DNA of 64,000 nucleotides, from NCBI RefSeq assembly GCF_001039475.1, contig NZ_LELK01000009.1, positions 1 through 64,000 of the forward strand, written 5' to 3'. The notes under the pieces were generated by a model that did not search any database, had not been told where the DNA came from, and saw nothing but the letters and a program-made list of their open reading frames with translations. Both the position numbers and the translations under genes were made by a program. Origin of the DNA: Guptibacillus hwajinpoensis. GTDB lineage: Bacteria > Bacillota > Bacilli > Bacillales > Guptibacillaceae. Positions 1 through 64,000 of this stretch are shown one piece after another (the stretch's first letter is position 1; every line of letters starts with the position of its first letter).

Positions 1-63
1 TAGCTTTTAAAACAATGTTTTGTTTCCGTAGAAACAACTACTTACATGGCGTTTCGTTCAGTT

Positions 64-81
64 TTCAAAGATCGATTGTCT
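64..81 (-). promoter_or_regulatory. rrn leader boxA-like motif
   Basis: Read on the minus strand this holds CTTTGAAAACTGAAC, the motif found in leaders and spacers of Bacillus rRNA operons (boxA/antitermination region). It lies just downstream of the two promoters below, so a 16S rRNA gene probably begins beyond the left edge, transcribed leftwards. The 16S gene itself is not in the window. Confidence 0.65.
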
Positions 82-125
82 TTCATTCTATCAACCTCGG
101 TTTATTTCGCCGAGTGACAACTATT

Positions 126-154
126 ATCTTACCAACAACACGTTATTTTGTCAA
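126..154 (-). promoter_or_regulatory. rRNA operon promoter P2 (sigma-A)
   Basis: Minus strand: -35 TTGACA (149-154), 17-bp spacer, -10 TAAGAT (126-131). It is the downstream member of a tandem pair with the same geometry, as at Bacillus rrn operons, and is followed by the boxA-like leader. Confidence 0.7.
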
Positions 155-209
155 TAACTTTTATAAGTTATTTTCGCAAGCAATATGTTGTTTCGAAGTG
201 ACAAGATTC

Positions 210-238
210 ATCTTACCACCCACACGAAGTATCGTCAA
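210..238 (-). promoter_or_regulatory. rRNA operon promoter P1 (sigma-A)
   Basis: Minus strand: -35 TTGACG (233-238), 17-bp spacer, -10 TAAGAT (210-215). It carries the same TGTxGGTGGTAAGAT-like -10 context as P2, 84 bp downstream. The block 1-257 has no convincing gene and is best read as an rrn promoter/leader region. Confidence 0.65.
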
Positions 239-257
239 CCATTATCTTAAAATAATT

Positions 258-293
258 TAAAACGACCTTTACATATTGTAAAGGTCGTTTTAA
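258..293. terminator. Bidirectional intrinsic terminator
   Basis: Perfect stem AAAACGACCTTTAC / GTAAAGGTCGTTTT around a 5-nt loop, with A/T tails on both sides. It ends the K+ transporter gene (minus strand) and separates it from the rrn promoters. Confidence 0.8.
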
Positions 294-294
294 A

Positions 295-1614
295 TCATCC
301 AGTTAGAACTTCTTCACTAGGATATCTAATTTTAGGAGTCCTCTTTGAAGCGAAGATGAAGGCAAGTGTTAATGGACCTAATTTACCTACCATCATAATA
401 ATAATCAGCGTAACTTTTCCTATACCGTTAAGGTGAGTAGTTAACCCCATTGATAGTCCAACAGTTCCAAATGCAGACACAACTTCATAAAGATTAACCA
501 TGAACGACGATTCTTGAGTGAGTTCAAGAATAAAAACTCCTAAGAAAACAACACCTGTGGATATCACTGTTATTGCAAGCGCCTTTATGACAACCGTAAA
601 CGCTAATGTTTTGTGAAAGACTGTAATTTCATTTTTTCCTTTTAGAAAAGTGTTTACGGACAAAAGCATAGCCATGAAGGTTGTTAATTTTATTCCTCCA
701 CCTGTTGAAGCGCTCCCTGCTCCTATAAACATTAAACACATTGTGAAAAATAATGAGGCTTCTTCCATACTTCCGATATCAATTGAATTAAACCCAGCTG
801 TTCTCGGCGATACTGCCTGAAAGAATGCCCCCCACCCTTTTCCAACTCCGTTAAGCGGACCTAGTGTTGCAGGGTTATTCCACTCTAGCGTAAGGATTAT
901 GAAAAAAGCGATTAGATTTATTACGACAGTCCCTACTACCATTAGCTTGGTGTGTAAGCTTAAATGCCGGAAATGTTTCTTTTCTTTTAAATCTATTAAA
1001 ACAGTGAAACCAATTCCCCCAAGAATAAATAGCAATGTGATTACTATATTCACTATCGGATCGCTTACATATGCTGATAAGCTATCAGCCCATATAGAGA
1101 AACCGGCGTTATTGTATGCAGATATGGAATGAAAGATAGCGGCGTATATTCCGTTCCCTACTCCGTAAACCGGCATCCATCTGACCGAAAGAATAACTGC
1201 TCCAATAACTTCAATTAATAGAGAGAAGATAAAAAGGTTCCTTACCAGTTTAATGACTCCTCCCAATCCTTTTTGGTTCAGTGACTGTGAAATCAATAAC
1301 CTTTCTGAAACCCCGATCTTCTTTCCGATTAGAATAAAAATGATTATGGCAAAAGACATGATACCAAGGCCACCGACTTGGATGAGGAACAAAATAACGA
1401 TTTCGCCAAACATCGTGTACGTTGAACCAGTATCCACAACCACAAGTCCGGTTACTGTAATAGCAGATATGGCTGTAAACCAAGAATCCAACCACGTTAC
1501 AGAAGTAGTTGTAGCTTGTGGGAGCTTTAACAACATTGTCCCAAGCGTACTAACAATAAGGAATAGAATAAGTAAAGCACGAGGTGGATTAAATAGCGCT
1601 TTGCCAGCTTTCAC
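295..1614 (-). CDS. Ktr/Trk-family potassium uptake membrane subunit (KtrB/KtrD-like)
   Basis: 439-aa integral membrane protein of the TrkH/KtrB superfamily, the ion-translocating subunit that imports K+ (Na+-coupled in KtrAB/KtrCD) together with a cytoplasmic RCK subunit. The four P-loops with their selectivity-filter glycines are visible: TVTGL (residues 53-57), NNAGF, RTAGFN and GTVGLS. Length fits KtrB/KtrD (about 445-450 aa). Start is GTG preceded by an AGAGGAAGAAGG ribosome-binding site. No ktrA/ktrC partner is adjacent, which is common for KtrD/KtrB in Bacillus, so B versus D cannot be settled here. A strong terminator follows. Confidence 0.9.
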   Translation of the reverse strand: MKAGKALFNPPRALLILFLIVSTLGTMLLKLPQATTTSVTWLDSWFTAISAITVTGLVVVDTGSTYTMFGEIVILFLIQVGGLGIMSFAIIIFILIGKKIGVSERLLISQSLNQKGLGGVIKLVRNLFIFSLLIEVIGAVILSVRWMPVYGVGNGIYAAIFHSISAYNNAGFSIWADSLSAYVSDPIVNIVITLLFILGGIGFTVLIDLKEKKHFRHLSLHTKLMVVGTVVINLIAFFIILTLEWNNPATLGPLNGVGKGWGAFFQAVSPRTAGFNSIDIGSMEEASLFFTMCLMFIGAGSASTGGGIKLTTFMAMLLSVNTFLKGKNEITVFHKTLAFTVVIKALAITVISTGVVFLGVFILELTQESSFMVNLYEVVSAFGTVGLSMGLTTHLNGIGKVTLIIIMMVGKLGPLTLAFIFASKRTPKIRYPSEEVLTG

Positions 1615-1789
1615 TTTTGAGCCCTTCTTCCTCTAAAGATACACTTGATTATTGAATGTAGGATTTTGAAAAAAGAATAACAAAATAAAAACACAGGTGC
1701 GCTGTGTTTTTCATGAGTTTGTCCCTCACTACTCTCTAATAATTGAAATAATAATACATCGAAGTATCAGAATAAGTAAAGAACATTAT

Positions 1790-2128
1790 TTAGTTGTTTT
1801 CTGCTTGAAAATACAAGTGTCGATGAAGCTTACAACCTTCGTTAAATTTCGCTTTACAATAGGGGCATTGCGAATCAGATGAAAGATAGTCATGGATGGT
1901 CATTTCCGTTTTGCATTTTCCGCATGCTACTGCTTTCTCATTAAACTTGTCATCTGGCCATACGTGAACTTCATGACCTGCGGTTTCTTTATGACATGTA
2001 ATACAAGGATAGTATTCATTACAACAGTAGAACTTAATCGCAACTATATCTAGATAACTATGATAATGTTCGCACCTTGTTTCGTCATCATATAATTTCC
2101 CTTTAATTTGAATCGAATTCATGTTCAT
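1790..2128 (-). CDS. CHY zinc finger protein
   Basis: 112-aa protein dense in Cys/His pairs: CEHYH near residue 19, FYCCNEYYPCITCH around 33-46, CGKC and CPYC further on. This spacing is that of the CHY zinc finger, a small zinc-binding fold whose bacterial members have no settled role (the yeast relative Hot13 acts in mitochondrial import). There is no signal peptide, so it is cytoplasmic. It sits 46 bp downstream of an unknown gene on the same strand and could share its transcript. The CHY call is confident; the biological role is unknown. Confidence 0.85.
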   Translation of the reverse strand: MNMNSIQIKGKLYDDETRCEHYHSYLDIVAIKFYCCNEYYPCITCHKETAGHEVHVWPDDKFNEKAVACGKCKTEMTIHDYLSSDSQCPYCKAKFNEGCKLHRHLYFQAENN

Positions 2129-2174
2129 TCACAACCCCTTCACCCACGTATAAAACTTCTCATTATTCACAACT

Positions 2175-2495
2175 TTAACGGTATAGAAAGGTAGCAATTG
2201 ATCTCAAACGCTTTATTTGTTCTTCTTTCATACATATCTTACAAAGCGAATACCCTTTGTTCTTCCTAATAACATCACTCATATTCAATAGTTCTTCAAG
2301 ATTGTCTGAACATATTTTCTCCACTTTCGTTCTAGCTCCATGATCTTTCTCCCGCCATAGCGTCCGACAGTCTGCTGTATGAATTTTGTTATATCCTGGA
2401 TCTGAACCTTTAAAATGATTAAAAACATATCCCTCTGGATTTAGTTGATGCCATCCTAAATAACGCTCTTCATTTCCCTTGAAAATACTGATCAT
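2175..2495 (-). CDS. Unknown 106-aa protein with Cys/His pairs
   Basis: I do not recognise this family. The ATG is preceded by AGGAGG at 7-nt spacing, so it is likely expressed. It is soluble and charged, with HTADC near residue 40, an isolated Cys in KICSDN, and a C-terminal CKICMKEE; these could form a zinc site. It lies between the CHY zinc-finger gene and a membrane protein on the same strand. No function is proposed. Confidence 0.6.
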   Translation of the reverse strand: MISIFKGNEERYLGWHQLNPEGYVFNHFKGSDPGYNKIHTADCRTLWREKDHGARTKVEKICSDNLEELLNMSDVIRKNKGYSLCKICMKEEQIKRLRSIATFLYR

Positions 2496-2566
2496 GGTTC
2501 AGCCTCCTAATGTTTCATCACTAAACCATGTTCTCCATCGGTAGCATTCAGCCTCTTTACATTATA

Positions 2567-3394
2567 TTACATTTTCATTTGTTTTTTTATCCAAATGTCA
2601 TTTCCCCATAAAATAAAGAAATACGAAGATACTGTTAATCCTATAAGAATTAGATATACGTACTCATTCGATACATGAAACACACTAACCTGAACGAAGT
2701 AGTAGTGAACAAGAGTAAACAAAAACAATATTCCTATTACGCTGTATCTTCTAATGTAAAGAGCAAGGGTAAGTAACAAAGATTCACCTATAATCAATAG
2801 TGTAGAAAATGCGATATTATCTCTGTAGCTGTTCTCAAACCATCCTACTTCAAAATGAACCTCAGGCATAACTAAAAACAATAGAAACAGCCCGTTAGAA
2901 AGAAAGAAAATCAACGAAAAGAAAAGCGCCACAAATCGAAGAAGTGTAACCTTAATAATCATCCTATAAAACCATTTACTCAGAAAGAATGTTAGGAATA
3001 GAAAGATTCCAGTATAATACGTACGCCACCAATTGTGATCATAGATGTTTAGATATAGAAACAGTTTCTCTATTCCCATAAAAAGAATAACAAGTGGAAG
3101 TACGCCCTTCAGTCGGACTTGATAAACAGTTACTAGGATAGCTGCAGCAGGAACTGAAAAGGCTTGTGAAGACAAATCTCCTAGAATACTGTCATAAACG
3201 CCAATTGAAACAAGATGAGGTTTGTACGTATAGCTGTTCATTAGAATTAAAATGATATATTCAAATACATAAGCCAGGCCAGCAATTAAAAAGTAATACA
3301 CTAAATAAGACAAATCTTTTGTGCTAATAAAAATCCATAAGAGGACACCAATACTAATTACTGTTAACAATAGGTATGGAATATAGTTTGCCAT
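2567..3394 (-). CDS. Unknown polytopic membrane protein (about 8 TM)
   Basis: 275 aa made almost entirely of hydrophobic helices separated by short loops; no signal peptide or catalytic motif. Similar orphan membrane proteins of Bacillaceae carry a DSxLGDLxSQ-like segment, seen here near residues 68-78. A sigma-A-like promoter lies just upstream (3419-3447). Function unknown. Confidence 0.65.
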   Translation of the reverse strand: MANYIPYLLLTVISIGVLLWIFISTKDLSYLVYYFLIAGLAYVFEYIILILMNSYTYKPHLVSIGVYDSILGDLSSQAFSVPAAAILVTVYQVRLKGVLPLVILFMGIEKLFLYLNIYDHNWWRTYYTGIFLFLTFFLSKWFYRMIIKVTLLRFVALFFSLIFFLSNGLFLLFLVMPEVHFEVGWFENSYRDNIAFSTLLIIGESLLLTLALYIRRYSVIGILFLFTLVHYYFVQVSVFHVSNEYVYLILIGLTVSSYFFILWGNDIWIKKQMKM

Positions 3395-3418
3395 CTTTTT
3401 CTCACCATTTCCTAGATA

Positions 3419-3447
3419 ATCATAGGACTCGTTTTTTCTCTGGACAA
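3419..3447 (-). promoter_or_regulatory. Sigma-A-like promoter of the membrane-protein gene
   Basis: Minus strand: TTGTCC (3442-3447), 17-bp spacer, TATGAT (3419-3424), about 25 bp before the start codon of the gene ending at 3394. Confidence 0.5.
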
Positions 3448-3555
3448 TTGTTTTTCATAATTAGTTTAACCATCTCTTCATCTTTTTAAGAGTCCGTTTA
3501 AGACAGTTTCAAATAATGAAAACTTGGGTAAGAAATAATTGACATCAAATGTAAA

Positions 3556-3575
3556 AAGGATGGGGTTCCCCATCC
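3556..3575 (-). terminator. Intrinsic terminator of the MFS gene
   Basis: GGATGGGG / CCCCATCC stem followed on the minus strand by TTTTTAC, abutting the stop codon of the MFS transporter. Confidence 0.7.
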
Positions 3576-4747
3576 TAAGCATAGCTCGTTTTTGATCTAG
3601 TCATTTTTCTATCGAAAAACATGTAAACAAGTAGAACACCACAACCAACTAGAGACATGTACCCCATTAAGCTATATAAAGCAGAACCAGAATCTTCTTC
3701 GAAGATAATACCTCCGAACAATGATCCCAAGATTCCTGATAAGCCGAAAAAAACAGAGATAAAAAGTAAATGGCCCGTCGCTTGCAAATTGATCGGAACC
3801 AATTTAGTCACATATTGAAAGGCTGAAACATAAAACACGCCAAATGTAACACCATGAAGAACCTGCATAAGGATCGCTCCTACTGGTCCTGTAACATAAG
3901 CAAGAATGATCCATCTTATTGCATAGATCAAACCTGCTATGAAAATAAACACTACTTCATTATATTTTCTAAACCAATAATGACTTGTTGCAAAAATAAC
4001 AGCTTCACTTGCGACAGCGACAAACCACGCTATCCCAATTTGAGACTCTTTGCCTCCGAGTTCAGTCATATAGATTCCGATAAAACTATCGTTTGCCCTA
4101 TGAGGAATTGTCAAAAACATAATAGAAACAAGAAAAAAAAGAAATCTTGGATTCTTACCTATCCTTATTGCATCCAGAATAGTCACAGGTTTATTAACCG
4201 TCTTTACATCTGATATTTTCGCAGCAGTTAAAAAGGCAATTGTAATCATAAACAAAAAAGGAAGAAGGATGAATTCAATTCCAGCAAATGAGAAAAACTG
4301 ACCGACAAGAAGTGTAGAAGAAGCAAACCCAATTGATCCCCATGTACGAATACTACCGAAGTTCTTATTAAACTGAGCAGCTGTTTTAACCGCAAGGCTA
4401 TCACCAAGTGCTCCTGTAGGAGACATAAAAACATAGAAAATAGCAGCTGATATTAAGATAAATGCATAAGTTTGACTTGTGAGGAGAAAGACACTAACAA
4501 TAAATACTCCAATTAACGTAACTAGTAGTACCTTTTTTATCGTTCCATTTTTGTCACTTATGTAGCCCCAGAATGGCTGAGCGAGAATAGCTGCTAATGG
4601 ACCGATAGCAAGAATGGATCCTATTTTGGATTCTGACATACCAGAATGTTGAAAATAGACAGGCATGTAGCTAATAATGATTGTGTTTGAAGCATGAAAA
4701 AAGAACAAAAATAAACTAAGATAAAAAATTGAATCCCTTTTATTCAC
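3575..4747 (-). CDS. MFS transporter (LacY/nucleoside-symporter-like, YwbF type)
   Basis: 390-aa permease with about 12 predicted membrane helices. Residues 60-75 (FWGYISDKNGTIKKVL) match the loop 2-3 signature of the major facilitator superfamily. The N-terminus (SLFLFFFHASNTIIISYMPVYF) resembles the MFS_1_like/PPP group, which includes B. subtilis YwbF and 3-phenylpropionate permeases; the substrate cannot be read from sequence. Transcribed divergently from the histidine kinase at 4961 with 213 bp between them. A terminator follows immediately. Confidence 0.8.
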   Translation of the reverse strand: MNKRDSIFYLSLFLFFFHASNTIIISYMPVYFQHSGMSESKIGSILAIGPLAAILAQPFWGYISDKNGTIKKVLLVTLIGVFIVSVFLLTSQTYAFILISAAIFYVFMSPTGALGDSLAVKTAAQFNKNFGSIRTWGSIGFASSTLLVGQFFSFAGIEFILLPFLFMITIAFLTAAKISDVKTVNKPVTILDAIRIGKNPRFLFFLVSIMFLTIPHRANDSFIGIYMTELGGKESQIGIAWFVAVASEAVIFATSHYWFRKYNEVVFIFIAGLIYAIRWIILAYVTGPVGAILMQVLHGVTFGVFYVSAFQYVTKLVPINLQATGHLLFISVFFGLSGILGSLFGGIIFEEDSGSALYSLMGYMSLVGCGVLLVYMFFDRKMTRSKTSYA

Positions 4748-4960
4748 CTAAAGAGCACCTCTCTCTTTCCAAATCGTGTTCTCAATAACTCTATAGCATA
4801 GCCAATGCAATAGCAATGTCTTCCATTCATACTGAAGTGTATCTTTCTACACATAACTACACTGTTTTCTAAATTCATAACATTTTTAAGAGTGAATATG
4901 AATATCCTGTAGAAATATCCAATTTAGTGCTATCCCAAAAGCAAATAATGGAGGATTTCT

Positions 4961-6043
4961 ATGGAAAACGGAAATGATTTAGCTATTTCAGAAATCGAGC
5001 TGATATTTCATCATCTTTCAGACTTCATTTTTCAAATTCACGTTGTTGATCGTCACCATTTTGAAATTGAAGCTGTGAACGAAGCTTATTTATCGAATTA
5101 CAATACCTCTAAAGATGACCTTTCAGGTAAAAGAGTAGAAGAATTTCTTGGAGGCGATCAAGGTTTACAGGCGATAAGACGATTTCAAGAAGCTATTTTC
5201 TCCAAACAACCCATTCAATTTGAAGAAGGATACAACTTACCTAAACAAGGATACAGAGTGTTCGACATTACGCTAGTTCCCATAGTAGTAGATGGTTCTG
5301 TATCAAAACTTATAGGAACAGCGAGAGATATTACTCAAAAACGATTAAATGAAGAACAGATTGTTCAATCCGAGAAATTATCAGTCGTTGGCCAGCTCGC
5401 AGCTGGAATTGCACATGAGTTACGAAATCCACTTACTTCATTAAAAGGCTTCTTAAAACTGATCGATTATAAAAATACAAATAAAGAAGTTGATCGGTAC
5501 ATTCAAGTGATGGATTCTGAATTTCATCGAATCGAACAGATTGTTGATGAGTTCCTTATTCTAGCGAAACCTACTAAATCTCATTTTACTTATGAAAGAA
5601 TTGATCAGCTATTAGATGAGGTTATTGAACTTCTTTGTGGCGAGGCGAACATGGAATCCATTATTTTAAAGAGAGACTATTTCTCGCTACGATCTCACGT
5701 TTATGGTGAACGCAATCAGTTAAAACAGGTTTTCATTAACTTAATTAAAAACGCTATGGAAGCCATATCAAAGGAAAATGAGAATGGAGAAATTACGATT
5801 GAAGGAAAAGCATTAGAGGATAAATTAATTGTTCACATTATTGATAATGGAGCAGGAATATCCGAAGCTGAACTTAAGAATCTTGGAACGCCTTTTTTTA
5901 CGACAAAGAAGAATGGAACCGGACTCGGACTTCCCGTATGTAAACGAATAATTGATCAACATAGTGGCCATTTAGAAATCAAAAGTAAGCCTGGAGAAGG
6001 TACAAGAGTTTCAATTACTCTCCCCAAAACACCATCACACTAA
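4961..6043 (+). CDS. PAS-domain sensor histidine kinase (orphan, sporulation-kinase type)
   Basis: 360-aa cytoplasmic kinase with no membrane segment. An N-terminal PAS domain spans about residues 15-127, ending in the GTARDITQKR linker. The H-box AHELRNPLTSLKG gives phospho-acceptor His152; N-box (NLIKNAMEA), G1 (DNGAGIS) and G2 (GTGLGL) follow. The PLTSLKGF H-box is that of the KinA-E / Spo0B-phosphorelay type kinases. No response regulator is adjacent, consistent with an orphan kinase feeding Spo0F. Start ATG follows GGAGG. Which kinase it corresponds to (KinE-like by layout) is inference. Confidence 0.85.
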   Translation: MENGNDLAISEIELIFHHLSDFIFQIHVVDRHHFEIEAVNEAYLSNYNTSKDDLSGKRVEEFLGGDQGLQAIRRFQEAIFSKQPIQFEEGYNLPKQGYRVFDITLVPIVVDGSVSKLIGTARDITQKRLNEEQIVQSEKLSVVGQLAAGIAHELRNPLTSLKGFLKLIDYKNTNKEVDRYIQVMDSEFHRIEQIVDEFLILAKPTKSHFTYERIDQLLDEVIELLCGEANMESIILKRDYFSLRSHVYGERNQLKQVFINLIKNAMEAISKENENGEITIEGKALEDKLIVHIIDNGAGISEAELKNLGTPFFTTKKNGTGLGLPVCKRIIDQHSGHLEIKSKPGEGTRVSITLPKTPSH

Positions 6044-6061
6044 CCCCCTTTAACGGGGGTT
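6042..6061. terminator. Hairpin between convergent genes
   Basis: AACCCCC / GGGGGTT stem overlapping both 3' ends of the convergent kinase and hydrolase genes. The T-tract is weak, so terminator function is moderately supported. Confidence 0.45.
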
Positions 6062-6931
6062 GTGTACATTTAATTGATGCGAATTCTGAGCAATTAACCA
6101 ACTCTTGACTTCTTGATTAACTTCAACAGGCTTTTGCCAGTGGAGCACGTGACCAGTCTCAGGTATTGGGCTAATCCGACAATCACCTTTTAACTTAGCT
6201 CTTAATAAATCTGCTCCTTCATTTCTTATGGCTTCTGCTTCAGGTGGCTGTGTTGCTCTTAAAAGATAAACGGGTGCGTCAACATCCCTTAGTACTTCAC
6301 GAAACGGCTGTAAATATAACGCTTTCATAATTGCTCGTACTGTATCTTCACTCGCCTTCATGCTAACGTGATTACTTTCAATACACATGTCGGCATGAAC
6401 CATTTGCTCGATTTCACTGCTCCACCTTCCGATTTCTTCTCTTTTCTTATCTTCATATTCTTTTATTGATCTAAACTGGTTTTCATTTACCCATTCGGAC
6501 ATGCCTTCTAATAATTCTTCAAGTTTGGTGGATGGATCATCTGAAGGTTGAACATAACCTCCATCGAGCATGACGATTCCATTTACCATTTGTGGATACC
6601 GACTACAGTAGTGCAGCGCTATAGCAGCACCCCACGAATGACCTATGATATACAATGGCGAATTACTTACGCTCGAGATGATGGTATGAAGCCATGTACA
6701 CATTGAGTCAAAAAAATAAGACTGTTCATCTTTAAAACCGGTCGTATTCCCATGCCCTGGTAGATCAATAGAGATGACGTGAAAATCTTCTTTAAGGTTT
6801 TCAGCCATTTCATTAAATCCTAAAGCATTGTTTGTCAATCCATGGAGACAAAGCACATTGGGATTCGTTTTGTCTCCCCATTTGACACCATGTACCTTTT
6901 CTCCATAAACCATAATATTAAACTTTTCCAT
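6050..6931 (-). CDS. Alpha/beta hydrolase
   Basis: Alpha/beta-hydrolase fold protein. The oxyanion strand CLHGL is followed by the nucleophile elbow GHSWGA (Ser near residue 99 from the chosen start) and a late catalytic His in ETGHVLHW; the acid is probably the Asp of VLRDVDAPVYLL or nearby. I start at the internal ATG (6931), eight codons inside the longest frame, because AAAGGATG precedes it; product 293 aa. Substrate unknown; esterase, lipase or C-C hydrolase all possible. Cytoplasmic. Confidence 0.8.
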   Translation of the reverse strand: MEKFNIMVYGEKVHGVKWGDKTNPNVLCLHGLTNNALGFNEMAENLKEDFHVISIDLPGHGNTTGFKDEQSYFFDSMCTWLHTIISSVSNSPLYIIGHSWGAAIALHYCSRYPQMVNGIVMLDGGYVQPSDDPSTKLEELLEGMSEWVNENQFRSIKEYEDKKREEIGRWSSEIEQMVHADMCIESNHVSMKASEDTVRAIMKALYLQPFREVLRDVDAPVYLLRATQPPEAEAIRNEGADLLRAKLKGDCRISPIPETGHVLHWQKPVEVNQEVKSWLIAQNSHQLNVHNPR

Positions 6932-7038
6932 GCGATCATCCTTTCGTTTGTCCATAATTAACCTATTCGACTAGAAGGAATCATTCCCTCTACCTCGAAA
7001 TGAGTTTGTTAAGATACTAACGCATCGGGAGGTATAAG

Positions 7039-7557
7039 ATGGAAATAAGAAAAGCTGTAACGAAAGATTCTTCCGAAATTGCAACTGTTCATGTAAACAG
7101 CTGGAGAACGACATACCAAAGTCTTATTCCTGATGATTATTTAGCTTCACTTGATGTTCAAATCCGTGAAGCTAGGTGGAGAAAGTCCTTAGAAGAAGGA
7201 AATACCATCTTTGTCATCGTGAATGATGAGAACAAGATTGTTGGTTTCGCAAACGGTGGTAAAAATAGAAACAAGAACTACCATTACGATAGTGAACTTT
7301 ATGCCATTTACTTGTTGGAAGAAGCTCAGCGGCAAGGAGGAGGGAAACAGTTAATCGGTCAAATTGCCGAACATTTATTAGAAGAAGGGTTTCAGTCTAT
7401 GCTTGTATGGGTGTTGAATGGGAACCCTGCCGCACACTTTTACGAACATTTTCTGCCAGCTCATATTGCAGAGGAAGAGGTTACAATTGGAGGAAAAACA
7501 TTAAAGGAAACAGCATTTGGCTGGGATGATTTGAATTTACTGCTTACGAATAAATAG
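7039..7557 (+). CDS. GNAT family N-acetyltransferase
   Basis: 172-aa GNAT. Begins with MEIRKAVTKDSSEIATVHVNSW, typical of the PhnO/RimI-like GNATs; the acetyl-CoA loop is EEAQRQGGGKQLI (R/QxxGxG), followed by the C-terminal NGNPAAHFYEHF motif where a GNAT normally has N..A..FYEKxGF. Start ATG has GGGAGG upstream. Acceptor substrate unknown. Confidence 0.85.
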   Translation: MEIRKAVTKDSSEIATVHVNSWRTTYQSLIPDDYLASLDVQIREARWRKSLEEGNTIFVIVNDENKIVGFANGGKNRNKNYHYDSELYAIYLLEEAQRQGGGKQLIGQIAEHLLEEGFQSMLVWVLNGNPAAHFYEHFLPAHIAEEEVTIGGKTLKETAFGWDDLNLLLTNK

Positions 7558-7574
7558 ATGCCTAACACAACAGC

Positions 7575-7599
7575 AAAAGCCGTGAATATCACGGCTTTT
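7575..7599. terminator. Bidirectional intrinsic terminator
   Basis: AAAAGCCGTGA / TCACGGCTTTT hairpin between the convergent GNAT and mtnE genes. Confidence 0.8.
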
Positions 7600-7622
7600 C
7601 ATTTCTATTTATGAGTTTTCCT

Positions 7623-8795
7623 TTAAAAAAGATTGAGCGATTTGATTCGTTCAACGGCTTCCTTTAGTCGATCTTCAGATGTTAGTAATCCGACTCTTAC
7701 GTATCCTTCACCATGTTCTCCAAATCCATTACCTGGCGCGACTACAATTTGTACGTTATCTAATAGGAAGTCAGCGAATTGTTCTGAAGTAAAGCGATCA
7801 GGTACCTTTAACCACGCAAAGAAAGATCCTGATGGTGAAGTTACATCCCATCCAATGTCATGTAATCCGTTGATAAGAACATTTCGTCTTGACTCATATG
7901 TAGCACGCAGTTCGTCGACACACTCTTGAGATCCGAGTAACGCTTCTGCAGCAGCCTCTTGGACCGCACTAAATAGACTAACATAGAAATGATCCTGCAG
8001 AATGTTAATACTTTCAACGACAGATGGGTTCCCAACAGCGAAACCAACGCGCCAACCTGCCATATTGTACGTCTTCGAAAGCGTATAAATTTCAATTCCT
8101 ACTTCTTTTGCTCCCTTCGTTTCAAGAAAGCTTCTCGGGCGTTCTCCATCAAATCCAATCGCTCCATAAGCAAAATCATGTACAACACATAAATCTTGAT
8201 CATTGGCGAATGATACTGTCTCATTGAAGAAAGCTTCGGTCGCTTGAGCAGCAGTAGGGTTATTCGGATAATTCAAGAACATTAGCTTGGCTTTTGAAAG
8301 TAATTCTTCTGGAATAGCTTCATAGTCAGGTAGAAAATCATTTTGTTCAAGTAGCGGCATCATATGCATGTCTGCTTCAGCCATCGCAACACCAGACCAG
8401 TAATCCGGATAGCCTGGATCTGGAACTAAAGCTACATCTCCTTTGTTCAATAAGCACTGACTAACTTCAACAAGCCCAGCCTTCCCGCCAAACAAGACTG
8501 CTACTTCTGTTTCTGGATCAAGATCGACTCCAAACTCGCGCTTATAAAATTCAGATGCGGCTTTTTTCAAGAAAGGCTGCCCTCGAAAAGGCGGGTATTT
8601 GTGATAGGCAGGCTTTTCCGCAGCAGCCTGTAAGGCGTCGATTACATGCCGCGGTGTAGGTTGATCAGGATTTCCTTGACCTAGATTAATAATGTCGTAT
8701 CCTGCCTCTACATAGCGGTTCACTTTCCCTGCAAGCTTAGCAAAAAATTGTTCCGGTAAACGCTTGATTGCATCTGAAGGTTGAAACTGTTTCAT
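7623..8795 (-). CDS. mtnE: Methionine-salvage aminotransferase MtnE (YkrV)
   Basis: 390-aa fold-type I PLP aminotransferase. The Schiff-base lysine is Lys241 in YTLSKTYNMAGWRVG; NYPNNPT (residues 175-181) and the C-terminal EGYVRVGLL arginine motif are intact. The sequence closely follows what I recall of B. subtilis MtnE/YkrV (for example INLGQGNPDQPTP, LFGGKAGLVE), the enzyme that transaminates 2-keto-4-methylthiobutyrate to methionine. The divergent neighbour is an MtnU-like hydrolase, the same gene pair as in B. subtilis. No S-box riboswitch is visible in the 108-bp gap, unlike B. subtilis. Confidence 0.88.
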   Translation of the reverse strand: MKQFQPSDAIKRLPEQFFAKLAGKVNRYVEAGYDIINLGQGNPDQPTPRHVIDALQAAAEKPAYHKYPPFRGQPFLKKAASEFYKREFGVDLDPETEVAVLFGGKAGLVEVSQCLLNKGDVALVPDPGYPDYWSGVAMAEADMHMMPLLEQNDFLPDYEAIPEELLSKAKLMFLNYPNNPTAAQATEAFFNETVSFANDQDLCVVHDFAYGAIGFDGERPRSFLETKGAKEVGIEIYTLSKTYNMAGWRVGFAVGNPSVVESINILQDHFYVSLFSAVQEAAAEALLGSQECVDELRATYESRRNVLINGLHDIGWDVTSPSGSFFAWLKVPDRFTSEQFADFLLDNVQIVVAPGNGFGEHGEGYVRVGLLTSEDRLKEAVERIKSLNLF

Positions 8796-8903
8796 ATGTC
8801 GTCACATCCTGTTAAAATATTCGTGAAATTCTAGTAGTTTATGTTATCTTGGATACACAATCATGTAAAGTGAATTTTCTAAAAGTTCAAGGAGGACAAT
8901 TGA

Positions 8904-9686
8904 ATGAAAAAACTTGCCCTGTTGCAATTTGATATTGCATTTGGAAGTCCTGAGAAGAATTTTGAAAAAGTGAAACAACTAGTATCTGAAGCTGTATCTA
9001 GTGAACCAGATATCATTGTTTTGCCAGAATTGTGGTCAACGGGATATGACTTATCTAGACTAGATGAAATTGGCGATACAGACGCTAGAAAGTCAATCAT
9101 TTTTCTAGGAAACCTCGCTAAAAAACATAATGTCAACATTGTAGGAGGCTCAGTTGCGAAACAGCAACACAATGAAGTTACAAACACCATGCTTGTATTC
9201 AACCGAGAAGGGCAGCTTGTTCACGAATATAGCAAGGCACATCTTTTCCGTCTAATGAACGAGGAAAAGTATCTTGTTTCCGGAAACACAAAAAGCCATT
9301 TCACACTAGAAAACCTCCCTTGCGCAGGGTTCATCTGTTATGATATTCGCTTTCCAGAGTGGCTTCGCCTTCATGCCATTGAAGGTGCTCAGGTATTATT
9401 TGTACCTGCGGAATGGCCGGAACAGCGAACAGACCACTGGCGAGCGCTACTTATTAGCCGCGCCATTGAGAACCAGTGTTATGTGATAGCCTGTAATCGT
9501 GTAGGTTCAGATCCTGATAATGCGTTTGGTGGTCACTCCTTAATTATTGATCCATGGGGCAAGGTCATCTCTGAAGCAGGTACCGATGAAACAATTTTAG
9601 TAGGTTCCATTGACGAAGACGAGATCACGGCAATCAGAAGTCGCATTCCGATTTTCGAAGATCGCCGCCCAGATATGTACAATTGA
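8904..9686 (+). CDS. mtnU: Carbon-nitrogen hydrolase MtnU (YkrU)
   Basis: 260-aa nitrilase-superfamily amidohydrolase. The Glu-Lys-Cys triad is visible: Glu42 (LPELWSTGYDL), Lys111 (YSKAHLFRLM), Cys145 (GFICYDIRFPEW). Length and motifs match omega-amidase-like MtnU/YkrU, thought to clean up alpha-ketoglutaramate-type amides produced by the glutamine-dependent transaminase MtnE encoded divergently. Start ATG has AAGGAGG at about 7 nt. Assignment rests on family motif plus gene pairing. Confidence 0.88.
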   Translation: MKKLALLQFDIAFGSPEKNFEKVKQLVSEAVSSEPDIIVLPELWSTGYDLSRLDEIGDTDARKSIIFLGNLAKKHNVNIVGGSVAKQQHNEVTNTMLVFNREGQLVHEYSKAHLFRLMNEEKYLVSGNTKSHFTLENLPCAGFICYDIRFPEWLRLHAIEGAQVLFVPAEWPEQRTDHWRALLISRAIENQCYVIACNRVGSDPDNAFGGHSLIIDPWGKVISEAGTDETILVGSIDEDEITAIRSRIPIFEDRRPDMYN

Positions 9687-9756
9687 TATCCCTAGAAACT
9701 CAAGGAGCCCTTGCATTCATGTTCTACCAGACTAAACGAAGCATTAAAATATAACA

Positions 9757-9786
9757 AAAAGGGCGAAGCACTAGTATCGCCCTTTT
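9757..9786. terminator. Bidirectional intrinsic terminator
   Basis: AAAAGGGCGA / TCGCCCTTTT hairpin between convergent mtnU and the YmaF-family gene. Confidence 0.8.
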
Positions 9787-10117
9787 ACCAATCAATAGGA
9801 TAATTCCCTAATGGCGAACCTGTTCTTCCGGAGAAAAAGTGTTTATGATTATCTGCAGAAAAAGTCTCTCCATTAAAATTGTGGAAGTGTTCTCCTGAAT
9901 ACAGTGGAATTGGTGGTCCTGATTGAACACTAAATCTATGTTGGTGTCCGTCTTCCTCAATCGTTAACCCTTCAATTTGGTGCACATGCTGATCATATGC
10001 ACTGCCATTCACCGGAAAAGAAAACCCCAAAAGTAGTGAATGGTTATGGTTATTACGGATCTCAATTCGACCTTTAAAATGATGTGAATGTGCAAAGGGT
10101 AAGGCGTTCCATTTCAT
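9785..10117 (-). CDS. YmaF family protein
   Basis: 110-aa His-rich soluble protein with repeated HxH motifs (HSHHFKG, NHNHS, DGHQHRFS, EHFHNFNG, DNHKHFFSG). This repeating H-x-H / H-F-x-G pattern is the signature of the YmaF family of Bacillus, function undetermined; the histidines suggest metal binding. Stop codon overlaps the terminator. Confidence 0.8.
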   Translation of the reverse strand: MKWNALPFAHSHHFKGRIEIRNNHNHSLLLGFSFPVNGSAYDQHVHQIEGLTIEEDGHQHRFSVQSGPPIPLYSGEHFHNFNGETFSADNHKHFFSGRTGSPLGNYPIDW

Positions 10118-10275
10118 TAGAAAGATCCTCCCTCCCTTATTTATAGAAACATCTATGCGGAATTTCAGTATAAATGCTAATTTTTTAAATTAAAACGTAA
10201 TCAACCAAAGGAAGAACACCTACATCATCGAATTGTAAAAGAAACTATTATTGAAATAATCGAAAGAGGTGAAGT

Positions 10276-11001
10276 ATGACATCTTCTTTAACAATCTTTG
10301 GACATCGTGGGTCATCGGGAACACATCCTGAGAATACGTTAATTTCTTTTCAAGCTGCTCATAAAGCAGGAGCAAACGGTATTGAACTGGATGTTCAATT
10401 AACGAAAGATGGTGTTCCAGTCGTTATCCATGATGAACGCGTTGATCGAACAACCAACGGAGTTGGATGGGTTAAGGACTACCTTTATGATGAGTTAATT
10501 CGACTTGATGCAGGGCATTTTTTCTCTAGTCGTTTTCAAGGAACAACTATCCCCTCACTTGAAGAGGTACTTGAATGGATAGCTTCTACATCGCTATCTC
10601 TTAACATTGAACTCAAGACTGGTTACGTTTCTTATGATGGTATTGAAGACAAAGTACTCTCCCTCCTCAACCATTATCAACTGAAAGATCGCTGTATTAT
10701 TTCATCTTTCAATCACTATAGTGTCAAAAACATTGCACAAAAAGATTCACATATTGAAACGGCTATCCTGCTTATGGAAAAGTTAGTTGAACCTTGGAAC
10801 TATTTAAAGAGTGTCGGAGCACATGGCCTTCATATTGAATGGCAAGCGATAGACGAGTTTTTAATGGCACACACTCAGAAACGAGGAATTCCAGTTCGAG
10901 CATATACAGTCAATGACCGGAAAGAGATTCTGAAAGCGCAAAAGCTTGGTTGCGATGCCATATTCTCTGATTTTCCAGCCTCTTCTATTCAATCGTTCTA
11001 A
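10276..11001 (+). CDS. Glycerophosphodiester phosphodiesterase
   Basis: 241-aa GDPD-family TIM barrel. Catalytic and metal ligands are in the N-terminal signature: HRGSSGTHPENT (His10, Arg11, Glu19), ELDVQLTKDG (Glu, Asp) and VIHDERVDRTTNG (second catalytic His). No signal peptide, so a cytoplasmic UgpQ/YqiK-like enzyme releasing sn-glycerol-3-phosphate from glycerophosphodiesters. Start ATG follows AAAGAGGTGAAGT. Confidence 0.9.
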   Translation: MTSSLTIFGHRGSSGTHPENTLISFQAAHKAGANGIELDVQLTKDGVPVVIHDERVDRTTNGVGWVKDYLYDELIRLDAGHFFSSRFQGTTIPSLEEVLEWIASTSLSLNIELKTGYVSYDGIEDKVLSLLNHYQLKDRCIISSFNHYSVKNIAQKDSHIETAILLMEKLVEPWNYLKSVGAHGLHIEWQAIDEFLMAHTQKRGIPVRAYTVNDRKEILKAQKLGCDAIFSDFPASSIQSF

Positions 11002-11098
11002 CTCTGCCCACCCAAAATGTGCGTATGCCTACTTCCGCAATGGGTCTCATCAACATAGGTTAGTAAGGAAGCAACGGACATTGACGGGAGGATTTATC

Positions 11099-11188
11099 AT
11101 GAGTGGATACGGATATGGTCAAGGTTTTGCGTTAATTGTAGTTCTATTTATTCTTCTAATTATCATTGGTGCATCGTATATTTCTTAA
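11099..11188 (+). CDS. YjcZ-family small sporulation membrane protein
   Basis: 29-aa protein beginning MSGYGYGQGFALIVVLF and ending IIIGASYIS: a Gly/Tyr-rich head followed by one membrane helix. This is the layout of the YjcZ/SscA-type small proteins abundant in Bacillus spores and needed for spore assembly in some cases. ATG preceded by GGGAGGATTTATC. Too short for most gene callers; recognised by composition and RBS. Confidence 0.8.
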   Translation: MSGYGYGQGFALIVVLFILLIIIGASYIS

Positions 11189-11212
11189 TTGAAACATTAG
11201 TGATGACATCCA

Positions 11213-11249
11213 AAAAAGGCTTCCGCCCAATTAGAGCGGAAGCCTTTTT
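11213..11249. terminator. Bidirectional intrinsic terminator
   Basis: AAAGGCTTCCGC / GCGGAAGCCTTTTT hairpin between the YjcZ-like gene and the convergent YtxH gene. Confidence 0.85.
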
Positions 11250-11267
11250 CACATTTTATTATTTTAA

Positions 11268-11771
11268 TTACAACGTTGTATTAGGATTTGCTGAAGTACT
11301 TCCTGGCGTTCTAGTTTCACTTCCTGGTACATTTGTTGGCTCATATCCTTCATCGCCAGATACTTCCTGTCCCGCGTCCTTAACCTTACTTCCGATATCC
11401 TTCAAATCTTCTCCTGCTTCTTTTGCAGTTGAAAGAACTTCAGTTGAGTCTTCTTTCACTTGATTGACTTGATCTACTACTTCATCGTTCACTTTCTCGT
11501 AAAGAGACTGTGCATCATTCATCGCTTCTTTAAGTACTGTGGATGCTGATTGAATACGATCCATCCAATCATCTTTTACTTCACTTGGGTTCTCTTTAAC
11601 ACGTGTATAGAATCCTTGCGATGAACTCTTTACGTTGCCAGCAGTTGAACGCACTTTATTACGTGTTGTGGAATCAAGCATTGCAACTGCTCCACCAACA
11701 ATTGCACCAACAAGAATACCTTTTACAAGCTTACCATTCTTCTCTTCGTTAACTGTAGTTGTTGTTTGCAT
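11268..11771 (-). CDS. YtxH domain-containing general stress protein
   Basis: 167 aa. A single hydrophobic Gly/Ala-rich segment (GKLVKGILVGAIVGGAVAML, residues 13-32) followed by a long charged, probably coiled-coil region and a Pro/Thr/Ser-rich tail is the YtxH layout; YtxH-type proteins of Bacillus are sigma-B general stress proteins. A sigma-B-like promoter lies upstream (11820-11844). RBS TAGGAGGAATAGTC precedes ATG. Confidence 0.75.
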   Translation of the reverse strand: MQTTTTVNEEKNGKLVKGILVGAIVGGAVAMLDSTTRNKVRSTAGNVKSSSQGFYTRVKENPSEVKDDWMDRIQSASTVLKEAMNDAQSLYEKVNDEVVDQVNQVKEDSTEVLSTAKEAGEDLKDIGSKVKDAGQEVSGDEGYEPTNVPGSETRTPGSTSANPNTTL

Positions 11772-11819
11772 GACTATTCCTCCTATATTATTATCTTGGT
11801 TTACTTAGCTAGTTTTTTC

Positions 11820-11844
11820 TTTCCCTTTGTGGTGAATACTAAAC
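11820..11844 (-). promoter_or_regulatory. Putative sigma-B promoter of the YtxH gene
   Basis: Minus strand: GTTTAG (11839-11844), 13-bp spacer, GGGAAA (11820-11825), close to the sigma-B consensus GTTTAA-N12-15-GGGWAW, about 50 bp before the YtxH start. Inference from motif and gene family. Confidence 0.5.
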
Positions 11845-11860
11845 TAAAAAAGTGAAACTT

Positions 11861-11891
11861 CCATTAGAGGAAGTCTTTTCTCCTCTAATGG
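11861..11891. terminator. Intergenic hairpin, possible terminator
   Basis: CCATTAGAGGA / TCCTCTAATGG stem with an 8-nt loop between the divergent YtxH and queF units. Neither side has a strong T-tract directly after the stem, so its role is uncertain. Confidence 0.35.
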
Positions 11892-11963
11892 TTAATTGAA
11901 CCAATCGGACCTTGGATGAAATTTGACATGAACTTCCTTCTTCGCATACTAATGCGCCTCTGT

Positions 11964-11969
11964 TATAAT
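11964..11969 (+). promoter_or_regulatory. -10 box of queF operon promoter
   Basis: TATAAT about 20 bp before the preQ1 aptamer; a weak -35 TTCGCA lies 17 bp upstream. An alternative TTGACA at 11921 is too far for this -10. Confidence 0.45.
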
Positions 11970-11986
11970 AGACAGCGTTGTATGAC

Positions 11987-12027
11987 AGCAGTTCGTAACC
12001 TTCCTGCTTCATCAAAACTAAAGGAGG
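11987..12027 (+). promoter_or_regulatory. preQ1-I riboswitch (translational type)
   Basis: P1 stem AGCAG (11987-11991) / CTGCT (12004-12008) encloses the loop TTCGTAACCTTC; the A-rich tail TCAAAACTAAAGGAGG follows. Loop CCTT can pair with AAGG of the tail, forming the pseudoknot of preQ1-I aptamers and burying the Shine-Dalgarno AAAGGAGG (12020-12027). The layout closely resembles the Thermoanaerobacter preQ1-I riboswitch. It sits directly before queF, the expected target. Confidence 0.85.
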
Positions 12028-12035
12028 AATTTAAA

Positions 12036-12452
12036 TTGACTAGTATGGATAAAGCTTGGCTACCATCATCTGGCCCGATGCCTCGACCAGAAAGTGTAGA
12101 ACAGGCAAGAGAAGTAATTAAGAATGAAGCATTTGATGCACCTAACGTACAGGAAATCACGTTCAACGCACTTGAATTCACAGCGGTTTGCCCGAAAACA
12201 GGACAGCCTGATTTCGGACGTGTTGAAATTTCTTACGTCCCTGACGAGAAATGTATTGAATCCAAATCACTAAAGTTCTATCTGTGGTCTTATCGCGACG
12301 AAGGTAGCTTCTGTGAAACGCTCGCAGCTCGTATTGCTGATGATGTGGTGTACGCCATAGATCCACTGAAAGTAACCATTACCGTGTATCAATCTGCTCG
12401 TGGTGGTATTGAACTAAAAACTACCGCTGTGCGAGAGAAGCCTAACTCTTAA
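12036..12452 (+). CDS. queF: NADPH-dependent 7-cyano-7-deazaguanine reductase QueF
   Basis: 138-aa QueF reducing preQ0 to preQ1 in queuosine synthesis. The catalytic Cys is in FTAVCPKTGQPDF, followed by substrate-binding ESKSLKFYLWSYRDEG and C-terminal ARGGI. I choose TTG at 12036 (8 nt after GGAGG of the riboswitch) rather than ATG at 12045; the open frame extends further upstream through the riboswitch and should be ignored. At 138 aa it is shorter than B. subtilis QueF (about 165 aa). Followed one base later by the transporter gene. Confidence 0.9.
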   Translation: MTSMDKAWLPSSGPMPRPESVEQAREVIKNEAFDAPNVQEITFNALEFTAVCPKTGQPDFGRVEISYVPDEKCIESKSLKFYLWSYRDEGSFCETLAARIADDVVYAIDPLKVTITVYQSARGGIELKTTAVREKPNS

Positions 12453-12453
12453 T

Positions 12454-13116
12454 ATGAATAGTGAACTCATCGACCGTAGTCTTATTCTGTTCAATGTACT
12501 ATTTGCCACTTCAATCGTGATTGCAAATGTACTTGCAGGCAAAGTGGTAATGATCGGAAATTTCGTCATTCCAGCTGCAGTCGTTATGTACGCCTTTTCG
12601 TTTCTTTTTACGGATATCATTCATGAGCGTTACGGAAAAGAAGAAGCTACTCGAACGATTCGTTATGGATTTGCAGCTCAAATCTTTGCAAGCATCATGA
12701 TCTTCCTAGGTATGCTTCTACCAGTTGCTCCATTTGCCTACGATACCCAGGCAGCGTACGAAATACTTCTTGGGCAGAACTATCGTTTTGTTCTCGCAAG
12801 TCTTGTTGCTTATCTTGTATCACAGCATGTGGATGTATACATCTTCTCAAAGATTAAACAACGAACTGCAGAGCGTCACAAATGGCTTAGGAACAATGCC
12901 AGTACTTTTGGCTCTCAGTTGATCGACACAACGATATTTATCACCATTGCATTTATTGGTACTGTACCAAATATATGGGTTATGATCTTATCACAATTTG
13001 TTATCAAGATGGCACTCGCGTTATTAGATACACCACTCTTCTATTTGCTAACTAGACTTACGAATCAGGATCAAGAGCAAAAGCCATTAAACATAGACAA
13101 GCCTCTGGAAACTTAG
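12454..13116 (+). CDS. yhhQ: Queuosine precursor transporter (YhhQ/VUT family)
   Basis: 220-aa membrane protein with about six helices and the hallmark segment FSFLFTDIIHERYGKEEATRTI of the YhhQ/DUF165 family, which imports queuine/preQ0/preQ1. It begins directly after the queF stop, so it is under the same preQ1 riboswitch: synthesis and uptake of Q precursors are co-regulated. The 3' end overlaps the terminator stem. Confidence 0.9.
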   Translation: MNSELIDRSLILFNVLFATSIVIANVLAGKVVMIGNFVIPAAVVMYAFSFLFTDIIHERYGKEEATRTIRYGFAAQIFASIMIFLGMLLPVAPFAYDTQAAYEILLGQNYRFVLASLVAYLVSQHVDVYIFSKIKQRTAERHKWLRNNASTFGSQLIDTTIFITIAFIGTVPNIWVMILSQFVIKMALALLDTPLFYLLTRLTNQDQEQKPLNIDKPLET

Positions 13117-13134
13117 TTCCAGAGGCTTGTCTAT
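13093..13134. terminator. Bidirectional terminator overlapping coding 3' ends
   Basis: Perfect 18-bp stem beginning ATAGACAAGCCTCTGG around a 6-nt loop that includes the yhhQ stop codon; also overlaps the last codon of the convergent SDR gene. Confidence 0.8.
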
Positions 13135-14195
13135 TGAATTGGTTGTTTTTTCTCATGATCAATTCGGTTGTGAACGTAGAAGTGAACAATTTCCTCAATA
13201 TAATCCTTCAAATCAGGACAATTAATTCCTTCCCTTGAGAGCAATTCGGTTGTGCGAGTACTATCATAATGAGCATTGCATTCAAAATAATCAATGGTTT
13301 CTTTAACTACATCAAGGCGCTTACGAAGTGCTTTTACTGATAAGGCATTCTGAACAATAAATTTAGGCAGTACCCAGGAAGGTTTCTTATGAAGAAGAAG
13401 CTCGCAAAACATCTCATATAACTTTTTAGCAGGATATGGAGCCGGATCTGTTAAATGAAACGTTTGGTTTACAGCTTCATCACAATGTGCAAGATATGTT
13501 GTCGCAGAAATAACAAAATCAACGGGTACAAGGTTAACAAAAGCGTCGCCTTTTCCGATGAATGGGATTGGCAATCTTTGAACTTGATCGAGAAAACGTA
13601 ATATGAAATAAGGTCCATCGAATTTAGAAGTCTGCCCCGTCTTTGAATTTCCAATTACAATGCCCGGTCTCACAATCGTTTTCGGAAGCGAAGAGTTTGA
13701 TACGATGACTTCCGCTTCATATTTTGTATGTTCATAGTGGTTTTTGAACGTTTGATCTTTGCCTAGTTCGTGCTCAAATATCGTTTCTTCTCGATAGCCA
13801 GAGACAAAAGCTGTGCTAAAGTAAATAAAACGTTTGAGATTTGCTAAGTCTTCACAAAGCTCAACCACATGACTTGTTCCTTCCACATTTGTACGCCAGG
13901 CTATGTCTAGAGAGACAGCAAGATCATAAATAGCAGCAAGATGAAAAACATGTGTGACAGTTTCATTGATTACCTCTCTGTTAACTGGATCAATGCCTAA
14001 GCCCCTCATTGTAATATCACCCTCAACTAATTGAGCATTGAATAGCTCTAGATCCTCTTTCACCAGTTGCGCTTTTTCTAATTGATCCTTTTGGACAAGT
14101 AGGTAGAAGAAAGCAGACGGATTCTGCTTTCTTAATTCTTCAACAAGATGGATAGCAAGAAATCCCGGAAAACCGGTAATGAAATAGATACTCAT
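13131..14195 (-). CDS. SDR family NAD(P)-dependent reductase (thioester-reductase/male-sterility type)
   Basis: 354-aa extended short-chain dehydrogenase. Rossmann motif TGFPGFLA (residues 8-15), HLAAIYDLAV, STAFVSG and the catalytic YEHTKYE (YxxxK) are present, followed by a NAD_binding_4-like C-terminus. Related domains reduce acyl thioesters or act on nucleotide sugars; the substrate here is not evident. Monocistronic between two terminators. Confidence 0.82.
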   Translation of the reverse strand: MSIYFITGFPGFLAIHLVEELRKQNPSAFFYLLVQKDQLEKAQLVKEDLELFNAQLVEGDITMRGLGIDPVNREVINETVTHVFHLAAIYDLAVSLDIAWRTNVEGTSHVVELCEDLANLKRFIYFSTAFVSGYREETIFEHELGKDQTFKNHYEHTKYEAEVIVSNSSLPKTIVRPGIVIGNSKTGQTSKFDGPYFILRFLDQVQRLPIPFIGKGDAFVNLVPVDFVISATTYLAHCDEAVNQTFHLTDPAPYPAKKLYEMFCELLLHKKPSWVLPKFIVQNALSVKALRKRLDVVKETIDYFECNAHYDSTRTTELLSREGINCPDLKDYIEEIVHFYVHNRIDHEKKQPIQ

Positions 14196-14302
14196 GAGCG
14201 TACTCCTTCCGTATCACATTCGTTTAAGACTATAATTGGACAAAAACACTCCAATTCCTGCCAGTTAAGAAATTGAATGTGCAAAAAGAGATTTAGTGCA
14301 AA

Positions 14303-14332
14303 CAAAAAAACCGCCAATTATGACGGTTTTCA
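14303..14332 (-). terminator. Intrinsic terminator of the HtrA gene
   Basis: Minus strand: AAAACCGTC / GGCGGTTTTTTT hairpin (with a G-T pair) just after the stop codon. Confidence 0.75.
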
Positions 14333-14337
14333 ATTAC

Positions 14338-15546
14338 TTATATACCATTTTGGTTAGCTAGTGTCATGGTAACGGTTTGAAGCTTGCCATCACGATAGAA
14401 TGATACTTTCATTTCATCGCCTACCTGTTTACTAGAATACAGATACTTCCTTAGCTCAGCAGAAGTGTTGATCTCATTATCATCTAATTTCACAATAACA
14501 TCTCTTTCTTCTAACCCTGCATCTGAAGCAGGTGAATTAGGAGAGATGGCCATGAGTACAACTCCTGCTTCTACGTCTTTAGGAAGATTCAACGTTCCTG
14601 TCCAATATTGCGTAGGTACTTCCGCAAGTGAAGCAGGTGTCACTCCCATTACAGGTCGTTTCACTTCACCTGTTTCTTCAAGCTGCTTAATAATTGGCTG
14701 TGCATCATCGATAGGAATGGCAAATCCAATACCTTCTACAGAAGCTTCTGCAATTTTTGAGGAGTTAATGCCAATTAATTGCCCTTTAATATTAATTAAA
14801 GCACCACCGCTGTTTCCTGGGTTAATCGAAGCATCTGTCTGTATCACATCTGCTTCATAATCCGGTTGTCCATTCTGATCAAGATCTACTGGAATAGAGC
14901 GGTTCGGATTACTGATGATTCCCTGTGTAACCGATCCTTCTAGAAAACCTAGCGGATTACCGACTGCAATAGCAGGCTCACCTGTTTTCAATTGATCTGA
15001 AGACCCAAACTCAACGACTTTCTCGACATTCTCATCATCAATTTCAAGAACAGCTAGATCCATTAATGGATCTGTCCCAAGTACTTGAGCTTCCGTTTTC
15101 TTCTCATTGCTTAACGTTACTTCCACTGAGGATGCCCCTTCAACGACATGGTTGTTGGTGACAACATAGGCTTTGCCGTTCTCTTGTTTGTATATGACAC
15201 CTGAACCTGAAGAAGCGGCCTGACCTGACTGATTACCAGGATCCTCAAGGGAAAAACCACCTTGATAGCTTGTAATACTAACGACTGCATCCTGTGCTTT
15301 TTCGACAGCAGAAGTGATGTCAGATGATACGTTATACGAAACATTTGATGCTGTTGCATCTTTATTTGCTGTCGTTGTTACTGCTGCTTCATTTGAAGAA
15401 GGTCGCTCTATATTTGTAACAAAAGGGCCTGCGACAAGCATTACTGATGCCCCTACCACTGCGCCAAATGTGCTCGGAAGGAACCAGCTCCTCCCTCTTT
15501 TCGACTGCCTATTTGTTTTCATATTATTATCATCATAGTAACCCAT
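14338..15546 (-). CDS. HtrA/DegP-type serine protease with PDZ domain
   Basis: 402-aa membrane-anchored protease after choosing the ATG at 15546, which has GAAAGGGTGA upstream; the frame extends 22 codons further without RBS support. One TM helix (SWFLPSTFGAVVGASVMLVAG) exposes the domain outside. Triad: His in NNHVVEG, Asp in DPLMDLAVLEI, Ser in NPGNSGGAL; a PDZ domain follows (LEERDVIVKLDDNEINTSAE). It resembles B. subtilis HtrA/HtrB/YyxA, which degrade misfolded exported proteins. The gene is not next to walRK, so it is more likely an HtrA/HtrB-like copy than the walRK-linked HtrC/YyxA. Confidence 0.88.
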   Translation of the reverse strand: MGYYDDNNMKTNRQSKRGRSWFLPSTFGAVVGASVMLVAGPFVTNIERPSSNEAAVTTTANKDATASNVSYNVSSDITSAVEKAQDAVVSITSYQGGFSLEDPGNQSGQAASSGSGVIYKQENGKAYVVTNNHVVEGASSVEVTLSNEKKTEAQVLGTDPLMDLAVLEIDDENVEKVVEFGSSDQLKTGEPAIAVGNPLGFLEGSVTQGIISNPNRSIPVDLDQNGQPDYEADVIQTDASINPGNSGGALINIKGQLIGINSSKIAEASVEGIGFAIPIDDAQPIIKQLEETGEVKRPVMGVTPASLAEVPTQYWTGTLNLPKDVEAGVVLMAISPNSPASDAGLEERDVIVKLDDNEINTSAELRKYLYSSKQVGDEMKVSFYRDGKLQTVTMTLANQNGI

Positions 15547-15679
15547 TATCTGGTCACCCTTTCTCCCCTTTGATTTGTTTATAAATCTATTGTAACGAGA
15601 GATGTGGGTCATAACACAAATATGTGAGAGTTTTGATATTGTTAGATATTATTTGATAGTTCTACGTTATTTCACCTTA

Positions 15680-16921
15680 TTAATTGGGAGTGGGAAAACA
15701 AAGTGAAAAGGTGGTCCCCACGCCTACTTCACTATCAATTCGAATCTTGCCTCTATGCTCTTCGATAATTTTATAACTAACCATTAGCCCAAGACCTGTC
15801 CCATTCTCTTTAGTAGAGTAGAAGGCTTTTTCAAGATTAGGTATATCCTTCTCAGGGATCCCAATCCCTCTATCAATTATTTGAACAGTCGTCCATTCTT
15901 GATCTTTTACTAACTTAATTCTAACTTCTCCTCCGCTAGGCATCGCTTCAATTGCATTCTTAAGTATATTAAGCAACACTTGCTTAATTCTGCCAGCGTC
16001 TCCCAACACTTGTCCTTGCTCTTCAAAATGCGTATAAATTGTTATTTGCTTATTTTCAGCCTCTTGCTGAAACAGATCAACTACGTATCTCACACACTCA
16101 TATAGGTCAATTGATTTAAGGTTTATTGCCTGCGGCTTACCGAGAATCATCAGGTCATTCACAATAATAGTTAGTCGATCTAACTCTTGTAACATAATCT
16201 TTGAGTGCTTTTGGTTATACTTTTGTTCATCTTCCTGTAGCTGAACGAACCCTTTCAATGAAGTAAGAGGATTCTTAATTTCGTGAGTAACACCAGTCGC
16301 AATTCGTCCAATAAATGCTAGCTTTTCATTGTGAGAAGAATGTTCGTAGGATTTCTCAACTGCCTTAAGATAACTTATGAAACGATTTAGAATGATGAAT
16401 GTGACTACCGAGAATAACAACAATAGCATAATAGGAAAGGCGACTTCAGGGGAAAAAGTGAAAATCCCCATAAGAGCATACTTACATACTAACCCTATGA
16501 CAATCACAAAATAATACATTCGATCTACAAAAATTGGTGAAAATAAGACAAAAACCAATTCTACTGGACTTCCACTTGCATAAACGTTGTTTGTTCCAAA
16601 GTATTCTACCATTTCAGTTGTGAGTGCACCCGCTAGGAACACAAAGAAAAATAAATACTTCACGACAAAAGGCTTCTGTTTTTTTGAAAGATAGATTGAT
16701 AAAGGAAACAAAGCTGCTGTTACAATATAAATGACGATATACGTGATCATCATAGTTAAACTACTAAATATAACCGGTTCTGAATCTGGATTTAGAATAG
16801 GTCTAATACCAAATCTGTATGTATCAAATAATATAAATGTTAAATAGAATAAGACAAAGAATAATGTGTTAGCTTTTTTTTCTTCTTTTACATCAATTTT
16901 TGTGCGAGGAACCATTTTCAT
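15680..16921 (-). CDS. Membrane sensor histidine kinase (KinB-like, orphan)
   Basis: 413 aa. About six membrane helices in residues 20-190 with short loops (no large extracellular sensor domain), then the H-box THEIKNPLTSLKGF, N-box NILKNAIEAM, G1 DRGIGIP and G2 GTGLGL. Multi-TM input plus PLTSLKGF H-box is the layout of KinB, a phosphorelay kinase that phosphorylates Spo0F. No response regulator nearby. KinB identity is inference from architecture. Confidence 0.85.
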   Translation of the reverse strand: MKMVPRTKIDVKEEKKANTLFFVLFYLTFILFDTYRFGIRPILNPDSEPVIFSSLTMMITYIVIYIVTAALFPLSIYLSKKQKPFVVKYLFFFVFLAGALTTEMVEYFGTNNVYASGSPVELVFVLFSPIFVDRMYYFVIVIGLVCKYALMGIFTFSPEVAFPIMLLLLFSVVTFIILNRFISYLKAVEKSYEHSSHNEKLAFIGRIATGVTHEIKNPLTSLKGFVQLQEDEQKYNQKHSKIMLQELDRLTIIVNDLMILGKPQAINLKSIDLYECVRYVVDLFQQEAENKQITIYTHFEEQGQVLGDAGRIKQVLLNILKNAIEAMPSGGEVRIKLVKDQEWTTVQIIDRGIGIPEKDIPNLEKAFYSTKENGTGLGLMVSYKIIEEHRGKIRIDSEVGVGTTFSLCFPTPN

Positions 16922-17013
16922 TAGATCACCTTACATCTTGTGTATTAGTTGTAAATTGTACAAAACAATGCTTATTATAGCATAATTTTTTCGACAAAAA
17001 TCCTCAAAGTTGG

Positions 17014-17241
17014 AGGCTCTTTTCGTATACTTTGTTGCTATAAGCGTGGGTTAATTTCCGCTCCAGGATGCTCGCTTTCCGCGGGGCGGGCGGTAAGCCT
17101 CCTCGTCGCTCACGCTCCTGTGGGGTCTCACCTGTCCCGCTAGTCCCGCAGGAGTCGAGCATCCTTCCGCTCCAATTAGCTAAGTGTGGCTTTTTATATA
17201 AGAAATTCTTTCAAAAGCAACAATCTTTTAGAAAAGAACCT
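17014..17241. repeat. Full-length palindromic GC-rich repeat element, copy 1
   Basis: 228-bp non-coding element. Imperfect terminal inverted repeats (AGGCTCTTTTCGTATAC... and rc of ...CAATCTTTTAGAAAAGAACCT), a conserved CCGCTCCAGGATGCTCG...CGAGCATCCTTCCGCTCC inner palindrome and a very GC-rich core. It fills the otherwise gene-free gap between the kinase and the GNAT; the open frames within it are artefacts. Same family as 19697, 22039, 28152, 44152 and 47557. Confidence 0.85.
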
Positions 17242-17304
17242 TTAGAAAAGAGACGAGTTGAAAGAGGGTATCCAAAAGAAAAACCCTGCAAGATTTGCAG
17301 GATT

Positions 17305-17820
17305 TTACATATATTCATTTTCTTTTTTAAGCTTTTCTTCATCTATTCGATCTTTTACGAAATAGGGTTCTACTGTAAGTCTAGATAACCCCAATCGCTT
17401 CATGATTTCATTTACTTCAATGTGATCTACTTTGTCTGTTTTTCTCTCTGGAAACGCCCAATTGACAAGCGCATTGGCCATTTCAACAGCGTACCCCTTA
17501 TTTCGATATGCTGGTATAAGTTGGTATCCGACTTCTAAATTAGCTGACGATTCGACATTCTTAAATCCCATCGTACCAATCACTTTTTCATCACTTGTGT
17601 GAATAAGAACACCTTCCCATGATTGACTCACTCTTGAAACAGATGAATCGTTTAAATGAAAAGGAAGAAATTCCTCAAATTGAACATTTTCGAATTCTTC
17701 TGGAACATCAACATTTAGAAGCTTTTCTAGTTCTTTCTTATTGGCCATCGCTTTGATTAAGTCAAAGGAAAAAGGAATAATGGTCAGACGATCGGTCTGA
17801 AGGTAAGGCATTTTCCTCAA
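17305..17820 (-). CDS. GNAT family acetyltransferase (RimJ-like, shortened C-terminus)
   Basis: 171 aa. N-terminal LQTDRLTIIPFSFDLIKAM and central GTMGFKN...EVGYQLIPAYRNKGYAVEMANALVNWAF are typical RimJ/RimL-type GNAT segments with the acetyl-CoA loop (RNKGYA). The usual following block (ECLPxNxxSxRVLEKxGF) is compressed to VDHIEVNEIMKRLGL, suggesting an internal deletion of roughly 10-15 residues. It could still fold; activity is uncertain. Confidence 0.7.
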   Translation of the reverse strand: MRKMPYLQTDRLTIIPFSFDLIKAMANKKELEKLLNVDVPEEFENVQFEEFLPFHLNDSSVSRVSQSWEGVLIHTSDEKVIGTMGFKNVESSANLEVGYQLIPAYRNKGYAVEMANALVNWAFPERKTDKVDHIEVNEIMKRLGLSRLTVEPYFVKDRIDEEKLKKENEYM

Positions 17821-18012
17821 AAATCCTCCTTGTGAGTTATTTTCTTTGTAGTATGAAAATGACTTTTATCACTATACCTTAATGCTTTACTTACTGTAAA
17901 CCATACCCCTAACATTCGTAAATAAACGGAATATTCATTTTTGTGTTACTTTGTCCCTTTCTTTAATAGGATATGCAGTTCATAAGAAAAAGCTGCCACA
18001 AATCGTAGCAAC

Positions 18013-19617
18013 TTAGTCAGTTCTTTTTGAATCTTTAACAATATCTGTTTCTTCAAGATCAGCAAGACCATTGTTTAGTATCTCTCTATACTTTCCTGCC
18101 ACTTCACCTGAAATGATTTCTCCCTGCTCAAGCTTCGTTATTTTATCGTATTGTGCATAAAGCGAATGCTTTTTAAGCGTAATTAATTGACTCGTTTTGA
18201 GGGCAGGATTTTCCTCAAGCAGCCGATCAAGTTCAGTATGGCTCTTATCAATTTCACTTTGATAACTGGTTAGCATTTCAGAATACACTGGTTCTGGAAC
18301 AAATAACTGGGTTTTCAGTTTTCTAATTTCAGCAATACCTGCTTCATGTCGGTGTAAGTTAGCCACAATGTCTTCGTACTCTTTTGAACCGCTATGCTTT
18401 GCCCTTAATCCAAAGTAACTAATTAGCGGTTTAATCGTTAATCCCTGTACGACAAGCGAGAAGAGAACAATGCTGAATGTGAGAATAAGAACCGTATCTC
18501 TTCCAGCAAAATCTCCAGGAAGACTTAAAGCTAGCGCAATGGATAAAGATCCTTTTAACCCACCCCAGTTCAGAACATGTCTCCAAGACCACGACAAACC
18601 TTTAATTGGTAAAGTACTACCATAAACAGCTATCGTTCTACCGATTAAGACAATAAGTAGAGCAAGACCTATTGTGCCCCATTGATCTGAGAAATTAATC
18701 CTAGTAATTTCTAATCCAACCATTAAGAATACAATCGAGTTTGCAAGAAGCGCTGCAACATCCCAGAAATTATTAATATTCAACCTCGTCGTTGGGCTCA
18801 TACCAACTCTTGAGCCAAAGTTACCAAACGTTAACGCCCCTACAACAACAGCGATTACGCCGGATACATGAATACTTTCTGCAATTATGTATGATCCATA
18901 GAACAATAAGATACTGAAAATAATTTCAAGTGGATAGTCATCAAAATACTTAGTCAGAATGGAAATTCCATATCCAAGTCCACCACCAACAAGCAAACCT
19001 CCGATAACAACTTTAATAAACTCGAATGAACCACTAGTTAGCCCACCTATTCCCATATCTATATAGGTAAGAAGAGAAAAAGCGGATATTTTGAAAAGGA
19101 CAACAGCAAGTCCATCATTGAATAAACTCTCGCCTTCAATGACTGTAGAAAGCTTGTGATTCACTCCCATACTTTTAAAGATCGAAAGAACACTAACAGG
19201 ATCTGTTGCACTCATTAAGGCAGCAAATACAAACGCTACTGGTATTGATAGACCGAGCAAAAAATGGGTAGAAAACCCGATCACTATAAAGGAAAGAAAC
19301 GTCCCTCCAAATGCAAGAGCGATAATTGGTTTCTTGTTCTCATTGAGATGAGAGAACGGGAGCTTTAAAGCAGCCTCACCTAATAATGCTGGAAGGAAAA
19401 TGGTTAAGATCACGAAATTAAAAATATCTCCTTCCGTTATAAACATCTTAAGTGGTTCGAGAACTGGGATATTCAAAAGTCCAATTAGCGTTCCAATAAT
19501 TACAAGTGCAATCGGATATGGCTGTTTAAGCTTCTTAGCGATTGCTGTGATACCCGCTGCTATCATCGTCAGAATTAATCCCAGTTCGAATATGTGATGC
19601 ATATCTAAATGTTCCAT
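18013..19617 (-). CDS. Na+/H+ antiporter, CPA1 (NhaP) family
   Basis: 534 aa with about 12 helices and a C-terminal cytoplasmic tail (from about residue 400) of charged helices. The CPA1 core is clear: SATDPVSVLSIFKSMG (ion-binding Asp) and EGESLFNDGLAVVLFK, plus WGGLKGSLSIALALSLP. It exchanges cytoplasmic Na+ (or K+) for H+ for pH and salt homeostasis. Start ATG has GGAGGCGG upstream. Monocistronic. Confidence 0.88.
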   Translation of the reverse strand: MEHLDMHHIFELGLILTMIAAGITAIAKKLKQPYPIALVIIGTLIGLLNIPVLEPLKMFITEGDIFNFVILTIFLPALLGEAALKLPFSHLNENKKPIIALAFGGTFLSFIVIGFSTHFLLGLSIPVAFVFAALMSATDPVSVLSIFKSMGVNHKLSTVIEGESLFNDGLAVVLFKISAFSLLTYIDMGIGGLTSGSFEFIKVVIGGLLVGGGLGYGISILTKYFDDYPLEIIFSILLFYGSYIIAESIHVSGVIAVVVGALTFGNFGSRVGMSPTTRLNINNFWDVAALLANSIVFLMVGLEITRINFSDQWGTIGLALLIVLIGRTIAVYGSTLPIKGLSWSWRHVLNWGGLKGSLSIALALSLPGDFAGRDTVLILTFSIVLFSLVVQGLTIKPLISYFGLRAKHSGSKEYEDIVANLHRHEAGIAEIRKLKTQLFVPEPVYSEMLTSYQSEIDKSHTELDRLLEENPALKTSQLITLKKHSLYAQYDKITKLEQGEIISGEVAGKYREILNNGLADLEETDIVKDSKRTD

Positions 19618-19696
19618 AATCCGCCTCCGATTAGTTATTGTTCTAATAGTATAACCAAAATGTCATAAGAATGGAAAATCTCGGGATAAAAAGAAA

Positions 19697-19920
19697 AGGC
19701 TCTTTTCGTAGACATTGTTGCTATAGTAGGTGAATTTCCGCTCCAGGATACTCGCTTTCCGCGGGGCGGGCGGTGAGCCTCCTCGTCGCTTACGCTCCTG
19801 TGGGGTCTCACCTGTCCCGCTAGTCCCGCAGGAGTCGAGCATCCTTCCGCTCCAATTAGCGAAGTGTGTTTTTTTATTCAATAATTATTTCAAAAGCAAC
19901 AATCTTTTAGAAAAGAGCCT
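19697..19920. repeat. Full-length palindromic GC-rich repeat element, copy 2
   Basis: About 224 bp, nearly identical to copy 1 through the GC-rich core. Left end AGGCTCTTTTCGTAGACATT, right end ...CAATCTTTTAGAAAAGAGCCT, an imperfect terminal inverted repeat. It occupies most of the gene-free stretch between the antiporter (starting 19617) and the protease terminator. Confidence 0.85.
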
Positions 19921-20013
19921 TTATGAAAGAGGTTTAGTTTAAATATTTAAACTCCAACTTTAATTGGAGCAGAAGTTCATCCCCCGTTTGCAACAACTTC
20001 TAAGAATATATCT

Positions 20014-20046
20014 AAAGAAAAAAAGAGCTCTCATTTGAGAGCTCTT
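20014..20046 (-). terminator. Intrinsic terminator of the neutral protease gene
   Basis: Minus strand AAGAGCTCTC / GAGAGCTCTT hairpin followed by TTTTTTTC. Confidence 0.85.
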
Positions 20047-20060
20047 CCCTATTAATTGAT

Positions 20061-21692
20061 TTAATTTACGCCTACTTGACTCCAAGCACTTGCAACTGAA
20101 TTGTATGTTGAACCTGTACCATAAAGGTCGGAAGTTGCCTGCAACAGTGCTGAACGAGCTGCACTAAAGTTGCTTGTTGGTGTTAAATAAATGCTCAATG
20201 CGCGGTAATAAATTTTCTCAGCTTTTGTTTTGCCAATGCTTTGGATTGTTAAATACGCTGCTTTATTCGGAATTCCACTGTTCGTGTGAACACCACCGTT
20301 GTCAGAAGACGTATAATAATAGTCGTTCATATGAGAAGGCTGTCCATAAGCATCTGGATTCGATAAGCTTCGGAGAGCATCTCCAGACTTATTAGGCGTA
20401 TAAACATCTTCACCGAGAAGGAAGTCCTCAGGCTCAACGAAATAGCCAAACACATCTGCCATTGATTCATTCAGTGCTCCTGATTGATCCTGGTAGCGAA
20501 GTCCAGCCGTTCTTTCAATTACAGCATGCGTAATTTCGTGCGCAACGACATCCTGTGCACCAGATAGTGGATCGAAAGTTGAGCCGTCACCATCGCCATA
20601 AACCATCTGTGCACCGTTCCAGAACGCATTATTGTAATTTGATCCATAGTGAACTGTTGAACGGATTGTCGCACCATTGTTGTCGTAGCTGTTTCGACCG
20701 TGCGTGTTGTAATAGTAATCATATACTGTACCAGCATAATAGTGTGCATCCACATCTGCACCCTGCGATGTCGAAGTAAACGCATTATTGCTGTCTACTG
20801 AATAGTTTCCAGGAAGAGAAGAACCGTAATTGGCTGTTCTTGTTTCAATGACGCCACTCATTGACTTCGTTGTGTCATATAGATAGTACGTGCCATTAGC
20901 GTAGTACGTATTAAGTGACTTGTAATCATCTAGCACCCCATATCCATAACCAGTTGTTGCTCCTTCTGTTACGGCATTATAGGAATCTACGATCGATCCA
21001 TCTCGTGCGTCTACATAAATTTGCCAGTTCGCAGGATATGGATCGATGAACTGAAGCTGGACTTTATATGTCATGTAATAGTTTCCATCTTTTTCATAAA
21101 CTACTTTTTCACTTTTCTCTGTCATATCCGTTGCTTCAGATTTTCTTACAAAGCTAGGATTGTCATCTACAACATTTTTGGGTTTTACATCGATCGACTT
21201 CCAAGCTTTTTTAACTGCCTTCTCTTCTGATAATTTTGCTTTAGAACTACCTTTGAAATTCTTTTCTGCATCAGGATGAAGGTCACCATTAACCGCTACA
21301 ACTTCGCCACTTTCATCAGTATGTACGATGAATCTCGCTCCGTCGATCGCAACACCTTTAACCGTTTGAACATACTCATAATGTGTCATACCAAGGTCAT
21401 CCGTCGATTCGTTAACTAGTTTTAGATTTTTCCCTTTTACTTTAAATAGGCTTTCATTTGATTTTAAGTAAGATTTAACTGCTTTTTCTGTTTTAACATT
21501 CTTTTCCGATAGTTTTCCAGAAAGGAAAGATGGCACCTTGCGCTCATTCTCCCAATTTTGCTTCACAACTTCCATTTTCTCTAATGCCTGTTTTTGTTCA
21601 GGATTTAAATCAGTAGAAGTAGCAGCACCAGCAGGTAGAGCTGAACCAAATGCAAGACCAGTCGCAAGAACAACGGCGATTCCCTTTTTCAT
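20061..21692 (-). CDS. Bacillolysin-type M4 neutral metalloprotease (secreted)
   Basis: 543-aa preproenzyme from the ATG at 21692 (GGGGGA 8 nt upstream; the frame continues to an upstream TTG). Signal peptide MKKGIAVVLATGLAFGSALPAGAA, then FTP and PepSY propeptide domains to about residue 243, then the catalytic domain with zinc site HEITH (385-389) and downstream ESMADV Glu ligand, plus DNGGVHTNSG catalytic His. It is a thermolysin/NprE-like extracellular protease secreted and self-processed. It stands alone between a terminator and a palindrome-rich gap. Confidence 0.95.
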   Translation of the reverse strand: MKKGIAVVLATGLAFGSALPAGAATSTDLNPEQKQALEKMEVVKQNWENERKVPSFLSGKLSEKNVKTEKAVKSYLKSNESLFKVKGKNLKLVNESTDDLGMTHYEYVQTVKGVAIDGARFIVHTDESGEVVAVNGDLHPDAEKNFKGSSKAKLSEEKAVKKAWKSIDVKPKNVVDDNPSFVRKSEATDMTEKSEKVVYEKDGNYYMTYKVQLQFIDPYPANWQIYVDARDGSIVDSYNAVTEGATTGYGYGVLDDYKSLNTYYANGTYYLYDTTKSMSGVIETRTANYGSSLPGNYSVDSNNAFTSTSQGADVDAHYYAGTVYDYYYNTHGRNSYDNNGATIRSTVHYGSNYNNAFWNGAQMVYGDGDGSTFDPLSGAQDVVAHEITHAVIERTAGLRYQDQSGALNESMADVFGYFVEPEDFLLGEDVYTPNKSGDALRSLSNPDAYGQPSHMNDYYYTSSDNGGVHTNSGIPNKAAYLTIQSIGKTKAEKIYYRALSIYLTPTSNFSAARSALLQATSDLYGTGSTYNSVASAWSQVGVN

Positions 21693-21904
21693 TTTCATTT
21701 CCCCCAATTCGGAATTATTAGAATTTTTAGTACATTAGTAGATTATCACATAATTTCATATGTTTGTATTGGGAAATATAGTAGAATACACAGGAGTATA
21801 ATGGGGTTTTGAGCAGACCATTTCCCAATAACAATATGAGGTTTATAGTGATATACTTTATCTACGAGATTTTTTTGTTTGTAAAATAATTACAAAATTA
21901 GGTG

Positions 21905-21953
21905 AATACATGCAAATAAGGCAGGCCATTGGCCTGCCTTATTTGCATGTATT
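21905..21953. repeat. Perfect 24-bp-arm palindrome in a gene-free gap
   Basis: Arms AATACATGCAAATAAGG...CCA and its exact complement around a single T (centre 21929). It lies in the 418-bp gap 21693-22110 between the protease and the GGDEF/EAL gene. No poly-T follows directly on the minus strand (TCACCTAATTTTG), whereas the plus side has GTTTTTAAG. It could be a terminator for the GGDEF/EAL gene or a protein-binding site. The rest of the gap is AT-rich and shows only the repeat remnant at 22039. Confidence 0.7.
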
Positions 21954-22038
21954 GTTTTTAAGCGCAATCTTAGTACTATTATATTTCTTTTACTCTTTAA
22001 AGCTTTTCAAGTATAATGCAATGAATGTTTCCCAAATG

Positions 22039-22070
22039 AGGCTCTTTTCTAAAAGATTGTTGTTTTGAAA
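22039..22070. repeat. Solo terminal repeat of the palindromic element family
   Basis: AGGCTCTTTTCTAAAAGATTG and following bases match the reverse complement of the right terminus of the full elements at 17014 and 19697; the core is absent. Remnant or solo end. Confidence 0.6.
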
Positions 22071-22110
22071 AGATTTTCTTAAAAGAATCTGACAAAATGA
22101 ATACCCTTGA

Positions 22111-24513
22111 TTAAACGACATATGCTTTCATAAATTCCTCAATTTCTATAGCAGGTTTTGGCTTACTATATAAATAGCCTTGAACTTCATAACATTCAAG
22201 TTCTTTCAAGACAGACAACTGTTCTTCCGTTTCTACCCCTTCAGCTATAATATCTAGTTCAAGATGCCTCGCCATTGAAATAATTGTTGTGACTACCGCA
22301 AGATCACACGAACTATTCGTAATATCTTTAATAAATAAGCGGTCAATCTTCAATCGATTGATAGGAAGTTTATTCATATAGTTTAGTGAGCTATACCCCG
22401 TTCCGAAATCATCCATGCTAATTTCAAGTCCTAACTCCCTTAATTTATATAACTTCTCAATTGTTTCTTCCTCGTTAAACATAGCCATGCTTTCAGTAAT
22501 TTCGATTTCAAGTGATTTCGGTTCAAGTCCCACTTCTTCTAGAATTGTATGAATTGTACAAACAATATCTTCTTGATTGAAATGTCGTTGCGATAAGTTC
22601 ACAGCCATCGTTAACTCATGCTCATAAAGAAGGTGCCACTGCTTTAACTGCTCACACGCCTGTTTCATTACCCACTTTTCGATCGGAATAATTAACCCTG
22701 TTTCTTCCGCTGCTTTAATAAATTCATCTGGTGGAATTAATCCAATGTTCGGATGTTGCCACCTTACAAGCGCTTCAAACCCAATTACCTTACCTAGAAG
22801 AGTGTTAATTTTTGGTTGGTAATAAACAACTAGCTCATTTTCATCGACGGCTCTCCGAAGATCGTTCTCAAGTATAATCTTATGAAGGGTCTGGTTACTC
22901 ATATCTTCTATATAGAAAGCAAAATTATTAGTCGTCTTATCCTTTACATCATACATTGCCATGTCTGCATGCTTTAATAACTCAGCTGCGTCACTTCCAT
23001 GTTGAGGGTAAATAGAAATACCTATGCTAGCTGTTAGGAGACATTCTTGATTATCGATTAATAATGGTTGATGAAATGACTCAAGCACCTGTTTTGCTAG
23101 TCCAGCAACACGCTCTTCTTCTTCAGTTACGAGAATTGTAAATTCATCTCCCCCTAATCTAGCAACCACAAATCCGTCATTAAGAACCTGTTTAATGCGC
23201 TCCCCAATGGCTTGAAGCACCCGGTCACCGAACTCATGCCCAAATAAATCATTAATACGCTTAAATCGATCAAAATCTAGGAGCAATACTGCAAATGGTT
23301 CTGGTTCATCTTGTTTGAGAAGTCCTGTAAGCTTCTCATTGAAATAGCGGCGATTTGGTAAACCAGTAAGCTCATCATGGTAAGCTAAGTAATGAATCAT
23401 CTTCTCTGCTCGGTTGTTCTCAGTTATATCTTTTGCAATACCATATACGCCAACAATCTTACCACCAATCATTATCGGTACCGTTGAGATATAGAGATCT
23501 TTATGATCCGCCTTTTTTGTTTGAATTTTCACCTCGAATTGATGAACTTCTCCTTGTAAAGATCTATGAAACATTCCTCTAGCAAGTTCAACATCACTAG
23601 ATGATATAACCTGATCAAAGGTCATCTTTTTCAATTCTGAAATCGAGTAACCAGTGTATTCTGAGGCAATATAGTTAACGCTTATAAATTTCCCCTCAGT
23701 ATTAATTGAGAACACAGCATCAGGATTATGATGAAATAACGATTGAAACTGTTGCTCATTCTTAGCAAGTCGATTAGACTGCTCCAATTGTCTTATTAAC
23801 CCCAGTCGATCAGGAATATAAATTAGTCCTCCTATGCAAATGAGGAAAAAAGCAAGAGCAACGAGATAAGGATCAAATTTGTCACTTGAATTTGTAAATG
23901 TCGTTTGATCAATCATTCCATAGAACAATAAGTAGGGTAGACATATAAAAGCGGTTCCTGCCGCAAAAGCTCCTGCAAGCTGCAATCCTTTATCATCAGT
24001 TAAATGGTCTTCTAGATTAATTAAATGTAAAAAGCGAATAAGACACATGGTAAACCCTATAATTACAATAACTGCTAACAACAGGTGCAGTGGATTGAAT
24101 GAAATTACGTGACTAAAGTAAACAAGATTGCCAGTCGAAAAAGCAACTAGAATTCCTGTGGCTAAACCCAATCCAATCTTTAAGTGAGAACGATGCCTCA
24201 ATCCCTTTTGTAAGATGTTCTTAAAGATCATATAGCTATTAAATGAACTTAACGTAATCAAAATAATAGCGTGAAGAAGATATATTTTGAAGCTAGTAAA
24301 TGGGGAAACTGATAAATTTACTAGTAAATTTATCAAATAAAAAGAAACCCCCATCATAATTGATTTTAAGATAATCCATTGATTTGCACCATTAGAGTCA
24401 TTCTTTGTATTAACCACAACCGTGATTCCTCCATAAAAAGAAATCAGGGCTAGTATAAATGCGGATAATGTATATAAATATCCAATGTTGTATAAAGAAA
24501 GTATGGAACTCAT
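22111..24513 (-). CDS. Membrane PAS-GGDEF-EAL cyclic-di-GMP protein (YkoW-like)
   Basis: 800 aa. Seven or so membrane helices in the first 240 residues, a PAS domain (about 250-370), a GGDEF domain with intact RLGGDEF and an EAL domain with [36 protein letters not shown] and EGVET all intact. Both synthesis and hydrolysis of c-di-GMP are therefore possible; an RxxD inhibitory site before GGDEF is not seen. Architecture and length equal B. subtilis YkoW/DgcW (MHYT-PAS-GGDEF-EAL), but the membrane part lacks MHYT motifs. Confidence 0.9.
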
Positions 24514-24645
24514 TTAATCACCGGGCCTTCTGCTACCAAACGCTATCTGTCGAGCTAAACGCTTGAGTAATAATGATGAATGCGTTATGAAAGCTCCATT
24601 TCTTACATAAACATGGAACAACCATGAACAAGCAGGTGAGCATCT

Positions 24646-25218
24646 ATGTATAAGAAAATGGCAGCCGTTTTCTTCGGAAGTATTTTGGTTGGATTTGGCA
24701 TCAACGGTTTTCTTGTTCCGAATCAGTTAATAGATGGTGGAATGATTGGAATTGGTTTAATTATTAAATACATCTGGGGTTATCAAACAGGACTAACTAT
24801 TATCTGCTTAAGTATCCCACTATACATTATTGCATTTGTTTATTTCCGTCCCTATTTCTACAATAGCCTCCATGGATTATTATTATCTTCCTTTTTTATT
24901 GATGTTCTATCACCACTACGCCACACCTTTTCCCTCTCCATCCTACCAAGCGCCATTCTCGGTGGACTTTTTGTTGGTTCAGGTATAGGATTAATGCTTA
25001 AATTTGATACAAGTACAGGTGGAACAGATCTTCTTGCACAATTTATCTCACGTGTACTCTCGTTAAACGTTGGGATGATTATTTTTCTTATTGATGGCTT
25101 TGTTATTATTATCGGCTCAAAGACCATTGGTTTGAACGCTACATTGTATTCAGCTGTAACTATTTTTGCTGTTGGAATTGCGACAGGCTTGTTAACCCTT
25201 CATAAACAGACAGCCTAA
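24646..25218 (+). CDS. YitT family membrane protein (short form)
   Basis: 190 aa, about five or six helices. GFGINGFLVPNQLIDGGMIGIGLII and FDTSTGGTDLLAQFIS are the repeated glycine-rich motifs of the YitT_membrane (DUF161) family. The C-terminal DUF2179 domain found in most Bacillus YitT proteins (about 280-290 aa) is missing, so this is the short form. Function unknown. Transcribed divergently from the GGDEF/EAL gene. Confidence 0.85.
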   Translation: MYKKMAAVFFGSILVGFGINGFLVPNQLIDGGMIGIGLIIKYIWGYQTGLTIICLSIPLYIIAFVYFRPYFYNSLHGLLLSSFFIDVLSPLRHTFSLSILPSAILGGLFVGSGIGLMLKFDTSTGGTDLLAQFISRVLSLNVGMIIFLIDGFVIIIGSKTIGLNATLYSAVTIFAVGIATGLLTLHKQTA

Positions 25219-25246
25219 AGCGCATGTCCTGTGGACATGCGTTTTA
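25216..25246. terminator. Bidirectional intrinsic terminator
   Basis: AAAGCGCATGTCC / GGACATGCGTTTT hairpin between the convergent YitT-family gene and spoIIP. Confidence 0.8.
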
Positions 25247-25267
25247 GTATTCATGTTATACAACTTG

Positions 25268-26440
25268 TTAATTATTCACTTTTTCAGTACTCCAATAATG
25301 TTCGCTAATGACGTCCGCAAAAGCTTTAACCGTTCTGCTCAATTGCTCTAGGTTGTTATCGACTCCACCCATTTCAATTAATATTGCACTTGGAGATAAA
25401 TCCTGGTTGTAAATCCCATCTACCCCCTGTCCTTTCTTTCCAATAACCCCTCTACTTAGTCCAGGATATTCCTCCTTTAACGCCTCATGTAAATCCTTCG
25501 CTAATGCAAGGTTTTTTTCATAATTAGGATTTTCTTCTCCTATAACAAAGACAGTACGAGCGTATTCTTTGTTATTAATAGTCACTGTTGTATCTTTCGC
25601 TCTTAATGAATCCCGATGAATATCAATTAACAAATCTAACCCATCACTTCCACCCATGGCAGATTGAACGATTGTCCTTGAAACATCGTACGCTTTTCCA
25701 TGTTCCCATCCTTTTTCATTTAGGAGAGCTCCTATATTTGAATCATCTACCTGCGTTCCAATTCCTCTATTCTCTAATTCTTCCCCGAGCATTTTTCCTA
25801 TTAATGTTATATTTGTTTTTCCATCGTTAGCTTTATTTGCATTCTTCTCTCCTTCTAACCCAAGTAAAGGAAGATAGGATTCGTAGCTGTGGGAATGATA
25901 GATAAATGCCACTTTTCGACCGTCTGTAGTATGAAGGGGAGGAGTTACTTGGTCTTTAGAATCTTGAATTTGAAGTTTATCAGAAGATATTTCACGTTCT
26001 TTTAATAACTCGTTAAGTGACGGAACTGATTCTACAGGCAAATTTGTGAAGTTTGTGCCTTCTCCAGCAACGTGAATTTTGGCATCGTATAAAGCAAAGC
26101 CTGGTAGCTCTCCACCCACTAAACTTCTAACATCTCCTGGCTTAATGCTCGTAATAAATTGAAACGCAACTAGTGAAAAAGCAGGAGGCTCACTTTCTTC
26201 AGGTAATACTTGAGTTAGGTAATGATTTTCAGTTCCCATTCCATATATTATTGCTTCTGTAGAAAAGCTCGTGATCCAGTTATGAATCATAGAAGAAGAG
26301 AGCCGATATTTTGTTTCTGATGATGAAATGATTCCAGCAAGTATAAATAATACAATTAGACCAATAATCGTAAAAAAAGAAAAGGTTCTAATTTGACTGC
26401 CGTTTCTATCACTAAACAATTTAATTGTGTTGCTTTTCAT
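25268..26440 (-). CDS. spoIIP: Stage II sporulation protein P (SpoIIP)
   Basis: 390 aa. N-terminal membrane anchor (FFTIIGLIVLFILAGIISS, about residues 20-40), then a SpoIIP amidase/endopeptidase domain: FIYHSHSYESYLPLLG (zinc His), DIHRDS, and a late Glu in ILIEMGGVDNN. SpoIIP with SpoIID and SpoIIM drives septal peptidoglycan thinning and engulfment. Here it is alone, not next to gpr as in B. subtilis, so it could be a second copy. No typical sigma-E promoter was convincing upstream. Confidence 0.9.
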   Translation of the reverse strand: MKSNTIKLFSDRNGSQIRTFSFFTIIGLIVLFILAGIISSSETKYRLSSSMIHNWITSFSTEAIIYGMGTENHYLTQVLPEESEPPAFSLVAFQFITSIKPGDVRSLVGGELPGFALYDAKIHVAGEGTNFTNLPVESVPSLNELLKEREISSDKLQIQDSKDQVTPPLHTTDGRKVAFIYHSHSYESYLPLLGLEGEKNANKANDGKTNITLIGKMLGEELENRGIGTQVDDSNIGALLNEKGWEHGKAYDVSRTIVQSAMGGSDGLDLLIDIHRDSLRAKDTTVTINNKEYARTVFVIGEENPNYEKNLALAKDLHEALKEEYPGLSRGVIGKKGQGVDGIYNQDLSPSAILIEMGGVDNNLEQLSRTVKAFADVISEHYWSTEKVNN

Positions 26441-26626
26441 CCCTATTTCCCTCCCACCATTCCGTTCATTCTTAATCTATTTCTATGAAAAAGATGATGG
26501 AATTAGAAGATTTTTTTACTAGCAAACATAGATAGTTTTCATATTCAAATAAGTAGAACCAAAATATATTTGATAATTAGATGTGTGAAAAGTATGATTA
26601 AGGTGAGGATACAGGAGGTGAACAGA

Positions 26627-26998
26627 ATGGGTAAATCATCCGCATATATAAGTGCAACAATTTTGTTCCTTGTCTTGGTTGTAGGTTTTACATACTGGCT
26701 TTCCACAACCGAAGAACATGCTGGAGGTGGCGAAGGTAGTCACAGCGAGCAATCTGAAGAAGGCGGTGACTCTGCTGGAGGAGAAGCTGAGCAAATTTTT
26801 GCACAGAATTGTGCTTCATGCCACGGAGAAAACCTTGGTGGTGGTGCAGGACCTGCACTTGAAGCAGTTGGTGGCACTTACTCCAAAGATGAAATTCTTG
26901 ATATTATCAAGAATGGAAAAGGTGGCGGAATGCCAGCAGGTTTAATTGAGGGTAAAGAAGCAGAGTTAGTCGCAACGTGGCTTGCAGAAAAGAAATAA
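26627..26998 (+). CDS. cccA: Membrane-anchored cytochrome c550 (CccA-like)
   Basis: 123 aa from the ATG at 26627 (AGGAGGTG 7 nt upstream; the frame extends 19 codons further without RBS). One N-terminal helix ([18 protein letters not shown]), an acidic Gly/Ser/Glu linker, then a class I cytochrome c domain with CASCH haem site and GGGMPAGL axial Met. No lipobox Cys, so it resembles B. subtilis CccA (c550) rather than the lipoprotein CccB (c551). Electron carrier between the bc complex and oxidase on the outer membrane face. Confidence 0.88.
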
Positions 26999-27060
26999 GT
27001 GAACCTTCCATCAGAGGGAGTTTTGCTACTCATTTAGGATAGGGTAAGCGCTTTACCTAA

Positions 27061-27093
27061 AAACCTTCTGCTCAAAGAGCAGAAGGTTTTTTA
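27061..27093 (+). terminator. Intrinsic terminator after the cytochrome gene
   Basis: AAACCTTCTGCTC / GAGCAGAAGGTTT stem followed by TTTATT. Confidence 0.85.
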
Positions 27094-27146
27094 TTCACCA
27101 ATAAGAAAGCGTTATCATAAAATAGCTTGATTTCAAGATGTTTTTA

Positions 27147-27175
27147 TTGAGATATCTCTTCCACCGCTGTATAAT
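27147..27175 (+). promoter_or_regulatory. Sigma-A promoter of the ribU transcript
   Basis: TTGAGA (27147-27152), 17-bp spacer, TATAAT (27170-27175), about 25 bp before the FMN aptamer. Confidence 0.75.
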
Positions 27176-27199
27176 GAACTTGTAAACATTATAGCGAAC

Positions 27200-27331
27200 T
27201 ATCTTCGGGGCAGGGTGTAATTCCCGACCGGCGGTGAAGGATATGCAATTCCTCAAGCCCGCGAGCCTGTTTTTTGGGCAGGATCTGGTGTGATTCCAGA
27301 GCCGACAGTATAGTCTGGATGGGAGAAGATG
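27200..27331 (+). promoter_or_regulatory. FMN riboswitch (RFN element)
   Basis: Contains the conserved RFN blocks in order: TATCTTCGGGGCAGGGTG, ATTCCCGACCGGCGGTGA, AGCCCGCGAGCC, GGATCTGGTGTGATTCCAG, AGCCGACAGTATAGTCTGGATG and the closing GGAGAAGATG. Placed 150 bp before ribU with a terminator in between (27391-27419), so FMN should cause premature termination. Confidence 0.95.
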
Positions 27332-27390
27332 GTGGAGTAGTAAGTTGCTTTCATTTTTCTGGAAAGTGCTTGCTTATTTCCCCATGCCGT

Positions 27391-27419
27391 AACCATGAGC
27401 CCCATACTCATGGTTTTTT
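27391..27419 (+). terminator. Riboswitch-controlled terminator
   Basis: AACCATGAG / CTCATGGTT stem plus TTTTTG between the FMN aptamer and ribU; the expression platform of the riboswitch. Confidence 0.85.
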
Positions 27420-27479
27420 GTGTGCACTGGGGCCACATCTCCTTTTTCGGTGGTTCGAAAAAAAGGGAGCAATGTCAAA

Positions 27480-28061
27480 ATGAAAAGTGTGTCTAAAACG
27501 CAACGCATGATTGTAGTTGCTATGTTCAGTAGTATTTCATACTTACTGATGCTACTCGATTTTCCACTACCTGGGTTTCCTGTTTTTCTTCAAATTGACT
27601 TCAGTGAAATACCAGCACTCTTTGTGGCCATCTTGTATGGTCCAGTAGCAGGAATTCTTGTAGAAGCGATTAAGAATTTTATCCACTTCGGTATTCAAGG
27701 AAGTTTCACAGGCGTCCCTATCGGTCAGCTTGCTAACTTCATCGCAGGTGTATTCTTCATCGTACCAACAGCTCTAATTTTCCGTAAGTTTAACCAAACC
27801 CAGAAAGGTTTAACACTGGGACTTACATTCGGAACGATTCTTATGGCAACAATGATGGGATTGTTGAACTATTTGATTATTCTTCCTGCCTACACTTGGT
27901 TTATGGGATTTGAAGAAATGTCAGCTTCAGCCCGACAGGCACTTGTATTAACTGGTATCACACCATTCAACCTAGTTAAAGGTGCAATTGTAGCAGGAAT
28001 CTTTATTGCCTTCTTTGTGAAATTAAAACCTTGGTTTGTTAGGCAAGCCAGAACTATATAG
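27480..28061 (+). CDS. ribU: Riboflavin ECF transporter substrate-binding subunit RibU
   Basis: 193-aa S-component with about six helices. FPLPGFPVFLQIDFSEIPAL near residues 28-50 and FIHFGIQGSFTGVPIGQLANFIAG are RibU-type substrate-pocket segments. It captures riboflavin and works with the shared ECF module (EcfA/A'/T), not encoded here. The ATG at 27480 follows GGGAG; the frame extends 20 codons upstream into the terminator and should not be used. FMN riboswitch control confirms the substrate. Confidence 0.93.
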   Translation: MKSVSKTQRMIVVAMFSSISYLLMLLDFPLPGFPVFLQIDFSEIPALFVAILYGPVAGILVEAIKNFIHFGIQGSFTGVPIGQLANFIAGVFFIVPTALIFRKFNQTQKGLTLGLTFGTILMATMMGLLNYLIILPAYTWFMGFEEMSASARQALVLTGITPFNLVKGAIVAGIFIAFFVKLKPWFVRQARTI

Positions 28062-28070
28062 TCATCAATT

Positions 28071-28108
28071 AAAAGCCAAAATCATCTTTATGATTCTGGC
28101 TTTTTTTA
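28071..28108 (+). terminator. Intrinsic terminator after ribU
   Basis: AAAAGCCA-AA-ATCAT / ATGAT-TC-TGGCTTTTTTT stem with one internal loop. Confidence 0.8.
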
Positions 28109-28151
28109 TTTATATTCTTCTATTAACACCGGCACCTCTCATTAATTGACT

Positions 28152-28271
28152 TTAGCTCATATCGTAGACATTTTTGCTATTGCGATTATTTCCGCTCCAG
28201 GATGCTCTAATCACTAAGTCTGGTATTTTTCAATATTTGTTTCAAAAGCAGCAATCTTTTAGAAAAAGCCT
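28152..28271. repeat. Internally deleted palindromic repeat, copy 4
   Basis: Keeps the left part (TCGTAGACATTTTTGCTATTG), CCGCTCCAGGATGCTC, then jumps to TAATCACTAAGTCTGG and the right end CAAAAGCAGCAATCTTTTAG. The GC-rich core is deleted. The first bases (TTTAGCTCATAT) resemble the end of the other repeat at 29831. It fills the 304-bp gap between ribU and the amidase; nothing else is seen there. Confidence 0.75.
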
Positions 28272-28365
28272 TGGCTTTAGAATAGAAGATATGTTAATTC
28301 GCAACAAAGGAGAAATGACATATTTTGTAGAATTAGTTAGAAAATTGGTATAGGAGGTTTCGATT

Positions 28366-29805
28366 ATGTTAGCAATAGAGTGGCTAGAACAATCGACAAT
28401 CATAGATCTGCAACACGCCATGTTTAAAGGGGAGCTAACAACCCACCAGCTTGTTCGGTTCTACCTTGAGCAAATCTTAAAACACAATTCTGAACTTAAT
28501 GCTGTACTAGAAGTAAATCCAGATGCTCTATTTATTGCAGAAGGCCTTGATCGTGAACGAAAACAAATCGGATCAAGAAGTCTTCTTCATGGCATACCAA
28601 TACTATTAAAAGACAACATCAATACTGGAGATAATATGCACACAAGTGCTGGCTCTATTGCCCTAAGCAACTCCTATGGTAAAGAAGACGCTTCTCTCGT
28701 AAAGAAGCTTCGTGAGGCTGGAGCAGTAATCCTCGGTAAAACGAACATGACAGAATGGGCGAATTTCATGAGTGACTCAATGCCAAATGGTTATAGTTCA
28801 AGGGGAGGTCAGGTACTAAATCCTTATGGACCAGGCACTCTAGACGTAGGAGGATCAAGTTCTGGCTCTGCTGTAGCAGTTGCATGCCACTTCGCTACAG
28901 CTGCAATCGGTACTGAAACGAACGGATCCATTCTAAGTCCGGCAAGTTCAAATGCTGTCGTTGGATTAAAACCTACGATTGGAACGGTGAGCAGAAAAGG
29001 GATCATTCCCATATCACAGTCACAGGATATAGCGGGCCCTATTACTCGCAACGTTACAGATGCTGCTATTATTCTAGGTGTTATTTCCGGGGGTGATGTA
29101 GAGGATCCATCTACCCACCATGTTCCTTCTTACCACAATTACACCCCATACCTTCTCCAAACTTTATTTGAAGAATTTAGGGTAGGAGTCGTTAAGAATG
29201 ACTATTATAATGCTATGCACCCAGAAGAACAAAAGCAAATGAATCGAGCCCTTGATGAACTTCAAAAAGCTGGATGTACTATTGTGGAGATTGAAGAAAT
29301 ATGCGCACGTCAGGAAGATCTCGAGAATGACTACCAGGTCCTGCTTCATGAATTCAAATCCGGCATCAATAGCTACCTTGCTAAAGAAACACACTCGACA
29401 ATGACATCACTTGAATCAATCATTGCTTATAACGATTCTAATAAAGATACAGCCTTGCGTTACGGTCAGTCTTTATTAATAGAAGCAAATCAAACGAGTG
29501 GGCAATTAACACATCCGAACTATTTAGAAAGCAGGCTTTTCGATTTGAAATACGCAAAAGAAAAAGGTCTTGATCACATCATGGAATCTGAGCGTTTGGA
29601 TGCTTTACTATTTGCTGGCTGCTATGGTTCAACTCTACCTGCCAAAGCAGGATATCCTTCACTAACCGTCCCAGCGGGTACTACCTCAAATAACAAACCA
29701 TTTGGCATTACGTTTACTGGAAAAGGATTGAGTGAACCACAACTCATTAAACTCGCTTATGTCTACGAACAGCAAACAAACTATCGTAAACTCCCAAATT
29801 TCTAG
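28366..29805 (+). CDS. Amidase signature family hydrolase
   Basis: 479 aa. The Ser-cisSer-Lys machinery is present: Lys82 (PILLKDNINTG), GGSSSGSAVA (about 162-171) and nucleophile Ser188 in GTETNGSIL. Sequence is closer to stand-alone amidases than to GatA, and no gatB/gatC is adjacent. It hydrolyses an unidentified amide. ATG follows TAGGAGGTTTCG. Monocistronic. Confidence 0.88.
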   Translation: MLAIEWLEQSTIIDLQHAMFKGELTTHQLVRFYLEQILKHNSELNAVLEVNPDALFIAEGLDRERKQIGSRSLLHGIPILLKDNINTGDNMHTSAGSIALSNSYGKEDASLVKKLREAGAVILGKTNMTEWANFMSDSMPNGYSSRGGQVLNPYGPGTLDVGGSSSGSAVAVACHFATAAIGTETNGSILSPASSNAVVGLKPTIGTVSRKGIIPISQSQDIAGPITRNVTDAAIILGVISGGDVEDPSTHHVPSYHNYTPYLLQTLFEEFRVGVVKNDYYNAMHPEEQKQMNRALDELQKAGCTIVEIEEICARQEDLENDYQVLLHEFKSGINSYLAKETHSTMTSLESIIAYNDSNKDTALRYGQSLLIEANQTSGQLTHPNYLESRLFDLKYAKEKGLDHIMESERLDALLFAGCYGSTLPAKAGYPSLTVPAGTTSNNKPFGITFTGKGLSEPQLIKLAYVYEQQTNYRKLPNF

Positions 29806-29830
29806 TTTATTTGATATGAATAGAAAGGCT

Positions 29831-29972
29831 TGTTAGCTCATATTGTTGATTTCTCGATTTTTGGCTCATTTGAGTGAAACCTCAGTTTCACTCGCCTTTC
29901 AGTTCTGCTTAAAGGTCACCCAAGGGCGTAAATGAGCCAAAATCAACACTGTTCATTGACATAGCTTATAGA
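29831..29972. repeat. Second inverted-repeat element (GGCTCATTT family)
   Basis: Outer arms TGTTGATTT...TTGGCTCATTT (left) and AAATGAGCCAAAATCAACA (right), with an inner hairpin GAGTGAAAC / GTTTCACTC. About 140 bp, non-coding, between the amidase and the oppA terminator. A partial inverted copy lies at 62994-63050. Confidence 0.7.
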
Positions 29973-30004
29973 AAAAAAGCGTGAACCGAGTGGTTCACGC
30001 TTTT
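29972..30004 (-). terminator. Intrinsic terminator of the oppA gene
   Basis: AAAAGCGTGAACC / GGTTCACGCTTTT stem with TTTT on the minus strand. Confidence 0.85.
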
Positions 30005-30010
30005 CTCAAA

Positions 30011-31714
30011 TTACTTCTCAATGGTTACCCATTTAAGAGAAGAATCAGCTCCAAACTTATGAACGTAATAGTTCTTCACGTAGTCCTGCATAAGAATGGC
30101 TCTTCCTGCCTGATAAGTAGGAACGATCGCAGTATCTTCTTCAATTAGAAGACGCTCTGCTTCTTGCATCATTTCCCAACGCTTCTGCTCATCTGATTCA
30201 GTTTTAGCATCAGTAACTAACTGATCATACTTTTCGTTTGAGTAGTCCATACGGTTGTATGCTCCACCAGTTTCAAACATGTATACATATGTCATCGGAT
30301 CTGGATAGTCTGGTCCCCAACCACCAGTTGAGATATCGAAGTCCCCAGCATCCTCAAGCTCTAGGAATTGCTTCCACGGTTGCTTATTGATTGTAACTTT
30401 AAGCCCATCAAGCTTAGATTCAAATTGGTCTTTCGCATATTCTGCGATTTTTGAAGCAAGGTCACTATCAGTTGTAAGGAATTCAAGTTCTACACTGTCA
30501 GTACCAAGCGCTTCAAGACCTTTATTCCAATATTCAGTAGCATCCTCTGCTGTTTTATCAGCTAGATATCCTTCTGGAGATGCTGCGCGGAAATCTTCTC
30601 CTTCATATGTTAGGAAATCTTTAGGAACAAGGTAGCGAGCAGCTACTGATCCATTGTTAAGCAATACATTTACAAGCCCTTCACGGTCATAAGCAAGGAA
30701 CAATGCTTTACGAATATCATTATTCGCTAATGCTTCGTTCTTTTGGTTTAAACGTAGGAAGAAAATAGATGTATCAAGAACGGTAGAGAAATCATCTCTG
30801 TCTTTAAACTGATCAACGAAGTCTGCACTAAGACCAGCGCGGTCAATCTTTCCAGTTTCATAAAGATTCACACGTGTTGCTTCGTCTTTAACAATTTTGT
30901 AGTTCGCTTCTTTAAGCTGAACAGTATCAGCATCCCAATAGCCATCGTTCTTTGCTAGTTTCCAACCTTCACCATGGTTCCATTCAGCTAGTGTAAATGG
31001 ACCGTTGTAAAGCATAGTGTCAGTTTCTAGAGCGTAGTTCTCACCTTGCTCTTCAGCAAATTTCTGAGGTTGTGGATAGAAAGAAGCAAATGTAAGAAGA
31101 TCAAAGAAATAAGGAACTTGTTGAGTGACAACGATTTCTAACGTCTTATCGTCAACGGCTTTAACGCCTAGCTCTTCCACTTTACCGTAAAGTGGATCTC
31201 CTTCAGTAACGATTTCATTTCCGTTCTTGATTCCAGCAGCACCCATCATAGAAGCGTAACCGCCCATTGTATCTGGGTGAATAATCTTATGCCAAGAATA
31301 GACGAAGTCTTCTGCAGTAACTGGCGTTCCATCTGACCAGTTAGCATCATCGCGAAGTTTAAACGTGTAAACTGTTTCACCGTCTTTTTCTTCTACTTCT
31401 GGCTCTTCAGCTGCCATACCAAGTACTGGCTTATTATCTTTATCTAGTCTGTAAAGTCCTTCAAATACTTGGTTAATAACGTTAAATGCTACCTGATCTG
31501 TCGCCTGAGTTGTATCCATAGTCGGAATATCTTGTGAATCCGTTAAATTTAAAATCTGCTCTACTGACTCCTCTGAACTATCCCCATCTGATCCGCTTGA
31601 CGCTTCTCCTTCACTGTTTGTGTTACTTGATGTGCTCGAGTTACCTGAACACGCAGCAAGGAAAAGGCTTAACAACAAGATGACTGAAAGCAGTAGTGAA
31701 AACTTGTTCTTCAT
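30011..31714 (-). CDS. oppA: Oligopeptide ABC transporter substrate-binding lipoprotein (OppA-like)
   Basis: 567-aa lipoprotein: signal peptide ending in lipobox LAAC (Cys22), a Ser/Gly linker, then an SBP_bac_5 domain (TFKLRDDANWSDGTPVTAEDFVYSWHK is the family signature). It delivers peptides to an Opp-type permease. No permease or ATPase genes are adjacent, so it is an orphan binding protein, possibly sharing a permease encoded elsewhere. Divergent from a MocR-like regulator, which may control it. Confidence 0.92.
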   Translation of the reverse strand: MKNKFSLLLSVILLLSLFLAACSGNSSTSSNTNSEGEASSGSDGDSSEESVEQILNLTDSQDIPTMDTTQATDQVAFNVINQVFEGLYRLDKDNKPVLGMAAEEPEVEEKDGETVYTFKLRDDANWSDGTPVTAEDFVYSWHKIIHPDTMGGYASMMGAAGIKNGNEIVTEGDPLYGKVEELGVKAVDDKTLEIVVTQQVPYFFDLLTFASFYPQPQKFAEEQGENYALETDTMLYNGPFTLAEWNHGEGWKLAKNDGYWDADTVQLKEANYKIVKDEATRVNLYETGKIDRAGLSADFVDQFKDRDDFSTVLDTSIFFLRLNQKNEALANNDIRKALFLAYDREGLVNVLLNNGSVAARYLVPKDFLTYEGEDFRAASPEGYLADKTAEDATEYWNKGLEALGTDSVELEFLTTDSDLASKIAEYAKDQFESKLDGLKVTINKQPWKQFLELEDAGDFDISTGGWGPDYPDPMTYVYMFETGGAYNRMDYSNEKYDQLVTDAKTESDEQKRWEMMQEAERLLIEEDTAIVPTYQAGRAILMQDYVKNYYVHKFGADSSLKWVTIEK

Positions 31715-32072
31715 TGTGTTACCCCCTATTTGTTTGTACCATTCGGGTCAATTACAAGTTGACCTTTCACTGTCGAATATGAAAATGGTGTGCTAACTGC
31801 GGGATTGCGAGCTCTATAACAGGGAGGTCATGTCACTCTACCGTAGTATTCCACAGTTTCACCCAGTCTTCATAAACGACAATATTCTGAATGATTAAAC
31901 TTATTGTAAATTTCAGAAAAGTTTCTGTAACCATCCAATTCGATTAAAATAACCCATCCAATTTGGTTAATTCTACAAAAACAACCTCCAAATGGCTTAA
32001 AACCTGTATTTTCAAAAGAAAAGCGAGCGCGTTTTTTTTAAAATAATTTATACAATTTTCAAAATATTTGTC
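31715..32072. other. Divergent oppA / MocR-like intergenic region
   Basis: 384-bp gap without a gene. It holds an inverted repeat GGTCAA-N7-TTGACC (31746-31764) close to the oppA start, possibly an operator, and the MocR-like promoter at the right end. No riboswitch or T-box signature seen. Confidence 0.5.
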
Positions 32073-32078
32073 TATAAT
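32049..32078 (+). promoter_or_regulatory. Promoter of the MocR-like regulator
   Basis: -10 TATAAT (32073-32078) with a weak -35 TATACA (32049-32054), spacer 18. The leader is very short, about 15 nt, so the Shine-Dalgarno starts almost at the transcript end. Confidence 0.5.
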
Positions 32079-32098
32079 AGGGAGTGAGGTGATGGACA

Positions 32099-33511
32099 AT
32101 GGCGAGATTTATACTGAATCTAGAAAGCAACAAACCGTTGTACAAACAAATCGTTGATTACTATGAAACTTCTATTATAAATGGTTCCCTACAAATCGGT
32201 ACATCGCTACCTACTGAACGTGATCTTGCACTAAAGCTCGGCGTAAATCGTAGTACAGTGACGACCGCATACGCAGAACTTCGTGCCAATGGTCTGATAA
32301 CTTCTAAACAAGGGAGTGGAACTCGCGTTAGCAAAGAGGCAGCAGACCTTCTTCCCGATCACTCCATCACCTGGAGTAAACTTAGAAATCATCATCTAGT
32401 AGAGGATTCTTCTATTTTTAGTAAAGTAACAAATTATATGAATGAACCATCATTTATTAATTTCCTTTCAGGATCAGTAGCACCTGATTTATGCTTGGCG
32501 AGAACAGCATCTGATTTAATCCCATTTGCAACTCGATCCGAGAGTTACCCTCCTATTGCTTCAAGGGTAGCTCAATCACTTTGCTACTTACTGGATGGGG
32601 AAGTAACACCTGATAATATGGTGATTACTTCAAGTCTTGAGCACGCTTTACTTATTGCGGTCAAATGCTTTCTCAATCCAGGAGATACAATCGCAGTTGA
32701 AGAACCTGTCAATTATTCTAACCTTAACATGTTGCTTGCTTCAGGAATTAAAATAAACTGGTTTTCATCGGAACGACCTCTTACTAACCAGCTCATTGAG
32801 AAAGAAAACATACAGCTAGTTGTTACAAGTTCTCTTTACGATCATTCAACCTATACGACATCTACCATTCAGAAAAGAAAAAAACTCCTGTCTCAGTGTG
32901 AGAAATGGAACATCCCTATACTGGAACTACATGATGCACAATTTTTCATGCAACCTTCGAGAGAGAAACTAAGATCTTATTATGAACTTGGCCAAGATCG
33001 CAAAATGGTTCTTCAAATCGGTCATATGACTGGGATCTCACCAGGTATAAGTATCGGCTGGATATTAGGGCCAGAAAATGTCATAGAACGTGTACATGAC
33101 CTTCAAATACAGTTAAGTTTGAATCCTCCACCTATTCTTCTTGAATTAGTAGAAAATATTTTGAACTCGGACGAAATGAATGATCATTTCGAAAAAGTGA
33201 GTAGAGAACTAATTAACCGCAAACAAGAAGTGTTACACAAACTTAGTACACTCCAAGATCATATAACGATACTCGATCAAGATGATCCTACTGCTATCTG
33301 GTTTGATTTCACACCTGCCCTTAATCAGCACGAAGTTTTTGATTCTCTTTTAGAAGCCAAAATTTTATTACTTATATATGGACATGATCATGCTGTCAGA
33401 ATGAAATTACCTCTTTCCTATGTTAGAAAAGAGGCGCTACTGGAAGGAACCAGTCGTCTCATTGCAGTGCTGAATCGATTGCACATCATGCAATATGCAG
33501 AGATTTACTAA
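32099..33511 (+). CDS. MocR/GntR-type regulator with degenerate aminotransferase domain
   Basis: 470 aa. Winged-helix GntR domain at residues 1-80 (LPTERDLALKLGVNRSTVTTAYAELRANGLITSKQGSGTRV), linker, then a fold-type I aminotransferase-like domain as in MocR/PdxR/GabR. The PLP lysine motif (SKTLxPGxRxGY in the family) reads GHMTGISPGISIGW here: Lys is replaced by Thr near 311. The Asp-containing EDDY motif is ELHDAQF. It probably does not bind PLP as a Schiff base. Neighbour of divergent oppA, a plausible target by position. ATG follows GAGGTGATGG. Confidence 0.85.
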   Translation: MARFILNLESNKPLYKQIVDYYETSIINGSLQIGTSLPTERDLALKLGVNRSTVTTAYAELRANGLITSKQGSGTRVSKEAADLLPDHSITWSKLRNHHLVEDSSIFSKVTNYMNEPSFINFLSGSVAPDLCLARTASDLIPFATRSESYPPIASRVAQSLCYLLDGEVTPDNMVITSSLEHALLIAVKCFLNPGDTIAVEEPVNYSNLNMLLASGIKINWFSSERPLTNQLIEKENIQLVVTSSLYDHSTYTTSTIQKRKKLLSQCEKWNIPILELHDAQFFMQPSREKLRSYYELGQDRKMVLQIGHMTGISPGISIGWILGPENVIERVHDLQIQLSLNPPPILLELVENILNSDEMNDHFEKVSRELINRKQEVLHKLSTLQDHITILDQDDPTAIWFDFTPALNQHEVFDSLLEAKILLLIYGHDHAVRMKLPLSYVRKEALLEGTSRLIAVLNRLHIMQYAEIY

Positions 33512-33529
33512 TATTTCAATGAATTGAAA

Positions 33530-33552
33530 AAGGCACCGTCAGACGGTGCCTT
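33530..33552. terminator. Bidirectional intrinsic terminator
   Basis: AAGGCACCGTC / GACGGTGCCTT hairpin with A/T flanks between the MocR-like gene and the small spore-protein-like gene. Confidence 0.75.
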
Positions 33553-33558
33553 CATTGT

Positions 33559-33681
33559 TTATTTCTTTTTCTTTTTTCTTGCCGAATCCTTTGGTAATCC
33601 CATTTCAATCCCAGTTCCCTGACCTTCAGGCTGAGATGAAGCCAGGCTATTTGTGGTAGGGTTTGCCTTATGTTTAGCCAT
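33559..33681 (-). CDS. Small basic protein, possible SASP-O-like spore protein
   Basis: 40 aa: starts MAKHKANPTTNSLASSQPEG and ends in a run of lysines (ARKKKKK). Strong RBS GGAGGTGA five nt before ATG. The start MAK-x-KAN and the basic Gly/Gln-rich body resemble SspO (MAKRKANHVIN...) and other minor small acid-soluble spore proteins. The match is short, so the name is tentative. Confidence 0.55.
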   Translation of the reverse strand: MAKHKANPTTNSLASSQPEGQGTGIEMGLPKDSARKKKKK

Positions 33682-33769
33682 TCTTCTCACCTCCACCGTA
33701 TAGCCTTTCCTCGAAATGCTCACATTATCCATCCTTCAACACTTCGATCGTACTTTAATCAATGGATCG

Positions 33770-34264
33770 TTAGTTGAGAGATAGCAAAAGACCATGTTCA
33801 CTCATAAATACTTCAATTTGGAGTTTATGATGTTCATCATGCTCAATCAAACCTTTAATATAGCTTGTAAGGCATAGAGGGAATTTATCGATGTAAAACG
33901 TATCAGTCCATTGCTTTCTACCCAATGGTTTAAGGTGCTCAACGACCTTCTGTCTTTCTTTAACTGTTTCATTAATAATCTCATCTTTTGAAAAGCCGGA
34001 ATGAGCATGTGCTGCAGCACTTCTGTTTACTTCCTCTACTGTCGAAGCAAGTCCGGTTAACGATGCACCACTACTAAGATATGAGATTCTTTCTTGCAAA
34101 AGATAGTCATCCCATGCCCTGATATGAGAAATAATCTCAGCAGGTGACCATTTTCCAGGCTTAATTGAGCTAAAAAAGACTTCCTCGCTCATCTTCATTG
34201 CTATTTCTTGTAGCCAGTCCGTTAAAGAAGCATATTCATTTAATACAGAGCGTTCATCTGTCAT
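33770..34264 (-). CDS. DinB/YfiT-family protein
   Basis: 164 aa from the ATG at 34264 (GGAAGGAG 8 nt upstream; frame open 25 codons further, overlapping rsgA). Four-helix DinB fold: KPGKWSPAEIISHIRAWDDYLL (first metal His) and LIEHDEHHKLQIE (HxxxH pair) give the usual three-histidine metal site. Family members include bacillithiol S-transferases. It begins about 30 bp after the rsgA stop and is likely co-transcribed with it. Confidence 0.82.
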   Translation of the reverse strand: MTDERSVLNEYASLTDWLQEIAMKMSEEVFFSSIKPGKWSPAEIISHIRAWDDYLLQERISYLSSGASLTGLASTVEEVNRSAAAHAHSGFSKDEIINETVKERQKVVEHLKPLGRKQWTDTFYIDKFPLCLTSYIKGLIEHDEHHKLQIEVFMSEHGLLLSLN

Positions 34265-34293
34265 CAAATCGACTCCTTCCCTAATTAACAAGC

Positions 34294-35349
34294 CTATCGA
34301 CGATTCTGCCTTGTACGATCCCCTGCTAGCTTCTTCCATTTTTTCTTTTCTTCTAATTGGGCTTTCTTATTTGTTTGTCTTTCAAGAAAAGAGAGTTCAC
34401 GTTGGAATTTCTGGTAGTTACGAAAGCGCCTCAGCTCGAGTTCTCCAACTTGTATCGCTTCTTCAACAGCGCAACCAGGCTCTCCATTATGCTTGCAGTC
34501 TCGGAAGTGACATCCTTCTGCTAGGCTTTCAATATCGTGAAAGCTGTGCGACATATCACTCGCTTCCCATAACTGTAGTTCCCTCATTCCAGGAGTATCA
34601 ATTAAGACACCTCCACTTTCAAGTACAATGAGCTCCCTACTCGTTGTCGTGTGTCTTCCTTTCCCATCTCCTTCTCTAATATCCTGAACGGTCTGAACGT
34701 CAGTTCCGTACAATTTATTAATAAGCGTCGATTTCCCTGCGCCAGAAGAACCGAGTAGAGCAGTAGTTGTACCAATCGATAGATATGATGTAAGTTCATT
34801 AATTCCCGTATCTGTAGCTGAACTCACTACATGTATTGGAACACCTATTGCAATCCCTTCTAGTGCCTCAACTTTCTCTTCTATGCTCTTAGCTAGATCT
34901 GCTTTACTAAGAACAATTACGGGATTAGCTCCACTCTCCCACGCCATAACAAGATAACGTTCAATTCGACCAATATTAAAATCTTGATTCAATGCATTAA
35001 CAAGGAAGACGGTGTCAATGTTCGTAGCTATAATTTGTTCCTCTGTTGTATTACCAGCTGCTTTTCGTGAAAACTTGCTTTTTCTAGGTAGTACATAATG
35101 AATAACTGCTCGCTGATTCTCCTGTGGTGCGATCAGAACCCAGTCTCCCACTGCTGGTAAATCCTCTCGTGAATCTGATTCAAATCTAAATTTACCAGAG
35201 AGCGCTGCCATGTATGTCATCTGTTCTGATGACACCTCATAAGAACCTCTATGTTCTTGTTTAACTCTTGCCGGCTCAAGACCTTCTTTTTTCATTTCTT
35301 GATACGCCTCGTCAAGAAATGAGTTCCAACCTAAATGAAGTAAATTCAA
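34294..35349 (-). CDS. rsgA: Ribosome small-subunit-dependent GTPase RsgA (YloQ/YjeQ paralogue)
   Basis: 351 aa. OB-fold N-terminus (to about 100), circularly permuted GTPase domain: G4 LSKAD (147-151) precedes P-loop GSSGAGKST (200-208) and G3 DTPGM (251-255); the zinc knuckle C280-C285-H287-C293 follows. RsgA releases assembly factors from the 30S subunit. At 351 aa it is longer than the housekeeping YloQ (about 298 aa) next to prkC, so it is probably a second copy. Start TTG with AGGAGG 7 nt before. Preceded by an attenuator-like leader (35386-35627). Confidence 0.9.
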   Translation of the reverse strand: MNLLHLGWNSFLDEAYQEMKKEGLEPARVKQEHRGSYEVSSEQMTYMAALSGKFRFESDSREDLPAVGDWVLIAPQENQRAVIHYVLPRKSKFSRKAAGNTTEEQIIATNIDTVFLVNALNQDFNIGRIERYLVMAWESGANPVIVLSKADLAKSIEEKVEALEGIAIGVPIHVVSSATDTGINELTSYLSIGTTTALLGSSGAGKSTLINKLYGTDVQTVQDIREGDGKGRHTTTSRELIVLESGGVLIDTPGMRELQLWEASDMSHSFHDIESLAEGCHFRDCKHNGEPGCAVEEAIQVGELELRRFRNYQKFQRELSFLERQTNKKAQLEEKKKWKKLAGDRTRQNRR

Positions 35350-35390
35350 TTGTATGCCTCCTGATTAATAAGTCATTTACTGTATAAAAA

Positions 35391-35416
35391 AGAGCCGTAC
35401 TAAACAGCCGGCTTTT
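35391..35416 (-). terminator. Second, weaker terminator-like hairpin in the rsgA leader
   Basis: Minus strand AGCCG / CGGCT with an 11-nt loop followed by CTTTTTTAT, about 40 bp before the rsgA start. Short stem but good T-tract. A further small hairpin (GCATGT/ACATGC, 35428-35443) precedes it. Confidence 0.5.
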
Positions 35417-35453
35417 CAATACAGTTCGCATGTATTAACATGCTAGAAATGTA

Positions 35454-35492
35454 ATAAAACCATGGACAGGAGTGCACAGTCCATGGTTTTAT
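35454..35492 (-). terminator. Attenuator-type terminator in the rsgA leader
   Basis: Minus strand: perfect 14-bp stem ATAAAACCATGGAC / GTCCATGGTTTTAT with an 11-nt loop TGTGCACTCCT. Its 5' arm plus loop (GGACTGTGCAC, 35472-35482 region) is exactly complementary to GTGCACAGTCC inside the upstream leader ORF (35537-35547), so terminator and antiterminator would exclude each other. Confidence 0.65.
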
Positions 35493-35518
35493 ACTTGTTA
35501 ATCAGAAGAAAATCACTT

Positions 35519-35587
35519 CTAATAATGACCCCGATCGGACTGTGCACAATATGCAATTAGCAATAAACGATTATTGAAATTTACCAT
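35519..35587 (-). CDS. Putative 22-aa leader peptide of the rsgA operon
   Basis: Short frame reading MVNFNNRLLLIAYCAQSDRG then HY and TAG. ATG has GGAAAGGGG nine nt upstream and lies about 28 nt after the predicted start of transcription. Codons for Cys-Ala-Gln-Ser contain the segment complementary to the terminator arm downstream, and a copy of UUGUGCA lies beside the ribosome-binding site. This matches ribosome-sensing leader peptides before erm/vml-type genes. No direct evidence of translation. Confidence 0.55.
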   Translation of the reverse strand: MVNFNNRLLLIAYCAQSDRGHY

Positions 35588-35621
35588 AATGCACAACCCC
35601 TTTCCGATACTTGATAAGTCT

Positions 35622-35650
35622 ATTATACTAAAGCCTATATTAATTGCAAA
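35622..35650 (-). promoter_or_regulatory. Promoter of the rsgA leader
   Basis: Minus strand -10 TATAAT (35622-35627) with weak -35 TTTGCA (35645-35650, spacer 17) or TTGCAA (spacer 16). It overlaps the 3' end region of the frameshifted thiolase gene. Confidence 0.55.
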
Positions 35651-35664
35651 TGTTTTCTGACTAA

Positions 35665-36844
<1,180 letters not shown>

Positions 36845-36898
36845 GTTTCTCCCTCCATTCCTCTCTATTTTACAAATAAAAGGAAAGCGTTTACAAGT

Positions 36899-37678
36899 TT
36901 ATTGTGCTGTATACCCTCCATCAATTACAACTGCCTGACCAGTTACACCTTTAGCTTTATCACTCGCTAAAAACATCGTATAATCTGCTATTTCTTGAAC
37001 TGACAGTAACCTTTTTTGTGGTACAAGTGGATAAATCACTTCTTCTAGTACCTTTTCAAGTGGAACATCTCTCGTTGATGCAAGGTCTTCAAGTTGCCCA
37101 CGTACGAGTGGCGTATCAACATATCCAGGGCATACTGCATTCACAGTTATACCATGCTCTGCTCCTTCTAGTGCTGCTACTTTTGTTAATCCAATGACAC
37201 CATGCTTCGCACTGTTGTAAGCTGCTTTACCAGAAAAGCCAACAAGCCCGTTGATTGATGCCATGTTTATGATCCTACCAAACTTTTGTTTTTTCATAAC
37301 TGGAAATACTAGTTTGGTTGCTATGAAAGGAGCAACCAGCATTACCTTTGTTAGCAGCTCGAATTTCTCTATTGGAAAAAATTCAATTTCTGAAACATGT
37401 TGAAGCCCTGCATTATTAATGAATACGTCGATTCGATTGTAGTGATTGAGTGTTTGATTGACTAACTCTTCCACTTCTTTTTCGCTTGTAACATCACAGC
37501 GGATACCAATCGTATCTGCACCTTTTTCATTCATTTCGTATGCAGCCTGCTTTACTTTATCTTCATCTAAGTCGCTTAGAATAACCTGAGCCCCATTTTC
37601 CGCAAAAACAGCGGCTAGCTCTTTACCGATTCCACTTGCTGCCCCAGTAATCACAACTACCTTATTCTCAACTAACAA
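36899..37678 (-). CDS. bdhA: 3-hydroxybutyrate dehydrogenase (SDR)
   Basis: 259-aa classical SDR. NAD motif TGAASGIG (10-17), NNAG, catalytic Ser in MASIN and YNSAKHG (YxxxK), C-terminal TGQAVVIDGGYTAQ. Length and the C-terminus are those of D-3-hydroxybutyrate dehydrogenases (B. subtilis YxjF). Operon context with scoAB and thiolase supports interconversion of 3-hydroxybutyrate and acetoacetate. 21 bp after the permease gene. Confidence 0.85.
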   Translation of the reverse strand: MLVENKVVVITGAASGIGKELAAVFAENGAQVILSDLDEDKVKQAAYEMNEKGADTIGIRCDVTSEKEVEELVNQTLNHYNRIDVFINNAGLQHVSEIEFFPIEKFELLTKVMLVAPFIATKLVFPVMKKQKFGRIINMASINGLVGFSGKAAYNSAKHGVIGLTKVAALEGAEHGITVNAVCPGYVDTPLVRGQLEDLASTRDVPLEKVLEEVIYPLVPQKRLLSVQEIADYTMFLASDKAKGVTGQAVVIDGGYTAQ

Positions 37679-37699
37679 AATTCTTCAACCTCCATTCTA

Positions 37700-39019
37700 T
37701 TAGATTCCGAGTCCAAGACTGAATAATACAATAGCTAGAGCAAGTCCTATTAGAGGAACTATGACGGTTAATGCTCCTACTGCTCCATATGCATCTTGAT
37801 GCGTTTCTCCACAAATAGCTCGGATCGTTGTAACTACATAACCATTATGAGGTAGAGAGTCGAGTGCACCAGAAGAAATCGCAATCGTTCGATGCAATGC
37901 CTCTGCATTCACACCTGCATCAATATAATGAGGTGCAAGAATTGGTAAAGCAATGACCTGACCACCTGATGCAGATCCTGTTAATCCTGCAATCACACTT
38001 ACAGCAATTGCCCCTCCAATTAATGGGCTTCCTGGGATACCTGTCATGAAATTAACAGCTGTTTCAAATGCAGGAACTGCTTTAGCAACGCCACCAAAGC
38101 CAACAACTGCAGCCGTATTACCAATTGCAATTAATGCACCGAGTGTGCCATCCGAAACAGCACGGCCAAAGTTCGCAAAGTATTTCCGGTTTAATAAATA
38201 CGTCGATAGTATACCGCCTAGCAATGCGATAATAAGCGCAGATTGCTTTAAGTCATCGTGGAAAATAAATGAAATAATTAAGACAATCACAAGTGGTACA
38301 AGACCAAGCAAAGGATGTGGCAGTGGACGATTTTCAATTTCTGGATCTTCCTTTCGTCCTTCAAACCGTTCTCCTTTAGCAACCGCTTTTGTAATCATTC
38401 GTTTCAGCCACCAGTAGCCGAACAAAGCCATGAATAGTGCAACAATTAAGCTCACTTCCCAACCTGCATATGGACTCGTATTTAAATATTCGATCGGAAT
38501 CCAGTTTTGAATCTCAGGTGAGCCTGCAGATGTCATAGTGAACGTAACAGAACCAAATGCAAGCGTTGCTGGAATAAACCTTCGTGGTAGATCTGCTTGT
38601 TTAAATAAACTCACTGCCATTGGATATACCGAAAAGGCAACAACAAAGAGACTAACACCGCCGTAAGTTAAGATCGCACAGGCAAGGACGATCGCGAGAA
38701 CGGCTTGCTTTAATCCAAGCTTCTCCACAACCCATTTCGAAACGCTGTCAGCTGCACCACTATCCTCCATTACCTTTCCAAAAATAGCACCGAGTAGGAA
38801 CATTGGAAACCATGCTGCAACAAATCCTGAAAATCCTCCCATATAGTTACCAACATAGTTCGGCATTCCCTCTTCTACAAGCTGTGGAAAAAGTGGTAAT
38901 CCACTTAGTAAAGCTACCACAATTGCGCATAGCGGTCCTGCTACAAGTAGATTCATACCCTTCATCGTGAGATAGATGAGAAGTAGTAGTCCGCCAATTA
39001 AACCAATCATACTTAACAT
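37700..39019 (-). CDS. GntP-family permease (probable hydroxybutyrate/short-chain acid uptake)
   Basis: 439 aa, about 12 helices. GntP family features include LLGAIFGKVMEDSGAADSVSKW and GLTGSASGGQVIALPIL. The B. subtilis counterpart in the same cluster is YxjC. Position between scoB and bdhA suggests uptake of 3-hydroxybutyrate or acetoacetate rather than gluconate; that is inference from context. Confidence 0.82.
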   Translation of the reverse strand: MLSMIGLIGGLLLLIYLTMKGMNLLVAGPLCAIVVALLSGLPLFPQLVEEGMPNYVGNYMGGFSGFVAAWFPMFLLGAIFGKVMEDSGAADSVSKWVVEKLGLKQAVLAIVLACAILTYGGVSLFVVAFSVYPMAVSLFKQADLPRRFIPATLAFGSVTFTMTSAGSPEIQNWIPIEYLNTSPYAGWEVSLIVALFMALFGYWWLKRMITKAVAKGERFEGRKEDPEIENRPLPHPLLGLVPLVIVLIISFIFHDDLKQSALIIALLGGILSTYLLNRKYFANFGRAVSDGTLGALIAIGNTAAVVGFGGVAKAVPAFETAVNFMTGIPGSPLIGGAIAVSVIAGLTGSASGGQVIALPILAPHYIDAGVNAEALHRTIAISSGALDSLPHNGYVVTTIRAICGETHQDAYGAVGALTVIVPLIGLALAIVLFSLGLGI

Positions 39020-39034
39020 GACTTTTCCCCCTTA

Positions 39035-39703
39035 TTAATACGCATCATAGCGAATTGATGCTGAAACAATTATGTCTGGTTCTGTTGAATTCTTAACCTC
39101 TTCTAACGTAAATCCATTTGCTATTTCTCTAACAACTAAGCCTTCATTTGTTACATCTAGCACAGCACGATCAGTAATAATACGATTAACGACGCCTTTT
39201 CCAGTTAATGGTAGCGAACACCCGTTAACAATCTTTGGAGCCCCATCCTTGTTAACGTGATCCATAATCACCGTAATTTTTTGGGCTCCATGTACTAGAT
39301 CCATCGCTCCCCCCATACCTTTAATCATCTTACCGGGGATCATCCAATTCGCGAGATCTCCTTGGCTAGAAACTTCCATTCCTCCAAGGATGGCAAGGTC
39401 AATATGCCCTCCGCGAATCATTCCGAACGATTCGGCGCTATTAAAGTAAGAAGCTCCTTTTATTGCTGTTACCGTTTCTTTACCTGCATTAATAAGATCA
39501 GGTTCAACTTCATCTTCAGCTGGATATTCACCAATGCCAAGTAACCCATTCTCTGATTGAAGCACCACAACTTTATCTTCAGAAATATAATTCGCTACTA
39601 GAGTGGGCATTCCAATACCGAGATTGACATAGTAACCGCTCTCAATTTCTTGTTCAGCTCTTCTAGCGATTCGTTCTCTTACGTTGCTTTTAATTCCTTT
39701 CAT
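39035..39703 (-). CDS. scoB: 3-oxoacid CoA-transferase subunit B (ScoB)
   Basis: 222 aa, CoA_transferase family beta subunit. VVLQSENGLLG carries the catalytic Glu of the SENG motif; GGHIDLAILGGMEVSSQGDLANWMIPGK is a family signature. Moves CoA from succinyl-CoA to acetoacetate with ScoA. 12 bp separate it from scoA, so translation is probably coupled. Confidence 0.92.
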   Translation of the reverse strand: MKGIKSNVRERIARRAEQEIESGYYVNLGIGMPTLVANYISEDKVVVLQSENGLLGIGEYPAEDEVEPDLINAGKETVTAIKGASYFNSAESFGMIRGGHIDLAILGGMEVSSQGDLANWMIPGKMIKGMGGAMDLVHGAQKITVIMDHVNKDGAPKIVNGCSLPLTGKGVVNRIITDRAVLDVTNEGLVVREIANGFTLEEVKNSTEPDIIVSASIRYDAY

Positions 39704-39715
39704 TCTATATCTCCC

Positions 39716-40414
39716 CTATCCCTCACGAACGGTTCTTCGTTCGATACGTTTTTCTTGTACTGCTTCAAGTAGTCCCTGTACATAAATACCAGGCGTATGT
39801 ATTTGGTCTGGTTCGATCATGCCAGTCGGTACTATTTGCTCGACTTCTACTAAAGTAACCTTACCAGCTGCAGCAATCATTGGATTAAAATTACGTGCCG
39901 TTTTGTTGTAAATCAAGTTCCCCATTTCATCTGCTTTCAGCGCTCTGATGAGGCTATAGTCTGCTTTCAACCCTTTTTCTAACACATATTCCTTTCCATC
40001 AAATACTCTTGTCTCTTTACCCTCAGCCACCGGTGTGCCAACTCCTGCTGGCGTATAAAATGCTGGTATGCCCGCACCACCTGCACGAATTCGTTCAGCA
40101 AGGGTTCCTTGTGGCGTTAATTCCACCTCAAGTTCGCCTGATAGTACCTGACGCTCAAACTCTTTATTTTCTCCAACGTAAGATCCAATCATTTTAGTTA
40201 TTTGATGATTTTTAAGTAGAAGACCAAGTCCCCAATCATCCACACCACAATTATTAGATATTACTGTTAGTCCTTTAACGCCTGACTCAACTAAGCCTAG
40301 AATCATTTGTTCCGGTATCCCAACTAATCCAAATCCACCAACCATTATGGTTGATCCGTCTGCGATATCTTTTACCGCATCATATCCATTCATAAATTGT
40401 CTTTTCATATTCAC
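39716..40414 (-). CDS. scoA: 3-oxoacid CoA-transferase subunit A (ScoA)
   Basis: 232 aa alpha subunit. GSTIMVGGFGLVGIPEQMI and GGAGIPAFYTPAGVGT (CoA-binding glycine loop) are diagnostic. First gene of the operon scoA-scoB-permease-bdhA-thiolase, and directly downstream of a sigma-54 promoter (40444-40459). Confidence 0.92.
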   Translation of the reverse strand: MNMKRQFMNGYDAVKDIADGSTIMVGGFGLVGIPEQMILGLVESGVKGLTVISNNCGVDDWGLGLLLKNHQITKMIGSYVGENKEFERQVLSGELEVELTPQGTLAERIRAGGAGIPAFYTPAGVGTPVAEGKETRVFDGKEYVLEKGLKADYSLIRALKADEMGNLIYNKTARNFNPMIAAAGKVTLVEVEQIVPTGMIEPDQIHTPGIYVQGLLEAVQEKRIERRTVREG

Positions 40415-40443
40415 AACTCCTTTTCGTCTTCTCTTACATATGA

Positions 40444-40459
40444 TGCAAGTTCCATGCCA
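40444..40459 (-). promoter_or_regulatory. Sigma-54 (-24/-12) promoter of the sco operon
   Basis: Minus strand TGGCATG-N4-TTGCA, a near-perfect match to the sigma-54 consensus TGGCACR-N4-TTGCW with GG and GC ten bases apart. It lies 30 bp before scoA and downstream of the enhancer-binding-protein gene. Confidence 0.88.
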
Positions 40460-40523
40460 ATTAGTGAAAGTTCACTAAAATGTAAGCGTTTACTTAACCT
40501 GCGATAAAAAAAACCATTATCGA

Positions 40524-40642
40524 ATTCCGATTTTCCGGAATAAACGCATTATATATACGAAAGTCACAAGTAACTTCTCAATTCATTAACCTATAAAAAC
40601 AAAAATTCCAGAAAAACGGAATGAATTCCGGTTTTCTGGAAA
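40524..40642. promoter_or_regulatory. Three upstream activator dyads for the sigma-54 activator
   Basis: Dyads of form ATTCCR-N6-YGGAAT at 40524-40541, 40605-40622 and 40625-40642. The last two have centres exactly 20 bp apart (about two helical turns) and the first lies 81 bp nearer the promoter, about 80 bp from the -24/-12 element. Likely binding sites of the regulator encoded immediately upstream. Confidence 0.8.
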
Positions 40643-40645
40643 AAT

Positions 40646-42013
40646 CTAAACCAAATCATACTTATTGATTTTATCGTATAAGCTTGTTTTTCCAATACCA
40701 AGAATTTTTGCAGCAGCAAGTTTATCATTCTCACATTGGATAAGGGTTTTACGTATCGCTTCACATTCTGCTTTTTCTACTATATCCTTAAGCTTACGAT
40801 TACCTGTAACAAGTCCTTCGTTCTCCTTTAAGTAATCAGGAAGAGAAGCAACATCAACTGTTTCTGTTCGGGTTAAATGAACAGATGCTTCAAGAGCATT
40901 TTCAAGTTCACGGGCATTTCCTGGCCAATTGTGTTGAAGAAGTAATTGCATTGCATTATCTTCAATACCAATGACACGCTTGCCAGCCTTCGCAGAAATC
41001 TTTCTAACGAATGATTCTGCTAATGGCTTCACATCTTGCACCCGCTCCCTTAATGCAGGAATAAATAATTGAATTACATTGATGCGATAGAATAGATCTT
41101 CTCGGAATCTCCGTTCTTCTACCATTGCCTCTAAAGGACGATTGGTTGCAGCAATAATTCTTACGTCCACTTTTTTAGTTCGCAGGCTACCGACTCGCTC
41201 TACCTCTCGATCCTGTAATACACGTAAGAGTTTCACCTGCATATTTGCTGGCATATCACCAATTTCATCAAGAAATATCGTACCTTTATCCGCTAGCTCA
41301 AACTTCCCGAGTTTCCCACCTTTTTTTGCTCCAGTAAAAGCTCCTTCTTCATATCCAAACAGCTCAGACTCAAGTAACTGATCAGGTATGGCCCCGCAAT
41401 TCACCTTGATAAATGGACGATTGCTACGTTCACTAAGCTGATGAATGCTATGGGCAAATAACTCTTTGCCAGTTCCGCTTTCTCCACGAATAAGAACGGA
41501 GACGTTTCCGCTCGCAACTTGCTTTACCTTTTCTTTAAGACTTCTTATCGGCTCAGAGGTTCCCACAATGTCATAAAGTGAATAGCTAGCACCATTTTCC
41601 TTTGAGGATCCACTTCGATAATATTCTAATTCAGATAGAAGAACCTTGATATGCGTATTCATCTGTTTCCATTGTTCAGTATCACGAAAAATAACAGTCC
41701 CTACTGCTCCTATTATTTCGTCGTCTTGGTAAATGGGAACTCGGTTTGCAATCATATAATTGCCGCGAATGTACTGTAAATCAGCAAGCTCCATGTTTCC
41801 ACTTCTAGCAACGATATGCATACGGGTATTCTCTATTACATCTGTCACATGTCTTCCTACTACCGTTTCACGATCAACCTCAAGAAATTCACAATATGTT
41901 TTATTCATATAATCAATCATGCCATCTTTGTTAACGACAACTAGCCATTCGTAAGCATTATCAATTATCGTTTCTAGCATTCTGCTTTTTTTTGTAAGTT
42001 CACCGGGGTTCAC
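40646..42013 (-). CDS. Sigma-54-dependent activator with PAS domain
   Basis: 455 aa from the GTG at 42013 (AAAGGAG 8 nt before; an upstream GTG overlaps the RBS). PAS domain at about 10-120, AAA+ core with Walker A GESGTGKE, GAFTGA loop (EEGAFTGAKKGG), Walker B TIFLDEIGDM, arginine-finger region, and a C-terminal Fis-type HTH (KLAAAKILGIGKTSLYDKINKY). Related to BkdR/RocR/AtoC-like regulators. Its gene precedes the sigma-54 promoter and dyads of the sco operon, so it most likely senses a metabolite of ketone-body or short-chain acyl catabolism. Confidence 0.92.
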   Translation of the reverse strand: MNPGELTKKSRMLETIIDNAYEWLVVVNKDGMIDYMNKTYCEFLEVDRETVVGRHVTDVIENTRMHIVARSGNMELADLQYIRGNYMIANRVPIYQDDEIIGAVGTVIFRDTEQWKQMNTHIKVLLSELEYYRSGSSKENGASYSLYDIVGTSEPIRSLKEKVKQVASGNVSVLIRGESGTGKELFAHSIHQLSERSNRPFIKVNCGAIPDQLLESELFGYEEGAFTGAKKGGKLGKFELADKGTIFLDEIGDMPANMQVKLLRVLQDREVERVGSLRTKKVDVRIIAATNRPLEAMVEERRFREDLFYRINVIQLFIPALRERVQDVKPLAESFVRKISAKAGKRVIGIEDNAMQLLLQHNWPGNARELENALEASVHLTRTETVDVASLPDYLKENEGLVTGNRKLKDIVEKAECEAIRKTLIQCENDKLAAAKILGIGKTSLYDKINKYDLV

Positions 42014-42081
42014 CTCAGCCACTCCTTTAGTAGTTCTATCTTCTATTGTATCACTCTCTTAGATTGCTGATTTAGACTAAA

Positions 42082-42108
42082 AAAACTGCCGAGTATAAAC
42101 CGGCAGCC
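42082..42108 (-). terminator. Intrinsic terminator of the GNAT gene
   Basis: Minus strand CTGCCG / CGGCAG stem followed by TTTTTTTAG. Confidence 0.75.
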
Positions 42109-42114
42109 TCCACA

Positions 42115-42555
42115 TTAGCTAACTTGATAAGATAGACGAATCATATCTCGGCAGCGAATGCCGTCCTCCACAATTGGCTCAGGATAATCGTCAAAGAAAC
42201 CTTGGACAATACCGCATATTCTAAAGCCACATTTTTGATATAAAGCAAGTTGAGCTATGCTCGAATTACCTGTGCCGATTTCTACTGAAGTCACACCCAT
42301 CTCTTTTGCACGCTGTAAAGCATCTTGAATAAGCTGTTTTCCTAGTCCCCTTCCTCTTTCCTCCTCTTTGACAGCAATGTTCATTATTTCTGCTTTATTA
42401 GAGGTGTGTGTCACTAAGATATAGACACCCACCACTTCTTGATCGACTGCTATAAAGCATTTTCCTTTTTGAACATATTCTCTAATCTTATGAATAGACG
42501 GATCTGCTTCAAGAAGAAGTTCATATGGATAATTCTCTGTTTCTTCTATAATCAT
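42115..42555 (-). CDS. GNAT family N-acetyltransferase
   Basis: 146 aa from the ATG at 42555 (GGAGGTG 9 nt upstream; the frame extends four codons to GTG). Contains EEERGRGLGKQLIQDAL (acetyl-CoA loop) and NSSIAQLALYQKCGFRICG (N..A..YxKxGF). Resembles YhhY/YjcK-like GNATs of unknown substrate. Follows an exported-protein gene on the same strand by 19 bp and may share its transcript. Confidence 0.88.
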   Translation of the reverse strand: MIIEETENYPYELLLEADPSIHKIREYVQKGKCFIAVDQEVVGVYILVTHTSNKAEIMNIAVKEEERGRGLGKQLIQDALQRAKEMGVTSVEIGTGNSSIAQLALYQKCGFRICGIVQGFFDDYPEPIVEDGIRCRDMIRLSYQVS

Positions 42556-42573
42556 GAACACAATCACCTCCTC

Positions 42574-44058
42574 TTATCGAAGATTAAATGTCATTTTGCT
42601 ACCACTTACTTTCTTATGAATAGGAAACTGACTCAGCTTCACTGTTACTTCACTCGAACGCTTAAAGAATTCTTTCTTTACATGGAATTCTTGAATCTCT
42701 TTATCTGGCATCGTCTCAGATGAACTGCCATATGATTCTGCTAGCTCCCCATTCTCATTGCTGATTTCAATAAGCGGTCCTACATTATAGTAACCTTCTG
42801 AATTTGATTGAGACTCCGTTTTATTGTACTTTAAGTTCTGCATCTCTTCAGTTACCATGTTAAACCACATCTGAAACCGGTCTCCGGGAATGTCTTCAAG
42901 TTGAATGCCTATGCCTAACACATCGCTCGGTCCTTCATCTACTTCATAGCCAGGTAATGCATTGGATAAACCAGCATATGATACGGTCATTCCATTTCTT
43001 GTTCCTAGCTCTTCCAACACATCTAGCTTATCTCCTTTGGACAACGCAAGTCCCCTGTTAATCATTTCACTATTAATTGTATAGGAGAGTGGTTCATTAC
43101 GATCGATGAAATCTAATGCACGCACCTGAACTTGAAAGGTGTCAGGAGTACTCTCGAATGTAGGTAAACTCACTTCGTAATGATTGTCCTTCTTCATTAC
43201 TGGATAATATCCTTCGCTCATCACCTTTCCATTTGAAACTGTATCAAGTGTTATACCTTGCAAGTTTTCATCTGTTTTCTCAAGCTGAAATGAAAGGTTA
43301 AGATGATGCATTCTAAACACCAAATCCTTCCACTTTACTTGAAGGCCATTGTCCAAATTCGTTGTCTTATTTAGTTCGAATGCTTCAAGCGTCTGATCAA
43401 ATTGTGGGTTGAACGATGTGTCGAAAGAAATAGAATCCAGTGCCTCTCCTCTTCCAGAGTCTCGAACCATTTCAGGATTCACTAGCGTTATGTAATCAAC
43501 GTTGTTCCATTCGTATACTTGTTGAAATTCGTCATATGCTTCTTCAGAGTCTACCATGTTAATCGCAATTCCTCTGTATAGTTTGTGCTTATACACATAA
43601 CTTTGCGGAATCGTATTCGGTCCCCTATTCGATAATTTGTTAACGTTCATTGAGATAGAGTTCTCTTTAGAATGCAGAGAAAGTTCATTAAAAGTAAGTT
43701 GTGGTATATCCTTTTCGTTCTGATCCTCTGGAAGCAAATCTACACTGTAAATCATGTGAAGGTAATGATCCTGCATCCATACCTTTTCTATTTCTAGTGT
43801 CCGTCTTTCTTTCACTAATACTTTCTCTAGATCCACATCTTGAAAAAGTTGATATTCTATAGGCATAAATGAGCCAGTAAGTTCTTGCGAGATTTGTTCG
43901 AATACTTTAGTTTCACTTTGTACTTCGTTGAACTCCTTATTAATCTCAAAGGTTGGTTCACTATTTTGACTCCAATTAAGATAAACAAGAAACGCCCCGA
44001 ACAGAAGTAGAACAGGTATAAGCTTCATACCTATTTTCTTACGTTTAGTATCTTTCAT
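42574..44058 (-). CDS. Unknown exported or membrane-anchored protein
   Basis: 494 aa from the ATG at 44058 (AAAGGAG 6 nt before). A basic N-terminus and one hydrophobic segment (IGMKLIPVLLLFGAFLVYLNW) are followed by a large extracytoplasmic region rich in beta-strand patterns and acidic residues, without cysteines or a catalytic motif that I recognise. There is no lipobox. It could be an anti-sigma-like or stress-sensing ectodomain; no function is claimed. Confidence 0.65.
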   Translation of the reverse strand: MKDTKRKKIGMKLIPVLLLFGAFLVYLNWSQNSEPTFEINKEFNEVQSETKVFEQISQELTGSFMPIEYQLFQDVDLEKVLVKERRTLEIEKVWMQDHYLHMIYSVDLLPEDQNEKDIPQLTFNELSLHSKENSISMNVNKLSNRGPNTIPQSYVYKHKLYRGIAINMVDSEEAYDEFQQVYEWNNVDYITLVNPEMVRDSGRGEALDSISFDTSFNPQFDQTLEAFELNKTTNLDNGLQVKWKDLVFRMHHLNLSFQLEKTDENLQGITLDTVSNGKVMSEGYYPVMKKDNHYEVSLPTFESTPDTFQVQVRALDFIDRNEPLSYTINSEMINRGLALSKGDKLDVLEELGTRNGMTVSYAGLSNALPGYEVDEGPSDVLGIGIQLEDIPGDRFQMWFNMVTEEMQNLKYNKTESQSNSEGYYNVGPLIEISNENGELAESYGSSSETMPDKEIQEFHVKKEFFKRSSEVTVKLSQFPIHKKVSGSKMTFNLR

Positions 44059-44151
44059 CCCATTCTCCTTTACATATATTCCACGCAAACTTATCATACT
44101 ATTCTTTCAATTAATGAGTAAAGGATTGCCAGATCAAAATGTTTAAACAAA

Positions 44152-44408
44152 AGGCTCTTCATTTTCGCTTTAAGTGGGGGGGGTGATTTCCGCTCCAATA
44201 AGAAGTGTGGTTTTTCAATAATTATTTCAAAAGCAATAATCTTTTAGAAAGATTCTTTTCATATACATTGTTGAATATGAGTGGGTTAATTTCCGCTCCA
44301 GGATGCTCGCTTTCCACGGGGCGGGCGGTGAGCCTCCTTCCGCTCCAATCACTAAGTGTGGTTTTTTCAATAATTGTTTCAAAAGCAACAATCTTTTAGA
44401 AAAGAGCC
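44152..44408. repeat. Two tandem internally deleted palindromic repeats
   Basis: The first (44152-44256) keeps AGGCTCTTC, then CCGCTCCAATAAGAAGTGTGG and the right end CAATAATCTTTTAG: the whole core between the two CCGCTCCA boxes is gone. The second (about 44250-44408) has CCAGGATGCTCGCTTTCC...GGCGGTGAGCCTCCTTCCGCTCC, with the right half of the core deleted, and ends CAATCTTTTAGAAAAGAGCC. They fill the gap 44059-44437. Confidence 0.8.
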
Positions 44409-44413
44409 AAATA

Positions 44414-44441
44414 AAAAAACCATGTATTAGACATGGTTTAA
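44414..44441 (-). terminator. Intrinsic terminator of the small membrane protein gene
   Basis: Minus strand AAACCATGT / ACATGGTTT stem followed by TTTTATT; overlaps the stop codon of the gene ending at 44438. Confidence 0.75.
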
Positions 44442-44677
44442 GAGACTTTGACTTTGGATGTAACAAATATACTTACAACAAATGAGATTACTAAACTGAT
44501 TAAATCAATAGGATTGTATAGAAGACCAAAGGTTAAGCTTTCGGTCAACTGTTGTCCTTTGCTCCATGCTCCCAACCATCCAGACTGAAATGCTGTATTT
44601 ACGAGAGCACTCATAAGCAAATTAACAATAAAATAAAAACAAATTAAGCTAATGGTAAAAATAATATACTTCTTCAA
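44438..44677 (-). CDS. Small two-helix membrane protein, unknown
   Basis: 79 aa with TTG start and a poor RBS. Two hydrophobic stretches (ISLICFYFIVNLLM and NPIDLISLVISFVVSIFV). Similar small YfmK/YfzA-like membrane proteins occur in Bacillus, but I cannot name a family. The terminator after it supports a real gene. Confidence 0.5.
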   Translation of the reverse strand: MKKYIIFTISLICFYFIVNLLMSALVNTAFQSGWLGAWSKGQQLTESLTFGLLYNPIDLISLVISFVVSIFVTSKVKVS

Positions 44678-44815
44678 ATGGCCCTACCCCTTCAAAAAAC
44701 GGCTTCCATACTATTGTAACCTGTTTGAATTGGATTTCTCAAATCATCCTTTTGTATACACTTTTCAAAGCGAAATCCATACGGTAATAGTATCATGTTT
44801 TGGGGAGGATCAAAG

Positions 44816-45175
44816 ATGTATAACGAACAATACAGGCTTAATTGGGTTCCCTATTATCCTTACCCTCACGTCTATCCGTTTTTACGTTATCCACCTGTAG
44901 AAGTAACTCGCTTTCAAAGGTCTGCCCATACCTCTTGTCAACTCATGAACGAAGCACAGATACTTCTTGAGAAAGTTCAAAGAGACACTAACTTTGCGCA
45001 TGAGTTAAAAGATGCAGCTCAGAAAAATGATCATTCGCATTTGGAAATGCTTATCAGGAGTGCTGGCGTGACATCATCCTTTCATACCGCTTTCACTCCT
45101 GATGCGATTCGAATTGACCTTACAGCTGGAAACGAGGATAACTGTAGTGAAGTAACGGTCAAACTCTGTTGGTAA
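44816..45175 (+). CDS. Conserved Bacillaceae small protein, unknown function
   Basis: 119 aa from the ATG at 44816 (GGGGAGGATC upstream). Tyr/Pro-rich head (YYPYPHVYPFLRYPPVEVTRF) then a helical region (ANEAQILLEKVQRD-like pattern) and a C-terminus of alternating polar/hydrophobic residues. The Pro/Tyr-rich head resembles spore-associated Bacillus proteins. Role unknown; no cofactor motif. Confidence 0.6.
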   Translation: MYNEQYRLNWVPYYPYPHVYPFLRYPPVEVTRFQRSAHTSCQLMNEAQILLEKVQRDTNFAHELKDAAQKNDHSHLEMLIRSAGVTSSFHTAFTPDAIRIDLTAGNEDNCSEVTVKLCW

Positions 45176-45193
45176 TATAAGCATTTGTGCATC

Positions 45194-45226
45194 AAAAAAG
45201 CCCGGGTATTAACACACCGGGCTTTT
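45194..45226. terminator. Bidirectional intrinsic terminator
   Basis: AAAAGCCCGG / CCGGGCTTTT hairpin between convergent genes. Confidence 0.85.
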
Positions 45227-45230
45227 GATA

Positions 45231-45728
45231 CTATTTCACAATTAAGACAGGACAAGGAGACTGCTGCGCTACTTTCTGACTAACACTACCCAGCATCCAT
45301 TTTTTCATACCACTCAGACCCCTACTCCCAATTACAATTAAATCAGCTTCTGTCATTACAGCATGGTCAACAATCTCTTTAGCTGGATCTCCCACCCTCA
45401 CCTCTGACTGAACATTTACACCCATATGATACAGAGTTTCTTTCACTTCTCTTAATAATGCTTCGCCCTTACTCTTTTCAATGAGAACACCGTCACTTCC
45501 TGATTCTTGAACAGGAGACGGAACACCCGCATGACCTTCATTACCAATACTTCCTGTTCCATAAGGAATTCGAGTTTCAGGCTGAGTCGTAAATTTATTT
45601 GACTCCTTTGAGACGTGCACCAAATGAATCGAAGCATGGTTTAATTCTGCCAGCTTAACAGCTTGTTGAAGCGCCTTCTCACTATCTTCCGAACGATCAT
45701 ATGCCACTACGATTTTACTGTACATCAT
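45231..45728 (-). CDS. Universal stress protein (UspA family)
   Basis: 165 aa. Starts YSKIVVAYDRSEDSEKALQQAV and ends with the ATP-binding signature GSRGLSGMKKWMLGSVSQKV (G-x2-G-x9-G-S) and CPVLIVK, so it is the ATP-binding type. A low-complexity insertion near residues 45-80 is slightly longer than usual. ATG follows GAGGAAGAG. Probably stress induced. Confidence 0.9.
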   Translation of the reverse strand: MMYSKIVVAYDRSEDSEKALQQAVKLAELNHASIHLVHVSKESNKFTTQPETRIPYGTGSIGNEGHAGVPSPVQESGSDGVLIEKSKGEALLREVKETLYHMGVNVQSEVRVGDPAKEIVDHAVMTEADLIVIGSRGLSGMKKWMLGSVSQKVAQQSPCPVLIVK

Positions 45729-45958
45729 CTCTTCCTCCTCAAAGTTTGAATTAATAGTGATGTACCCAGTTACAAGATTAGAATAACAGAATAATTGAAA
45801 ACGTATTCATATCGATACAATTTTTACAATACATACATTATCCAGTAACAAAATGAAATTCACTTCATTTCTACATGTATTAATAGGCATTTAGAGTACA
45901 ACCGTGTTTATAGTATAATGAATTCGGTTGATTTGTTTGAATATTGGGGGAATGGTAT

Positions 45959-47551
45959 GTGGACGATCAGCAACATGAACGTGAGTTATTGACTTTAAAA
46001 ACCATCGCAGAAACATTAAACCGTTCAAGCGATTTACAGCCTATGCTCCAATCCGTTCTTGAAGAACTTCTAGATGTAATAGGACTTCAAACCGGGTGGA
46101 TCTTTCTATCTGACGGGAAGTATGATTTCACTTGTACCGCAGACATCCGACTACCACAAGCTCTTTCTATGAACAATAAGAGTCCGATGTGTACGGGTAC
46201 ATGCTGGTGTTTAAATAAGTACTGGGATGGCAAATTACATCAAGCTTTTAATATTATCGAATGCAAACGACTTGAAGACGCAGTAAAGAACGACCTCGGG
46301 GATACAGAAGGCCTTACTCACCATGCAACCGTTCCATTAACGGCAGCAGGCGAAACTTTTGGACTATTAAATGTAGGATCTCCTGGTAAAGAGAACTTCA
46401 ATGAAGAAGAATTAACATTACTTGAATCGGTTGCATACCAAATTGGTACAGCCATTAAGCGTACAAAGTTGTTTCAAAACGAGCAGAAACGAGCTGAGCA
46501 ATATGCAAAGCTTGAAACATTAACAAGAGAATTGTGGAAGCGCGAACAAGGTGTGGACATCATCAACGGTATAGTAGAACGAACGGCTATTTCCTTTGAA
46601 TGGCCGATTGTGGGGTATTGCACGGAAGAAGAGAATCAGATCTTTCTTCACTCTTTTTATTCAGAAGGTCGTTTACAAAAAGTTGAGCAGTTGTTTGGAA
46701 GTGAGGATTTCACAGAATTGATCGATGCTATTCAATTTGAGAAGCCTATACTTTTAAAAAGAAATCAATTATCTTTCTTCAAACAATCTCAGGTTATTAT
46801 TGCTAGAAATGTGTCTATCCGAAATAACCATGTAGGTATTCTCTTTGCTTTAAGCGATAAGAAAACAGACTTTGATCAGAGCGATGGGGACGTGTTAAAA
46901 GCCATCGCTGATCACACTGCTCTTGCTATTGAACATTCTAGAATTAACGAAAAGAGACAGGAATTAATGATCTCAGAAGAACGAAATAGATTAGCGAGAG
47001 ATTTACATGACTCTGTGAGTCAAAAACTTTTCTCTCTTTCAATGACAGCAAGAGGAGCACGTGACTTGCAGGAGAACAATCCAATCTTGCGAGATGCCCT
47101 TAAGGATATTCAGCAAATGTCCCAGGAAGCTATGCGTGATATGAAAACGTTAATCTGGCAACTTCGTCCAGTAGGTATAGAAGCAGGAATCATGACATCT
47201 CTGGAAACATATGCAATGGGGCTAGATCTCAAGCCGACCTGTCACATCACTGGACTGAAGATGCTACCAGGACCGATTGAAGAAGCACTCTTTCGCATTG
47301 GACAGGAATCTCTTAACAACGTTCAAAAGCACGCACGTGTGAAAGAAGTGAGTCTCTTCCTAAATATTGATGATCAAAATGCATCACTAACTATTGAAGA
47401 CAAAGGTCGAGGGTTTAACCATGGAACGCTTGGTGATTACACACTTGGATTAAAAGGGATGAGAGAACGAGCAGATGTGCTTGGAGGCAGTTTGTCTATC
47501 AAGAGTGACGTAAATAAAGGCACGAAAATTAAAGTTGTTCTTCCATTATAA
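45959..47551 (+). CDS. GAF-domain NarL-type sensor histidine kinase (AirS/YhcY-like)
   Basis: 530 aa from GTG at 45959 (GGGGG 8 nt before; upstream TTG frame unsupported). No membrane helix. First GAF domain (about 25-175) carries a Cys cluster: C78, C82, C84 and C102 (MCTGTCWC...IIEC). A second GAF-like domain precedes a HisKA_3 dimerisation helix (LARDLHDSVSQKLF) and HATPase_c. Staphylococcal AirS (YhcS) binds an Fe-S cluster through GAF cysteines and senses oxygen; the same is plausible here. Partner response regulator at 47725. Confidence 0.88.
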   Translation: MDDQQHERELLTLKTIAETLNRSSDLQPMLQSVLEELLDVIGLQTGWIFLSDGKYDFTCTADIRLPQALSMNNKSPMCTGTCWCLNKYWDGKLHQAFNIIECKRLEDAVKNDLGDTEGLTHHATVPLTAAGETFGLLNVGSPGKENFNEEELTLLESVAYQIGTAIKRTKLFQNEQKRAEQYAKLETLTRELWKREQGVDIINGIVERTAISFEWPIVGYCTEEENQIFLHSFYSEGRLQKVEQLFGSEDFTELIDAIQFEKPILLKRNQLSFFKQSQVIIARNVSIRNNHVGILFALSDKKTDFDQSDGDVLKAIADHTALAIEHSRINEKRQELMISEERNRLARDLHDSVSQKLFSLSMTARGARDLQENNPILRDALKDIQQMSQEAMRDMKTLIWQLRPVGIEAGIMTSLETYAMGLDLKPTCHITGLKMLPGPIEEALFRIGQESLNNVQKHARVKEVSLFLNIDDQNASLTIEDKGRGFNHGTLGDYTLGLKGMRERADVLGGSLSIKSDVNKGTKIKVVLPL

Positions 47552-47556
47552 ATAGA

Positions 47557-47697
47557 AGGCTCTCTTTTGTGGTGTATTTCCGCTCCAGGATGCTCGCTTT
47601 CCGCGGGGCGGGCGGTGAGCCTCCTTCCGCTCCAATCAGCTAAGAGTGGTTTTTCAAAAAAGAATACTTTTAAACTTATACCAACAACGTCTACGAA
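47557..47697. repeat. Palindromic repeat between kinase and response regulator
   Basis: Left end AGGCTCTCTTTTG, core CCGCTCCAGGATGCTCGCTTTCC...GGCGGTGAGCCTCCTTCCGCTCC with the same right-half deletion as the second copy at 44250. The right end is different: ACCAACAACGTCTACGAA, the reverse complement of the family's left end (TTCGTAGACATTGTTGCTAT). It occupies almost the whole 173-bp spacer of the two-component operon. Confidence 0.8.
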
Positions 47698-47724
47698 CAC
47701 AGACTAATATAAAGAGGAGACAAG

Positions 47725-48378
47725 ATGAGAATGAAACTTCTTCTCGCAGACGACCACCTTTTGGTTCGAAAAGGATTAAGGTTATTTTTGCAATCACAAC
47801 CGGATATTGAAATCGTTGGAGAAGCATCAACTGGGTTAGAAGCCGTGACACTCGCAAAACAGCTACAACCAGATGTTGTTTTAATGGATTTAATTATGCC
47901 AGAAATGGACGGAATTGAAGCAACTAAACAACTGAAACAGAAATACCCAGGTATGAAAATCATTATTTTAACTAGCTTTTCTGATCAAGATCACGTCCTC
48001 CCTGCTATAAGAGCAGGTGCAGAAGGGTATCAATTGAAAGACATCGACCCTGACGAACTTATTTATACCATTCGTGCCGCATACAGTGGCAAGAGACACC
48101 TTCATCCACTGGCTACTGATCAGTTAATGTCACATATGACAGAAACTAAAAAGGATGAAAAGGAGCCTCGTTTCGAAACACTTACAAAGAGGGAGAGAGA
48201 TGTATTAAGAGAAATCACTCTTGGCAAAAGCAATAAAGAAATTGCTTCTACTCTTTATATAACAGAAAAAACCGTTAAAACGCATGTAAGTAGTATACTC
48301 TCCAAGTTGGATGTCCATGATCGAACTCAAGCAGCACTACTAGCAACTAAAGAGCACTGGTTTGGTGAAGAAGCATAA
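47725..48378 (+). CDS. NarL/LuxR-family response regulator (YhcZ/AirR-like)
   Basis: 217 aa. Receiver with acidic pocket LADDHLLVRKG, phospho-acceptor Asp in VVLMDLIMPEMDG (about residue 55), Thr in IILTSFSD and Lys in YQLKDID; then a LuxR-type HTH (LTKRERDVLREITLGKSNKEIASTLYITEKTVKTHV). Cognate to the preceding kinase despite the 173-bp spacer. RBS AGAGGAGACAAG. Confidence 0.92.
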   Translation: MRMKLLLADDHLLVRKGLRLFLQSQPDIEIVGEASTGLEAVTLAKQLQPDVVLMDLIMPEMDGIEATKQLKQKYPGMKIIILTSFSDQDHVLPAIRAGAEGYQLKDIDPDELIYTIRAAYSGKRHLHPLATDQLMSHMTETKKDEKEPRFETLTKRERDVLREITLGKSNKEIASTLYITEKTVKTHVSSILSKLDVHDRTQAALLATKEHWFGEEA

Positions 48379-48502
48379 GACTAAAGTATGAGATTATATT
48401 CGTACCTTCAGACGATTTAGTATGTACAGATTTCACATATACTAGTAATAGATTATCAGAATCTTAATTCAAAATAATAAATGGTTAGAGAGGAGTTTCA
48501 TT

Positions 48503-49051
48503 GTGAAAGTACTAGTAATGAATGGGAGTCCTAGAGAGAAATCAATGACTCGGAATTTAACGAATACGATTACAGATCAATTAGACGAAAAAGGAATTGA
48601 GGTGCTGACATTTGATGCTGGATTTCATGATCTTCCGCTTTTTAAAGGCAGAAAAGAAGATCTTAACCATCCAGAAGTGCAGCGCTTAGTAAATCATGCT
48701 ACAAAGGCAGATGCTTTCGTAATCTGTTCACCTGAATACCATAACGGGATGAGCGGTGCTCTCAAGAATGCTCTTGATTTCTTAGGTGGTAGTCACTTTA
48801 AGCATAAACCTACTGTCTTAGCATCTGTTGGAGGCGGCGGAAAAGGTGGAATTAATGCGTTGAATAATATGAGAACCGTTATGCGTGGACTTTACGCTCT
48901 AGTTCTTCCCGATCAATTCTGCGCAGATCCAACATGCTTCGATGACAAAGGGTACATGATTGATGATAAGGCGAAAGAACGATTAACTGTTGTCGTCGAA
49001 GAGTTTGTTTCACTAACAAAGACGCTTGAACATCATATTGAAATTAAATAA
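48503..49051 (+). CDS. NADPH-dependent FMN reductase
   Basis: 182-aa flavodoxin-like reductase of the YhdA/ChrR/azoreductase group: NGSPREKSMTRNL (phosphate-binding loop), CSPEYHNGMSGALKNALDFL and SVGGGGKGG. GTG start after GAGAGGAG. It reduces FMN or quinone/azo substrates with NAD(P)H. It may belong to the regulon of the preceding two-component system, but only adjacency says so. Confidence 0.88.
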   Translation: MKVLVMNGSPREKSMTRNLTNTITDQLDEKGIEVLTFDAGFHDLPLFKGRKEDLNHPEVQRLVNHATKADAFVICSPEYHNGMSGALKNALDFLGGSHFKHKPTVLASVGGGGKGGINALNNMRTVMRGLYALVLPDQFCADPTCFDDKGYMIDDKAKERLTVVVEEFVSLTKTLEHHIEIK

Positions 49052-49056
49052 TGTTG

Positions 49057-49081
49057 AAAGGCATCCAACATGGATGCCTTT
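49057..49081. terminator. Bidirectional intrinsic terminator
   Basis: AAAGGCATCC / GGATGCCTTT hairpin between the FMN reductase and the convergent gerC-type gene. Confidence 0.85.
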
Positions 49082-49088
49082 CATTAAT

Positions 49089-50171
49089 TTATTCAATAAT
49101 ACCTGATTCTGTTATTTTCACATTCATATCAAAGGAAATGTCCATATTCTTGTATTCATCAATCCATTTTTTTCTGTCAAACTCGCCTCTGGTTTTACTG
49201 CGCACCGCGTTACCAAGGCTTATAGGATCTATTCCCAACTCCTGAAAAGACTGAATCATCTTAGTGCCTCGCTTTTCAATATCTTTTTCCATTGTTTCCT
49301 CAATTTCTTTGAGTGCCTCAGGTGTTAAAGCTTTACCTGAGTACTCTTTGATGACACCTAAGATACTCCCCCTTATTTTAATTTTGTTCGCTTCACGACT
49401 GTTATACTCAATTTTTCGCTTTGAAGCAATATTGTAAATCGCTGCATATTTATCTTGATCAAGGTTTACAGAAAACGAATCGTTACTGCTAAACTTTTCT
49501 TGTAGTATCTTAAATGTAAATAAGTTATCAGCATCTAATTCACTAACCATTTTACCTCCATCTAATAATCCAATGCCTGTGATTTTAACCTTATCACCAT
49601 CTCGATCAAGTATTGGAAGAAATGGATCACTTCCTTCTGAGTAATACGAGTAAAGAAAGCTATGAAGATTTGTTTCTGGTAACATCCCATGCTTGCTATT
49701 GTGTTTTAGAATATCTTGAAAATAGGTACCCGTGTCCACATTACCGTAATTTGTACTAAGTAATTCTTCTGTGTCTCCATTTGCAATGCCAAGAAACACC
49801 CTTGAGCCAATAGAAGGATCTCTGTGTAGTGTATCAACCAATCCAGTGACACCCTCTGTTTCGGCAATTTCTCGACTGAACATTGCGACTTCAAGCTTTC
49901 CGCTTACAATCGGTTTTGGGGATTTAGAATTGTACTGACTTCTTATTTCCTTACTTAGCTTAGCGGTCTCAACAAACACATTATTTTCAATTTTCCCATC
50001 CGCAAGATATTGCGGTGCTACAGCTATTCCTTTGATAAGACCATCTTCTTTATCTTCATCCGGTAGATCATATCCGATTATGGTAACCATTTGGATATCA
50101 TCAAGAATACTCTGCTGTACACATCCAGTTAGTAAAAGGATAATAAGAAACAAATTGAATGAACGCCTCAT
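49089..50171 (-). CDS. Spore germination lipoprotein, Ger(x)C family
   Basis: 360 aa. Signal peptide with lipobox LLTGC (Cys17), then GerAC N- and C-terminal domains (FVETAKLSKEIRSQYNSKSPKPIVSGKLEVAMFS). C subunit of a GerA-type germinant receptor in the spore inner membrane. Overlaps the B gene by four bases, so translation is coupled. Confidence 0.92.
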   Translation of the reverse strand: MRRSFNLFLIILLLTGCVQQSILDDIQMVTIIGYDLPDEDKEDGLIKGIAVAPQYLADGKIENNVFVETAKLSKEIRSQYNSKSPKPIVSGKLEVAMFSREIAETEGVTGLVDTLHRDPSIGSRVFLGIANGDTEELLSTNYGNVDTGTYFQDILKHNSKHGMLPETNLHSFLYSYYSEGSDPFLPILDRDGDKVKITGIGLLDGGKMVSELDADNLFTFKILQEKFSSNDSFSVNLDQDKYAAIYNIASKRKIEYNSREANKIKIRGSILGVIKEYSGKALTPEALKEIEETMEKDIEKRGTKMIQSFQELGIDPISLGNAVRSKTRGEFDRKKWIDEYKNMDISFDMNVKITESGIIE

Positions 50172-51286
50172 TTCGCTTTCACCACTTTACTTTTGACGTA
50201 CTGTATAACAAATAGAAGAGGGACATATATATACACAAAATAGAAACCCACCTTGCTTGTGTATTCGTTTAATAGATCAATGTTTTCACGTTTCGCAAAA
50301 AGACTACTCAATACTAAAATGAGAAATAACAACGGGATGGTTACGGACTTTTGACTGACCTTCAATAGCCTCCTTATCCCTCTTCCTCCTGCCCATACGG
50401 TAATACAGAGATTAGGAAGAATAACCAATGCCCAGGAAGCAATCCCAATGTATTCAAACCGTTGCACAAATGGCATCTCAGCAATTTTCCAAGTAGTTAA
50501 CGTCGCCCAAATCGTTTTTTCTAGTTGAGCTGTACTAAAATAGGCAATCGTTACAATCATGAGAACTGTATACATAATGGTTGTTAATAAATGCCCCCCC
50601 TGTGCCCAGCGATGAGATTTTTCCGGTTCTTTAATAAATGGATAGTATAAAAAGAGCGTAGTAAATCCTAAAAAAGAAAGGGATGCTCCTTTTACTCCTT
50701 CGTATATTTCTTTAACAGAGTGGTTGAAAATAGGAAGGAGGTCTTGAAAATGGCCATAAAATACTGGAAAAAGCATTGTCAAAACTAGATAAAAAGGTAG
50801 AACCACGCCAAAGAACGATATACCTGCAACTACGCGAAACCCACCTGACAAACAATAATAAGTTAGAAGTAGAAACACTCCTCCAAAAAGCCACTTGTTT
50901 AAATCTGGAAACATCCACACTTGAATAACCTCGATATACGTTCTAAGCACGGTAATACTCATTGCAACAAAATAAACGATGACGATCCAGCTTAGTAATC
51001 CCCCGATCCACTTACCAAAAAGGTTCTTGTGTAGGGATATGATATCTCCTTTTTCTTTGTTAAGAATTTTATATATGAGAAAAATGATAATATGTAAACT
51101 GAGACCAGCTCCAAAAACAGAGATCCAAGCATCATTTCCAGCTGTACTTGCGCTGATCCGCTGAAATCCCATTACACCGACACCTACTTGAACAGAGTGA
51201 ACTAGATAAAAAACTAAGAATGGAGATACTTTATATTGATCTTTCACAACCGGTCCTGACAATGTAGAGCATCTCCTTTCACTCAT
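50168..51286 (-). CDS. Spore germination protein GerAB family (B subunit)
   Basis: 372 aa with ten or so helices, APC-superfamily GerAB permease. VSPFLVFYLVHSVQVGVGVMGFQ is the usual start region; the real start may be TTG or GTG 9-13 codons in, since AAAGGAG lies within the first codons here. Starts overlapping the A-gene stop (TAATGA). B subunit of the receptor, thought to bind germinant. Confidence 0.92.
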   Translation of the reverse strand: MSERRCSTLSGPVVKDQYKVSPFLVFYLVHSVQVGVGVMGFQRISASTAGNDAWISVFGAGLSLHIIIFLIYKILNKEKGDIISLHKNLFGKWIGGLLSWIVIVYFVAMSITVLRTYIEVIQVWMFPDLNKWLFGGVFLLLTYYCLSGGFRVVAGISFFGVVLPFYLVLTMLFPVFYGHFQDLLPIFNHSVKEIYEGVKGASLSFLGFTTLFLYYPFIKEPEKSHRWAQGGHLLTTIMYTVLMIVTIAYFSTAQLEKTIWATLTTWKIAEMPFVQRFEYIGIASWALVILPNLCITVWAGGRGIRRLLKVSQKSVTIPLLFLILVLSSLFAKRENIDLLNEYTSKVGFYFVYIYVPLLFVIQYVKSKVVKAK

Positions 51287-52776
51287 TATTCATGGAAATC
51301 GTTCTTCTCTTTCTGAGTTCTTCTATTAAACCTTCTTGTATCTTCTGTTTGTAACTGAATTGGCCTTGTGCTCTGAAAACTTAGGGGTAACCTTATAATC
51401 GCGTCTTTTAGATCTTGTACTCTTAATGGATAGATTGGCTCAAGAAACGGGCGACCAAGCGATTTTAATTTAAGTAAATGAACAATAAGAAAGCTAAAAC
51501 AAATGGTAATCCCAAGCAGACCCCATAAATGAGCGAATATGAGAAAAGGGAATCGTGTAAGTCGTATTGTATTACTCATTCGATAAACAGGAGTTGTAAA
51601 GGATGCTAATGCGGAAAGCGCCACAATAATAAGAAGAACGTTACTTGTAAGTCCCGCCTCTACTGATGCCGTCCCAATTACAATACCTCCAACAATACCA
51701 ATGGTTTGACCTACCTTTGTAGGAAGACGCGCTCCCGCTTCTCTTAATAATTCAATTGATAGCTCTAGAAAAATAGCTTCTAGTATAGGTGGGAGAGGAA
51801 TTCGCTGTCTTGAGCTGACCAATGTACTAAGCAAATCGCTTGGAATGAGCTCATAATGGTAAGTTAAGGTTGCAACATAAATTGGCGTAACAAGAATAGA
51901 AAAGAGAACAGCGAAAAGACGAATCAGCCTTGACGTTGACGCTACAATCCAATTGACAAAATAATCTTCAAAAGCAGAAAAGAATTCGACAAGCGTTGTA
52001 GGACCAATTAAAGCTTGTGGAGAGCCATCTGATAGGATAACGACTTTCCCCTCGCATAGAACGGATACTACTCGATCTGGTCGTTCGGTATCGACAAGTT
52101 GTGGAAAAGGAGAATTACGATTATCTGAAATAAGCTGCATAATAACAGAACTATCCACAACTTGATCAACGTGGATATCTTTGAGACGCTGTTTTACAGT
52201 ATTTACATTTTCTTCGTTCGCAACGCCATCTAAATACATCACAACAACCTTGGTATTTGTTAGCTTACCGAGCGTTAATTCAAATGCTTTTAACTCATGT
52301 ACCGGCAATCGCTTTCTGACGAGGTGGATATTTGTATCCAAGGATTCTACAAAAGCCTCTTTTGAACCTACAACAGTAAATTCAACTTCAGGTTGTGAAA
52401 CAGAGCGTGCTTTCTTCACCTGACAAGGTATTAAAGCACATTCAACTGAGTTGTCATGCAATCGAACAATAACATAGCCAGTCATTACTTTTTCACATAT
52501 GGTTTTCAAATCTTCTGTAATAATGATTCCTGTAATTGGAATTTTATCTTTAACCTCTTTTAGACTAGTTAAAGGCTCCCGAGAAAGATATCGCAAAATA
52601 TGTTCATTGAGAGGCGTTTCATGAACAAGCGTTTTAAAATAATAAAGAAAGAAAGAACTACCATGTTGTTTACTCTCAAAGTGCAAAAAATCACCAGAAT
52701 CTTTCAAGTTCTTGATTAATTCCGGTAAGTTTTTCAATTTATCTGGAGATTGAGTTTTCTTAAACCATCGAAACAA
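51286..52776 (-). CDS. Spore germination protein GerA family (A subunit)
   Basis: 496 aa. N-terminal cytoplasmic domain (to about 230) then a membrane domain with the family segment PLPPILEAIFLELSIELLREAGARLP and GQTIGIVGGIVIGTASVEAGL. A subunit of a GerA-type receptor; the operon order A-B-C is complete here. TTG start, RBS weak (GGTGAAAGG). A second A-type gene starts at 63170. Confidence 0.93.
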   Translation of the reverse strand: MFRWFKKTQSPDKLKNLPELIKNLKDSGDFLHFESKQHGSSFFLYYFKTLVHETPLNEHILRYLSREPLTSLKEVKDKIPITGIIITEDLKTICEKVMTGYVIVRLHDNSVECALIPCQVKKARSVSQPEVEFTVVGSKEAFVESLDTNIHLVRKRLPVHELKAFELTLGKLTNTKVVVMYLDGVANEENVNTVKQRLKDIHVDQVVDSSVIMQLISDNRNSPFPQLVDTERPDRVVSVLCEGKVVILSDGSPQALIGPTTLVEFFSAFEDYFVNWIVASTSRLIRLFAVLFSILVTPIYVATLTYHYELIPSDLLSTLVSSRQRIPLPPILEAIFLELSIELLREAGARLPTKVGQTIGIVGGIVIGTASVEAGLTSNVLLIIVALSALASFTTPVYRMSNTIRLTRFPFLIFAHLWGLLGITICFSFLIVHLLKLKSLGRPFLEPIYPLRVQDLKDAIIRLPLSFQSTRPIQLQTEDTRRFNRRTQKEKNDFHE

Positions 52777-52869
52777 AGCCTTTCACCACACAATCTGAAA
52801 TTCTTTTTGTAGTGTTTGCAAGATTCCCCAATTTATCCTGTTAGACTGACTGAGTTATAAAAAAACAAC

Positions 52870-52897
52870 AAAAAAAGCACGCCACAATTGGCGTGCT
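52870..52897 (-). terminator. Intrinsic terminator of the isocitrate dehydrogenase gene
   Basis: Minus strand AGCACGCC / GGCGTGCT stem followed by TTTTTTTG. Confidence 0.85.
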
Positions 52898-52904
52898 AAC
52901 TGCT

Positions 52905-54344
52905 TTATTGTCCTTGTGCTAATGAGTAGGCGATCTTACCGTCAAAACGATACAAATTCTCGATTTTTATCCAGTCTAGATCTTCAGATTCGATACGTGT
53001 TAATAATTCTCTAATCTCAGTTTGTGTTTCTTTCACACCTTCAACTGGTTGGAAACGACAGCGCCAGTGATCAGATAGAAACGTTTCTGAGAAACCGTTC
53101 GGATATACTTTCACACCACGGTTCGTCATCATGACGAATTCATGATTGCTTCCTGCTGCTCGCTCTAGCTTCTCTGCGATTTCATCAATTGTTAACGTGT
53201 TGTTGAATAGAAACACATCTGTGCCATCAAGTTCACGCTCTGGAATGTAATTCGGACGAATATTTTTCTCAGCTTCCTCCATTGGTTCCTTACTATATGT
53301 GACTGGTTCAAGAGTTGAAGGGGATTGTCCAAGTCTCTCAACGACCGCATGAGCGAACTCTTTCGTTCCAACAGCTTCTTTCCCCTTCGCCATATCACCT
53401 GTCAACATACCGTCTTCAATTGTTTTCAACCAGGCATTATGAATTTTCTCTGCTGCTTCAGGCTGGCCAATATGTACAAGCATCATAATTGCACCATGTA
53501 AAAGTCCTGATGGGTTCGCAATTCCTTTACCTGCTATATCAGGAGCACTTCCGTGAATCGCTTCAAACATCGCAATTTCATCGCCAATATTAGCAGATCC
53601 AGCTAGCCCAACACTTCCTGCAATTTGTGCTGCAATATCCGACGCGATATCGCCATACAAATTCAATGTAACGATTACATCGAATTCTTCTGGAGAATCA
53701 GCAATTCTCGCCATTCCAATATCAACGATATAACTATTGGATTCAATGTCAGGATATTCGGCAGCAATTTCTTTAAAGACCTGGTGGAAAAGGCCATCAC
53801 TTAATTTCATTATGTTGTCTTTAACAAGACATGATACTTTCTTACGATTGTTCTGTCTCGCATACTCAAAAGCGTGACGAATAATACGCTCAGATCCTGG
53901 GCGAGAAATAAGTTTCAAACTCTGAACCACGTCAGGCGTTTGCTGGTGCTCAATTCCGGAATAAAGATCTTCCTCATTCTCTCGAACAATGACAAGATCC
54001 ATATCTGGATGTTTATTCTCAATAACCGGATGATAGGATACGCATGGACGAACGTTTGCATAAAGACCCATTGCAGTACGAATCGTTACGTTCAAGCTCT
54101 TGTAGCCGCCCCCTTGTGGTGTTGTAATGGGTGCTTTCAAAAGTACTTTTGTGCGACGGAGTGAATCCCACGCTTCCTGAGGAATACCCGTGGAGTTCCC
54201 TGTTAGGTACACTTTCTCCCCTACATCGATAAATTCCGGCTCGATTTTAGCACCGGCCTGTTCTAAAATATGCAATGTAGCTTCCATAATTTCTGGACCA
54301 ATTCCGTCTCCGGTCGCTACTGTAATTTGACGCTTTTCTGCCAT
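52905..54344 (-). CDS. icd: Isocitrate dehydrogenase, long Thermus-type
   Basis: 479 aa from ATG at 54344 (AGAAGGAGAG 9 nt upstream). Isocitrate/isopropylmalate dehydrogenase fold: TVATGDGIGPEIM, LNVTIRTAMGLYANVRP, IVRENEEDLYSGIEH, the Lys-Asp catalytic pair (VKDNIMKLSDG) and NLYGDIASDIAAQIAGSVGLA. A C-terminal extension from about residue 340 (NTLTIDEIAEKLE..., RFQPVEG) marks the long NADP-type seen in Thermus and Rickettsia rather than the 420-aa Bacillus Icd of the citZ-icd-mdh operon. Expressed from a consensus promoter with a structured leader. Confidence 0.85.
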   Translation of the reverse strand: MAEKRQITVATGDGIGPEIMEATLHILEQAGAKIEPEFIDVGEKVYLTGNSTGIPQEAWDSLRRTKVLLKAPITTPQGGGYKSLNVTIRTAMGLYANVRPCVSYHPVIENKHPDMDLVIVRENEEDLYSGIEHQQTPDVVQSLKLISRPGSERIIRHAFEYARQNNRKKVSCLVKDNIMKLSDGLFHQVFKEIAAEYPDIESNSYIVDIGMARIADSPEEFDVIVTLNLYGDIASDIAAQIAGSVGLAGSANIGDEIAMFEAIHGSAPDIAGKGIANPSGLLHGAIMMLVHIGQPEAAEKIHNAWLKTIEDGMLTGDMAKGKEAVGTKEFAHAVVERLGQSPSTLEPVTYSKEPMEEAEKNIRPNYIPERELDGTDVFLFNNTLTIDEIAEKLERAAGSNHEFVMMTNRGVKVYPNGFSETFLSDHWRCRFQPVEGVKETQTEIRELLTRIESEDLDWIKIENLYRFDGKIAYSLAQGQ

Positions 54345-54382
54345 GATCTTCTCTCCTTCTCTCTGGTCTATAAGGACACATC

Positions 54383-54421
54383 GAAAAAGCAGGTAAGCTC
54401 CTAGTGAGCCATTACCTTTTT
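54383..54421. terminator. Terminator-like hairpin in the icd leader
   Basis: Minus strand AGGTAA-TG-GCTC / GAGCTTACCT stem with 5-nt loop, then GCTTTTTC; A/T flanks on both sides make it longer. It lies between promoter and start codon, 40 bp before the icd ATG, so it could attenuate transcription. Confidence 0.5.
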
Positions 54422-54508
54422 CTACGATAGCAATATCCCCTGCCATTGGAGCAACTAACCCCATATTAGTAGGATAAACCAACATTTTGTTATCGCTTTC
54501 CAAAGATT

Positions 54509-54537
54509 ATTATAGAAATCCTGTTCTTTTTTGTCAA
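54509..54537 (-). promoter_or_regulatory. Consensus sigma-A promoter of icd
   Basis: Minus strand TTGACA (54532-54537), exactly 17 bp, TATAAT (54509-54514). Perfect consensus; leader of about 155 nt to the icd start. Confidence 0.85.
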
Positions 54538-54582
54538 TTTAACAGAGAATCTAACGATTTTCCTTTTCAGTCTACTTAACAG

Positions 54583-54610
54583 AAAAATCAGCCCTTCTTA
54601 TAGGGCTGAT
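54583..54610 (-). terminator. Intrinsic terminator of the Sco gene
   Basis: Minus strand ATCAGCCC / GGGCTGAT stem followed by TTTTTCTG. Confidence 0.8.
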
Positions 54611-54614
54611 CTCT

Positions 54615-55190
54615 CTACTGTAGTGCTTTCACATCGTTAACGATTTCTTCATAAGGAACGTTAGTGTCACCAGAATATTTTTTTACTACAACCCCATCTT
54701 TATTAACAAGGTAGAAAGATGTCCCATGTGTAAACTGATCCGAGTTAGGATCGGGTAATGCAAGTGTTTGAAAACTGTTATCAGCAAACTCCTGAATTTC
54801 ATCTCCACTATAACCAGTTAGAAAATGCCAATTAGAAAGATCAGCATTGAACTTTTCTGAGAAAGTTACTAATTCCTCTGGTGTATCGCGTTCAGGATCA
54901 ACTGAAAAAGAGACAAACTCTACATTGACATCTTCGTTCTTAAGCTTATCCTGTAGCTGAGACATATTCGCTGTCATAGGTGGACAAACCGTTTCACAGT
55001 TGGTGAAAATAAAGTCCGCGACCCAAACGTCTCCTTCCAAATCACTCATCCCAAATTCGCTACCTGTATGATCAGTGTATGTAAAATCTTCTACCTGCCA
55101 ATCAAGATCATCCGGCACATCTTTTCCACATGCTGCTATAATAACAAGCACACTCAATAATCCGGTTAGTAATAGTAAGCGTTTCTTCAT
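54615..55190 (-). CDS. SCO1/SenC family copper protein
   Basis: 191-aa lipoprotein from ATG at 55190 (GGAGG 8 nt before). Lipobox IIAAC (Cys about 21), thioredoxin fold with Cu-binding NCETVCPPM (CxxxC) and distal His in QFTHGTSFYLV. Sco proteins (B. subtilis YpmQ/BsSco) insert copper into the Cu-A centre of cytochrome c oxidase. Nearby ctaG (58332) and cytochrome-related genes agree. Confidence 0.9.
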   Translation of the reverse strand: MKKRLLLLTGLLSVLVIIAACGKDVPDDLDWQVEDFTYTDHTGSEFGMSDLEGDVWVADFIFTNCETVCPPMTANMSQLQDKLKNEDVNVEFVSFSVDPERDTPEELVTFSEKFNADLSNWHFLTGYSGDEIQEFADNSFQTLALPDPNSDQFTHGTSFYLVNKDGVVVKKYSGDTNVPYEEIVNDVKALQ

Positions 55191-55299
55191 TACAGTAACC
55201 TCCACTGGATAAATAATAATGTTCTCCATTTACCATATCTTAAAAGTACAAAAGTTACCATATGAATCCCTGAATGGATATGAGCATTTCTTGAACGAT

Positions 55300-55326
55300 A
55301 AAAGCCTGAACCAAAATGATTCAGGC
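55300..55326 (-). terminator. Intrinsic terminator of the ArsR-family gene
   Basis: Minus strand GCCTGAA / TTCAGGC stem followed by TTTTATCG, 55 bp after the stop codon at 55381. Confidence 0.75.
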
Positions 55327-55380
55327 CCTGCTCTATTTCTCGTCTTGCATACGACGAACTGTTTTCGTAACGATCAAGAC

Positions 55381-55698
55381 CTAGAAGCAGGTTTCTTCTA
55401 CTTTGTCTAACAGTTTCTTTAAGGTCGTTACACCATCTTCTAATTGAAGAGAGTAGAACCTTGTTGTACCTTTTTTCTCAACAGAAACCAAACCAACTTC
55501 TCGTAAGATCTTTAAGTGATGGGAAATTGCAGGACGAGACAAAGTCGACCGCTCTGTAATTTCATTGACACTTAAGCTATCATGCTCGCTTAATACCATA
55601 ATAATATCCTGTCGATACGTATCGCCGAGCGCTTGAAAGATAGGTGTACTCTTACGAAAAAGTTGAATTGCTTCATGATGCCCACTTTCCTGATTCAT
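55381..55698 (-). CDS. ArsR-family winged-helix repressor
   Basis: 105 aa. Winged-helix DNA-binding domain: ALGDTYRQDIIMVLSEHDSLSVNEITERSTLSRPAISHHLKILREVGLVSVEKKGTTRFYS. No clear metal-site motif (no CxC, no alpha5 His pair; a single Cys in EETCF), so the signal is unknown. ATG follows GGAGCTTTC. Monocistronic. Confidence 0.85.
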   Translation of the reverse strand: MNQESGHHEAIQLFRKSTPIFQALGDTYRQDIIMVLSEHDSLSVNEITERSTLSRPAISHHLKILREVGLVSVEKKGTTRFYSLQLEDGVTTLKKLLDKVEETCF

Positions 55699-55791
55699 AT
55701 CAGAAAGCTCCTATTCTGTTCAAAAGTTTAAACACATAACCTTAGTAGTATATTATCCAAATTCAGAATTCCTGTCAATAAATGAATCCTA

Positions 55792-56250
55792 CTAATCGTG
55801 ATGTAAATAACCTAAAGCCTGTAATACTGTCTTATGATTAGGGTTAATGTTCTTAGGAAGCTCATCTAAATTAAAAAACTGCACTTTAGAAACTTCTTCG
55901 TCATCGAGATTAAAGTCCCTATTCTCACAATTCGCTGAGTATACAGCAATTACACTATATACCTCATCGCCATTTGGGTATTGATAGTAGAGCTTCTCAC
56001 CTGAAAGAATTTCTTTGAATGAAAGGTTATTTATTGAGACTCCGAGCTCTTCATATGTTTCTCGAATGGCCGTTTCTTCAAATGCTTCTCCTGGCTCCAT
56101 AAAACCACCGGTTAGACCCCAAAGTTTATTATCGGTTCGCATTTGCAGCAGAAGCTGTTGATTATTTTCATCAAATAGAAGAATCGCAACACCAGGTAAA
56201 ATTAGAGGGCGACTACCAACTAAACCTCGAATGTCTTTAATATAGTCCAT
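55792..56250 (-). CDS. Nudix hydrolase
   Basis: 152 aa. The Nudix box GGFMEPGEAFEETAIRETYEELG matches GX5EX7REUXEEXGU completely. N-terminus (RGLVGSRPLILPGVAILLFDENNQQLLLQMRTDNKLWGL) is the usual MutT/ADP-ribose-type pattern. Substrate not predictable. 18 bp downstream of the CDF gene, possibly co-transcribed. Confidence 0.9.
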   Translation of the reverse strand: MDYIKDIRGLVGSRPLILPGVAILLFDENNQQLLLQMRTDNKLWGLTGGFMEPGEAFEETAIRETYEELGVSINNLSFKEILSGEKLYYQYPNGDEVYSVIAVYSANCENRDFNLDDEEVSKVQFFNLDELPKNINPNHKTVLQALGYLHHD

Positions 56251-56267
56251 ATTTCCTCCTCATGAAG

Positions 56268-57161
56268 TTACTTTTCAGCTTGATCATCCATGCAACATGT
56301 TTCATCTTCGTAGTCTACTTGTATGGTTAAATGTTGTAAGTTAAGTTCTTCTACAAATTCTTGGATTTGTTGTTTAATTGAAATAACCTCTGTTCTAGAT
56401 AGTGAGTTCTCCACAACAATATGAGTACTTAGCGCATTTTGTTCACCATCGAGTGACCATAGGTGTGTATGGTGAGTTGATCTGATACCCGAAAGAGATG
56501 CTATCTTCGTCTTCACTTCTTTGAAATCAATATCATCTGGTACAGCTTCTAGAAAAATCCTGAGTGTTTTCTTTAGATTACGAATTACATTATACAGTAC
56601 GTACACTGTAATCATGATGGATAAAATGGGGTCGAGAATTGGTATATCTTTAAACAGTAATACGATACTCACAACGAGAACTGCAACCCATCCAAGGACA
56701 TCTTCTAGTAGATGCCATGTGACAACTTTTTCGTTCATCGATTTTCCCCTTTGAAGCCTAAGTACCGCCATTCCATTCACGGCAATACCAAGAATAGCAA
56801 GTATTAACATTCCACCTGCTTCAATTGGTTGAGGATTCAGTAGACGCGGGACCGCCTGGGTTAGGATAAATAGCGATCCAACTATTAGAATAATGCTATT
56901 GATCAGCGCCCCTAGTAAAGAAAAGCGTTTATACCCAAACGTAAAATTGTTATCTTCCCCTTTTCGATCCGATTTCTTCTGCAAATACCAAGAAATCCCC
57001 AGTGATAGAGAATCCCCAAGATCATGAAGCGCATCAGATAGAATCGCCATACTGTTCGTCAATAATCCTCCAATAATTTCTATGATTGTGAATCCGAAAT
57101 TTAAAAAGAAGGCTGTACGAATATTTTTAACGGAATGATTATGCTCATGATGATGTCCCAT
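56268..57161 (-). CDS. Cation diffusion facilitator (CzcD-type metal exporter)
   Basis: 297 aa from ATG at 57161 (AAAGGAG upstream). His-rich start MGHHHEHNHS, six helices including DALHDLGDSLSLGISWYL (HxxxD-type metal site), and a cytoplasmic C-terminal domain; ends with Cys pair ETCCMDD. Exports Zn/Co/Cd in exchange for H+. The zinc-responsive repressor CzrA is encoded 0.6 kb upstream with its operator. Confidence 0.9.
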   Translation of the reverse strand: MGHHHEHNHSVKNIRTAFFLNFGFTIIEIIGGLLTNSMAILSDALHDLGDSLSLGISWYLQKKSDRKGEDNNFTFGYKRFSLLGALINSIILIVGSLFILTQAVPRLLNPQPIEAGGMLILAILGIAVNGMAVLRLQRGKSMNEKVVTWHLLEDVLGWVAVLVVSIVLLFKDIPILDPILSIMITVYVLYNVIRNLKKTLRIFLEAVPDDIDFKEVKTKIASLSGIRSTHHTHLWSLDGEQNALSTHIVVENSLSRTEVISIKQQIQEFVEELNLQHLTIQVDYEDETCCMDDQAEK

Positions 57162-57200
57162 TGAATGATCTCCTTTGTAGTTAGCCTTCATTCTCATTAG

Positions 57201-57229
57201 AAAAAGCCTTTTCGATGTCACGAAAAGGC
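57201..57229 (-). terminator. Terminator after the micro-membrane-protein operon
   Basis: Minus strand GCCTTTTCG / CGAAAAGGC stem followed by TTTTTCTAATG, immediately after the third small gene and 40 bp before the CDF start. Confidence 0.75.
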
Positions 57230-57232
57230 ACC

Positions 57233-57325
57233 TTATCCATTAAACGCCCATACCCAGTAAATAATTCCCCACACCGCACTTAGTACAAGTAAGAGGATAA
57301 GAAGACGTGTATTCTTATTTCTCAT
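57233..57325 (-). CDS. Micro membrane protein 3 (30 aa)
   Basis: MRNKNTRLLILLLVLSAVWG then a short tail ending AFNG. One membrane helix. Its ATG overlaps the end of the preceding small gene by 11 bp, implying translational coupling. Function unknown. Confidence 0.5.
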   Translation of the reverse strand: MRNKNTRLLILLLVLSAVWGIIYWVWAFNG

Positions 57326-57464
57326 CTCGTTTTAGCTCTCCCTGCTCATTTTGTTCATTTAGCCGTTCTTTTCTTTTCATCATATAAAGAAAGAATCCAA
57401 ATAAGCCAAACACCACAAAAAAGAGCAAAGTCGACATAAAAACAAGGATTGAACCGATATCCAT
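57315..57464 (-). CDS. Micro membrane protein 2 (49 aa)
   Basis: MDIGSILVFMSTLLFFVVFG followed by more hydrophobic residues and a basic-acidic tail (KRKERLNEQNEQGELKRDEK). One or two helices. ATG 33 bp after the first small gene, preceded by AAAGGTGG. Function unknown. Confidence 0.5.
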   Translation of the reverse strand: MDIGSILVFMSTLLFFVVFGLFGFFLYMMKRKERLNEQNEQGELKRDEK

Positions 57465-57496
57465 AATAGCTTGTCCACCTTTCCTTACAGTATCAA

Positions 57497-57619
57497 TTAA
57501 CCATTGTACGATAAATAAATAGAGAATGCCCCAATCACAACCATGGTTATAAAAGGCAGAATAAATGCTAGAAAAATAACGGCGGATTCCGTTTTATGCT
57601 GCTTGATTTTAGTTAACAC
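57497..57619 (-). CDS. Micro membrane protein 1 (40 aa)
   Basis: GTG start after AAAGGGG; MLTKIKQHKTESAVIFLAFI and a second hydrophobic stretch ending SYNG. One helix. First of three very small membrane-protein genes in one operon, upstream of the CDF exporter and downstream of czrA. They look like small subunits of a membrane complex (compare CydS-, CcoS-type), but I cannot name them. Confidence 0.5.
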   Translation of the reverse strand: MLTKIKQHKTESAVIFLAFILPFITMVVIGAFSIYLSYNG

Positions 57620-57726
57620 GAAGCAAATCCCCTTTCAGTCTTACCCCCAATTATAATGATCTTTCATACTTTTGAAGATAAACTTATTGAACGTTTCTGG
57701 ACGATTCTATCATATTAATCCAAACC

Positions 57727-58053
57727 TTAGTCATGACAAGCGTGATGAATTGCCTGATGTAGTAGTGCCATTACGTGTTGATCGTCTGGGGAATAATAAA
57801 TGCTTGTACCAGCTCTTCTAAATTTAACCAATCGTAGATTTTTAAGAAATCTAAGCTGATGTGATACCGTCGACTGAGATAAATGTAATTTGTCGGAAAT
57901 CTCACTAACAGCACATTCTCGTTCAGCAAGTAAATTTAGTATTCGAATCCGTGTGGGGTCACCAAGTGCTTTAAACGTTTGAGAAACAATAAAAAGCGTT
58001 TCCTCATCAAGTTCCGTATCGTCCTCGGTCAAATTTGGTCTCTCATTATCCAA
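57727..58053 (-). CDS. czrA: Zinc-responsive ArsR-family repressor CzrA
   Basis: 108 aa starting at TTG 58053 (GGAGGGG 7 nt before). Winged-helix ([42 protein letters not shown]) and the alpha-5 metal site DxH...HxxH in [19 protein letters not shown], exactly the CzrA/SmtB type that senses Zn/Co. Its operator overlaps its own -10 box (58074-58097). Target CDF exporter is in the same neighbourhood. Confidence 0.9.
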
Positions 58054-58073
58054 TATGCTTCCCCTCCACATTA

Positions 58074-58097
58074 TTATATGAACACTTATTCATATAA
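58074..58097. promoter_or_regulatory. CzrA-type operator and -10 box
   Basis: Perfect dyad TTATATGAA-N6-TTCATATAA, close to the known CzrA operator pattern TATGAAxxxxxxTTCATA. A minus-strand -10 TATAAT (58073-58078) lies within it, so repressor binding would block czrA transcription (autoregulation). No clear -35. Confidence 0.8.
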
Positions 58098-58331
58098 GTC
58101 TGCTGTCATTGTATGTAAAACCTGGTCTTATTGTCAACACTATAACCACCCTGTGTCACTATTCCTTCACACTTTCTTATTAAGGTTGCTTGAGTTAGAA
58201 GACAATCCTTCATACAATAGAAATAGTTGTCCTTCCTTTATACGTGATAGGAAGGTTAAGTGTCATATGGTATGATGTAAACGTTACTCATTTACTGTCA
58301 GGTATTATGAAGATATATGGAGGTGTTCCTT

Positions 58332-59237
58332 ATGTGGGAACAATTAACGAGCACATTTTCATTCGCTGCTCTTTGGAGTCCCGTGATTTTAGCAATAGCC
58401 ATCATTATTGCTGGTTTATATTTACTCCTTACAGGACCTTTAAAAAGTAAATTTAAAAATTCAGCACCTTTTCCTGTTTATAAGAAACTCTTTTTCTTAA
58501 TAGGTGTATTCATCTTTTACATAGGTTTTGGTGGGCCTTTGTCGTTAATGGGGCATTTATTACTTAGTATTCACATGACAGAAATGGCTCTTGTGTATCT
58601 AATCGCTCCACCACTTATGATTGTTGGAACGCCAGCGTGGCTAATTCGCCCGCTATTGAACATTACAATTGTTCATAAACTAGTTAAATTTTTCACTTTC
58701 CCGATCATTTCATTACTATTGTTTAATGGATTGTTCTCTTTCTATCATATTCCCGAAATTTTTGATTATTTAATGGTCAATTACACAGCGCAGGATATTT
58801 ACAAAGTAGCCCTTGTCATCTCAGCATTTGCAATGTGGTGGCCACTTGTTTGTCCTGTACCTGAATATGATACACTATCAGGCGTAAAAAAATTAGGATA
58901 TATCTTTGCAGATGGCGTACTCCTTACACCCGCCTGTGCCTTAATTATTTTTGCAACCACACCTCTTTACGCAACATACACAGACCCAACAGTATGGGCG
59001 AATGCAATGGGGTATTGTGTTCCAAACGGCACCATTGTCTCACCAGCACTCTTTGATCAGTTCAAACCGCTCGGCATCATGGAAGATCAGCAACTAGGCG
59101 GTATCATCATGAAAATCATCCAAGAACTATCATACGGAACAGCACTCGGCTACATCTTCTTCCAATGGGCAAGAACAGAACGCCAAAAAGACGACGAAGA
59201 ACTACAATCAGCAGAATTCAGACTTAATGAAATCTAG
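58332..59237 (+). CDS. ctaG: Cytochrome c oxidase assembly factor CtaG
   Basis: 301 aa from ATG at 58332 (GGAGGTG 6 nt before; frame runs five codons upstream). About seven helices; caa3_CtaG domain with GGPLSLMGHLLLSIHMTEMALVYLIAPPLMIVGTP. Required for assembly of the caa3 oxidase in B. subtilis. Not linked to ctaABCDEF here; the Sco gene is nearby. The stretch 58054-58331 holds only the czrA operator and ctaG leader. Confidence 0.92.
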   Translation: MWEQLTSTFSFAALWSPVILAIAIIIAGLYLLLTGPLKSKFKNSAPFPVYKKLFFLIGVFIFYIGFGGPLSLMGHLLLSIHMTEMALVYLIAPPLMIVGTPAWLIRPLLNITIVHKLVKFFTFPIISLLLFNGLFSFYHIPEIFDYLMVNYTAQDIYKVALVISAFAMWWPLVCPVPEYDTLSGVKKLGYIFADGVLLTPACALIIFATTPLYATYTDPTVWANAMGYCVPNGTIVSPALFDQFKPLGIMEDQQLGGIIMKIIQELSYGTALGYIFFQWARTERQKDDEELQSAEFRLNEI

Positions 59238-59514
59238 AAAAGCGGAAACGAGCGTTTAGAAACGGAGATATTGGAACTCTTGAATAGGAACACGGTCTTT
59301 GTGTTCCTGTAAAAGAGTGAAATATCGCAGTTTCTGCGAGTTGCAGCTGGATCACGAAAAGCGGAAGCGCCCGTTTAGCCTCGACAAGCGCTGGAGCCTT
59401 ACAAAAAGAACACGGTCTTTGTGTTCATTTTGTAAGGTGAAGCGATCGAGAGGCTGGGCGCTGCAGCTGGATCACGAAAGGCGGAAGTGGCCGTTTAAGT
59501 CCGACAATCCTTAG
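59237..59514. repeat. Tandem structured repeats (2.3 copies, ~120 bp period)
   Basis: Units 59237-59355, 59356-59475 and a truncated third 59476-59514, each beginning GAAAAGCGGAA and ending GCTGGATCAC. Each full unit folds as a long hairpin capped by the invariant GAACAC-GGTCTTT-GTGTTC. Stem arms differ between copies but stay paired, e.g. AGAAAC/GTTTCT in the first and AGCCTC/GAGGCT in the second, with an unpaired GTTT bulge kept. It lies in the ctaG 3' region; nothing else is seen in 59238-59540. Similar units are common in Bacillaceae intergenic DNA. Confidence 0.8.
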
Positions 59515-59540
59515 ATTCATCAACATCATATCATCACCCA

Positions 59541-59570
59541 AAAGCCGTGAAGCTCGATTCACGGCTTTTT
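59541..59570. terminator. Bidirectional intrinsic terminator
   Basis: AAAGCCGTGA / TCACGGCTTT hairpin with T tracts, between the repeats and the convergent membrane-protein gene. Confidence 0.8.
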
Positions 59571-59576
59571 CTATGG

Positions 59577-60047
59577 TTATTTAGAAAAGCGAATCAAAAT
59601 GAATCGTACAAAAAAACCAACCGCTACGCCAACTGCAATGCCCAATATTGGAATAAATGTAGGCGGTATCCAAAAACGATAGGGAATTGTATTAGAATAA
59701 ATTACGCCTACAGTTGAAAAATACGCCCCAGTCACGAAAGGCAAAGTTAAGAATACTGGCGGATTTTGTCCACTCTTTTCGATCGCCCTTAGAAAACTTT
59801 CGTATATGGCAAACATATAAACACATGGATAGAACATGGCCCATTCATAGTTAGTAACCAGAACTGCCTCATTTGCCTTTCCCTGAAAACTATAGAGAAT
59901 ATTCATGTTTAAGCTCGATTTAACATTTATCACGAATTCTAACAAAATAAAAAATGCACCTCTTATGTACATCTTATTAATGATTTGTCCGAATCCGGGA
60001 AATGCAATACTCCAAAGCAGAACCTCAAACGGATAAATTTTCTTCAT
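59577..60047 (-). CDS. Unknown small polytopic membrane protein
   Basis: 156 aa, about four helices: SIAFPGFGQIINKMYIRGAFFIL, YPCVYMFAIYESFLRAI, PVFLTLPFVTGAYFSTVG and IPILGIAVGVAVGFFVRFI. The PGFGQ-x-N-xxxxxG pattern resembles TM2-like small membrane proteins. RBS GGTGAAGTA is moderate. Function unknown. Confidence 0.65.
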   Translation of the reverse strand: MKKIYPFEVLLWSIAFPGFGQIINKMYIRGAFFILLEFVINVKSSLNMNILYSFQGKANEAVLVTNYEWAMFYPCVYMFAIYESFLRAIEKSGQNPPVFLTLPFVTGAYFSTVGVIYSNTIPYRFWIPPTFIPILGIAVGVAVGFFVRFILIRFSK

Positions 60048-60199
60048 TACTTCACCACCGCATCTCCTCTTCTTACCTTCAGTTGTACTTTTTCCATATT
60101 TATGGAATCCAATTCGAGCTACATGGAATTATTTTCAGAAGTAGTGATTTTCATTTTGTCTCATACTACAAATAAGATGAAAAGAAAGGAGATCGACCA

Positions 60200-60934
60200 G
60201 TGCTGACTACTGATCAACTTAGGTCCTTTAAGAAAATTATCCAGAATCGAATAAATGAAGTTAAACACGAGTTACAAACAAACGACGATTTTGGCGTTTC
60301 TCAATCATTTGTTCAACATTCTACAGGCGAGCTTTCAAATTATGACAATCATCCAGGTGATACAGCTACTGAGTTATACGAGCGCGAAAAAGACAGCTCT
60401 TTAAGTGAACATATGAAACAAGAATTAACAGAATTAACTAGTGGCCTGCAAAGGATTGGAAGTGGTAAATACGGTGTCTGCTCAGTATGTGGAGGTGACA
60501 TCGCTGTTGAAAGACTGGTTGCAATTCCAACAGCATCAACGTGCATTGAACATAGCCCTTCTCAGAATACATCGCACGATAGACCTGCTGAAGAGAGCAC
60601 ACTTAACCCTCCATTTGGTAAATATGTAAATGACACAAAAGATGCGAATTTTTTTGATGCAGAAGATTCATGGCAACGAGCGGCTAGGTATGGAACCTCA
60701 GAAACGCCTTCTGATTTCAATGAACAACAAATGAGTTATGACAGTATGTACATTGAATCTCATGAGCCGTACGGTTATGTTGAAGAAATCGAAACTTTCC
60801 TTTCCGCTGATCTTGAAGGCAAGCCTACTGGCGTGGTTCCAAACAAAACTCATGAACATTACGAAGCCGAGCTTGATGACTATGAAGAACAAGTGAATAA
60901 CGGAACGATTGAAGACACTGATCTAAAATTTTGA
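60200..60934 (+). CDS. yteA: YteA-type sporulation protein (DksA/TraR zinc finger)
   Basis: 244 aa, GTG start with AAAGGAGATCGACCA before it. An N-terminal coiled coil, then a DksA/TraR-like finger CSVCGGDIAVERL...TCIEH (CxxC plus CxxH rather than CxxC), then an acidic C-terminal YteA domain. YteA family members are sporulation-associated in Bacillus; unlike DksA, the C-terminal Cys pair is C-x2-H. No neighbouring operon. Confidence 0.85.
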   Translation: MLTTDQLRSFKKIIQNRINEVKHELQTNDDFGVSQSFVQHSTGELSNYDNHPGDTATELYEREKDSSLSEHMKQELTELTSGLQRIGSGKYGVCSVCGGDIAVERLVAIPTASTCIEHSPSQNTSHDRPAEESTLNPPFGKYVNDTKDANFFDAEDSWQRAARYGTSETPSDFNEQQMSYDSMYIESHEPYGYVEEIETFLSADLEGKPTGVVPNKTHEHYEAELDDYEEQVNNGTIEDTDLKF

Positions 60935-60941
60935 ACAAAGT

Positions 60942-60972
60942 GAGCCCCGACCATAAATGGTCAGGGCTCTTC
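60942..60972. terminator. Bidirectional intrinsic terminator
   Basis: GAGCCCxGACCA / TGGTCxGGGCTC hairpin; overlaps the argS stop region and ends the yteA-like gene. Confidence 0.8.
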
Positions 60973-60973
60973 T

Positions 60974-62659
60974 CTACATTTCTTCAGGTGCATGCAGTCC
61001 GAGCAACCTCAGTCCTTCAGTAAGGACAATTGAGACAGCAGACACTAGCTTAAGTCTTGCATTCATATGTGTCTTATCGTCCAGTATGCGAGTTTGACCA
61101 TAATATTTGTTAAACGACCGAGATAGATCAAGCACATATTTGGCAACTTGAGATGGGTCATATTCTTTCACTGCTCGATCTACCGCCATAGGAAATTCAT
61201 TGAGACGAGTTATAATAGGCCAGGCTTCTTTATCAACGATTATGCTGCTATTCTTCTCACTTTGAAATTGACCTTTACGAAGAATAGAACATGCCCGAGC
61301 ATTTGTATACTGCACGTAAGGACCAGTCTCTCCTTCTACTCGTAGCATGTCTTCTAGTGAAAAATCAATGTCGTTTCGTCGATCATTTTTTAGGTCGTGA
61401 AACATGACAGCGCCGACGCCTATTTGTTCGGCGATAATCTGTTTATTTTTCAGTAATGGATTCTTTGTGTTAATATTTTCTTTCGCAAGGGCGATCGCTT
61501 CTTTTAAGACCTCTTCAAGTAGAACGACTTTTCCTTTTCTAGTAGACATCTTTTTACCGTCTTTTAACATCATTCCAAACGTAATGTGATGCATTTGATC
61601 AGCCCACTCATAGCCCATCTTCTTTAACACTTTAAAAACTTGCTTAAAATGAAGACTTTGTTCATTCCCGACTACATAAAGCGCTTGATTGAAGCCATAC
61701 GTCTCATAACGGTAAAGAGCAGCAGCTAAATCACGAGTAGCGTATAGCGTTGCCCCGTCTTTCTTTTTAATTAAACAAGGTGGGAGGTGATCATCAACCT
61801 CTACTACCATAGCACCTTGAGATTCAGTAAGAAGCTCTTTCTCTTCAAGAAGCTCTACAACACACTGCATTTTATCGTTGTAGAATGCTTCTCCATTTGT
61901 AGAATCGAACGTGATTCCCATTAATTGATAGATGCGATTGAACTCTTGAAGAGATTCCTCTCGAAACCACTTCCATAAAGCCACCGCATCTGGATCCCCT
62001 TCTTCTAGGGATTTAAAAGCTTTTCGTCCATCATCTAGAAGAGATGGAGTTAAATCCGCCTCTTCATGAAATTTAATATAGAGGGCAAGCAATTCTTTTA
62101 TTGTATTTTGACGCACTTGAGCTTCATTTCCCCATTTACGATACGCTGTAATGAGTTTACCAAACTGTGTTCCCCAATCACCTAAATGATTAATTCGAAC
62201 TGGGCGATAGCCACTCTTTTCAAGAATAAGAGCTAATGCATTTCCGATAACAGTCGAACGCAGATGACCCATAGAGAAGGGCTTTGCAATATTCGGCGAT
62301 GATAAATCGATTGTAACAGCTCCACCTTTTCCCAAATTGGAAGTTCCGTAATGATTCCCCTCTTGTAAGATCTTTCTCACAACTTCATAAGCTACTGTTT
62401 CTTTTTTTAGAAACACATTAATGTAAGGGCCTACAGCCTCAACTTTTTCGAAATGTGCAGAATGAATTCGAGATGCTATGTTCGCCGCTATTCTTTTAGG
62501 TGTTTCACGTTTCATTCTAGCGAGATCAAAACAGGGAAATGCATAATCCCCTAGCTCTTCATGCTTCGGCTTTTCTATTCGTTGAACTATTTCTTCCTTA
62601 CCTAACTTCTCATCACAAGCAGCATACAATTCTTGTGCAAATAAGTTTATATACTTCAC
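60974..62659 (-). CDS. argS: Arginine-tRNA ligase
   Basis: 561-aa class I synthetase. The HIGH-like motif is SMGHLRST, KMSKS is KMSTRKG; the DALR anticodon domain ends the protein. Length agrees with Bacillus ArgS (about 556 aa). It loads arginine on tRNA-Arg. It lies downstream of a T-box leader whose specifier is CGG, so expression rises when tRNA-Arg is uncharged. Start ATG follows AAGGAGG. Confidence 0.95.
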   Translation of the reverse strand: MKYINLFAQELYAACDEKLGKEEIVQRIEKPKHEELGDYAFPCFDLARMKRETPKRIAANIASRIHSAHFEKVEAVGPYINVFLKKETVAYEVVRKILQEGNHYGTSNLGKGGAVTIDLSSPNIAKPFSMGHLRSTVIGNALALILEKSGYRPVRINHLGDWGTQFGKLITAYRKWGNEAQVRQNTIKELLALYIKFHEEADLTPSLLDDGRKAFKSLEEGDPDAVALWKWFREESLQEFNRIYQLMGITFDSTNGEAFYNDKMQCVVELLEEKELLTESQGAMVVEVDDHLPPCLIKKKDGATLYATRDLAAALYRYETYGFNQALYVVGNEQSLHFKQVFKVLKKMGYEWADQMHHITFGMMLKDGKKMSTRKGKVVLLEEVLKEAIALAKENINTKNPLLKNKQIIAEQIGVGAVMFHDLKNDRRNDIDFSLEDMLRVEGETGPYVQYTNARACSILRKGQFQSEKNSSIIVDKEAWPIITRLNEFPMAVDRAVKEYDPSQVAKYVLDLSRSFNKYYGQTRILDDKTHMNARLKLVSAVSIVLTEGLRLLGLHAPEEM

Positions 62660-62693
62660 TTCCTGACCTCCTTAAATATTTAACCTGATCATA

Positions 62694-62728
62694 CAAAAAA
62701 TCTCCGTCTCTAAATAAGAGACGGAGAT
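62694..62728 (-). terminator. T-box controlled terminator of argS
   Basis: Minus strand ATCTCCGTCTC / GAGACGGAGAT stem followed by TTTTTTG; the antiterminator contains the T-box sequence (62733-62747). Confidence 0.88.
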
Positions 62729-62920
62729 TAACCCGCGGTACCACTCTGGTTGCTCGCTAACGAGCCAGCTTTACTCGATAACGGCGAGTCCGACTGATCC
62801 TACTTCATTCAGAACAGTGTCTTGAAAGTCCGGTTCATGTTTGCTCAGTTGCCGGGCTCCCACCATCCCCGAATCGCTTCATTCTGTTACAAACATTACT
62901 CTCTTTCGCATAGACGATAC
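62694..62920 (-). promoter_or_regulatory. T-box riboswitch for tRNA-Arg
   Basis: The canonical T-box AGAGTGGTACCGCGG is at 62733-62747 (minus strand). Upstream in stem I, GGGGATGGTGGGAGCCCGG and the specifier context GAAC-CGG-A (CGG at 62830-62832, minus strand) indicate the arginine codon CGG. UGGU in the T-box pairs with tRNA ACCA, consistent with a discriminator A. The region 62660-63169 contains this leader, the promoter below and a repeat fragment. Confidence 0.9.
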
Positions 62921-62935
62921 ATAATATTAGTACTC

Positions 62936-62963
62936 ATTATAAACATTTATACTGAATAATCAA
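62936..62963 (-). promoter_or_regulatory. Promoter of the argS T-box transcript
   Basis: Minus strand TTGATT (62958-62963), 16-bp spacer, TATAAT (62936-62941); transcription would start just before stem I. Confidence 0.65.
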
Positions 62964-62993
62964 TCATAACTTTCTACTTTCACCTAAAAAGTT

Positions 62994-63050
62994 GGTTATG
63001 TTAATGAACAGTGTTGATTTTTGGCTCATTCGAGTGAAATAGCCAAAAAG
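62994..63050. repeat. Partial inverted copy of the GGCTCATTT repeat
   Basis: GTTAATGAACAGTGTTGATTTTTGG matches the reverse complement of the right end of the element at 29831-29972, followed by GCTCATTCGAGTGAAAT as in that element's left arm. Truncated, about 55 bp. Confidence 0.65.
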
Positions 63051-63169
63051 TTAATAAAACAAGACATGGAATTATAACTATTGATTTACAAAATAGGGCG
63101 AGATACATAACATTTCGCTATTGTTACCAAACTAAAGAATAACTAAGGACAATAAAAGGAGAATGCGAA

Positions 63170-64000
63170 GTGAGACGTGGTACACGGAAACCCTATCGAA
63201 ATAAACCATATCAAATTCCCACTTCTGCTGAATCCTATCAATCATTTTTCACGGTCGAGGAAAACAAACAGTATTTGTCAGATGCCTTCTATCAAACAGA
63301 TGACCTTAAATTCAGAGAAGTGGTTCTCAAAGATGTTAAATGCATCATTTGTTATTTAGACCCATTGACTAGCGAGGATAAGCTACAAAAAACAATTATT
63401 AAACCTTTATTGGAACGAAACGAACTGAACATAGAGAAGATCGTTACTTCGAAAGAAATACGTATCTCGACTAATCTTCATGAGGCGGTCTCTGGTCTTA
63501 CGAAGGGTTTTGCCGTTTTTTTGGTAGATGGAACCCAACATTTATATATACTTGAAGCTTTTGCAGGCGAGTCTAGAGCTGTAACCGAGCCAGTAAATGA
63601 GCAAGTCGTACGAGGCTCTCATGAGGGCTTCGTTGAGAATATCATGCAGAATTTACAAATGTTACGTCGCCGAATTGAGAATCCGAATCTAGTTGTTAAA
63701 TTTTTCAAAGCAGGCAAAGCGACAGATACGAAAATAGCCATCGCCTACATACAGAATCTTGTTAACCCGGATTTAGTTGCTGAGGTTGAAAGACGGATTA
63801 ATGCTATAGAAGCAGATTCGATTCAAACACCTGGGTATGTAGAAGAGTTTATCGAAGACGAACCTTTCTCCCCTTTTCCACAAATGCTTAGCACAGAGCG
63901 TCCTGATCGATTAACAGCGCATATTACCGAAGGAAGAATTGGTGTTTTTATGGAGGGCAGTCCCTCTACTTTAATCATGCCCGTAACTTTTTTTGCTTTC
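63170..64000 (+). CDS. Spore germination protein GerA family, second locus (3' end outside window)
   Basis: Partial: 277 codons from the GTG at 63170 (AAAGGAG 8 nt upstream) to the window edge. N-terminal GerA domain: LVDGTQHLYILEAFAGESRAVTEPVNEQVVRGSHEGFVENIMQNLQMLRRRIENPNLVVKFFKAGKATDTKIAIAYIQNLVNPDLVAEVERRI and EGRIGVFMEGSPSTLIMPVTF. This is the same family as the A subunit at 51286-52776 but a different paralogue. A germination operon probably continues to the right. Confidence 0.9.
   Translation, partial: MRRGTRKPYRNKPYQIPTSAESYQSFFTVEENKQYLSDAFYQTDDLKFREVVLKDVKCIICYLDPLTSEDKLQKTIIKPLLERNELNIEKIVTSKEIRISTNLHEAVSGLTKGFAVFLVDGTQHLYILEAFAGESRAVTEPVNEQVVRGSHEGFVENIMQNLQMLRRRIENPNLVVKFFKAGKATDTKIAIAYIQNLVNPDLVAEVERRINAIEADSIQTPGYVEEFIEDEPFSPFPQMLSTERPDRLTAHITEGRIGVFMEGSPSTLIMPVTFFAF

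Follow-up and report, generated by a model that had tools for sequence, protein, structure and literature searches.

How is a spare gene for a ribosome-associated GTPase controlled when a structured leader with its own short reading frame stands before it? The question arises at a locus of Guptibacillus hwajinpoensis within the 64,000-nt stretch analysed here (positions 1 to 64,000 of contig NZ_LELK01000009.1, hereafter the window), where a first-pass annotation had proposed a ribosome-sensing attenuator ahead of an rsgA-dinB operon. The coordinates that it gave for promoter, open reading frame, terminator and complementary segments were each recovered on the minus strand, to which the leader coordinates below refer.

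The gene behind the leader (34294-35349, TTG start) encodes an RsgA-type circularly permuted GTPase of 351 aa. The protein is complete, as judged by its matches to PF03193 (RsgA_GTPase, 180.6 bits) and TIGR00157 (176.1 bits, cut-off 100), and its best structure matches are solved RsgA structures. The same genome carries a second RsgA, a separate copy with 33% identity to the window protein; this is the housekeeping rsgA, which lies directly behind a frame that we take, by eye, to encode a PrkC-like kinase. An RsgA match was present in 61 of 61 relatives searched, and the window type (E<=1e-60) in 144 of a sample of 249 genomes from the order. By sequence comparison the window gene is thus best described as an RsgA paralogue, here called rsgA2, rather than an orthologue of the housekeeping RsgA (CpgA/YjeQ), and as an accessory gene of the order. 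The regulated gene had been described as a ribosome-assembly GTPase; the RsgA type of the protein stands, its identity with housekeeping rsgA does not. Neither does the operon: a DinB_2-superfamily gene (33770-34339, minus strand) overlaps the end of rsgA2, but of 111 loci only 21, each from the genus, showed it, so that rsgA-dinB is not the conserved unit. In eight of the 249 genomes (G037, G068, G079, G080, G112, G119, G163 and G207), two rsgA2-like matches pass E<=1e-60; in seven of these the second copy shares 42-50% identity with the window protein.

The leader has its own promoter, as had been claimed, of sigma-A type (TTTGCA-17-TATAAT, 35650-35622, 10/12 consensus score); the leader RNA, with a start placed from the -10 box, covers 35350-35615. 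The 264-nt leader folds with z = -6.9, and 0 of 200 shuffles were as good. The matches of Rfam cis-regulatory families, T-box included, at the leader all fell short of the gathering score, and with a relaxed threshold none came near it. Elsewhere in the window, an FMN riboswitch (27197-27334, plus strand) and a T-box leader (62714-62920, minus strand) were found at Rfam gathering scores. The thiolase gene upstream (35665-36844, minus strand) is in two frames, 35852-36844 and 35665-35835, near a six-T run, a frameshift that reflects either a pseudogene or an assembly error.

Behind the promoter comes a Shine-Dalgarno (SD) sequence, GGAAAGGGG (35597-35605), followed by the 22-codon uORF MVNFNNRLLLIAYCAQSDRGHY (35519-35587; ATG at 35587, stop TAG at 35521-35519), both as first annotated; the frame is also listed in the ORF calls from an upstream TTG. 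Segment 1 (35589-35599) overlaps this SD and has segment 2, GTGCACAGTCC (35537-35547), within the uORF near its end, as partner, which would make it an anti-antiterminator. Segment 2 can pair with 1 or with segment 3, GGACTGTGCAC (35472-35482), an antiterminator partner that overlaps the 5' arm and loop of a hairpin. This hairpin, T1 (3:4), is the 14-bp terminator described earlier (35454-35492; arms 35492-35479 and 35467-35454). Its U tract, TTTTATTACATTTC here, is poor, and an 11-nt loop accounts for its absence from the automatic terminator scan. The 11-bp exact complementarity of 35547-35537 with 35482-35472 was likewise found as annotated, and an 11-nt exact uORF/T1 complement was attained in 2 of 2000 uORF shuffles. 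UUGUGCA (35596-35590), beside the ribosome binding site, can indeed pair with the uORF segment, and the actual pairing is longer: GGGUUGUGCAU with GUGCACAGUCC, 11 bp including G-U.

We examined whether this arrangement is conserved. Upstream regions were taken from 80 GTDB loci and 30 whole-genome rsgA2 loci (genomes partly shared), and 19 of 28 extracted leaders were used for alignment A1. A covariance model of the aligned leaders, R1, was searched against the 249 genomes and gave 86 matches at E<1e-3. All 58 at E<=3.3e-9 lay before rsgA2, as did 9 of the next 11 (up to 1e-5) and 6 of the remaining 17 (up to 1e-3), on the same strand and 23-341 nt upstream; the best bin, cut at 3.4e-9, holds the 58 top matches. 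Between 1e-3 and 0.1, only three matches (L192-L194) were fetched. Matches before rsgA2 at E<1e-3 occur in 73 genomes, compared to the 144 with the gene. Outside the order, at class level and E<=1e-4, R1 gave six matches, three before rsgA2 and three before a BmrC/YheI-like transporter. No leader was detected by R1 at the housekeeping rsgA of the window's genome, and none was seen by eye in L021, L022, L024, L025 and L027 (Paenibacillus), in L104, or in five Ignavibacteria loci (L044-L046, L048, L072). The uORF set comprised 102 of 117 R1 matches, in 53 clusters with one representative each; the 15 dropped were on the opposite strand (L001, L005, L084, L110), before other genes (L142-L145, L147-L149) or weak matches before rsgA2 (L009, L192, L193, L194). 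A promoter scoring >=9/12 was present within 60 nt before 46 of the 53 representatives, 6.9 being expected from mononucleotide shuffles.

In the 19 aligned leaders, 85.2% of the cells in the 2:3 columns are paired, and double changes occur in 13 cells, compared to 5.3 in shuffles. Compensatory change, the covariation by which the complementarity was to be checked, is therefore present. The 1:2 and 3:4 columns together pair in 74.0% of cells, a low value in which 1:2 is undercounted partly because MAFFT puts segment 1 of Pseudalkalibacillus, the window's genus, two bases off register. We then compared, for the 53 representatives, the duplex energy of each segment with its own partner and with partners from other clusters. 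Own partners were better for both 1:2 (-16.6 versus -13.0 when swapped) and 2:3 (-18.8 versus -14.6), with 0 of 5000 permutations in each case, and the control pairs 3:5, 4:6, 2:5 and 1:4 were null. The pairs 3:4 and 5:6 also pass, but here the arms had been picked for pairing, which was not so for 1:2 and 2:3. The automatic picks include a T1-like hairpin for each of the 53 representatives, again with arms chosen for pairing; a few picks look wrong or weak (L108, L137, L151, L185, L186, L189) and were retained in the swap test. Of the mutually exclusive pairings, 1:2 and 3:4 versus 2:3, both 1:2 and 2:3 are conserved, each fitting its own partners.

Folding of both states, which had been suggested as a check, gave a divided answer. 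A footprint on the start codon led to 2:3 (>=6 expected pairs, before segment 4 exists) in 49 of 53 representatives; with the ribosome placed on the stop instead, 13 of 53 formed it. The window's start-masked leader, however, still folds T1: up to the end of T1 it has 12.3 expected pairs in 3:4 against 1.5 in 2:3, and in the complete leader T1, T2 (a second hairpin, see below) and the helix closing the rsgA2 SD form even so. As free RNA up to the T1 loop, the window sequence folds 2:3 and not 1:2; among the representatives, free 2:3 reaches 6 expected pairs in 44 of 53 and exceeds 1:2 in 40. The preferences of the free and the start-masked RNA are weaknesses of the model as computed. Since the start-masked leader prefers T1 while the free RNA folds 2:3, the window switch must be kinetic, and since free RNA favours 2:3, so that stability alone is insufficient, 1:2 must act by forming first.

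The leader holds a further pairing, missed by the first-pass annotation. The spacer between uORF and terminator, X (35493-35509), forms 16 bp with the rsgA2 SD region (35357-35373, with AGGAGG at 35362-35357), and the full window-leader fold closes the SD with it. This was assessed on 42 of the 45 leaders among L001-L111, thinned to 22 representatives <75% alike; L018-L020, whose leader lies further off, were left out, and the 57 of 102 leaders numbered above L111 stand outside the set. With windows set by position only, own partners gave -19.0 versus -11.1 kcal/mol when swapped (0 of 10000 permutations), and both controls were null (spacer versus the 38 nt adjoining the SD region; uORF versus SD region). 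The SD core was paired in >=3 of 5 bases in 18 of 21 cases, L110 having no recognisable core. In type B leaders, whose gene starts are uncertain, the X:SD helices, taken without control pairs, range from -9 to -19. In L018, L019 and L020 (Fictibacillus), a repeat-like insertion of about 150 nt separates leader and rsgA2. X can also pair with the bases just 5' of it: a local hairpin at the uORF stop (35525-35501, minus strand; AGAAG...CUUCU) was seen in the window, and by eye it varies in the genus relatives. A ribosome at the stop codon would be expected to open this hairpin, freeing the anti-SD.

Equally missed was T2 (35386-35413), a terminator-like hairpin (AGCCG/CGGCT) with a T6 tract just before rsgA2, only 36 nt separating tract and gene in the window. 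Automatic criteria gave a clear T2 in 33 of the 53 representatives. We considered a domino of tandem terminators, in which segment 4, freed by 2:3, would open T2 via its 5' arm. An 11-bp pairing of segment 4 with the T2 arm is striking by eye in L100. In the swap test, however, 4:5 was marginal (own -4.24, swapped -3.81, 209 of 5000; 389 of 5000 without T/A runs; 125 and 492 of 5000 in the 33 clear-T2 representatives only; -3.5 against -5.6 with shuffled segment 5), and the idea was set aside as unproven.

Non-conservation of leader ORF and complementarity had been named as what would refute the attenuator, and both turned out to be conserved in relatives. All 53 representatives have an ATG after a purine-rich SD-like stretch (judged by eye), opening a uORF 16-29 codons long; R1 partly presupposes the ATG, but neither the open frame nor the spacing pattern. 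Of the 53, 40 show the segment-2 motif, and 36 of these share one frame, with spacings of 41, 44, 47 and 50 nt, as expected if indels must preserve the translated frame; outside these 36 are L033, L080 (a false motif match), L163 and L188. In 39 of the 40 the uORF stop lies 7-46 nt past the motif start. No uORF of the 53 has a run of a single codon, and codons 2-9, pooled, encode 19 amino acids. AQP or AQS looks conserved in Bacillaceae uORFs, in frame in 36 of 40, and is encoded by the segment-2 bases.

Other leaders before rsgA2 follow the plan with other sequences. In Paenibacillus and Cohnella, the same plan was seen in 17 loci picked by motif, with no swap control: the uORF SD reads GAGGCUGAUG, with close variants, segment 2 reads CAUCGGUCUC or, in shorter variants, CGGYCU, and the best 1:2 duplexes have -12.4 to -24.3 kcal/mol. 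The uORF passes through segment 2 in frame 0 at 13 of the 17 loci and in frame 1 at the other 4. Because segment 2 is read in two frames here, and codons 2-9 vary, no peptide-specific arrest is needed; such arrest was set aside, with the Bacillaceae excepted. In Sediminibacillus, Pontibacillus, Pullulanibacillus, Laceyella and a Clostridium bin, the interval between uORF and gene pairs with the uORF or with the rsgA2 SD (no swap control), i.e. these leaders appear to be translational attenuators; among 15 loci shown, L028, L031, L032, L038, L076, L077 and L079 are less clear forms. The rsgA2 leaders L052, L053, L058, L068, L069 and L070 have the logic of ermC-type translational attenuators. 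The latter are translational, whereas the window leader has a transcriptional gate too.

Genes like rsgA2 occur in 118 plasmid records from several phyla. Among the seven plasmid stretches opened, a short SD-led ORF stands before the gene, by eye, in those of Brevibacillus, Leptolyngbya, Peptoclostridium, Vibrio and a record labelled Stenotrophomonas, and was not obvious by eye in those of Streptomyces NBC_00162 and Lysinibacillus; R1 matched 0 of the 7. Two of the seven records have a fosfomycin-resistance gene beside the rsgA2-like gene. In the Lysinibacillus plasmid (L197) the rsgA2-like gene directly precedes a fosM/fosB-type gene, and the same pair, with a leader that looks attenuator-like by eye, is found in a record labelled Stenotrophomonas rhizophila (L196), which is perhaps mislabelled or contaminated.

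We also inspected all 13 R1 matches (E 1.2e-7 to 7.8e-4) without rsgA2 behind them. The commonest genes there, behind 7 of the 13 (G051, G243, G120, G234, G229, G109, G052), encode BmrC/YheI-like exporters, 47-100% identical over >=561 aa to one half-transporter of 585 aa, for which YheI of BmrCD is the best solved relative (E about 1e-255). An ABC-F gene follows in three genomes of one genus (G059, G096, G201), the proteins being 94-100% identical and above the ribosomal-protection cut-off, and a trpE-like gene, named from sequence by eye, in one (G073); no relevant gene was seen behind the matches of G102 and G225. The company of the leader, BmrC/YheI-like and ABC-F, is that of antibiotic-response genes. 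The leaders before the ABC-F genes (L149, L209, L210; R1 E 1.5e-4 to 3.6e-4) have a CCATGGGC...CATGG terminator. That before the trpE-like gene (L211, G073:C7:82134-82233, E 3.7e-4) has a terminator CCATGGGC...CCATGG just before the gene and is perhaps an ordinary trp leader. In L142, L143, L144, L147 and L148, a second short SD-led ORF, ending ESDSG, ELDSG, ELESG or LEGG by eye, lies just before bmrC after two terminator-like hairpins, possibly a second uORF layer in bmrCD control.

Taken together, these results make it probable that the leader is a ribosome-mediated attenuator of rsgA2 in which one switch sets two gates. With no ribosome loaded, segment 1, i.e. the uORF SD, would pair with segment 2, and a ribosome running to the uORF stop would cover segment 2. 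With segment 2 paired or covered, 3:4 would pair and T1 form, and in a transcript escaping T1 the free spacer X, which a ribosome reaching the uORF stop should release, would close the rsgA2 SD. A ribosome held at the start or first codons would mask segment 1 and free segment 2, so that 2:3 would form and T1 would not. X would then lie within the hairpin loop, where pairing with the SD would need a pseudoknot, and rsgA2 would be transcribed and translated. Topologically, 2:3 should leave the SD open because X is in the loop and has its local hairpin. Most probably, rsgA2 is induced by ribosomes stalling on or close to the uORF start. The held ribosome would be the signal; its usual cause would be a ribosome-targeting antibiotic or an initiation defect, which RsgA2 would help to clear.

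The most serious competitor keeps the same switch and changes the signal: immature or slow 30S subunits would become stuck on the uORF SD, and a shortage in 30S maturation would induce a 30S-maturation GTPase, a homeostatic control instead of a drug response. It fits the overlap of segment 1 with the uORF SD, segment 2 being freed in the model only while a ribosome sits on the start or earliest codons, as well as the varied codons 2-9 and the two frames of segment 2 in Paenibacillus and Cohnella. However, the other genes bearing the leader, mostly BmrC-like and ABC-F, point to drug response, rsgA2 is accessory (144 of 249), and no such leader stands before the housekeeping copy in the window's genome. 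We regard this reading as possible, though rather unlikely. Far less probable is an amino-acid attenuator of trp/his type, its uORF sensing the charging of a particular tRNA. A uORF with 1:2, 2:3 and 3:4 pairings is also the plan of biosynthetic attenuators, and there is the one weak R1 match (3.7e-4) before the trpE-like gene; against this, no one-codon run occurs, codons 2-9 spread over 19 amino acids, rsgA2 is not biosynthetic and no T-box was found at the leader.

By these sequence tests the uORF, 1:2, 2:3 and X:SD are conserved. Two other readings were weighed. T1 could end a constitutive small RNA, with rsgA2 read from elsewhere and the complementarity incidental, and T2, clear in 33 of 53, also stands between promoter and gene in the window. 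But across clusters the strands of 1:2, 2:3 and X:SD match their own partners better than swapped ones, other lineages have a translational counterpart of this logic, and the T2 tract is followed by only 36 nt before the gene; we hold the small RNA to be very improbable. Slightly less credible still is a protein, RsgA2 itself or a regulator, binding the leader beside a decorative uORF: the Bacillaceae hairpins have a defined sequence, while Paenibacillus/Cohnella sequences differ from them and keep the uORF-centred plan, and uORF length and frame are conserved.

Having preferred the two-gate attenuator, we compared it with known systems. In layout the leader appears closest to the vmlR and bmrBCD attenuators. 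The vmlR leader of Bacillus subtilis is induced by drugs that stall initiating ribosomes (PMC9226507) and shares with the present one a uORF-holding anti-antiterminator, an antiterminator, a terminator and an extra SD sequestration; in contrast, its uORF is MIN instead of 22 codons, its gene encodes an ABC-F protein, and a stem-loop beyond the terminator closes its SD, rather than a long-range helix from the uORF-terminator spacer (PMC9226507). The bmrBCD attenuator of B. subtilis controls a drug exporter, not a ribosome GTPase, and its terminator lies inside the bmrB coding region instead of downstream of the uORF (PMC4191407). The hflXr/rli80 system of Listeria places a paralogue of a housekeeping ribosome GTPase under uORF-dependent transcription attenuation; HflXr, however, is a ribosome-splitting factor, and its 14-aa uORF has an RLR motif that is absent here (PMC6310831). 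In Streptomyces coelicolor, the WblC regulon includes an RsgA paralogue pair, SCO6149/SCO5211, whose WblC-activated member rises with tetracycline (PMC7157823). There control is by a transcription factor (PMC7157823), and SCO6149 is a candidate for kinship with RsgA2. In line with the earlier statement that no description of such control of RsgA was known, we found no description of attenuation before rsgA/yloQ/cpgA in the open-licence literature; PMC6912228 has matching words in other contexts only.

As far as that literature shows, both the attenuator target, an RsgA paralogue, and the two-gate layout are new, and RsgA2, common as it is in the order (144 of 249 genomes), was not found described as such. 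Attenuators with uORFs of this kind guard antibiotic-response genes, and sequence-unrelated forms are found here before a second RsgA. By analogy, a spare RsgA under control of the antibiotic-defence type suggests that RsgA2 is part of that defence. More tentatively, RsgA2 may be an unrecognised, widespread and inducible family for ribosome rescue or tolerance at the 30S subunit, a small-subunit equivalent of HflXr and of the ABC-F proteins that protect ribosomes, whose genes would have repeatedly gained uORF sensors of stalled initiation (two transcriptional forms, one translational, and uORF regions seen by eye on the Leptolyngbya and Vibrio plasmids), the Bacillaceae switch setting both a terminator and a long-range anti-SD gate. 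The prediction is that a paralogue of a 30S-assembly GTPase would serve as an inducible response to blocked ribosomes.
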